DNA of 22,214 nt. It comes from a virus. The stretch is taken from IMG/VR virus record IMGVR_UViG_3300048997_000485, positions 1-22,214 of that record; one strand, written 5' to 3'. Shown here piece by piece: positions 1-22,214 of this stretch. The notes under the pieces were generated by a model. It was given only the letters and a program-made list of their open reading frames with translations, was not told where the DNA came from and searched no databases. Made by a program: the position numbers and the translations under genes. The number at the start of each line of letters is the position of its first letter. Within the stretch, counting starts at the first letter, position 1.

Positions 1-1953
1 ATGAAAACCGTCGCGCAGCGCGTCGATCCTTTGCTTTTTGCCCTGCAGCGCGGAGCCGCCGCGTCAGTTCCTACATCGGCGCCGGCGATGGTCGCGCGGG
101 CGCCCCGGGAAATCACCGACGGCGAGATCCTGCTTGGCCATGCCAGCAACCGGGATGCGATCGGGCTCGGCTTGGCCAAGCTCATCGATGGCCGCCTGCT
201 GATCCAGGGCAACAGCGGCGCCGGTAAATCCACTCTTCTTCGCCGCCTGTTCGAGCAAGCCTTCGGCAAGGTCCAGCAGCTCCTGCTCGACCGTGACGGA
301 GAATTTTCGACGTTGGCCGAGTGCTTCGACGTCGCGGTCTTCACCTCGGCCGACATCATGAGAATCGGCGGCCAGGCCTTCGCCCTTCATCTGCGCGAGT
401 ACCGCTACAGCGCCGTCGTCGACCTTTCCGACGCGACGTCGGAAGACGCGGTGGCGATCGCGGCCGATATCGCGACCGGGCTTGTCGAAGCGCCATCGGA
501 ACATTGGTTTCCGCTGCTGGTGTTGGTGGACGAAACGCAAAGCCTCGTTCCCCGCTACGATCCGGGCGACGTCGAGCCGGAAACGCGCAAGCGCTGCATC
601 CGCGCGATCGCGGACATGATGAGCCGCGGCCGCAAGCGCGGTCTCGCCGGCATCATCGCGACGGGGCGGATTGCCGAGACGTCGACGCCGATTGTTTCGA
701 AGTGCACCAACATCATTGTCGGCCGCACCGTGTTCGATCGCGATGTCGACCGCTGCGGCAGCCTGCTTGGCTTTACGGTGGGCCAGAGCCGGCCGCTGCG
801 CACCCTTGGCGACGGCGAATTCATCGGGATCGGGCCCGCGCTCGGATCGGGCCGCGTGCGCTTCAAGGCGGCCGGCGTGCAGTCGCGGCACAAGGGCAAG
901 GCGCCCGAATTAGCCGCACCCCCCGCGATCGCCGCGGCCACGGCGGCCGAACTGCTCCGCAAAGTCGCGACGCCCATCACCGCACCGGAATTTCAGCCTC
1001 CGGCAACGACCGACAACAAGGGCACGGGCCGCTACTGGAGCGACGAGGAAGATCGCATCATCAAGGACGGCTATGCCAATGTTGTCCAGCTCAAGGACAT
1101 TGCTCTTCAGCTGGTCAACGCCGGGCATCGCGCGCGAAGTATCGCCGCGATTTGCACGCGCGGTCGCGCATTGGGCTGTCAGAGCCAAAATGCAATCGCG
1201 AAAGGAGCCTGGTCGCCTGAGGAAGATCAGATCCTAATCACGGCCTATGGCGATCCCGACGTCAAGATCATGGACATTGTGGGAATGCTGTCGGCCGCTG
1301 GCTTCGATCGCGGCCGCGTGTCCGTGCAGATGCGCGCTATCGTCCTCGGTATCACGCGCGATCGCGTCAACTATTATACCGAGGAGGAAACGGCGATCGC
1401 GAAAGCCGGCCTCGAGGCCGGCAAAAACAATCGGGAGATCATCGCGGAGCTGCGCGAGGCTGGCTACACGCGTGGCGTCACATCGATATCTAAGTTCGCG
1501 CAGAAGCATGGTTACGATCGTTCGCATGAAGCGTGGACGCCTGCAGAGATAGAGCAGCTCAAAACTCTCTATGCCGAAAGGCCGGTAAAGCGGGTCAAGG
1601 AGATCGCCGAGATCCTTCGCAAGCCGCATTCCGGCGTTGCCGCGAAGGCGAGCATTCTTGGACTGAAGCAGCGGAACCAGTGGACCGACGCGGATTATGA
1701 GCTTCTGCAGAAGCTGTGGCGCGATGGCGATACGCTGACCCAGGCGGTTCAACAAATGGGAAGGCCGTATCCGAACGTTGCGCAAATCGCGCTGCGGCTT
1801 GGTCTTCACTTCAGTATCGACCCGAAAGAACGCGGCAAGGCCGATCCCTCGCTCAAGCTCGGCCGCCATCCGTCGACAGCAAAAAAAACCACAAAGGAGA
1901 TGAGGAAAACGCCGATCAAGCCGCAGCTACGTGGCCGCAAGCCACGCTCATGA
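1..1953 (+). CDS. HerA/FtsK-like P-loop ATPase fused to five Myb/SANT-like DNA-binding repeats
   Basis: 650 aa. The N-terminal half (about residues 35-290) is a HerA/DUF87-like ATPase: Walker A GNSGAGKST at 70-78 with K76, a DRDGEF motif near 98, and Walker B LLVLVDETQ with D177/E178. The conserved ATGR and TNIIVGRT segments near 220-242 are typical of hexameric DNA translocases. A proline/alanine-rich linker (about 298-335) leads to five tandem helix-turn-helix units, each opening with an aromatic residue followed by acidic residues: YWSDEED (~343), AWSPEED (~402), YYTEEE (~459), AWTPAE (~513) and QWTDAD (~560). They resemble Myb/SANT or GcrA-type domains. The C-terminus is strongly basic. 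The role is inferred: a DNA-bound motor in phage replication, recombination or segregation. The start is at the first base of the window, so an upstream extension cannot be excluded. The next gene overlaps by ATGA. Family call fairly sure, function unknown. Confidence 0.8.
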   Translation: MKTVAQRVDPLLFALQRGAAASVPTSAPAMVARAPREITDGEILLGHASNRDAIGLGLAKLIDGRLLIQGNSGAGKSTLLRRLFEQAFGKVQQLLLDRDGEFSTLAECFDVAVFTSADIMRIGGQAFALHLREYRYSAVVDLSDATSEDAVAIAADIATGLVEAPSEHWFPLLVLVDETQSLVPRYDPGDVEPETRKRCIRAIADMMSRGRKRGLAGIIATGRIAETSTPIVSKCTNIIVGRTVFDRDVDRCGSLLGFTVGQSRPLRTLGDGEFIGIGPALGSGRVRFKAAGVQSRHKGKAPELAAPPAIAAATAAELLRKVATPITAPEFQPPATTDNKGTGRYWSDEEDRIIKDGYANVVQLKDIALQLVNAGHRARSIAAICTRGRALGCQSQNAIAKGAWSPEEDQILITAYGDPDVKIMDIVGMLSAAGFDRGRVSVQMRAIVLGITRDRVNYYTEEETAIAKAGLEAGKNNREIIAELREAGYTRGVTSISKFAQKHGYDRSHEAWTPAEIEQLKTLYAERPVKRVKEIAEILRKPHSGVAAKASILGLKQRNQWTDADYELLQKLWRDGDTLTQAVQQMGRPYPNVAQIALRLGLHFSIDPKERGKADPSLKLGRHPSTAKKTTKEMRKTPIKPQLRGRKPRS

Positions 1954-3509
1954 ACCTCCAGCTCTCAGTCCACGATCTGCAAGTAGCGCCCTCGACGGTG
2001 GTGATCATCGTCGGCGACGCGCTGGAGTGCCTGCGCAAGCGGCCCGCGGGATCTGTGCAGACGGTGGTGACCAGCATCCCATATTACGGCGCGCGGGACT
2101 TCAACGTTGCGCCGTCGGTCTTCGGTGGAGATCCCGCTTGCCGTCACCGCTGGCCGAAAACGGCCGTCCCCCGAAAGGCGGCGGCGTCGACGAAGCGCTC
2201 GGCACCTGCCCGTGCGCCGCGGCTGTCGAGCTTCTGCCGGCGCTGCAACGCCTGGCTCGGATGTTTCGGGCTGGAACCGACCTATCAGCTCTACATCGAT
2301 CACACGGTCGAGATTTTCCGCGAGGTGTGGCGGGTGCTGCGCGTCGACGGCACGTTGTGGCTCAACATGGGCGACGGCCACGTCACCCGCCGCGCCGGCT
2401 GGTCCGCCGCGCGCTATAAGGACGATGGCTTCGATCATCGGTTTGTCGACAAGCCGTTCGATACCATCGGGCTCGGACTGAAAGAAAAAGACCTGATGGG
2501 CATGCCTTGGCGCGTCGCGCTCGCGTTGCAGGCGGCGGGCTGGTACCTCCGGCAGAACATCGTCTGGCACAAGAAAAACCCGATGCCGGAAACGGTCTAT
2601 GACCGGCCGACCACAGCTCACGAATTTATTTTCCTGCTGGCCAAGTCCGGCGACACCTTGCTCTGGCGCCACCGCGATTCCGGGCAATGGGTCGGTTGCA
2701 AACCGCAGCCGGACTGGCGCTGGCGCAATCGAGAGAGCCGCGAGGTCACCGCGAAACCGCAGACGAGCAAGAAATGGTTCCAGTTCAACCTGTGGCGCGG
2801 CTTCGATTATTACTATGACTTTGAAGCCATCATGGAGCCGACGTCGCCGGACAGTCATGCCCGCGCAGCGCGCATTCCGCCTCCCGCGGGCTGGGATGAC
2901 ACCGCGGGCCATCACGGTTCGGTGCACCGTCAAGGCAGGCGGCAATCCTCGAAAACACAAGCGCGCGATGATCAGGGCCTGCGATCGTCCGCGCGCATGG
3001 GGCGTGCTCCGGGCTGGCGAAACCGGGATCTCGGCAGCGCGCCACCGCGGAAGAACAACACGAGCTTCGATTCTGCATTGAAGCTCGGCGACTATGGCGA
3101 CGGGCACGCCGGCACCCCCAAGCAGAACGAAAAATTCTACGCCACGATCGGCACCGGCGCGCAGCTGCCGAAGCGCAACAAGCGCAGCGTATGGTCGATC
3201 GGCAGCCAGCCCTTCAAGGATGCGCATTTCGCGACCTTCCCGCCGGCGCTGATCGAGCCGTGCATCCTGGCCGGCTGCCCGGTCGGCGGCGTGGTGCTGG
3301 ATCCGTTCGCCGGCGCCGGCACCACCGGCCTGGTTGCCGCGCTTAACGGGCGCAACGCCATCCTGATCGAGAAGAACCGCGACTATGCGGCCATCGCGCA
3401 GAAGCGGATCGCCGAGCACGGCGGCGGCTGCCTGGTGCGGCTGGTCAAGGACGCGGCGGATGATTTCGGGCTGACCCCCGCGGCAACACCGGAGCGCGCC
3501 GATGGCTGA
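1950..3509 (+). CDS. Orphan beta-class DNA methyltransferase (N4-cytosine/N6-adenine type)
   Basis: 519 aa from the ATG that overlaps the previous stop (ATGA). An earlier in-frame ATG at 1716 would lie deep inside the ATPase gene and is unlikely. Catalytic motif IV is TSIPYYG with S42-I43-P44-Y45. The SAM-binding motif I is LDPFAGAGTTG at about 450-460. Motif IV coming before motif I defines the beta class. Between them is a probable zinc site, C64-X-H66 with C96-X2-C99, as in a phage methyltransferase subfamily that I recognise by its conserved block just after it (VWRVLR, GTLWLNMGD). It transfers a methyl group from SAM to a base in a short DNA target. No restriction endonuclease is nearby, so it probably protects phage DNA or alters regulation. 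The second position of motif IV is Ile instead of the usual Pro. Confidence 0.9.
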   Translation: MNLQLSVHDLQVAPSTVVIIVGDALECLRKRPAGSVQTVVTSIPYYGARDFNVAPSVFGGDPACRHRWPKTAVPRKAAASTKRSAPARAPRLSSFCRRCNAWLGCFGLEPTYQLYIDHTVEIFREVWRVLRVDGTLWLNMGDGHVTRRAGWSAARYKDDGFDHRFVDKPFDTIGLGLKEKDLMGMPWRVALALQAAGWYLRQNIVWHKKNPMPETVYDRPTTAHEFIFLLAKSGDTLLWRHRDSGQWVGCKPQPDWRWRNRESREVTAKPQTSKKWFQFNLWRGFDYYYDFEAIMEPTSPDSHARAARIPPPAGWDDTAGHHGSVHRQGRRQSSKTQARDDQGLRSSARMGRAPGWRNRDLGSAPPRKNNTSFDSALKLGDYGDGHAGTPKQNEKFYATIGTGAQLPKRNKRSVWSIGSQPFKDAHFATFPPALIEPCILAGCPVGGVVLDPFAGAGTTGLVAALNGRNAILIEKNRDYAAIAQKRIAEHGGGCLVRLVKDAADDFGLTPAATPERADG

Positions 3510-4671
3510 CAAATCCCTGATCGAGTGGACAGATGCGACGTGGAATCCGATCCGCGCGCGCAACCTGAAGACCGGCAAGGTCGGCTGGCATTGCGAGCAC
3601 GCCACGACGGGCTGCGAGTGGTGCTACGCGGAAGGCTTCAACAAGCGGCTCGGCACCGGGCTCCCGTTCAAGCCCGGGCACCGCAAGGAGATCGAGATAT
3701 TCCTCTGCGAGGAGATGCTGACGCAGCCGCTGCGCTGGAAGAAGCCGCGGATGATCTTCCCGGGATCCATGACCGACCTGTTCGCCGACTTCGTGCGTGA
3801 CGAATGGTTGGACAAGATTTTTGCGGTGATGGCGCTGACGCCGCAGCATACGTTCCAGGTGCTGACGAAACGCGCGGCGCGGATGCGCGCATACATGACG
3901 GCTGAGGAGCGTCGCTATCGAATCGAACTGCAGATGTACGAACTTGGCGGCGACTACGACGCGCGAACGATCCCGGATGCAGACTGGCCGCTCCCCAACG
4001 TCTGGCTTGGCGTCTCGACCGAACGCCAGCCGGAGGCCAATGAACGCATTCCGGAGCTGGTGCGCACGCCGGCGGCGGTGCGTTTCATCAGCTACGAGCC
4101 GGGGCTCGGGCCGCTCGACCTCGAGTGCATTGAAGCTCCGGAGAAGGTGGAAGGCGAGCGCTGGACGTTCAACTGTCTGCAGACCGGCGACACGTACGAA
4201 CAGCACGATGATCTCGGCCATAGAAGCTCTGGCGACGGGCCATATCGCGAACGTGCCATCGACTGGGTCATCGTTGGCGGCGAAAGCGGCCGCAACGCCC
4301 GGCCTATGCATCCGAACTGGGCCCGGGAGCTGCGGGCTCAATGCAGAGACGCCGGCATGCTCGATCGCTTCTTCTTCAAGCAATGGGGCCAATGGGCGCC
4401 GGTCTGCGCGCTGCATGATGCGGCGATCGACAAGCTCTACAAGCCCGCGCCGGCGCGCCATCCAGAGGCGACGAGGCAGTGCCTGGTGCCGCAGATGGTC
4501 ATGCATGCGGACGGGACTTGTTTCACGGATGTCACCGCGCCAATGGCCTTCGTCGTGGGATCCGGCGCGATGCAGATGTTTTCTGTCGGCAAGGGTATCG
4601 CCGGGCGCCAGCTCGACGGCGTCGAATACAACGGCATGCCGGCACGGCTTACGATCGGAGCAGCCGCATGA
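3502..4671 (+). CDS. Phage Gp37/Gp68-like protein (DUF5131), three-cysteine motif
   Basis: 389 aa; the start overlaps the methyltransferase end by 8 bases. The opening IEWTDATWNP, the cysteine cluster C31-X6-C38-X2-C41 followed by YAE, and the later blocks VLTKRA, WLGVSTE, GGESG..ARPM and FFFKQWG are the hallmarks of the Gp37/Gp68 family (DUF5131, PF07505). The cluster resembles, but is not identical to, the CX3CX2C site of radical SAM enzymes, so an iron-sulphur/radical role is plausible but unproven. The family is common next to phage methyltransferases and replication genes, as here. The partner protein TcmP, often adjacent in other genomes, is not seen. The C-terminal 50 residues carry another conserved-looking segment (GIAGRQLDGVEYNGMP) frequent in this family. 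Confidence 0.88.
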   Translation: MADKSLIEWTDATWNPIRARNLKTGKVGWHCEHATTGCEWCYAEGFNKRLGTGLPFKPGHRKEIEIFLCEEMLTQPLRWKKPRMIFPGSMTDLFADFVRDEWLDKIFAVMALTPQHTFQVLTKRAARMRAYMTAEERRYRIELQMYELGGDYDARTIPDADWPLPNVWLGVSTERQPEANERIPELVRTPAAVRFISYEPGLGPLDLECIEAPEKVEGERWTFNCLQTGDTYEQHDDLGHRSSGDGPYRERAIDWVIVGGESGRNARPMHPNWARELRAQCRDAGMLDRFFFKQWGQWAPVCALHDAAIDKLYKPAPARHPEATRQCLVPQMVMHADGTCFTDVTAPMAFVVGSGAMQMFSVGKGIAGRQLDGVEYNGMPARLTIGAAA

Positions 4672-4919
4672 CGGTCACCGGCGCGACCTTCCCCTATCTC
4701 GAGCTCGGCCCCGACGTCTCCGACTTCGACGAAGCCGTGATCCTGATCAACGGGCACGAGGAAGAAACCATCATCATCGAATGCCCCGGCGCGCGCGAGC
4801 TCGCCGAGCGGCTGGTGTGGCTGGTCAACAACTTTCATACCACCCTTACGAAGCCTCGGGACGAGAAATGGCACAACCTCACCGCCGCTTTGAGGGCGCA
4901 GGCCGGAGATGTCCCGTGA
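4668..4919 (+). CDS. Small acidic phage protein, unknown function
   Basis: 83 aa, starting at the ATG that overlaps the DUF5131 stop (ATGA). The protein is acidic in its first half (a DVSDFDEA-type segment) with a beta-rich central part (IIIECPGA) and then an amphipathic helix, ELAERLVWLVNNF. There is no signal peptide or membrane segment. Tight coupling to its neighbours and good codon usage support a real gene. I do not recognise the family. It may be a small regulator or accessory protein of the early operon. Confidence 0.72.
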   Translation: MTVTGATFPYLELGPDVSDFDEAVILINGHEEETIIIECPGARELAERLVWLVNNFHTTLTKPRDEKWHNLTAALRAQAGDVP

Positions 4920-4966
4920 GCGATTTTATCGACCATCTCATCACCTGGGAGAGGACCGTCCAATGA
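4916..4966 (+). CDS. Possible 16-residue coupling peptide
   Basis: A GTG at 4916 overlaps the previous stop (GTGA) and opens a 16-codon frame (V-S-D-F-I-D-H-L-I-T-W-E-R-T-V-Q) that ends in a TGA overlapping the next ATG at 4963. It fills exactly the gap between two otherwise unlinked genes, so it could carry translating ribosomes across (translational coupling). The Shine-Dalgarno of the next gene, GGGAGAGG, lies within it. It may also be chance or a remnant of a longer gene. Confidence 0.35.
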   Translation: MSDFIDHLITWERTVQ

Positions 4967-5220
4967 GGCCGGAATTCCTTGAAATCGTCGACGGCTGGTC
5001 GCTGGTCGACGACTTCGACGATCTGACCGAGCGCATCGAGCGGTCGGCAAAGTGGACCGCGGCCAACGGTCCGCTGCTCGCGGACGAAGCGGCCACCGTG
5101 CGGCTGATGATCGAATGCCAGGTCGCGATGGGGATTCGTCGCGGCGACTTCGAGCCGTTTATTCCGGCAGACACGGATCCGCGCGATGTCCTCAACTTCG
5201 ACCTGGAGCGAAAGCCATGA
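4963..5220 (+). CDS. Small acidic phage protein, unknown function
   Basis: 85 aa, starting at ATG 4963 with GGGAGAGG 9-16 bases upstream. The sequence is acidic (pairs of Asp in WSLVDDFDDLTER) and ends with a hydrophilic stretch. It has a helical centre (EAATVRLMIECQVAMGI). No transmembrane segment or known motif is seen. It stands in the ATGA-linked early operon. I do not recognise the family. Confidence 0.7.
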   Translation: MRPEFLEIVDGWSLVDDFDDLTERIERSAKWTAANGPLLADEAATVRLMIECQVAMGIRRGDFEPFIPADTDPRDVLNFDLERKP

Positions 5221-5480
5221 AACTCGCACTTCCCGACAAAATGACGGCGGCGATCGACGACGCGCTGGGCGAGATGAATTTCCGCACCGGTCCAATCGCG
5301 CATGTGCTTCGGGTAACGGGCGACGACATCCCGAACAAATGCGAGCGCGAGCAGTCGCATGTTCTGTTCTGGTTCCTGCAACTCGCCATTCAGCATGGAG
5401 ATGGTTGGCGGATGGAGGTCTCCAAAGAGCTGGATCGACGGATCGCGCTGTTGAAGGAGAAGGAGCCGGATGCTCAATGA
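5217..5480 (+). CDS. Small helical phage protein, unknown function
   Basis: 87 aa; the ATG overlaps the previous stop (ATGA). Mostly helical. It contains the segment GPIAHVLRVTGDDIPNKCEREQSHVLFW (residues about 24-51), which looks like a conserved core: small phage proteins with a similar IAH-L...G..IP.K.E.EQ pattern seem familiar, but I cannot name the family. Its C-terminus is charged (LDRRIALLKEKE). It is coupled to the MerR-like gene. Function unknown. Confidence 0.72.
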   Translation: MKLALPDKMTAAIDDALGEMNFRTGPIAHVLRVTGDDIPNKCEREQSHVLFWFLQLAIQHGDGWRMEVSKELDRRIALLKEKEPDAQ

Positions 5481-5968
5481 AACCGCCCCGCCCGATCAGC
5501 GTCACCGATCGCTACCGGCTCAAGGAGCTCACGCTGCAGCAGGTTGGCACCGTGCCGCCTGGGCGCGTGATGTGGTGTCGCGATCGCAAGGTGCTGGGGT
5601 TTGCCGACGTCGCCAATCTCGCCAACGCGTTCAGCATCCCGAAGGACGCTAACACCATTTGCGTTTCGCCGGCTGACTTTGCGGAACTGAAGGAGTGGGC
5701 TCGGATGACCGACGAAGTAATGCACAGCATCGGCGAGGTCAGCGCCGAACTCGGTTTACCGCTGCACACCCTACACTTCTGGGAGAGGCGGTTCACTCAG
5801 TTAGAGCCGGTGAGGCGTCCCGGCTGCCGGCGTTTCTACCGCGCGGAAGATATCGAACTTCTGCGCGGCATTCGGCATTTGCTTTACGTCCGGGGTTACA
5901 CCATTCGCGGCGTGCAACTCATCCTGAAAGAGGAAGGCGTCAAGGCGGTCCGGAAGGCATTTCCGTGA
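5477..5968 (+). CDS. MerR-family transcriptional regulator with an extra N-terminal domain
   Basis: 163 aa from the ATGA-coupled start. Residues about 82-150 form a MerR winged helix: HSIGEVSAELGLPLHTLHFWE (recognition helix), then RR...P.CRRFYRAEDIELLRGIRHLL and GYTIRGVQLILKEEG. This is closest in pattern to the chromosomal alphaproteobacterial MerR protein encoded beside ihfA. Residues 1-76 are an extra domain that I do not recognise. An internal ATG at 5705 (residue 77), preceded by AAGGAG 11 bases upstream, could give an 87-residue stand-alone MerR protein. No metal-binding cysteines follow the helix, so a metal-sensing role is unlikely. The probable role is DNA binding in control of phage genes. 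Confidence 0.85.
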   Translation: MKPPRPISVTDRYRLKELTLQQVGTVPPGRVMWCRDRKVLGFADVANLANAFSIPKDANTICVSPADFAELKEWARMTDEVMHSIGEVSAELGLPLHTLHFWERRFTQLEPVRRPGCRRFYRAEDIELLRGIRHLLYVRGYTIRGVQLILKEEGVKAVRKAFP

Positions 5969-6567
5969 TCCGCACCATGCACTCCCCCAATCCACAAGGC
6001 TTCCCGCATCAGATGCTCGAAGCGCCGTCGCCGCAGCTGGCCTTTGTCGAGCTCGAGCGCGACGCGCGCATGCGGTTCGCGCATCTGGCGCAAATCGATC
6101 CTAAGGGACAGCGCGCCACCACGGTATTCGATCGCGGGGTCGACGCGTCCTATCGCTTTGTAGCACTCAAGGCCAAAGGCCGGCCAACCATCCGCTTCTG
6201 CTGGACCGTGAACCGCAATGCCGCCGGCCGTTTCCTGATCTTCCGGGAGACGGTCACAGCCACCGGCGCCCGCCGCGATCGCTTCGAGCCGATCCTGGAC
6301 AAGCGCGCCGCGATCGCTGCCTGCAAGCTCTACAAGGCCGACCTGCTGGCGGAGCGGGCCAAGGCCGCCGAGAAGGCGCGACAGCGCAGTCTCGCCGTGG
6401 TGCCAGTCAGCCTGCCGGAAATGACCGATGCCGCCATGGCGGCGCTTTCCCGGCTCTCTGCGGCCGCCCATGCGGCGGGAGAAGAGCGAACCATGTATGC
6501 GGCCAACCGCGCCTGGCGCGAGCTGGACCGCGCCAAGCGGCCTCCCGAGCGGGATCTGGTGTCATGA
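5965..6567 (+). CDS. Phage protein of unknown function beside dnaB
   Basis: 200 aa from GTG 5965, which overlaps the MerR stop (GTGA) and has GGAAGG 9-14 bases upstream. An ATG at 5977 is the alternative. The middle (about 45-110) looks beta-rich with aromatic residues (TIRFCWTVN, GRFLIFRET). It is followed by a charged helical region (KAAIAACKLYKADLLAERAKAAEKARQ type) and a helical C-terminus. No catalytic motif is seen. Its position directly before the helicase gene would suit a replication accessory protein or helicase loader, but no P-loop is present and I do not recognise the family. Confidence 0.72.
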   Translation: MIRTMHSPNPQGFPHQMLEAPSPQLAFVELERDARMRFAHLAQIDPKGQRATTVFDRGVDASYRFVALKAKGRPTIRFCWTVNRNAAGRFLIFRETVTATGARRDRFEPILDKRAAIAACKLYKADLLAERAKAAEKARQRSLAVVPVSLPEMTDAAMAALSRLSAAAHAAGEERTMYAANRAWRELDRAKRPPERDLVS

Positions 6568-8042
6568 CCGTCCATGCCCTCCCCCGCGACGGCACCAAGC
6601 CCGCCTACCGCACTCCGCCGCATAGCATCGAGGCGGAGCAAAGCCTGCTCGGCGCCATCCTGGTCAACAACGACGCGTTCTACCGGGTATCGGATTTTTT
6701 GCTGCCGGCGCACCTCTTCGAGCCGATTCACCAGGCCATCTTCGAGACGACGGGCCAGTTAATCCGCGCCGGCAAGGTGGCGACGCCGGTGACGCTGAAA
6801 ACCTTCCTGCCGGCCGACACCGAGCTCAGCGCCGGCATGACGGTCGGGCAGTACCTAGCGCGGCTCGCCGCGGAAGCGACCACCATCATCAACACGCATG
6901 ACTATGGCCGCACGGTCTACGAGCTGGCGCTGCGCCGGGATCTGATCCGGATCGGCGAGGATATGGTCAATGTCGCCTTCGATGCGCCGGTGGATTTTGC
7001 GCCGCGCGCGCAGATCGACGACGCCGAACGCCGGCTCTACGAGCTCGCCGAAGCCGGCCGCTACGACGGCGGCTTCATGCGGTTCGCCCAGGCGATCACC
7101 ACCGCGGTGGACATGGCGGCGAACGCGTTCCAGCGCGACGGCCGCCTGTCGGGCATCGCCACGGGCCTGCGCGATCTCGACGTCAAGATGGGAGGACTGC
7201 AGGCCTCCGACCTGGTGATCGTCGCCGGCCGGCCCGGCATGGGCAAGACTGCGCTCGCCACCAACATCGCCTACAACGTCGCACGCGCGCATCGCGCCGA
7301 GGTGCAGGCCGACGGCAGCTCGAAATCGGTCCATGGCGGCATCGTCGGTTTCTTCTCTTGCGAAATGTCGGCCGAGCAGCTCGCGACCCGGATCATGGCC
7401 GAGCAGACCGGCATCCCCTCCTCGACCATCCGCCGCGGCGGCATCACGGAATCCGATTTCGACAAGATCCGCGACTGCTCGATCGCACTGCAATCGTTGC
7501 CGCTCTATGTCGATGAGACCGGCGGGCTGTCGATCTCGCAGCTGACGGCGCGGGCACGCCGTCTAAAGCGTCAGAAGGGTCTCGACCTGCTGGTGGTCGA
7601 TTACATCCAGCTGCTGCAGGGATCGGGCACCAGGCGCCAGGACAACCGCGTCCAAGAGGTGACCGAGATCACCACGGGCTTAAAAGCGCTGGCCAAGGAG
7701 CTCAACATCCCGATCATTGCGCTGTCGCAGCTTTCCCGCAAGGTCGAAGATCGCGAGGACAAAAAGCCGCAGTTGTCGGACCTGCGCGAATCCGGTTCGA
7801 TCGAGCAGGACGCCGACGTCGTGATGTTCGTGTTCCGCGAGGAGTATTATCTCGGCAACAAGGAGCCCGCCGCCGGCACGCCCGACCACGAGGCCTGGCA
7901 AACCAAGATGGCCGCGGTGCACGGCAAGGCCGAGCTCCTGATCAGCAAGCAGCGCCACGGCCCGACCGGACCGGTGGAGCTGCAGTTCGAGGCGGCACTG
8001 ACGCGGTTTTCCGATCTGGCGCATGACGGGCACATGGCTTAA
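6564..8042 (+). CDS. dnaB: DnaB-type replicative DNA helicase
   Basis: 492 aa; ATG overlaps the previous stop. The N-terminal DnaB domain is clear (PHSIEAEQSLLGAIL; the segment on FLLPAHLFEPIHQAIFE). The RecA-like motor has Walker A GRPGMGKT at 222-229 and Walker B LLVVDYIQLLQ, followed by E-tract and ISRKVEDR-like motifs (LSQLSRKVEDREDKKPQLSDLRESGSIEQDAD, about 390-420) with the expected arginine finger region. It ends with ISKQRHGPTGPVELQF, the usual DnaB tail. Length is normal. It unwinds DNA at the phage fork as a hexamer. Having its own DnaB indicates partial replication autonomy. A separate loader or primase is not recognised nearby. It is the last gene of the ATGA-linked operon. Confidence 0.97.
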   Translation: MTVHALPRDGTKPAYRTPPHSIEAEQSLLGAILVNNDAFYRVSDFLLPAHLFEPIHQAIFETTGQLIRAGKVATPVTLKTFLPADTELSAGMTVGQYLARLAAEATTIINTHDYGRTVYELALRRDLIRIGEDMVNVAFDAPVDFAPRAQIDDAERRLYELAEAGRYDGGFMRFAQAITTAVDMAANAFQRDGRLSGIATGLRDLDVKMGGLQASDLVIVAGRPGMGKTALATNIAYNVARAHRAEVQADGSSKSVHGGIVGFFSCEMSAEQLATRIMAEQTGIPSSTIRRGGITESDFDKIRDCSIALQSLPLYVDETGGLSISQLTARARRLKRQKGLDLLVVDYIQLLQGSGTRRQDNRVQEVTEITTGLKALAKELNIPIIALSQLSRKVEDREDKKPQLSDLRESGSIEQDADVVMFVFREEYYLGNKEPAAGTPDHEAWQTKMAAVHGKAELLISKQRHGPTGPVELQFEAALTRFSDLAHDGHMA

Positions 8043-8088
8043 TTCGGCTTCACAGCACAGGCGAGCGGATCGCACCAAGTGATTGCAT

Positions 8089-8116
8089 TTGCTTTTGTTT
8101 GCACCGGCTTTATGAT
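8089..8116 (+). promoter_or_regulatory. Candidate sigma70-type promoter
   Basis: TTGCTT (8089-8094) and TATGAT (8111-8116) are separated by 16 bases, in a locally AT-rich stretch between dnaB and the next gene. It lies about 20 bases before the likely TTG start at 8137. It would restart transcription after the early operon. Motif only; no other support. Confidence 0.42.
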
Positions 8117-8136
8117 GCTTCGTATTGGAGGCATCG

Positions 8137-8421
8137 TTGGCCCAGCAGCCATATCGAAGCTATCAGCCCGGCGAAGAGGTGTTCGTACGGGCCATCGTGC
8201 TTGAGCACTGCTCGACCACCTCCCGCGGCGGCGTCGGCGTGGTGAGATTCGAGGATTACCCGAATTTCGCGATCACCGCCTACGCCCCGGTCTCCGAAAT
8301 CGCCAGGGCGAACGAGATCGCCTCGCTCGCGCCCCTACGCCGACCGAATCTGGCGATCGAGGAGGCGGAACGCGCAGGCCTTCCATCCGCCGTTAACCGA
8401 CCGGCAATGCCTCTCGCCTAA
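8137..8421 (+). CDS. Small phage protein, unknown function
   Basis: 94 aa from TTG 8137, chosen because TTGGAGG (8125-8131) lies just upstream as ribosome binding site; an upstream TTG at 8125 is part of that site. Residues about 10-50 are beta-rich (EEVFVRAIVLEHC, GVGVVRF, FAITAYAPVSEI). The C-terminal third is low-complexity and polar. No known motif is seen. It is first in a set of small genes after a candidate promoter. I do not recognise it. Confidence 0.65.
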   Translation: MAQQPYRSYQPGEEVFVRAIVLEHCSTTSRGGVGVVRFEDYPNFAITAYAPVSEIARANEIASLAPLRRPNLAIEEAERAGLPSAVNRPAMPLA

Positions 8422-8447
8422 CCCTGATTCCGCAAGGGGTTACGGGT

Positions 8448-8786
8448 ATGCGTTCAGTCCCCGCATCATTTCGGCTTTCGTTTCTATTGCCGCCGGGCTC
8501 GGCCTCGGCGCTCGGCGTCTATTCCGGTTGGGTGCCGCATTGCGCAATCGAGATCGATCTCGTCCGCGCCGTCATCACCGGTCCGTCCAAGGAGGCCGTG
8601 ATCGAACAGACCGCGCGCCTGGTGCGAACGATCTGCTTCGGGCGCCAGGACCTGTCGATCGACGCAGTGCTGGAATCGCCGCCGCCTGGCGGCGGCCGGG
8701 ACGGCTGGACCCTCATCGTCGGCGCCGATATCGCTTTTGCGCCGACCGGGCTCGGCGCCACCTTTCCGGAGCGCACCGTTGCCTAA
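8448..8786 (+). CDS. Small phage protein, unknown function
   Basis: 112 aa, ATG 8448 with AAGGGG about 11 bases upstream. The first 25 residues are hydrophobic with an early Arg (RLSFLLPPGSASALGVYSG) and could be mistaken for a signal peptide, but no clear cleavage site is visible. The rest has a regular alternation of short strands and helices (AIEIDLVRAVITGPSKEAVIEQTARLV). The gene overlaps the next start by 8 bases. Function unknown. Confidence 0.62.
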   Translation: MRSVPASFRLSFLLPPGSASALGVYSGWVPHCAIEIDLVRAVITGPSKEAVIEQTARLVRTICFGRQDLSIDAVLESPPPGGGRDGWTLIVGADIAFAPTGLGATFPERTVA

Positions 8787-9021
8787 GCAAGCGACCTGGA
8801 CCGAGGCGGAGCTGGAGGCGCTGGCAAAAGTGCCGCCGAACGACCGCGTGGCGCTGGCGCGGTACCGGGCCGAATTTCCAGGGCATAAGCCCAACGCCGT
8901 TTCCGCCATGCTGATGAAACTGCGCATACGCGGCGCGGCGAAGGATTTTGTTGGCCGCAAGGGCGCGCTGGACCCCTTCCCGAAACACCGCGAATTAACT
9001 CAGCGAGGAACATTCGTTTGA
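8779..9021 (+). CDS. Single Myb/SANT-like repeat protein
   Basis: 80 aa from TTG 8779, with GGAG 9-12 bases upstream; the frame is open further upstream but lacks a better start. It opens with a basic peptide and then ATWTEAELEAL, a helix, and PNAVSAMLMKLRIRG. This layout (Trp, two or three acidic residues, helix-turn-helix, Ala-rich third helix, LG/RG end) is the same as each of the five repeats in the ATPase at 1-1953. It is probably a small DNA-binding protein, maybe a partner or competitor of that protein. The inference rests on pattern only. Confidence 0.68.
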   Translation: MPKQATWTEAELEALAKVPPNDRVALARYRAEFPGHKPNAVSAMLMKLRIRGAAKDFVGRKGALDPFPKHRELTQRGTFV

Positions 9022-9052
9022 TTGCGCCCCGCCCCTGCCCGTTAATCCCGCC

Positions 9053-9277
9053 ATGTCCCCGCCGACCGGCATCGACCGCGACCAGGCGCGCGCCCATATT
9101 GGCGTGCTCAACCTGTTGCTGGCCAGCCCCGGGCTGGACGACGACACCGGGCGGCGCGCGCAATGGCTGAAGCTGCGGCTGCAGGAACGGGTGCCGGACG
9201 AGGCGGAGCGGCTACCCGATTTCACCGACGCACGGATTGCTTGGCTATTGGCGGGAGGCGCGCTGCGCGCGGCCTGA
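9053..9277 (+). CDS. Small phage protein, unknown function
   Basis: 74 aa from ATG 9053; no clear Shine-Dalgarno precedes it, which lowers certainty. It is helical, with two amphipathic helices (ARAHIGVLNLLLAS and RRAQWLKLRLQERV) and a C-terminal helix, DARIAWLLAGGAL. It ends in TGATG overlapping the next start, which argues for a real coupled gene. No family recognised. Confidence 0.52.
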   Translation: MSPPTGIDRDQARAHIGVLNLLLASPGLDDDTGRRAQWLKLRLQERVPDEAERLPDFTDARIAWLLAGGALRAA

Positions 9278-9525
9278 TGGCGGCGGCGGACACGAACTGC
9301 CGAGCGCGCCGCGCCCGCGGCCACTGCGCCGGCGGCGATGCCATGCGCCGGCTGCCGATCGGTTTCGACTGCGAGACCTTCGAAGATATCGACCGCACTG
9401 CCGTTGCCGCCGGCATCAGCTTTGCCGAGCGCGTGCGCCAGCTGGTCGAACTAGGCCGCGAAACTGAACAACAAGAAAAGGGCCTCTCAATTGCTGCAGG
9501 CTTTAAAAGCGGAAGGCCTCGTTGA
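9277..9525 (+). CDS. Ribbon-helix-helix-like small regulator
   Basis: 82 aa if translated from ATG 9277 (TGATG overlap); an alternative ATG at 9343 gives a 60-residue protein that starts directly at the domain and may be the real one. The core RLPIGFDCETFEDIDRTAV-AGISFAERVRQLVELGRE has a strand followed by two helices, as in CopG/Arc proteins. Such proteins bind operators as dimers. It overlaps the NusG-like gene by 35 bases, so the two may be co-regulated. Fold call moderate. Confidence 0.62.
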   Translation: MAAADTNCRARRARGHCAGGDAMRRLPIGFDCETFEDIDRTAVAAGISFAERVRQLVELGRETEQQEKGLSIAAGFKSGRPR

Positions 9526-10075
9526 CTTTGATCCGCAGGCGCAGGCGCCGCGGCCGAGCCATTGGCTGATCGGCATCGCACAGTCGGCTCGCGAGGTCGG
9601 TACAGTCGAGCGGATCGGAGATCTCGGGATAGGTCCGTATCTTCCTCTTGTCATCAAGCAACGTCGCGCCGGTCGCAACCGGCTGCGCGAGGTCCCGGAG
9701 CCTTTGTTGAGGCCTTATTTTTTTGTGCCGACCACGATAACTGATCAGGACTATCACGACATCCTCAACACCCGCGGCGTCATCCGTTTCCTCGAATTCG
9801 ACGGAAGACTCGCCGTAGTGCGCGACGCCGAGCTTGATCGCGCGCGCGCGGAGGAGCGCTACTGCGAAGAGCGTCGTTTACGGCGAATTCTAGAATCCGG
9901 ACAAGGTCCGCGTTTCATCATAGGCGAAGAGGTCAAAATCACCGTCGGCTTTGCGACGATGCATGCAAGCGTTCACAAGATCGGAGCGAAGCGCATTAAG
10001 GTGAAGCTTAGCGGAACAACTCTGTTCGGCCGGGACGTCGTAGAGGTCGATCTGGCTCATATTCAGCCGGTTTGA
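9491..10075 (+). CDS. NusG/RfaH-like transcription elongation (antitermination) factor
   Basis: 194 aa from TTG 9491, with AAAAGGG 9 bases upstream; no ATG exists before residue 150. An NGN-type domain is visible: HWLIGIAQSAREV-GTVERI, GIGPYLPLV, then R-RP-YFFV (pattern 'P.LLRPYFFV', as in NusG/RfaH 'L.PGYVFV'), ending in GVIRFLEFDG. A KOW-like domain follows (about residues 141-193): FIIGEEVKITVGFA ... KIKVKLSGTTLFGRDVVEVDLAHIQPV. The KOW turn is degenerate. Specialised NusG paralogues of this size bind RNA polymerase and suppress pausing/termination. In a phage this would act as a late-gene switch. Alternatives: a decoy that competes with host NusG. The gene ends in a terminator hairpin. 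GC is visibly lower than in the flanking replication genes. Confidence 0.8.
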   Translation: MLQALKAEGLVDFDPQAQAPRPSHWLIGIAQSAREVGTVERIGDLGIGPYLPLVIKQRRAGRNRLREVPEPLLRPYFFVPTTITDQDYHDILNTRGVIRFLEFDGRLAVVRDAELDRARAEERYCEERRLRRILESGQGPRFIIGEEVKITVGFATMHASVHKIGAKRIKVKLSGTTLFGRDVVEVDLAHIQPV

Positions 10076-10082
10076 TTTTTTT
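10052..10082 (+). terminator. Probable intrinsic terminator inside the 3' end of the NusG-like gene
   Basis: Stem CTGGCT (10052-10057) / AGCCGG (10065-10070), six pairs with one G-T, loop of seven, then TTTGATTTTTTT (10071-10082). The stem codes for the last residues of the protein. The location raises the possibility that the factor controls read-through of its own terminator. Confidence 0.55.
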
Positions 10083-10275
10083 AGTCAATGTGAACCACGT
10101 TGGGTTTTCGCCGAAACATACTGATCGGCGAACACGTGAACGCGCCGTTCTAAGCGGCGTGGGCCGCGGCATCGACCGATCAAAAGGGGAGTGTCACGGC
10201 GCGGCGTTTGTCGCCGTCACAGCAGCGGCCTCCGCGGAGGTTAGCTAGTCGCGAAGCGTCGGGGACCATGATGTA
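10083..10275 (+). other. Structured non-coding stretch after the NusG-like gene
   Basis: About 190 bases with no convincing gene. It contains several short hairpins: CGCCG/CGGCG with loop TTCTAAG (around 10142-10158), the perfect palindrome CCTCCGCGGAGG (10229-10240), and CGGCG/CGCCG with loop TTTGT (around 10202-10216), where an alternative pairing ACGGCG/CGCCGT competes. The last could be a conformational switch. It may be the leader RNA of the next gene or a recruitment site for the NusG-like factor; this is speculative. Confidence 0.3.
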
Positions 10276-10524
10276 ATGTCGTTTTCAGTCAGTTTCGCCG
10301 CTCGATCGCGCGCCCACGCGCTGCGGCTGCTCGAGCAACGCGCGGCGCAGCTGCCGACGTCAGTGTTGTGCTTCCTCAAAATATCACTGGAAAACCTGCA
10401 GCCGCCGAAAGACGCGCAGCGAACCATCATGGTCGAGGCCTCCGGCCATTTGTGCGACGGCGCCGGCAGCTTCGCGAACAGCAACGCCACCATCAAGGTG
10501 TCGGCGATCGACATTCCGGATTAG
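10276..10524 (+). CDS. Small phage protein, unknown function
   Basis: 82 aa from ATG 10276, with GGGG about 12 bases upstream. The pattern is a strand (SFSVSFAA), a helix (RAHALRLLEQRAA), another helix (FLKISLENL), then strands (RTIMVEASGHLCDGAG, NATIKVSAIDIP). This pattern of a hydrophobic beta half after two helices looks like small phage proteins annotated as hypothetical in rhizobial prophages. No motif of known function is seen. Confidence 0.66.
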   Translation: MSFSVSFAARSRAHALRLLEQRAAQLPTSVLCFLKISLENLQPPKDAQRTIMVEASGHLCDGAGSFANSNATIKVSAIDIPD

Positions 10525-10618
10525 CGAACTTCGAGAGGCGCGCGAGCGCATTGGGCGGCGCCGTTAGCGCGGGGCGCCGCGGCCGCGGAAGTAACGGCCG
10601 GATGGGAGCTCTCTCGGA

Positions 10619-10768
10619 ATGACGCTGAAGACCGGCTTTGCACTGCTGACCGGCCTGACGCTTGGGATGTGCCTCGCAGCCGAATTGCAGGCAAAAGCCT
10701 ATGCCCGCCAGTTTACGGCGCTGCATATCGCGACCTGCACCAAGGCCGACAAGGCCAGTGTCCGATAA
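10619..10768 (+). CDS. 49-residue protein with a membrane/signal segment, ending in a recombination-like site
   Basis: Starts at ATG 10619 with GGGAG about 12 bases upstream. Residues 1-25 are a Lys-containing start followed by a hydrophobic run (TGFALLTGLTLGMCLAAEL), suggesting a signal or membrane anchor. The rest is short and polar (TKADKASVR). The stop codon TAA is the last three bases of the left arm of the 28-bp site at 10758-10785. It could be a small membrane protein, or a gene cut short when the site inserted. No family recognised. Confidence 0.5.
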   Translation: MTLKTGFALLTGLTLGMCLAAELQAKAYARQFTALHIATCTKADKASVR

Positions 10769-10785
10769 GCGCCCTTATCGGACAC
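10758..10785. repeat. dif-like 28-bp palindromic site, left copy
   Basis: Arms GTGTCCGATAA (10758-10768) and TTATCGGACAC (10775-10785) are perfect reverse complements, separated by the 6-base centre GCGCCC. CAG follows. This 11-6-11 layout with inner ATAA and TTAT is the same as in XerCD dif sites. A second copy lies at 13663-13690. Convergent genes end on either side, so a bidirectional terminator is the main alternative, but there is no T-tract. Confidence 0.75.
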
Positions 10786-10795
10786 CAGACCCGGC

Positions 10796-11095
10796 TTAGG
10801 CAAAAAGCTGGCCACCAAACGGGTTGTCCCCTTTCACATCCCAGACCAGCGGTCGCCCATTTACCGCGTGATTTGAGAGGGGCTCGCCTTCAGCGTTCCA
10901 CGCACCGATGGCCTCACCTATTTCTGTAGACGTCGGAACCTCAGACCAGTTGACGTACAGAACGCCTTTGTGATCGTGCAAGCCCGCGATCGACTTTATA
11001 CCCTTGCTCTCAAGCGCGGAGCTGAGTTTTTTGAGCCTTTCTATCCGCGAAGGCTCCGTATCGGATCGATTTGCCGTGATACGAATTTCGGTCAT
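10796..11095 (-). CDS. Small protein, unknown function (leftward)
   Basis: 99 aa, ATG at 11095, with GAGG about 10-13 bases upstream on the minus strand. It is basic at the N-terminus (TEIRITANRSDTEPSRIERLKKL), helical, then has a mixed part with Trp (VLYVNWSEVPTSTEIGEAIGAWN, GRPLVWDVKGDNPFGG). No membrane segment. It is the second gene of a two-gene leftward unit and ends 10 bases inside the left dif-like site. No recognised family; cargo of the module. Confidence 0.62.
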   Translation of the reverse strand: MTEIRITANRSDTEPSRIERLKKLSSALESKGIKSIAGLHDHKGVLYVNWSEVPTSTEIGEAIGAWNAEGEPLSNHAVNGRPLVWDVKGDNPFGGQLFA

Positions 11096-11125
11096 TTTCG
11101 TCCGCCTCGCTACCGCAGATGCCGT

Positions 11126-11335
11126 TTAGGCCTCAGGATGATGCACCAGGACCGTGTCAGGCCGGCGCTCGCATTTTTCGAACGAACCATCTTCCAGCCC
11201 GGCTTGGATATAGACATCGAAGACCGTCGTGCGATCGTCTTCATACGTTTTTCCGGCCTCGATCCTGAACATGCAATATTCCAGGTCAATGCTCTTTGAC
11301 TGCTTTGCCAGCACGACGGTGTTTCGGCGCTTCAT
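11126..11335 (-). CDS. Small protein, unknown function (leftward)
   Basis: 69 aa, ATG at 11335, with AGGG further upstream on the minus strand than usual. It is a beta-rich, mixed-charge protein (YCMFRIEAGKTYEDDRTTVFDVYIQAGLEDG). It ends 31 bases before the next leftward gene, which probably shares its transcript. Its start is divergent from the recombinase, with only 32 bases between, so the two promoters must overlap and may be co-regulated. No recognised family. Confidence 0.6.
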   Translation of the reverse strand: MKRRNTVVLAKQSKSIDLEYCMFRIEAGKTYEDDRTTVFDVYIQAGLEDGSFEKCERRPDTVLVHHPEA

Positions 11336-11367
11336 GGTCTTGTCGCCCTTTTGGGTAGGCGCCCATC

Positions 11368-12300
11368 ATGTCAGAATCGCAAGCCCTAGTCGACCCGCGG
11401 GCATCGGTTCGGGCTTATCTCGAGGCGGAGAAAGCCGCCGGCACGCGGCGGGCCTATAAATCGGACTGGGCCGACTTTTGCACCTGGTGCGATACTGTAA
11501 ATGTTTACAGTATGCCGGCCGAACCGATGACGGTGGCCCGCTATCTGGCCCAGCTCGCCGACAGCGGCAAGAAGGCCGCGACAATCCAGCGCCGCGTGGC
11601 GTCGATCCGGGCCGCGCACCGGGCTGCGGGGCATGAGCCGCCCACCAACGCCGAGGGCGTCAAGGGCACGATGCGCGGGATCCGGCGCACGCTGGGCACC
11701 CGCAAGGTCAAGAAGGCGCCGGCGACGGCGGAGATCATCATGAGCCTGCAGGCGGTGTTTCCGGACACGCTTGCAGGCAAGCGCGACCGGGCGATCGTGC
11801 TGCTGGGCTTTGCCGCGGCGCTGCGCCGTTCCGAGCTGGTCGCGCTGGACGTCGCCGATGTCGAATGGCGGCGCAAAGGCATCCTGCTGCACAAGCGGCG
11901 GTCCAAGACCGACCAGGAGGGCAAGGGCGCGACGATTCCGATACCTCGCGGCGAGGCGCTGAAGCCGGTCGACGCGCTCGATGCCTGGCTGAAGGCTTCC
12001 GGGATCTGCGAAGGGGCCCTCTTCCGCGCCGTGCACAGATCCGGCGCGCTGCTGAACAAAAGGCTTTCAGATCGCGACGTCGCGCGCATCGTCAAACGTT
12101 CCGTGGCGGCCGCCGGCATCGACGCGAAGGTTTTCTCAGGACACTCGCTGCGCGCCGGCTTCGTCACCTCGGCGCTCGATGCCGGCGAAGACCCGATGAA
12201 GATCATGCCGATCACCGGCCACAAGAAGGTCGACACGCTGCAGGAATACGACCGGCGCGAGAACGATTTCGACAGTCATGCGGGCAAGGGATTTCTCTAA
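11368..12300 (+). CDS. Tyrosine recombinase (phage integrase/XerC-like family)
   Basis: 310 aa. A SAM-like core-binding N-terminal domain (about 15-110, with TRRAYKSDWADFCTWC and ATIQRRVASIRAAHRAAG) is followed by the catalytic domain. Active-site residues are visible: R153 in LRRSEL, K in the KTDQEGKGA turn, H259-X2-R262 in SGHSLRAGF, H285 in ITGHKK and nucleophile Y294 in EYDRR. The protein ends with DSHAGKGFL. It cuts and rejoins two DNA sites through a phosphotyrosine link. The dif-like sites on both sides of the module are obvious candidate substrates. The next gene starts at TAATG, so it leads an operon. Its place between replication and packaging genes is unusual for a prophage integrase. 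A role as the phage integrase or in dimer resolution remains possible. Confidence 0.93.
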   Translation: MSESQALVDPRASVRAYLEAEKAAGTRRAYKSDWADFCTWCDTVNVYSMPAEPMTVARYLAQLADSGKKAATIQRRVASIRAAHRAAGHEPPTNAEGVKGTMRGIRRTLGTRKVKKAPATAEIIMSLQAVFPDTLAGKRDRAIVLLGFAAALRRSELVALDVADVEWRRKGILLHKRRSKTDQEGKGATIPIPRGEALKPVDALDAWLKASGICEGALFRAVHRSGALLNKRLSDRDVARIVKRSVAAAGIDAKVFSGHSLRAGFVTSALDAGEDPMKIMPITGHKKVDTLQEYDRRENDFDSHAGKGFL

Positions 12301-12518
12301 TGTGCGTTTTGACTGCTTTGAGCTGGGAAGGTGAGTTGCCGCTGCCGGGCCACTACGTGAAAGCCCGCAGAGGCCGTATCGCATTTCTAATTCTCGAAGT
12401 TCTCCGGCCCAACAAACCAAACGCCAAGTATGCAGCGCGGCTCCAATGTGCACGTATGAACCCTTCTTACCTTCATCGTGACGCCGTAGTTCATCCTTGG
12501 CATTGGGCGAGACGATGA
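12300..12518 (+). CDS. Small basic protein, unknown function
   Basis: 72 aa, ATG overlapping the recombinase stop (TAATG). Residues about 18-72: YVKARRGRIAFLILEVLRP, AARLQCARMNP, AVVHPWHWARR. The pattern of a (K/R)(R)GR-AFLI-EV core and an ending with VHPW.W resembles a small family I have seen in rhizobial prophages as 'hypothetical'. It is basic and beta-rich, maybe nucleic-acid binding. It overlaps the next gene by ATGA. It belongs to the recombinase operon. Confidence 0.7.
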   Translation: MCVLTALSWEGELPLPGHYVKARRGRIAFLILEVLRPNKPNAKYAARLQCARMNPSYLHRDAVVHPWHWARR

Positions 12519-12733
12519 AGCGATTGCTCTGCAGGATATTCGGCCATCGTCGGCAGTCGAGCAATTGGTACCGCCTCCCGCCATTTATCTCCCGCCTTTA
12601 CAGTGGCACCCGTTGGTTGAGCAACACTCGGTGCGCTCGCTGTGGCAAGCGGTTGGAGGTGCATCGCGTTCACCGCAGCCGCAGACCTTCGGCTTCCGAT
12701 GTCCGAAGCCACGCCGGCGGGCGCTTTTTGTAG
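12515..12733 (+). CDS. Small cysteine-containing protein with shared C-terminal tail
   Basis: 72 aa, ATGA-coupled. The N-terminus MKRLLCRIFGHRR with a later TRCARCGKRL gives a Cys-His-Cys-X2-Cys pattern that may bind zinc. Small phage proteins of this type (K-R-L-C-x-I-x-G-H opening) are known but uncharacterised. The C-terminus RSHAGGRFL is nearly the same as that of the gene at 12993-13361 and like that of the recombinase. The similarity extends past the stop codon. Function unknown. Confidence 0.68.
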   Translation: MKRLLCRIFGHRRQSSNWYRLPPFISRLYSGTRWLSNTRCARCGKRLEVHRVHRSRRPSASDVRSHAGGRFL

Positions 12734-12739
12734 GGGTAC
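12709..12739 (+). repeat. Cassette-end repeat, first copy
   Basis: CCACGCCGGCGG (12709-12720), four variable bases, TTTTTGTAG (12725-12733, with the stop codon), then GGGGTAC. It matches 13337-13368 at 12 and 9 consecutive bases plus most of the following seven. It includes the palindrome CGCCGGCG. It lies at the end of a gene that is otherwise unrelated to the second one. Confidence 0.6.
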
Positions 12740-12744
12740 ATTGA

Positions 12745-12993
12745 ATGTCCGAGGTTAACAGCACGTCCGACGCTCGCGTCCTGAACAACACGGTTCGTCA
12801 TCAATACCGTGTTCTCAGCGACAGCGAGAAGGCGCTCATGTTGAGCATCAAGGATGCCGGCCAGGGGTTCTTGGAGCTGCTCGAGGCCGTAGCTGCGCAA
12901 ACCCGAGGTTTTGGGGGAAGCCGCGAACTGTCGATCGCCAAGACGAAGATCGAAGAAGCCGTCATGTGGGCGGTGAAGCACGTCACGAGCTAA
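12745..12993 (+). CDS. acb2: Acb2/Tad1-type hairpin protein (cyclic-nucleotide sponge, anti-CBASS)
   Basis: 82 aa. Polar N-terminus, then VRHQYRVLSDSEKALMLSIKDAG, a helix, GFLELLEAV, a loop, and SRELSIAKTKIEEAVMWAVKHVT. This is the Acb2/Tad1 hairpin domain pattern. Known members (Acb2 of Pseudomonas phages, Tad1) form hexamers that bind and sequester cyclic dinucleotides/trinucleotides made by CBASS, or the signal of Thoeris. Y21 and K36 have the same spacing (15) as the ligand residues Y11 and K26 that I recall for PaMx33 Acb2. Start: ATG 12745, 11 bases after the previous stop, with GGGG nearby. It is followed by a zinc-ribbon gene at TAATG. Family call strong; the bound ligand is not predictable from this. 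Confidence 0.85.
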   Translation: MSEVNSTSDARVLNNTVRHQYRVLSDSEKALMLSIKDAGQGFLELLEAVAAQTRGFGGSRELSIAKTKIEEAVMWAVKHVTS

Positions 12994-13361
12994 TGGCCGA
13001 TCTTTCCAAGGCCCTGGTCTACAATCCGTTCGAGGGGGACTTCGGCGACCAAGGCGATCGCGAGTTGCGCGACAAGATCGTCAAGTTCCGCAAGGCCGGC
13101 GGTTGTCACCTGTGCGGCAACGATGTGAAGCCCGGGACATTGGGCCGAAGCCTGACAATGCTTTGGGCAACGGACGGTGTGATGACCTACCGGTATTGTA
13201 CCGAGTGCACGGAAGCGCAGGCGAGCAGCTGGACTGATGACGGTAGAGCTCTTGATGTGCGATACGCGGAGAGGTCGCGGTCTACCGCCCGGCGCGCTCG
13301 TTCTGGTGTCCGGAATACGACCGGGGCGTTCGACACCCACGCCGGCGGAAAGTTTTTGTAG
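12993..13361 (+). CDS. Zinc-ribbon protein translated with acb2
   Basis: 122 aa, ATG overlapping the acb2 stop (TAATG). MADLSKALVYNPFEGDFGD opens the protein, then HLCGNDVKPG (C-X2-C type start: CHLC) and YRYCTECTEA (C-X2-C) form a four-cysteine zinc ribbon around residues 37-72, then SSWTDDG. This layout occurs as a small conserved phage protein often located near Acb2-like genes. The last 30 residues are a basic, Arg/Ser-rich extension ending FDTHAGGKFL, a tail shared with two other genes of the module. It may be a partner of Acb2 or an independent anti-host factor; unknown. Confidence 0.78.
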   Translation: MADLSKALVYNPFEGDFGDQGDRELRDKIVKFRKAGGCHLCGNDVKPGTLGRSLTMLWATDGVMTYRYCTECTEAQASSWTDDGRALDVRYAERSRSTARRARSGVRNTTGAFDTHAGGKFL

Positions 13362-13368
13362 AGGCTAC
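13337..13368 (+). repeat. Cassette-end repeat, second copy
   Basis: CCACGCCGGCGG (13337-13348), AAAG, TTTTTGTAG (13353-13361), then AGGCTAC. It overlaps the stop codons of two convergent genes; GTAG and CTAC form an inverted pair over three bases. Matches the copy at 12709-12739. Confidence 0.6.
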
Positions 13369-13622
13369 TGATCGACGTCGTCAAAGATCGAACGATTACC
13401 GTGTTCATCGACCATCATTCCCTCAGGCGTGAATTTGGGCCGCCCGTTAGGATGAAGCACTTCTGCGGTAAGCGCCGCCCTGATTTCCGTTCGATAGAGG
13501 GGTTGCGCCAAATGGCTTCTTACCAGCTCAGCGATCGCGGCAGGCTCGAGCCCCGGCGTTTCGGACAGACTGTCCACGTATTCTTGTAGATATAGGCGAC
13601 ACTGGTCGTATCGAGTCATCAC
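13365..13622 (-). CDS. Small protein, unknown function (leftward)
   Basis: 85 aa, ATG at 13622 with CCGGAG about 9 bases upstream on the minus strand. Mostly helical and acidic: RYDQCRLYLQEYVDSLS, PAAIAELVRSHLAQPL, TEIRAALTAEVLHP, then a polar C-terminus (GNRSIFDDVDQ). It converges on the zinc-ribbon gene with only 3 bases between stops. The rightward open frame overlapping it (13401-13589) is rejected. Function unknown. Confidence 0.66.
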   Translation of the reverse strand: MMTRYDQCRLYLQEYVDSLSETPGLEPAAIAELVRSHLAQPLYRTEIRAALTAEVLHPNGRPKFTPEGMMVDEHGNRSIFDDVDQ

Positions 13623-13662
13623 GGCGCTCCGGCCGACATCCTAGCACAAAAGTTCAGCCCTG

Positions 13663-13690
13663 GTGTCCGATAACCGCCGTTAACGGACAC
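13663..13690. repeat. dif-like 28-bp palindromic site, right copy
   Basis: Arms GTGTCCGATAA (13663-13673) and TTAACGGACAC (13680-13690) with the 6-base centre CCGCCG. The left arm is identical to that of 10758-10785; the right arm has one change (T to A). CCTG/CAGG extend the palindrome to 13659-13694. The stop codon of the leftward gene that starts at 13886 lies in the right arm. Confidence 0.75.
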
Positions 13691-13886
13691 CAGGATTTAC
13701 TCGCGCTTCTTCATGCATGGGACGAAACTGGCCATCATTGTTCTCGTCCTCGAACAACTCACCCGCTTTGATCGGTTCGGCCGCAACTCCGACATAACCT
13801 TTTTGAGCGGCAAGATAGAACTTACCGTCGTCCCCACGGTAAACGGCCTGGCCAACCTCGATCTTTTCGCCCGCGATACCCTTCAT
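13680..13886 (-). CDS. Small phage protein, capsid-fibre/cement-like composition, unknown function
   Basis: 68 aa from ATG 13886 with GGGAG 9-14 bases upstream on the minus strand; a GTG at 13910 is the alternative start. The body, GEKIEVGQAVYRGDDGKFYLAAQ-GYVGVAAEPIKAGELFEDENNDGQF, reads like a short beta domain seen in phage capsid decoration or DUF2190-type proteins ('G..V..GQAVY...DGK...A'). The last codons (A-R-V-N-P-G-V-R) and stop are inside the palindromic site, so the tail may have been replaced by site insertion. Function unproven. Confidence 0.6.
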   Translation of the reverse strand: MKGIAGEKIEVGQAVYRGDDGKFYLAAQKGYVGVAAEPIKAGELFEDENNDGQFRPMHEEARVNPGVR

Positions 13887-13987
13887 GCCGCTGTCTCCCA
13901 AGCCGTACACGAAGGGATTGCACCTCCGAATCGACCGTGATTCTCTCTGCCTGCAGGTGATTTGCCTGCTCTAGCAGAGGAGCCAGC

Positions 13988-14098
13988 ATGGCCACCACGA
14001 CAACGAAACGCAAGCCGGCCGCCAAGATGAAGACGGCGAAACGCCCGGCAAAATCCACGGCGCGAAGGACGTCAGCAACCAAGCGCACCCAGCGCTGA
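13988..14098 (+). CDS. 36-residue lysine/arginine-rich peptide
   Basis: ATG 13988 with GAGGAG 6-12 bases upstream. 18 of about 36 residues are Lys, Arg or Thr, with Ala/Pro: ATTTTKRKPAAKMKTAKRP, then KSTARRTSATKRTQR. This composition is like the tails of histone-H1-like or HU-extension proteins, so DNA or RNA binding by charge is likely. The gene is immediately followed by a strong hairpin terminator. A short but well supported gene. Confidence 0.65.
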   Translation: MATTTTKRKPAAKMKTAKRPAKSTARRTSATKRTQR

Positions 14099-14124
14099 CG
14101 TTCTACGCGCCGCGCATCAGTTGA

Positions 14125-14150
14125 AGAGGCCGCCGCGATCGGCGGCCTCT
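14125..14150. terminator. Strong hairpin terminator between convergent genes
   Basis: Perfect 10-pair stem AGAGGCCGCC (14125-14134) / GGCGGCCTCT (14141-14150) with a loop of six. It lies between the peptide gene (ends 14098) and a leftward gene (ends 14199), so it probably stops transcription from both sides. The T-tract is poor (CTCATT). Confidence 0.7.
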
Positions 14151-14198
14151 CTCATTGCGAGGAGCGCATGACAAAAGTGGTGCATAGAATAGCGGGCT

Positions 14199-14417
14199 TT
14201 AGACGGCCCGCCAATGATCCGGCCGCTTCTTGTCATTGAGATGTCGAACGCGCGCGACGTGGGGTGAGTGATTATTGCGTTTAGCCCACTCGATCGCTTG
14301 TCCTTGCGTAGATGCGGTGTGCAGAACGTGATCGGCATGGTCCTCAACGACAAAGTCGGTGATCGCCGTGCCTTCTTGACGGCCTTTCGGACGAGCCTCG
14401 ACGTATACGGTAGCCAT
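14199..14417 (-). CDS. Conserved small phage/rhizobial protein, unknown function (leftward)
   Basis: 72 aa from ATG 14417, preceded on the minus strand by AAGGAGG, the best ribosome site in the window. MATVYVEARPKG, then a GTAITDFVVEDHADHVL core, TQGQAIEWAKRNNHSPHVARVRHLNDKK and PDHWRAV. I recognise the pattern as a widespread small protein of rhizobial genomes, related in style to DUF2188-like proteins (strand, charged turn, helix with A-I-E-W-A-K, final strand). Function unknown. Divergent from the gene at 14521. Confidence 0.78.
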   Translation of the reverse strand: MATVYVEARPKGRQEGTAITDFVVEDHADHVLHTASTQGQAIEWAKRNNHSPHVARVRHLNDKKRPDHWRAV

Positions 14418-14520
14418 GGTTTTCCTCCTTGTTGGACCGATTTTATCAGCAAGAAATTCTAACCGATTCGCGATGTGAGTAAGCCCTGCCTGATTTACGA
14501 ATTTACGAAGGACCTCATCC

Positions 14521-14739
14521 ATGCAGTCGGCCACGCCCGAAGGATCTGCAGCTCAGATTGCCCGAACATCGGTACGCAACTGCGTGGCGCACGCGTGGCT
14601 GACGTCGCCCGTCCACAAGATGCTCGAGCTCGAAGCCGCAGGCCGCGGCAAACATCCCGATCGTCTCGCTGCAGAAATTCTCAACAGCGTTTTGTTGAAT
14701 GGATATGTCGATGCCGTCCTGCAGGAGCTGCCTCACTAG
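14521..14739 (+). CDS. Small helical protein ahead of terminase, unknown function
   Basis: 72 aa, ATG 14521 with AAGGA about 9 bases upstream. Helical throughout after a polar start: AAQIARTSVRNCVAHAWLT, VHKMLELEAAGRGKHPDRLAAEILNSVLLNGYVDAVLQEL. Position directly before the candidate cos region. No family recognised; possibly a DNA-binding or regulatory protein of packaging. Confidence 0.62.
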   Translation: MQSATPEGSAAQIARTSVRNCVAHAWLTSPVHKMLELEAAGRGKHPDRLAAEILNSVLLNGYVDAVLQELPH

Positions 14740-15108
14740 CCCCGGCGCGCGCGGGTCCTCCCCAGCCGCAAAGCAAAACCGGTGGCTGCGCCCCAATTTT
14801 TCCCTAGCGCTGGGGGTCCGATCTGATGCAACGGGCCCCGGATGCAACGCCTGGCGAGCTGATCAGCATCGGCGAAGCCGCCCGCCAAGTCGGCATCAAC
14901 AAGTCGACGCTGAGCCGGCAGGTCAAAAGCGGCGCGGTGCGGTCCCATAAAGGAAAAGTGGTGCTTTCGGAGGTCCTGGCGGACCGCGCCAGCAACATCG
15001 ACCTGACCCAGTCGCGGCGCCGGCCGGCGGGCAAATCGAAGCGGCCCGATGCAACGGCTTCCAAGGCTGATGCAACGGGCGCCGGCGGCGCTGCTCCGGA
15101 TGCAACGG
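14740..15108. other. Candidate cos/packaging initiation region
   Basis: A GC-rich near-palindrome, CCCCGGCGCGCGCGGG (14740-14755), resembles a cos cut site. It is followed by the AT stretch CCCCAATTTTTCCC, a possible IHF-like bend, and then five copies of GATGCAACG at 14825, 14841, 15048, 15069 and 15099, four of them followed by G. In lambda the cut site, an IHF site and small-terminase binding repeats lie in the same order before and in Nu1. The copy at 14825 is not in the reading frame of the others, favouring selection on DNA. Confidence 0.5.
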
Positions 15109-15443
15109 ACGATGACGACCTGGTGCTGATCGACGGCAAAATGGTGTCGTTCGCCCAGGCGCAGCGCATCAAGGAAAACTACCTGGCCCGACAGCGGGCG
15201 CTCGACTTCGAGAGGGACGCCGGTCGCCTCGTCGATCGACAGGCCGCCGAAAAGGCCTTCTTCGAAACCGCCCGCCAGATCCGCGACGCCTGGCTCAGCT
15301 GGCCGGCCAGGGTCGCAACCCTGATGGCGTCGGATCTCGGGATCGAGGAGCGAAAGCTGGTCGAGGTCCTCACCGATTATGTCCGGCAGCACCTCACCGA
15401 GCTCGGCGAACCCGCTGCTCCCGATATCCCTCGGCCGAACTGA
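14826..15443 (+). CDS. Terminase small subunit (lambda Nu1-like)
   Basis: 205 aa. The N-terminal winged helix, GELISIGEAARQVGINKSTLSRQVKSGAVRSHKGKVVLSEV (about 11-50), is the DNA-recognition domain as in lambda Nu1. A linker rich in Ala/Asp/Thr (about 62-98) comes next, containing repeated D-A-T from GATGCAACG boxes. The C-terminal helical region (A-ERDAGRLVDRQAAEKAFFETARQIRDAWLSWPARVATLMASDL) mediates assembly with the large subunit. It recognises phage DNA and recruits the large subunit for cutting and packaging. The large subunit gene starts 65 bases before the end of this one. ATG 14826 lies inside the first repeat box. Confidence 0.88.
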   Translation: MQRAPDATPGELISIGEAARQVGINKSTLSRQVKSGAVRSHKGKVVLSEVLADRASNIDLTQSRRRPAGKSKRPDATASKADATGAGGAAPDATDDDDLVLIDGKMVSFAQAQRIKENYLARQRALDFERDAGRLVDRQAAEKAFFETARQIRDAWLSWPARVATLMASDLGIEERKLVEVLTDYVRQHLTELGEPAAPDIPRPN

Positions 15444-17454
15444 GGACCTAACCGCATCATGGCGGGCCGGAATTCGCCCGCCGCCCAAAATGACGGTGGT
15501 CGATTGGGCCGAAGCGAACCGCAAGCTTTCGAAGGAATCGTCTAACGGCGGCCGCTTCATCGTCTCCCGCGTCGAGGTTTCCCGCGGACCGATGCTGTGG
15601 GCAACCGAACCGGGCGTGCAGACCATCACGCTGCAGGCCTGCACTCAGCTGCTCAAGACGACGTTCATTGAAAATATCGCTGGCTATTTCATTCACCTGG
15701 ACCCGTGTCCGATCCTGGTGGTGCAGCCGAAAGACGACGCGGCCGAGACGTTTTCGAAAGACCGGCTAACGCCGATGATCCGCGACACCCCGGTGTTGCG
15801 CGATCTGTTCCGCGGCCAGTCGCGCGATGCCGGCAACACGCTCACCCACAAGCAATTCCCGGGCGGGCACATCACTATTGTCGGCGCCAACAGCCCGACC
15901 AACCTCGCGATGCGGCCGATCCGCATCTCGCTATGCGACGAAATCGACAAGTATCCGCTGTCGGCCGGCAATGAAGGTCCCCCGGTCGACCTGGCCGAAG
16001 AACGCCAGGCGGAATTCTCGGCCAACAAACTTGCGGTGCGAGCCTGCTCGCCGACGATCGAAGGGCGCAGCGCGATCGCGGCGTCCTATCTGGAAAGCGA
16101 TCAGCGCAAGGCTTTCGTTGTTTGTCCTCATTGCCAGCACGAGCAGACGCTAGAATGGGAGCAGGTCCGTTTCGAGAAAGACGTGCGCGATCGCATCCGG
16201 CCCGAGACGGCGGGATATGTCTGCATCAGCTGCGGCGTGGTTTGGTCCGAAGCGGAGCGGCTGCGCTCGCTCGATAAAATAATCTGGCGCCAGACGCGCG
16301 AATTCGATTGCTGCGGCAAGCACCAGAAGCCCGAGCGCTGGATCTGCGAGCCGCTGGCTCCCGGCGTCGAATACGCCGTCTGTTCCGAATGCGGAAAGCG
16401 GACGGTGCCAAATGACCACGCTGGCGGCGTCGCCTCGAAACTTTACGCTCCGCGCCAGAGTATCCGCGAGCTCGTGAAGAAATATCGGCGCGCGCTCGAG
16501 CGCGGGATCGAAGCGTTGAAAACTTTCTACAACACCCAGCTCGCCAGGACCTGGAAGGAGGCCGGCGAAGCACCCGAATGGGACCGCGTATTCGGCCGCC
16601 GCGGCGGTTACCGATCGGGGACGGTGCCCACAGGCGCGTTGATCCTGTTCGGTGGCGTCGACGTCCAGAAGGACCGGCTCGAAGCCGGCATTTGGGGCTT
16701 TGGCCGAAACCGCTGGCGGTGGCTGATCGAGCACCGGGTATTGCCCGGGCAGACCAACCGGCCGGAAGTCTGGGACGAGCTCGCTAAACTGTTCGCCGAG
16801 ACCTGGCGCCACGAGAGCGGCGCCGAAATGTCGGTCCGGGACTGGGGCGTCGATTCCGGCGCGTTCGCGGCTGAGGTTGGCGCGTTCGTTCGCAGCCAGC
16901 AAGGCCGCGGCAATGTTCACGCGATCGATGGCTTCGACAACTCTTTGGCCGCCTATCTCGGCGTCGGCGCGCTCGATGTCACGGTCGCTGGTCGAAAACT
17001 TCGTCGTGGTCTGAAGACCATCAAGATCGGCGTTTCGTTCTGCAAGCAAGAATTGATGGGGCAGCTTGCGCTCGATCGACCGGAACAAGGCAACGCAACG
17101 CCCCCCGGTTTCGTGCACTTGCCGGAAGACGTCAGCGAAGACCAGGTCAAGCAGCTGACATCGGAAGAACTTATCACCAACGTCGTCCGCGGCCGCACGC
17201 GGCGCTCCTGGAATTTGATCGCCGGCCGACGCAACGAGGTCCTCGACACTGCGAACTATGCCCGCGCCCTGGCGGCAATGCGGGGTTGGGACCGGTGGCG
17301 CACTTCTAAGTTTCTCCAGATCGAGGAGCTGCTCGGCATTCCCGCCGGCGGCGATCCGCCTGCAGGGCCAGCGCCGACGTCGACGGCTGCGCCCGCTTCT
17401 TCGCGACAACCCCTCGTTCGCCGCAGTTCGCGATCGAATTTCATGGATGGATGA
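15379..17454 (+). CDS. Terminase large subunit, GpA family
   Basis: 691 aa. Start ATG 15379 overlaps the small subunit by 65 bases; a non-ATG start closer to the MTVVDWAEANRKLS segment is possible. The ATPase has a deviant Walker A, TQLLKTT at 89-95 (K93), where other GpA proteins show VGKTE-like sequences. Walker B is LCDEID with D187/E188. The zinc finger CPHCQHEQTLEW/CISCG is followed by a second Cys-rich insertion (CCGKHQKPERWIC...CSECGKRT, about residues 309-350). The nuclease has FGGVDVQKDRLEAGIWG and WGVDSGAFAAEV. It cuts concatemers at cos and drives DNA into the procapsid. Length is typical of the family. Confidence 0.95.
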   Translation: MSGSTSPSSANPLLPISLGRTEDLTASWRAGIRPPPKMTVVDWAEANRKLSKESSNGGRFIVSRVEVSRGPMLWATEPGVQTITLQACTQLLKTTFIENIAGYFIHLDPCPILVVQPKDDAAETFSKDRLTPMIRDTPVLRDLFRGQSRDAGNTLTHKQFPGGHITIVGANSPTNLAMRPIRISLCDEIDKYPLSAGNEGPPVDLAEERQAEFSANKLAVRACSPTIEGRSAIAASYLESDQRKAFVVCPHCQHEQTLEWEQVRFEKDVRDRIRPETAGYVCISCGVVWSEAERLRSLDKIIWRQTREFDCCGKHQKPERWICEPLAPGVEYAVCSECGKRTVPNDHAGGVASKLYAPRQSIRELVKKYRRALERGIEALKTFYNTQLARTWKEAGEAPEWDRVFGRRGGYRSGTVPTGALILFGGVDVQKDRLEAGIWGFGRNRWRWLIEHRVLPGQTNRPEVWDELAKLFAETWRHESGAEMSVRDWGVDSGAFAAEVGAFVRSQQGRGNVHAIDGFDNSLAAYLGVGALDVTVAGRKLRRGLKTIKIGVSFCKQELMGQLALDRPEQGNATPPGFVHLPEDVSEDQVKQLTSEELITNVVRGRTRRSWNLIAGRRNEVLDTANYARALAAMRGWDRWRTSKFLQIEELLGIPAGGDPPAGPAPTSTAAPASSRQPLVRRSSRSNFMDG

Positions 17455-17672
17455 TGGCCGCGACCCAACAGCAGCTGCAGGCGCGGCTCGACCAGCTCAA
17501 CGAGGTCCTCGGCAACGGGATCAAGTCGACCGGCTCGGGCGACAAGCGCGCCGAGTTTCGGGATTTGAGCGAGGTGCGCCAGGCGATCGCCGTGGTGCAA
17601 GGCCAGCTCAATGACCTGCTGGGTACGCCGACACGCCGAACCTATCGCTTCATTGCCTACAAGGATCTCTGA
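17451..17672 (+). CDS. gpW-like head-tail joining protein
   Basis: 73 aa; ATG overlaps the terminase stop (ATGA). The N-terminal helix is A-TQQQLQARLDQLNEVLGNGI, then strands (IKSTGSGDKRAEFRDLSEV) and a second helix (RQAIAVVQGQLNDLL), and an end of TYRFIAYKDL. This fits the helix-hairpin-helix-tail fold of lambda gpW (PF02831), which plugs the portal and stops DNA leaking before tails join. Size and place between terminase and portal match lambda exactly. Confidence 0.85.
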   Translation: MMAATQQQLQARLDQLNEVLGNGIKSTGSGDKRAEFRDLSEVRQAIAVVQGQLNDLLGTPTRRTYRFIAYKDL

Positions 17673-17674
17673 AC

Positions 17675-19264
17675 GTGCGTTGGCCCTGGCAGAGCAACGC
17701 CGTCCGCAGCGGCCTGAGGGCCATCAGCGACGGCCTCGAGGCAGGCCGCTTCGCGCGGCGCATGGCCAGCTGGGTTCCCAGCCGCGTGCATGTCAACACC
17801 CTGATATCGGCTTCTGGAAATACAGCGCTCGCGCGGGCCCGGTATCTAGTCCGGAACAATGGTTACGCATCCAATGCCGTCGACTGTTTCAGCTCCAACC
17901 TCGTAGGAGCTGGCATTGTCCCGAGCTGGATGCCGCCGCAGTCGACTTCCCAGGCGGCGGATGCGCCCGCCGGTGCGGGGCACAATGGCGGCGGGCCTCC
18001 GCTCGACGATGCACCGGCCGATCAGGATTCGAAAACAAAATCTGCGATTCAGCAACTCTGGAACGATTGGACCGACGAAGCCGACGCTGAAGGGCTCACG
18101 GATTTATACGGGCTGCAGCGCCGCATGGGCCGCGAGCTCTTCATCGCCGGCGAAGTCTTCGTCCGATTGCGGCCGCGATTTTTGTCCGATGGCCTGAGCG
18201 TTCCGTTGCAACTGCAGATATTGCCCAGCGAAATGCTTCCGTTATGGAAGACGGAGCCGGTGGGCAACGGCAACCAGATTCGGCAAGGCATCGAATTCGA
18301 CAAGATCGGGCGTCGTGTCGCTTATCACTTCTACAAGGACCACCCTGGCGATTCCACAATCCAGGGGGCAACCGGCGAGACGGTACGCGTTCCAGCAGAG
18401 GGCGTTCTGCATATCTTCGATCCGGTCGAGGCCGGCCAGATCAGAGGGCTATCGAGGCTGACCCCCGCGATCGTTACGCTTTGGATGCTCGATACTTATG
18501 ACGACGCCGAGGTTGAGCGAAAGAAGACCGCGGCGTTGTTCGCCTTCTTCATCCGTCGTCCTGATCCGAATGGCGAATTCTTCAACGAAGCCCTCGATAA
18601 GGCCGCAACGAAAGACAAGGACGCTGGCATCCCCGTCAACGTCACGCCGGGATCGGCCCATGAGCTGCTGCCTGGCGAAGATATCACGGTCTCGGCGCCA
18701 GCGGACGTCGGAAACAACTATGAACCCTTCCAGTACCGCACGCTGCTGCGCGTCGCCGCCGCTTTAGGCCTGCCTTACGCTGGCGTCACCGGCGACCCCA
18801 CCAAGTCCAACTACAGCTCGCAGCGTTCTACGCTGATAGACCTCCGGCGCCGTTGCGAGGCGTTGCAACACTCGGTGATGGTCTTCCAGGCCTGCCGACC
18901 CATTTGGAAACTCTGGCTTCAACAAGCAGTGCTCGCCGGCGCGATCGAGCTTCCCGGCTTCGTCGACGACCCAAAGCCGTACAACCGCGTCACCTGGATC
19001 CCGCCCAGTTGGGAATGGGTCGATCCTCTCAAGGATGCGCAGGCGGAAGCTATCCAGGTCGATAACGGTTTCAAACCCCGTTCGCTGGTCGTCGAACAGG
19101 CAGGTCGCGACCCGATCGAAAACGACCGCCGCATCGCGGCCGATCAAGCGCGTGAGAAAAAGTTCAACATTGTTCTCCGGGGCACGCCCACGCCGGCAAA
19201 ACAAGTTGCCGAGCCACCGCCCGAGGACGCGCCGCCAGGCCAGCAAGGAGCCGCGCAGCAATGA
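17675..19264 (+). CDS. Portal protein, lambda gpB family
   Basis: 529 aa from GTG 17675, two bases after the gpW stop. The pattern of lambda-type portals is visible: ARYLVRNNGYASNAVDCF, the Ala/Gly-rich loop about residues 90-110, WNDWTDEADAEGLTDLYGLQRRMGRELFIAGEVFVRLRPR, then EFDKIGRRVAYHFYKDHPG and LPYAGVTGDPTKSNYSSQRSTLIDLRRR. A polar, Pro/Gln-rich C-terminus (EPPPEDAPPGQQGA) is disordered. It forms the 12-subunit ring for DNA entry. The last bases overlap the protease gene by ATGA. Confidence 0.95.
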   Translation: MRWPWQSNAVRSGLRAISDGLEAGRFARRMASWVPSRVHVNTLISASGNTALARARYLVRNNGYASNAVDCFSSNLVGAGIVPSWMPPQSTSQAADAPAGAGHNGGGPPLDDAPADQDSKTKSAIQQLWNDWTDEADAEGLTDLYGLQRRMGRELFIAGEVFVRLRPRFLSDGLSVPLQLQILPSEMLPLWKTEPVGNGNQIRQGIEFDKIGRRVAYHFYKDHPGDSTIQGATGETVRVPAEGVLHIFDPVEAGQIRGLSRLTPAIVTLWMLDTYDDAEVERKKTAALFAFFIRRPDPNGEFFNEALDKAATKDKDAGIPVNVTPGSAHELLPGEDITVSAPADVGNNYEPFQYRTLLRVAAALGLPYAGVTGDPTKSNYSSQRSTLIDLRRRCEALQHSVMVFQACRPIWKLWLQQAVLAGAIELPGFVDDPKPYNRVTWIPPSWEWVDPLKDAQAEAIQVDNGFKPRSLVVEQAGRDPIENDRRIAADQAREKKFNIVLRGTPTPAKQVAEPPPEDAPPGQQGAAQQ

Positions 19265-20694
19265 CAGCCTATCCGCATATCGCCGAGCGGCTGTTCGGCC
19301 AGGCGCATGCGATCGAGCCTCACGCGCTGCGTGCCATCCTCGAGGGACCGGCCGCCCGGCGCGTCCTGTCAGGGGAGAAGCTGGAAGGTAGCACCGGCAA
19401 AAAGAACAAGGTAACGACGTCGCGCCTTTCCGCGATTGTAGATTGTGAGCGCGTGATCGTCGCCGGCGGTGTCGGCGAGTTCGGATTGACGGACGATGGG
19501 ATCGCCATTGTCCCGATTTGCGGGGTGTTGTCTCGCCGCTTCGATTGGCTCACAGCACTGTGCGGCTGGACCACATACGAAGGTCTCTCGGCAATCCTGG
19601 ATGCGATCGCTGCGGACAGCCGCGTTATCGCGGCATTGCTCGATGTTGAAAGCCCGGGCGGCGAAGCCGCCGGCATGCTCGACGTCGGCGACAAAATCAT
19701 AGCATTTCGCGAACACAAACAGATCTGGGCCGTCGCAAACACGGTTATGTGCTCAGCGGCCTACGCAGTAGGAGGCAGCGCTTCCCGGGTAGTACTGCCG
19801 CGCCTCGCGCAGATCGGCTCGCTAGGCGCCGTGCGGGTCCATGTCGACCAGTCCGCGTCCGATCTCGCCGGTGGCGAGAAATACACCGCGATCTATTCCG
19901 GCGCGCGAAAGATCGATGGCTGGGGACATGCCCCCCTCTCTGAGGGCGCTGCCAAGGTCTACCAGGCGAACGTCGACAATTGCCGCAACCAGCTTTGTGA
20001 CCTGGTCGGCCGGCAGGGCCGCATGACCAGCAAACAGGCGCTCGCAACCGAGGCCGCCGTCGTTCCCGACTTTGAAGCCGTCTCCTCGAAATATGCCGAC
20101 GACGTCCTGACCTTCGAGGACGCGCTAGCCGAACTCACCGATTACGCGACCAAGCGGTCGCACAGCACTTCCGCCGCTGCGAGCGCGGTTCAACCAGGAG
20201 GGCAACAGCCCATGAAGACTCCGCCCAATGCTGCGGCTGCGGCCGCTGAAACCAACAAGACGACAGATCCGGCGCCGGCTGCGGCAGCGTCTGCGGATAA
20301 GCCTGCTCCCACCGCGCCCGCTCAAGCGGAAGCACCCTCCGATGACGGCGACAAGTGCCCGACCTGCAACGGCTCCGGCAAGAAAACCAAGGCCGAAGCC
20401 CCGGCCGCCGCGCCGGCAACCGCTGCAGCGCCCATCGAGACCTACACCACCGCAATGGGCGAAGAGACGCTGGAACTTTGCACATTGGCGGGTGCACCGC
20501 TCGCCACTGCGCGTGGCTTCGTCGCCGCCAAGACGCCGATTGCGAAGGTCCGCGCCGATCTCGCCGCCGCTAAGGCGGCCGCGGCCGATGGGCCTCAACT
20601 CAATCTCACGCCGGCGCCGACGTCCGCGACCGCTGGCTGGGACGAGGCGATCGCTAACGTCAACAAGCAGCTCGGCCACGCGTCGAAGAAGTAA
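19261..20694 (+). CDS. S49 family head-maturation protease with C-terminal scaffold domain (lambda C-like)
   Basis: 477 aa, ATGA-coupled to the portal gene. Residues about 55-295 are an S49/SppA-like protease: GIAIVPICGVL, LLDVESPGGEAAG (E130-S-P-G-G134) and the nucleophile region ANTVMCSAAYAVG with S165. A basic residue in KYTAIYSGARKID is a candidate for the catalytic Lys. From residue 318 the sequence changes to an Ala/Pro-rich scaffold segment containing CPTCNGSGKK and a C-terminal helical part. It processes the scaffold and portal during procapsid maturation. Like lambda C/Nu3 it carries an internal start (see 20212-20694). Confidence 0.94.
   Translation: MTAYPHIAERLFGQAHAIEPHALRAILEGPAARRVLSGEKLEGSTGKKNKVTTSRLSAIVDCERVIVAGGVGEFGLTDDGIAIVPICGVLSRRFDWLTALCGWTTYEGLSAILDAIAADSRVIAALLDVESPGGEAAGMLDVGDKIIAFREHKQIWAVANTVMCSAAYAVGGSASRVVLPRLAQIGSLGAVRVHVDQSASDLAGGEKYTAIYSGARKIDGWGHAPLSEGAAKVYQANVDNCRNQLCDLVGRQGRMTSKQALATEAAVVPDFEAVSSKYADDVLTFEDALAELTDYATKRSHSTSAAASAVQPGGQQPMKTPPNAAAAAAETNKTTDPAPAAAASADKPAPTAPAQAEAPSDDGDKCPTCNGSGKKTKAEAPAAAPATAAAPIETYTTAMGEETLELCTLAGAPLATARGFVAAKTPIAKVRADLAAAKAAAADGPQLNLTPAPTSATAGWDEAIANVNKQLGHASKK
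20212..20694 (+). CDS. Nested scaffold protein (Nu3-like), internal start in the protease gene
   Basis: In-frame ATG at 20212 (residue 318 of the protease) preceded by AGGAGGG, with 8 bases between: a near perfect ribosome site in the middle of a gene. It gives a 160-aa protein with an Ala/Pro/Lys-rich first half, a CXXCXGXG zinc-like motif (CPTCNGSG), and a helical C-terminus (ARGFVAAKTPIAKVRADLAAAKAA) as expected of a scaffold. Lambda makes its scaffold Nu3 in the same way from gene C. Homology to Nu3 is by arrangement, not by sequence. Confidence 0.78.
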   Translation: MKTPPNAAAAAAETNKTTDPAPAAAASADKPAPTAPAQAEAPSDDGDKCPTCNGSGKKTKAEAPAAAPATAAAPIETYTTAMGEETLELCTLAGAPLATARGFVAAKTPIAKVRADLAAAKAAAADGPQLNLTPAPTSATAGWDEAIANVNKQLGHASKK

Positions 20695-20699
20695 CTGCC

Positions 20700-20723
20700 C
20701 GGGCGCCGCCGGCGTCCCGTTTT
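20700..20723 (+). terminator. Weak hairpin between protease and decoration genes
   Basis: CGGG-CGCC pairs with GGCG-T-CCCG (one bulged T), loop GCC, then TTTT. It may attenuate or stabilise the transcript before the strongly expressed decoration and capsid genes. Confidence 0.35.
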
Positions 20724-20758
20724 GAACCCCCGGTCTCTAACCAGGAGCAAGTACGTCT

Positions 20759-21430
20759 ATGACCACCCTCACTGAAACTCTCCATGCCGGGGGCTTCATC
20801 GTTAGCGAAGCCAACGGCCTTCTGTCCCGCGAGCAAGTCCGCATTGGCCTTTCGCAAGCCCTCGCTACTGCCCAGGTGCTCGGCCGGGTACCGGTCGCGG
20901 CCAGCGTGACGTCTTCGGCTTCGGCCGATGCGTCGAATACGTCCGGATCCGGCGCGATCACGCTGGATGTCACCACGCCGGTGCTGTCGGACGCCAAGAA
21001 CGGTGATTACCGCGCGGTTTGTATTGAACCCGCGGCCAATGCCGGCACTTTCGAAGTATCCGATCCTAAGGGTGTTTCGATCGGCAAAGTCGTCGTCGGC
21101 GCTACCTTCGCCAACCAGATCAAGTTCGTAATCGCGGATGCGACCGACTTCGTCGCCGGCGACGCCTTCACTATCAAGGTCGGGATTGAGAATGCTGATT
21201 TCGATTGGAAGGCATTCGATACCACCGCGACCGATGGCGCCCAGCACGCCGCCGGCGTCCTGATCGATGCCATCACCACCGATGGCTCGACCAAGCAGCA
21301 AGCCGTCGTGATGCGCCGCATCTGCGAACTTCGAGCGTCCGACCTCGCCTGGCCGTCAAGCAACCTGACCGACGCCCAGAAAGCGGCGGCGATTGCGGAG
21401 CTCGACGCGCTGGGAATCGCCCTCCGCTAA
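20759..21430 (+). CDS. Head decoration protein, lambda gpD family
   Basis: 223 aa, ATG 20759 with AGGAG 10-14 bases upstream. The opening TTLTETLHAGGFIVSEANG resembles gpD-type decoration proteins (strands with GGFIVSE and RE-V...G-...GQVLG). The body is strand-rich and includes a Ser/Ala/Gly patch (VAASVTSSASADASNTSGSGAI), NGDYRAVCIEPAANAGTFEVSDPKG, FTIKVGIENADFDWKAFD and a C-terminal helical part. It is larger than lambda gpD (110 aa), as in the longer 'head decoration' proteins with an extra beta domain. It caps the threefold sites of the capsid and stabilises it after expansion. Confidence 0.85.
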   Translation: MTTLTETLHAGGFIVSEANGLLSREQVRIGLSQALATAQVLGRVPVAASVTSSASADASNTSGSGAITLDVTTPVLSDAKNGDYRAVCIEPAANAGTFEVSDPKGVSIGKVVVGATFANQIKFVIADATDFVAGDAFTIKVGIENADFDWKAFDTTATDGAQHAAGVLIDAITTDGSTKQQAVVMRRICELRASDLAWPSSNLTDAQKAAAIAELDALGIALR

Positions 21431-21486
21431 CTCGCCCCGGCAAGACCCCGCGACTTTCCCCACGAGTCGTTGAAGCCCACTGCCGT

Positions 21487-21506
21487 CGGATCGCACCCGC
21501 GATCCG
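21487..21506. terminator. Stable hairpin between decoration and capsid genes
   Basis: CGGATCGC (21487-21494), loop ACCC, GCGATCCG (21499-21506): eight perfect pairs, followed by a pyrimidine-rich stretch. It may be a partial terminator, an RNA processing site or a 5' stabiliser of capsid mRNA. The whole 130-base gap is otherwise without features apart from GAGGA before the capsid start. Confidence 0.45.
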
Positions 21507-21560
21507 CGGTCCCTCTCTTTCGCGCCTGACGCGCTTCAAAACTCAACGAGGAATTCGCCA

Positions 21561-22214
21561 ATGATTACGATGGACGTCTTCAAACAGGACGCGTTCAGCT
21601 CCACTTCGCTGACTGCCGTCATCGATAAGCTCGGTTACAATCCGAGCCTGCTCGGCAGCATTCCGGGCCTTTTCGTTCCGGTGCCGATCCGCACCACCGC
21701 GGTTTTCATCGAGGAGCGCTCGAACGCACCGGCCCTGATCCAGACCTCACCACGGGGAGCCCCGCCAAAGCAAAAAGGCGGTGAAAAGAGCAAGGTCCGC
21801 GCCTTCCAGACGGTGCGGCTCGCCGAAGGCAGCCGCATCACGGCGTCCGAACTGCAAGGGATCCGCGCTTTCGGCTCCGAGACTGAACTCAAGCAGCTGC
21901 AGACCGAGGTGGCCCGCCGCCAGGCGCTCATTCGCGGAGATCTCGAGCTCACCTGGGAATATCATCGCCTCGGCGCGGTTCAGGGCAAGGTGTTCGATGC
22001 GGACGGCACCTCCGTGATTTACGATTGGAGCGTTGAGTTCAGTCAATCGATCCCGGCCGAACTCGATTTCGATCTCGACAACGTCAGCCCCGCGTCCGGC
22101 GCGGTGCGCAAGAAGTGCAACCAGGTCAAGCGCAGCATCCTCGCTGCCCTCAAGGGCCTGGGCGGAAATAACGTCGGCATCGGCGCGATCGTCGGCGATA
22201 ACTTCTGGGATGAC
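21561..22214 (+). CDS. Major capsid protein, lambda gpE family (partial, cut by window end)
   Basis: Starts at ATG 21561 with GAGGA about 9 bases upstream and runs 218 codons to the end of the window without a stop. The N-terminal part has the GpE style: MDVFKQDAFSSTSLTAVIDKLGYNPSLLG..PGLFVPVPIRTTAVFIEER, then PKQKGGEKSKVRAFQTVRLAEGSRITASELQGIRAFG (E-loop/peripheral region) and RRQALIRGDLELTWEYHRLGAVQG. It ends with the segment SPASGAVRKKCNQVKRSILAALKGLG. HK97-like fold expected. Place after the decoration gene is exactly as in lambda. About a third of the protein is missing. Confidence 0.92.
   Translation, partial: MITMDVFKQDAFSSTSLTAVIDKLGYNPSLLGSIPGLFVPVPIRTTAVFIEERSNAPALIQTSPRGAPPKQKGGEKSKVRAFQTVRLAEGSRITASELQGIRAFGSETELKQLQTEVARRQALIRGDLELTWEYHRLGAVQGKVFDADGTSVIYDWSVEFSQSIPAELDFDLDNVSPASGAVRKKCNQVKRSILAALKGLGGNNVGIGAIVGDNFWDD

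What the first reader, a model, noticed from the sequence alone, without database searches (positions are those of the whole stretch)
10758..13690. Pair of dif-like 28-bp sites bracketing a recombinase and anti-defence cargo
Both sites have 11-base arms (GTGTCCGATAA and its complement) around a 6-base centre, exactly the 11-6-11 plan of XerCD dif, with the same inner TAA/TTA. The left arms are identical and the right arms differ by one base, while the centres differ (GCGCCC and CCGCCG). A tyrosine recombinase lies between them. This fits a mobile module comparable to pdif modules, but here carried by a phage and holding its own recombinase and an anti-CBASS gene. A transcription terminator or operator function is the main alternative.
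Basis: partly seen in the sequence, partly recalled or inferred. Interest (0 to 1): 0.85.

Follow-up and report, generated by a model that had tools for sequence, protein, structure and literature searches.

The report
Cre/lox-like recombinase and sites in phage
The two palindromes are 34-base docking sites for a Cre-like DNA-recombining enzyme encoded between them; relatives on phages and small plasmids usually carry just one such site beside the same enzyme, so this looks like a genome-monomerising (Cre/lox-type) system rather than a mobile two-site module.

Summary
In detail: both 28-bp sites exist as described; none is expected by chance. Each is the core of a 34-bp, loxP-sized unit (14-6-14, i.e. 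13-8-13) that is a conservation island between otherwise unrelated phages. The recombinase between them (11368-12300) is Cre-type: its profile and AlphaFold model both match Cre/loxP structures best, and R-K-H-R-H-Y is intact. In 46 loci of its family a cognate site lies within 700 bp upstream (19) or 1.5 kb downstream (8); control windows gave 0/840 and 0/720. Plasmid relatives sit mostly beside parA or toxin-antitoxin genes. Four related prophages are integrated in tRNA genes with unrelated att repeats and hold the Cre-like gene internally, so the sites are not att. Most phages carry one site whose spacer varies between phages, which fits self-by-self recombination (monomerisation). A pdif-like module is not supported: the window's spacers differ at 2 of 6 bases, no empty site was found, and the enzyme is neither XerC nor XerD. 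The pair probably reflects two generations of recombinase unit: a fossil recombinase 3' end lies 300 bp before site 2. A terminator is unlikely (no U tract). Function is inferred; nothing was tested at the bench.

The parts
10755..10788 (.). Site 1: 34-bp lox-like site, upstream class, spacer GCGCCC (28-bp core 10758-10785)
11368..12300 (+). Cre-type tyrosine recombinase, 310 aa; R153, K180, H259, R262, H285, Y294 invariant in the family
13660..13693 (.). Site 2: 34-bp lox-like site, downstream class, spacer CCGCCG (28-bp core 13663-13690)
13312..13361 (+). Fossil of a recombinase gene 3' end, closest to that of L016
12745..12993 (+). Acb2/Tad1-hairpin protein (probable anti-CBASS), cargo
12993..13361 (+). 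Cargo ORF with Cys pairs (phrog_19515, unknown function); its 3' end overlaps the recombinase fossil
13365..13622 (-). Small cargo ORF; its C-terminal part has a relative in the same gap (recombinase to site) of L020
10796..11095 (-). Small ORF of unknown function between site 1 and recombinase
11126..11335 (-). Small ORF of unknown function between site 1 and recombinase

Best explanation
The window phage carries a phage-encoded, single-recombinase, Cre/lox-like system. The recombinase binds the two inverted arms of a 34-bp site and exchanges strands across a 6-bp spacer between two copies of the same site. Such copies meet when phage DNA is present as a circular dimer or a tandem prophage; the outcome is a monomer that the separate tRNA-directed integrase can insert and that segregates cleanly. 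The window has two sites of different spacer class because two generations of recombinase-site unit have probably been laid over each other: site 2 is the resident downstream site, site 1 belongs to the upstream-site lineage. The Acb2 and other small genes are accessory cargo in the variable gap between recombinase and site 2. Shown: Cre-type enzyme, intact catalytic residues, 34-bp unit, genetic linkage of site and enzyme, internal position in tRNA-integrated relatives, plasmid-stability context of relatives, fossil recombinase end. Inferred: binding, strand exchange, the biological role, and the order of events in the window.
For: Cre is the best hit by sequence (9e-13), by profile (7e-34 against XerD 1.6e-24) and by fold (top 33 matches are Cre or Tre). 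Site linked to the gene in 25 of 46 family loci, 0 of 1560 control windows. 34-bp conservation island. lox and rox also lie just upstream of cre and dre. Plasmid relatives beside parA or toxin-antitoxin genes, several with the same type of site 24-230 bp upstream. Four relatives integrated in tRNA genes with 31-56 bp att repeats and the Cre-like gene internal; separate integrase confirmed in two. One site per genome in six genomes or records; spacer varies from phage to phage. Fossil recombinase end 300 bp before site 2.
Against: No activity has been shown. The window itself has two sites, as do L017 and G369. About half of the family loci have no recognised site with this motif, and L149 keeps the recombinase without one. 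Integrated prophages have less need of dimer resolution than plasmids. The lambda-type terminase means circularisation by cohesive ends would be available anyway.
Confidence: 0.7

Rival explanations
1. Mobile module: the 2.9-kb segment with recombinase and Acb2 gene is a site-bracketed unit that the recombinase inserts and excises (pdif-like), or that phages swap between two sites of different spacer.
For: Two tandem units with up-site, recombinase, Acb2-like gene and down-site in G369:C2; identical up-sites 2755 bp apart. L017 and L019 share the left flank at 92-95%, the recombinase only at 77%, unrelated cargo, and homology that resumes exactly at the first base of the down-site.
Against: Most relatives have one site and keep the recombinase. 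The window spacers differ at 2 of 6 bases. No empty-site partner found. Homology starting at the site is expected anyway if the site alone is conserved next to a variable gap. The up-site is absent from L019.
Confidence: 0.13
2. Operator: the palindromes are protein-binding sites that regulate the recombinase or neighbouring genes, with no strand exchange.
For: The upstream class lies 24-610 bp before the gene, where an operator would be.
Against: The downstream class lies 260-1360 bp behind the gene; 14-6-14 geometry and Cre-type enzyme; the palindrome is 34 bp, long for an operator.
Confidence: 0.07
3. Host XerC/XerD act on the sites as on dif or pdif.
For: 11-6-11 core, inner TAA/TTA; host genomes encode both XerC and XerD.
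Against: Published Bradyrhizobium japonicum dif is GATTCGCATAAGGTATATTATGGAATAT (PMC2731167), with different outer arms. The sites accompany the Cre-like gene and are otherwise nearly absent from host genomes (8 of 392 genomes).
Confidence: 0.04
4. Intrinsic transcription terminator between gene blocks.
For: Strong hairpin (-18 to -23 kcal/mol) between gene ends; ORFs end at the TAA inside the site.
Against: No U tract on either strand; the common form carries an A-A or T-T mismatch in the stem; primary sequence is conserved between unrelated flanks; no Rfam match.
Confidence: 0.03

Closest known systems
Cre/loxP of phage P1 and Dre/rox of phage D6
   Same: Single Cre-type tyrosine recombinase, 34-bp-scale inverted-repeat site with a short spacer close to the gene, carried by a phage
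   Different: About 25% identity to Cre; His instead of Trp at Cre position 315; arms unrelated; phages integrate in tRNA genes instead of living as plasmids; site may lie downstream; window has two sites of different spacer
Cre-like recombinases of rhizobial and other low-copy plasmids (e.g. beside repABC and toxin-antitoxin genes in pSmeLPU88b, PMC10194956)
   Same: Cre-like enzyme in a plasmid-maintenance context; this family's plasmid members stand mostly beside parA or toxin-antitoxin genes
   Different: Here on integrated phages; cognate sites are predicted here; identity to the pSmeLPU88b protein was not tested
XerCD/dif and pdif modules of Acinetobacter plasmids
   Same: 28-bp core, 11-6-11, inner TAA/TTA
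   Different: Own Cre-type recombinase; different outer arms; usually one site per replicon; 34-bp unit
XerS/difSL, XerH/difH single-recombinase systems
   Same: One recombinase genetically linked to its site
   Different: Chromosomal dimer resolution; weaker sequence and fold similarity

Membership tests
Cre-type (single-recombinase, lox-like) systems | Tyrosine recombinase with intact R-K-H-R-H/W-Y | tested here: met
Cre-type (single-recombinase, lox-like) systems | Nearest solved structures are Cre | tested here: met
Cre-type (single-recombinase, lox-like) systems | Falls inside the Cre/Dre clade | tested here: not met
   Sister-like position outside the 99-supported Cre/Dre clade, on the Cre side of the branch to host XerC/XerD; so it is Cre-like, not a Cre orthologue
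Cre-type (single-recombinase, lox-like) systems | 34-bp inverted-repeat site with 6-8 bp spacer near the gene | tested here: met
Cre-type (single-recombinase, lox-like) systems | Recombines two copies of the site without accessory factors | not testable with these tools
   needs bench assay
pdif module | Sites match host dif arms and are used by host XerC/XerD | tested here: not met
   arms differ from B. japonicum dif; own Cre-type enzyme. Use by host Xer was not tested
pdif module | Segment bounded by paired sites, with empty-site partners | tested here: not met
   single site in most relatives; no empty partner found, in a limited set
Phage attachment site (attP/attL/attR) | Site lies at prophage ends | tested here: not met
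   A. massiliensis and G349 prophages: site internal, tRNA repeats at the ends
Intrinsic terminator | Hairpin followed by a U tract | tested here: not met

The most novel reading that the evidence does not exclude
The recombinase and two lox-like sites of different spacer form a natural recombinase-mediated cassette-exchange system: phages sharing the site pair swap the recombinase-plus-anti-defence cassette as a unit, the arrangement that genome engineers build with heterospecific lox sites.
Probability: 0.1. Interest if true: 0.85.

Novelty: new variant of a known kind. Interest (0 to 1): 0.5.

Why it matters
It predicts both enzyme and cognate site for a Cre-type family spread over alphaproteobacterial phages and plasmids, with a relative on a Firmicutes plasmid: directly testable, and a possible source of orthogonal recombinases for genome engineering. 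It raises the question why phages that integrate in tRNA genes with another integrase also keep a Cre/lox-like system, and offers natural sites of different spacer in one genome next to anti-defence cargo.

Tried and rejected
Attachment-site reading (rejected by tRNA-bounded prophages). Terminator (no U tract). Host dif. Integron-like cassettes, suggested by ORFs ending at the TAA inside the site with ...VR*: two of three frames stop inside the site by sequence alone and several of the ORFs look spurious, so this was dropped. A pac/lox link as in P1: the window terminase is lambda-type (GpA), so adjacency to the terminase genes is no evidence of headful circularisation. Nostoc, Prevotella, Bacteroidaceae, Terriglobia and Bacilli pattern hits were judged from their flanks to be chance or terminal palindromes and not studied further. 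A search for relatives by the window's putative small-terminase gene gave only one contig fragment. A second candidate fossil at 12709-12733 is not significant.

Full report
OBSERVATION. The record is a 22,214-base viral contig. Site 1 is a perfect 11-6-11 palindrome; site 2 has one arm GTGTCCGATAA and the other GTGTCCGTTAA. Searches of public genomes for the arm pair give very few hits: two Afipia loci, a few unrelated palindromes, four viral contigs. All four viral contigs and both Afipia loci hold a relative of the recombinase close by.

THE UNIT IS 34 bp. When phages are compared pairwise, the matching stretch around each site mostly begins and ends exactly at CTGG...CCAG, 34 bp, with unrelated DNA on both sides. 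This is loxP size (14-6-14, or 13-8-13). The common form is asymmetric (GATAA on one side, GTTAA on the other), which would break a pair in an RNA stem; there is no U tract on either strand.

THE ENZYME. A sequence search of solved structures puts Cre first (9e-13) and XerD next (8e-10); a profile of 22 relatives gives Cre 7e-34, XerD 1.6e-24. The AlphaFold model (pLDDT 89) matches 33 Cre or Tre chains before any other protein. Catalytic R, K, H, R, H, Y are conserved. In a tree the phage and plasmid relatives lie on the Cre side of a branch (SH-aLRT 94) that separates them from host XerC/XerD, but outside the Cre/Dre clade. Many branches are weakly supported and the root is arbitrary.

SITE AND ENZYME GO TOGETHER. 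Across 46 loci of the family, a site with TCCGATAA core and dyad symmetry lies within 700 bp upstream of the gene in 19 and within 1.5 kb downstream in 8; of 840 and 720 control windows of the same lengths from the same DNA, none has one. The outer arm bases change between lineages but mostly keep dyad symmetry (for example ACTTCCGATAA/TTCTCGGAAGT, GCTTCCGATAA/TTCCCGGAAGC). The upstream class recurs on plasmids of Methylobacterium radiotolerans, M. indicum and Aureimonas, and an Alicyclobacillus plasmid has TGATGTCCGATAA-7-TTATCGGACATCA 0.9 kb upstream. In P1 and D6 the lox and rox sites also lie just upstream of the recombinase gene. Most of the plasmid relatives looked at stand next to ParA or toxin-antitoxin genes.

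NOT AN ATTACHMENT SITE. In the Afipia massiliensis chromosome the related prophage is bounded by a 31-bp repeat of the tRNA-Pro 3' end (117329, 159767), with a tyrosine-integrase gene at one end; the site at 148175 is internal and the only one in that genome. Two more prophages sit in tRNA-Asp (55- and 56-bp repeats) and one in tRNA-Arg (51 bp); each has the Cre-like gene inside. The two tRNA-Asp prophages share an att-adjacent protein of about 450 aa that no family model recognises, so I do not count it as a proven integrase. The tRNA-Arg prophage (G410) has a confirmed integrase at its end; its Cre-like relative is only 48% identical and has no recognised site.

WHY SELF BY SELF. The 6-bp spacer varies from phage to phage (downstream class CCGCCG, CCGCCC, CAGCTC, CCCTGC, CATCAC; upstream class GCGCCC, GCGCCA, GCGTCA, CAGTCG and others). 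A phage-to-host attachment site would be held to the host sequence, whereas a site that recombines with its own copy is free to drift. Six related genomes or records hold one strict-pattern site each (L017 has a second, weaker one). From the known role of Cre (keeping P1 monomeric, abstract of PMC2409434) the likely product is a monomer. This step is inference.

WHY TWO SITES IN THE WINDOW. Two classes exist, upstream and downstream. Most phages keep one; the window, L017 and G369 have both. In the window a fossil of a recombinase 3' end lies at 13312-13361 (alignment score 62 against a shuffled maximum of 41; closest to L016), about 300 bp before site 2, much like the 257 bp between the live L016 recombinase and its site. 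The ORF at 13365-13622 has a partial relative in the same gap in L020. So a resident arrangement recombinase - small gene - site 2 was probably overlaid by the present recombinase with its cargo, and site 1 belongs to the upstream class.

IS IT A MODULE? For: G369:C2 holds two tandem units, each with upstream site, recombinase (damaged) and Acb2-like gene, followed by a downstream site that is intact in the first and degenerate in the second; the identical upstream sites are 2755 bp apart. L017 and L019 share the left flank at 92-95%, the recombinase at 77%, unrelated cargo, and homology that resumes exactly at the downstream site. Against: most relatives have one site; the spacers in the window differ at 2 of 6; no empty site was found; L149 keeps a recombinase with no recognised site and L153 a site with only a recombinase remnant. 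The Acb2 gene is absent from nearly all the other relatives, so it is not a fixed part of the unit. I give the module reading 13%, of which a true two-site cassette exchange is most (10%).

LIMITS. No activity is shown. Many loci are viral contigs that may be fragments. The tree used a quick method. The paper library holds open papers only; a 2023 survey of Cre-type recombinases that I remember could not be consulted, so priority of the site prediction is not assured. The search protocol of PMC4957104 (lox-like site of 13-8-13 near a Cre-like gene) is in effect what was done here.

Noticed in passing
window 12270-12300, 12709-12733, 13312-13361: Three reading frames in a row (recombinase and two cargo ORFs) end in ...HAG[GK][GRK]FL*, the family's own C-terminus; one copy is a significant fossil, the other is not.
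   Followed up: partly
L069 303-1661 (G349) and G367:C1:3371897-3373258: Att-adjacent protein of about 450 aa shared by two tRNA-Asp prophages (55% identical) that Pfam and PHROGs do not recognise; possibly a divergent integrase.
   Followed up: partly
L070 (G404:C56) 1459-1492 and about 4014-4047: Two sites of this type in a bacterial contig with no recombinase relative within the 12 kb read; possible relics.
   Followed up: partly
L068 (G369:C2:12001-30678): Two tandem damaged units of site, recombinase and Acb2-like gene in what looks like chromosomal, non-phage surroundings.
   Followed up: partly
window 14826-17454 compared with L012 1946-4073: The same recombinase-site unit sits next to unrelated packaging genes: lambda-type GpA terminase in the window, Terminase_6N type in Afipia.
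   Followed up: partly
window 10620-10766 and 13674-13910; L016, L019, L069, L150, L153: Several ORFs run into a site and stop at its TAA (...GVR* or ...SVR*).
   Followed up: partly
L004, L006, L011: Nostocales contigs end in perfect palindromes containing GTGTCCGTTAA-TTTAAA-TTAACGGACAC; probably assembly hairpins.
   Followed up: no

Follow-up and report, generated by a model that had tools for sequence, protein, structure and literature searches.

Copies of a recombinase gene end behind phage accessory genes as probable traces of successive insertions

Gene content of the locus

The window, that is, the whole stretch of 22,214 nucleotides from IMG/VR virus record IMGVR_UViG_3300048997_000485 that was analyzed, contains a tyrosine recombinase gene followed by a series of small cargo genes (Table 1). 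Both the catalytic and the SAM-like N-terminal domain of the recombinase were matched, and its solved relatives are Cre and XerD chains. The NCBIfam scores fell below the cut-offs for XerC, XerD, and the integron integrases; the integron integrase models gave 38 and 23 bits (cut-offs 265 and 435, respectively), and the enzyme is thus not a member of the IntI family. Identification as the prophage integrase was considered and rejected, because the gene lies internally in the virus records and three of the 12 records examined have a second integrase-like match near the contig end, so that integration of the prophage need not be the task of the internal enzyme. Related recombinases were also found on small plasmids of 4.6–14 kb, which suggests multimer resolution as the basic job of the family.

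Table 1. Features of the recombinase locus; positions are those of the window.
Feature	Position	Strand	Remarks
dif/lox-like site 1, cagtgtCCGATAAgcgcccTTATCGGacacca	10756..10787	+	Upstream of recombinase; same orientation as site 2
Cre/Xer-like tyrosine recombinase, 310 aa	11368..12300	+	PF00589 and PF02899; phmmer Cre E 9e-13, XerD E 8e-10
Present recombinase 3′ end, 27 nt including stop	12274..12300	+	Tail DSHAGKGFL at 12277–12300
ORF2, 72 aa	12300..12518	+	Coupled by overlaps at both ends: TAATG with the recombinase stop, TGATG with the Cys start
Cys protein, 72 aa, fused to tail	12515..12733	+	Tail RSHAGGRFL at 12710–12733
Relic 1, recombinase 3′ end closing the Cys gene	12707..12733	+	Followed by possible SD and acb2 start
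Acb2/Tad1 family gene (acb2), 82 aa	12745..12993	+	PF24729 E 5e-18
Zinc-ribbon protein, 122 aa	12993..13361	+	phrog_19515; tail DTHAGGKFL at 13338–13361
Relic 2, putative displaced recombinase 3′ end, L004-like	13312..13361	+	Out of frame, then 7-nt indel, then in frame
g5, convergent gene	13365..13622	-	Ends 4 nt behind relic 2
dif/lox-like site 2, tggtgtCCGATAAccgccgTTAACGGacacca	13661..13692	+	Direct repeat of site 1; 300 nt behind relic 2

HAGxxFL or HSGxxFL forms the C-terminus of most recombinase relatives examined, and G306, F309, and L310 are invariant across 14 recombinases, down to 43% identity. Conservation of synonymous sites had been proposed in the first-pass annotation as a sign of a role for the DNA of the tail. 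The synonymous positions of the recombinase tail codons turned out to be no more conserved than those of the rest of the gene, and the tail is therefore regarded as a protein feature in the recombinase. The last 16 residues were predicted to be disordered in the monomer (pLDDT under 50). In Cre, the C-terminal segment docks on the adjacent subunit. The predicted disorder would fit such a docking segment, and by analogy the recombinase tail is perhaps a conserved C-terminal segment docking on a neighboring subunit.

Among the cargo genes, no relatives of ORF2, which is absent from the first-pass annotation, were found. Two weak partial homologues of the Cys protein were identified, both without the tail. 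The third product scored 65.5 bits with the Acb2/Tad1 hairpin domain model (cut-off 27); judged by this family match it is likely a cyclic-nucleotide sponge, and the cargo likely includes a gene for blunting bacterial immunity. A regular position of acb2 behind a recombinase end was not seen upstream of acb2 in other loci. In the zinc-ribbon protein, the similarity to relatives stops near residue 99, after which the frame enters relic 2; all seven homologues (L037–L041, L584, and L585) lack the tail, and the best of them, L037, stops where the gene in the window continues. A fragment of g5 was also found behind the recombinase in L008.

Recombinase DNA in the cargo genes

It had been noted from the sequence that the recombinase, the Cys protein, and the zinc-ribbon protein end in similar tails, and that the last two also match in DNA. 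All three tails are present, the DNA match was confirmed (28 nt at 82% identity), and the observation is real and larger than first described. In the 22-kb window, a search pattern had no matches other than these three (shuffled sequences gave 0.35 on average and in no case three); as it was written from the three copies, it shows only the absence of further copies in the window. Among 18,903 ORFs of at least 60 aa from recombinase-bearing loci, three outside the recombinase filter end in HAG..FL, and these may be recombinases that the filter missed.

The similarity to the recombinase gene is not confined to the reading frame. A stretch of the recombinase gene, GGAATACGACCGGCGCG (12243–12259), recurs out of frame in the zinc-ribbon gene at 13312–13328, where the match begins at GGAATACGACCGGGGCG. 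After the indel, relic 2 continues with TTCGACACCCACGCCGGCGG, which comprises 20 nt identical to the 3′ end of the related L004 recombinase; over the tail, relic 2 and L004 agree in 20 of 27 positions, the first 14 exactly. Relic 2 was found independently by blastn against L004 (E = 2e-4), and an HMM built from recombinase ends also detected it (E 2.5e-5 in 2.8 Mb). The recombinase of the window shares 54 of 60 nt with L004 just before the tail (up to TTCGAC), but only 17 of 27 in the tail itself. An L004-like recombinase body with a diverged tail, together with an L004-like relic 2, fits an insertion that replaced the end of the gene and displaced the old one. Relic 1, with its 27 nt, is weak alone (E 1.4 with the HMM of recombinase ends); it agrees with the L004 recombinase end in 19 of 27 positions, and both relics share GTAG.GG.TAC behind the stop.

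The two cargo tails are closer to each other (22/27) than to the present recombinase tail (14/27 and 17/27), which speaks for chance, or for a simple duplication inside the cargo region without involvement of the recombinase. Such an origin is scarcely credible, being contradicted by the out-of-frame match to recombinase DNA, by the independent L004 and family HMM matches of relic 2, and by the recurrence in other phages described below. Another proposal of the first-pass annotation was a shared protein tag for a common partner or protease; as a docking peptide, such a tag might also attach the cargo proteins to the recombinase itself. Both cargo genes in the window do carry the tail in frame, and the invariant residues and predicted disorder in the recombinase would suit a tag; set against this are the homologues without a tail, copies in L215 and L283 that do not close an evident gene, and a cargo family in which the tail may be fused, unfused, or absent (see below), and we consider a tag very improbable. 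The out-of-frame homology of the zinc-ribbon gene and its seven tail-less homologues point to a DNA scar and not a conserved protein tag. To judge from sequence comparison, the cargo tails are recombinase 3′-end DNA, left as scars in the DNA. Both relics in the window are in the recombinase frame, which would happen by chance in about one case in nine and counts against the explanation by insertion set out below.

Recurrence in other recombinase loci

In a set of 194 recombinase loci, L215 repeats 33 nt of its recombinase end without mismatch at a distance of 1.7 kb downstream, and in L283 a copy of 49 nt lies 0.3 kb downstream. The extra copies detected by HMM in the 194 loci are found behind a recombinase and in its orientation, except for an inverted copy in L186, a second recombinase standing in tandem in L203, and fragmentary recombinase genes. 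In L175, L186, L187, and L201, the relic is of a different type from the full recombinase upstream. A 12-nt match between the flank of relic 2 (AGGCTACTGAT) and the L186 relic flanks was also observed, too short to build on.

Where close recombinases are followed by unrelated DNA, their final 30 nt show more differences than the 60 nt before (11 disjoint pairs, p = 0.007), and no such excess was seen in 17 disjoint pairs with related downstream DNA. The divergence sits mostly in two variable codons and the last Leu codon, and protein drift may contribute to it. Two further points weigh against the explanation by insertion: duplicates proximal to the recombinase are rare in the clade of the window itself, and no insertion-free relative carrying the same cargo turned up.

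Relics and arrays in Methylobacterium

The scars recur in other Alphaproteobacteria. Copies of the tail were found in 62 of 111 Methylobacterium genomes. The loci retrieved, which were not a random sample, yielded 132 distinct tails. Of these, 54 close an open frame of 250 codons or more; the remaining 78 do not, and are mostly short relics together with some decayed genes. Taking one representative per upstream flank and excluding lengths above 320 nt, of which few existed, we obtained 47 flank-independent relics of 39–307 nt, 17 of them at 100–135 nt. Several relics stand in tandem arrays, 0.2–1.3 kb apart. The N/S of the relics is 0.66–0.73, compared to 0.23–0.25 in full genes, and internal stops occur in six of 58 relics. 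The relics decay, since they carry more amino-acid changes than full genes, and the intermediate N/S and the internal stops led us to reject the idea that they are cycling, fully selected gene ends. A single fixed crossover nucleotide was likewise rejected, as the left borders vary by tens of nucleotides, from -105 to -135 as well as in other classes. That ends were left behind is shown by the Methylobacterium relics, which do not prove the manner in which this happened.

A cargo family of 95 aa and unknown function was found behind a full recombinase (L378), behind relics (L448 and L430), and behind an unrelated recombinase (L438). In each of these four loci, a tail also follows the gene, the tails being 85–95% and the genes 67–78% identical. 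Of 30 loci of this family, 15 have a tail before the gene and 11 have one after it; an in-frame fusion occurs in three (L551, L552, and L553), others have the tail unfused, and the rest have none, so that fusion to the tail is incidental. The gene starts directly behind the tail in at least 12 of the 30 loci, which favors an explanation in which the tail, holding the promoter or the signals for starting translation of the gene behind it, travels as the front piece of that gene, by ordinary recombination and with no action of the recombinase. In line with this, the relic stop overlaps the next start in L283, L175, and L187, and a Shine–Dalgarno sequence and ATG lie behind the relic in L186 and L457. 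The promoter in the recombinase end is putative, however, and relic 2 of the window has a convergent gene behind it. We regard transport with start signals as a reasonable possibility, if not the probable one.

A dif-like site near the recombinase

The block of recombinase and cargo in the window is bounded by two dif-like sites. The palindrome TCCGATAA-N6-TTATCGGA, with a core similar to dif, was found near the recombinase in 40 of 155 loci, compared to one of 155 shuffled regions and five of 97 regions further from the recombinase. An exact version of the site was identified in six IMG/VR contigs, each of which has this recombinase, and no site was found in terminase relatives that lack the recombinase and have enough sequence; L291 has the site, in a contig that ends before the expected place of the recombinase. 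Two like-oriented sites around recombinase and cargo were also identified in L005, L206, and L218, and in L220 and L265 such a pair has the opposite orientation relative to the recombinase. Relic 2 of the window and the relic of L215 end 300 and 268 nt before the site, respectively, and in insert-free relatives the recombinase ends at a similar distance from it, 255 nt (L004), 348 nt (L007), and 199 nt (L206). On the basis of this co-occurrence, the separate dif-like sequence is likely the cognate site of the recombinase and is proposed as a candidate. Entry of the module into a pre-existing empty site was also considered and rejected; no case was found in recombinase-free phages, the exact site occurring only in contigs with the recombinase.

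The presence of this separate site bears on the suggestion of the first-pass annotation that the tail is a recombination end behind which cassettes are added. In its favor, the tails do consist of recombinase 3′-end DNA, copies lie behind recombinases, and genes were apparently added there. As the recombinase's own site, the tail finds less support, given the separate dif-like candidate, the spread of left borders, and the lack of extra synonymous conservation. In its explicit form, this explanation holds that the recombinase 3′ end is an attC-like recombination site, and that the recombinase inserts small circular cassettes, each bringing a usable end at its front. The order and sizes of the inserts (0.43 and 0.63 kb in the window, and the spacing in the Methylobacterium arrays) fit cassettes, as do the exact direct repeat around the insert in L215, the clustering of relic lengths, and the occurrence of the same gene and tail in several contexts, with tails more alike than the genes. 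The tail has no visible likeness to the dif-like site, however, and the decay of the relics adds to the points above; we consider an attC-like role unlikely. It is equally doubtful that alphaproteobacterial phages and prophages hold a non-integron cassette system in which the recombinase 3′ end is both the insertion point and an attC-like repeat. If the cassette reading were true, the captured genes would each replace the recombinase C-terminus, and the system would store accessory genes, here including an anti-defense gene.

Proposed course of the insertions

The locus is most probably explained by a slot for accessory genes behind an internal phage recombinase, into which genes were inserted in succession, an old recombinase end being left each time. 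A Cre/Xer-like recombinase in the interior of the phage genome would head a slot ending at or near a dif-like site, and genes would have been inserted, at least twice, at the junction directly behind it. Each insert would supply a new gene end and push the old 3′ end to its far side, where the displaced end would adjoin the gene that formerly came after the recombinase. The ancestor would have been L004-like, with the recombinase, about 0.3 kb, and then the site. The first arrival would have brought acb2 and the zinc-ribbon gene and given rise to the relic in the latter, and a later arrival nearest to the recombinase would have brought ORF2 and the Cys gene and given rise to the relic in the Cys gene. 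Without a stop of their own, the Cys and zinc-ribbon genes would read into the relics and acquire an accidental HAGxxFL tail. The relics may persist because the start or ribosome-binding site of the next gene overlaps the old recombinase stop. We infer the order of insertion (youngest nearest to the recombinase), the enzyme, and the reason for retention; insertion by the recombinase at its own 3′ end, ordinary recombination with relics carrying start signals, or both, may have been at work.

Comparison with known systems

The proposed slot resembles genomic islands and phages that insert in gene 3′ ends (tRNA genes and others), where the insert restores the end and the old end remains as the far direct repeat, as with the exact repeat in L215. 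It differs in that the interrupted gene is the recombinase itself, the inserts are of 0.2–1.7 kb and contain no recombinase, and the length of the relic varies. As in an integron (IntI, attI, and attC), a tyrosine recombinase heads an array of small genes, apparently with the youngest nearest to it, and a repeat lies behind cargo genes; here, in contrast, the recombinase falls outside IntI by its family scores, the repeated DNA is the coding 3′ end of the recombinase gene, and neither attI nor attC was identified. Phage P1 Cre/lox likewise has a Cre-like recombinase inside the phage genome and a palindromic site close to the gene, and in several relatives a distinct integrase-like gene lies close to the contig end. 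The site here is instead dif-like, and an accessory slot and displaced gene ends are present; no such features are known at P1 cre.

The dif (pdif) modules of Acinetobacter plasmids are accessory genes bounded by sites of the ATAA-N6-TTAT type (PMC6449649; PMC13141974). Accessory genes are likewise bounded by dif-like sites in the window, with the differences that the recombinase gene lies inside the bounded block, that the block is on a phage, and that the tail relics stand apart as a feature of their own. Neither an empty nor a shuffled counterpart of the dif-bounded block of the window was found. Among the published systems covered, dif modules (PMC6449649; PMC13141974) and integrons are the nearest. 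In a partial body of literature consisting of titles and abstracts, we found no account of recombinase ends that are displaced and mark cassettes, which is weak evidence of absence.

Recombinase ends between accessory genes would thus be a readable record of past gene capture by phages and, if the order holds, of its sequence too. The stretch behind internal phage recombinases is a place to seek accessory and anti-defense genes, here exemplified by the Acb2/Tad1 homologue, and a candidate cognate site is proposed for a recombinase family widespread in phages and plasmids. If the recombinase catalyzes the insertions, this would be a cassette system outside integrons.

Genes and repeats around the recombinase

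In the window, the Acb2/Tad1 family gene is flanked on either side by a tailed cargo gene, that is, a gene ending in DNA of the recombinase 3' end, and its product is, judging from its sequence, likely an anti-CBASS/Thoeris sponge. No recombinase end was found upstream of related Acb2/Tad1 genes in other viral contigs. The class of dif/lox-like sites goes together with the recombinase family of the window. The shorter repeat flanking the recombinase gene is possibly due to chance. Elsewhere in the window, the HerA/DUF87-like ATPase with its Myb-like domains is an uncommon kind of phage protein, and DUF5131 proteins are commonly annotated as Gp37/Gp68-like phage proteins.

Additional features of the window
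Feature	Position	Remarks
HerA/DUF87-like ATPase	1-1953	Myb-like domains within C-terminal part
DUF5131 protein	3502-4671	PF07505, E 4e-77
dif/lox-like sites, direct repeats	10756-10787 and 13661-13692	Recombinase and cargo in between
Imperfect 18-nt direct repeat (16/18)	11290-11307 and 12303-12320	One copy each side of recombinase gene
Acb2/Tad1 family gene	12745-12993	PF24729

Recombinase ends in related loci

Relatives of the recombinase were identified on the small plasmids pGXY050 and Apa386Bp4 of acetic acid bacteria (loci L581 and L582), where an annotated HigA antitoxin gene on the opposite strand overlaps the recombinase 3' end. In two Methylobacterium phage regions (L175 and L187), a recombinase of another type precedes a ParA-like gene, behind which lies a relic of the L018-type recombinase. 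The Methylobacterium loci L551-L580 contain a multi-copy family of ~95-aa genes, often starting immediately 3' of a recombinase end, and this family is a possible partner gene of the recombinase.
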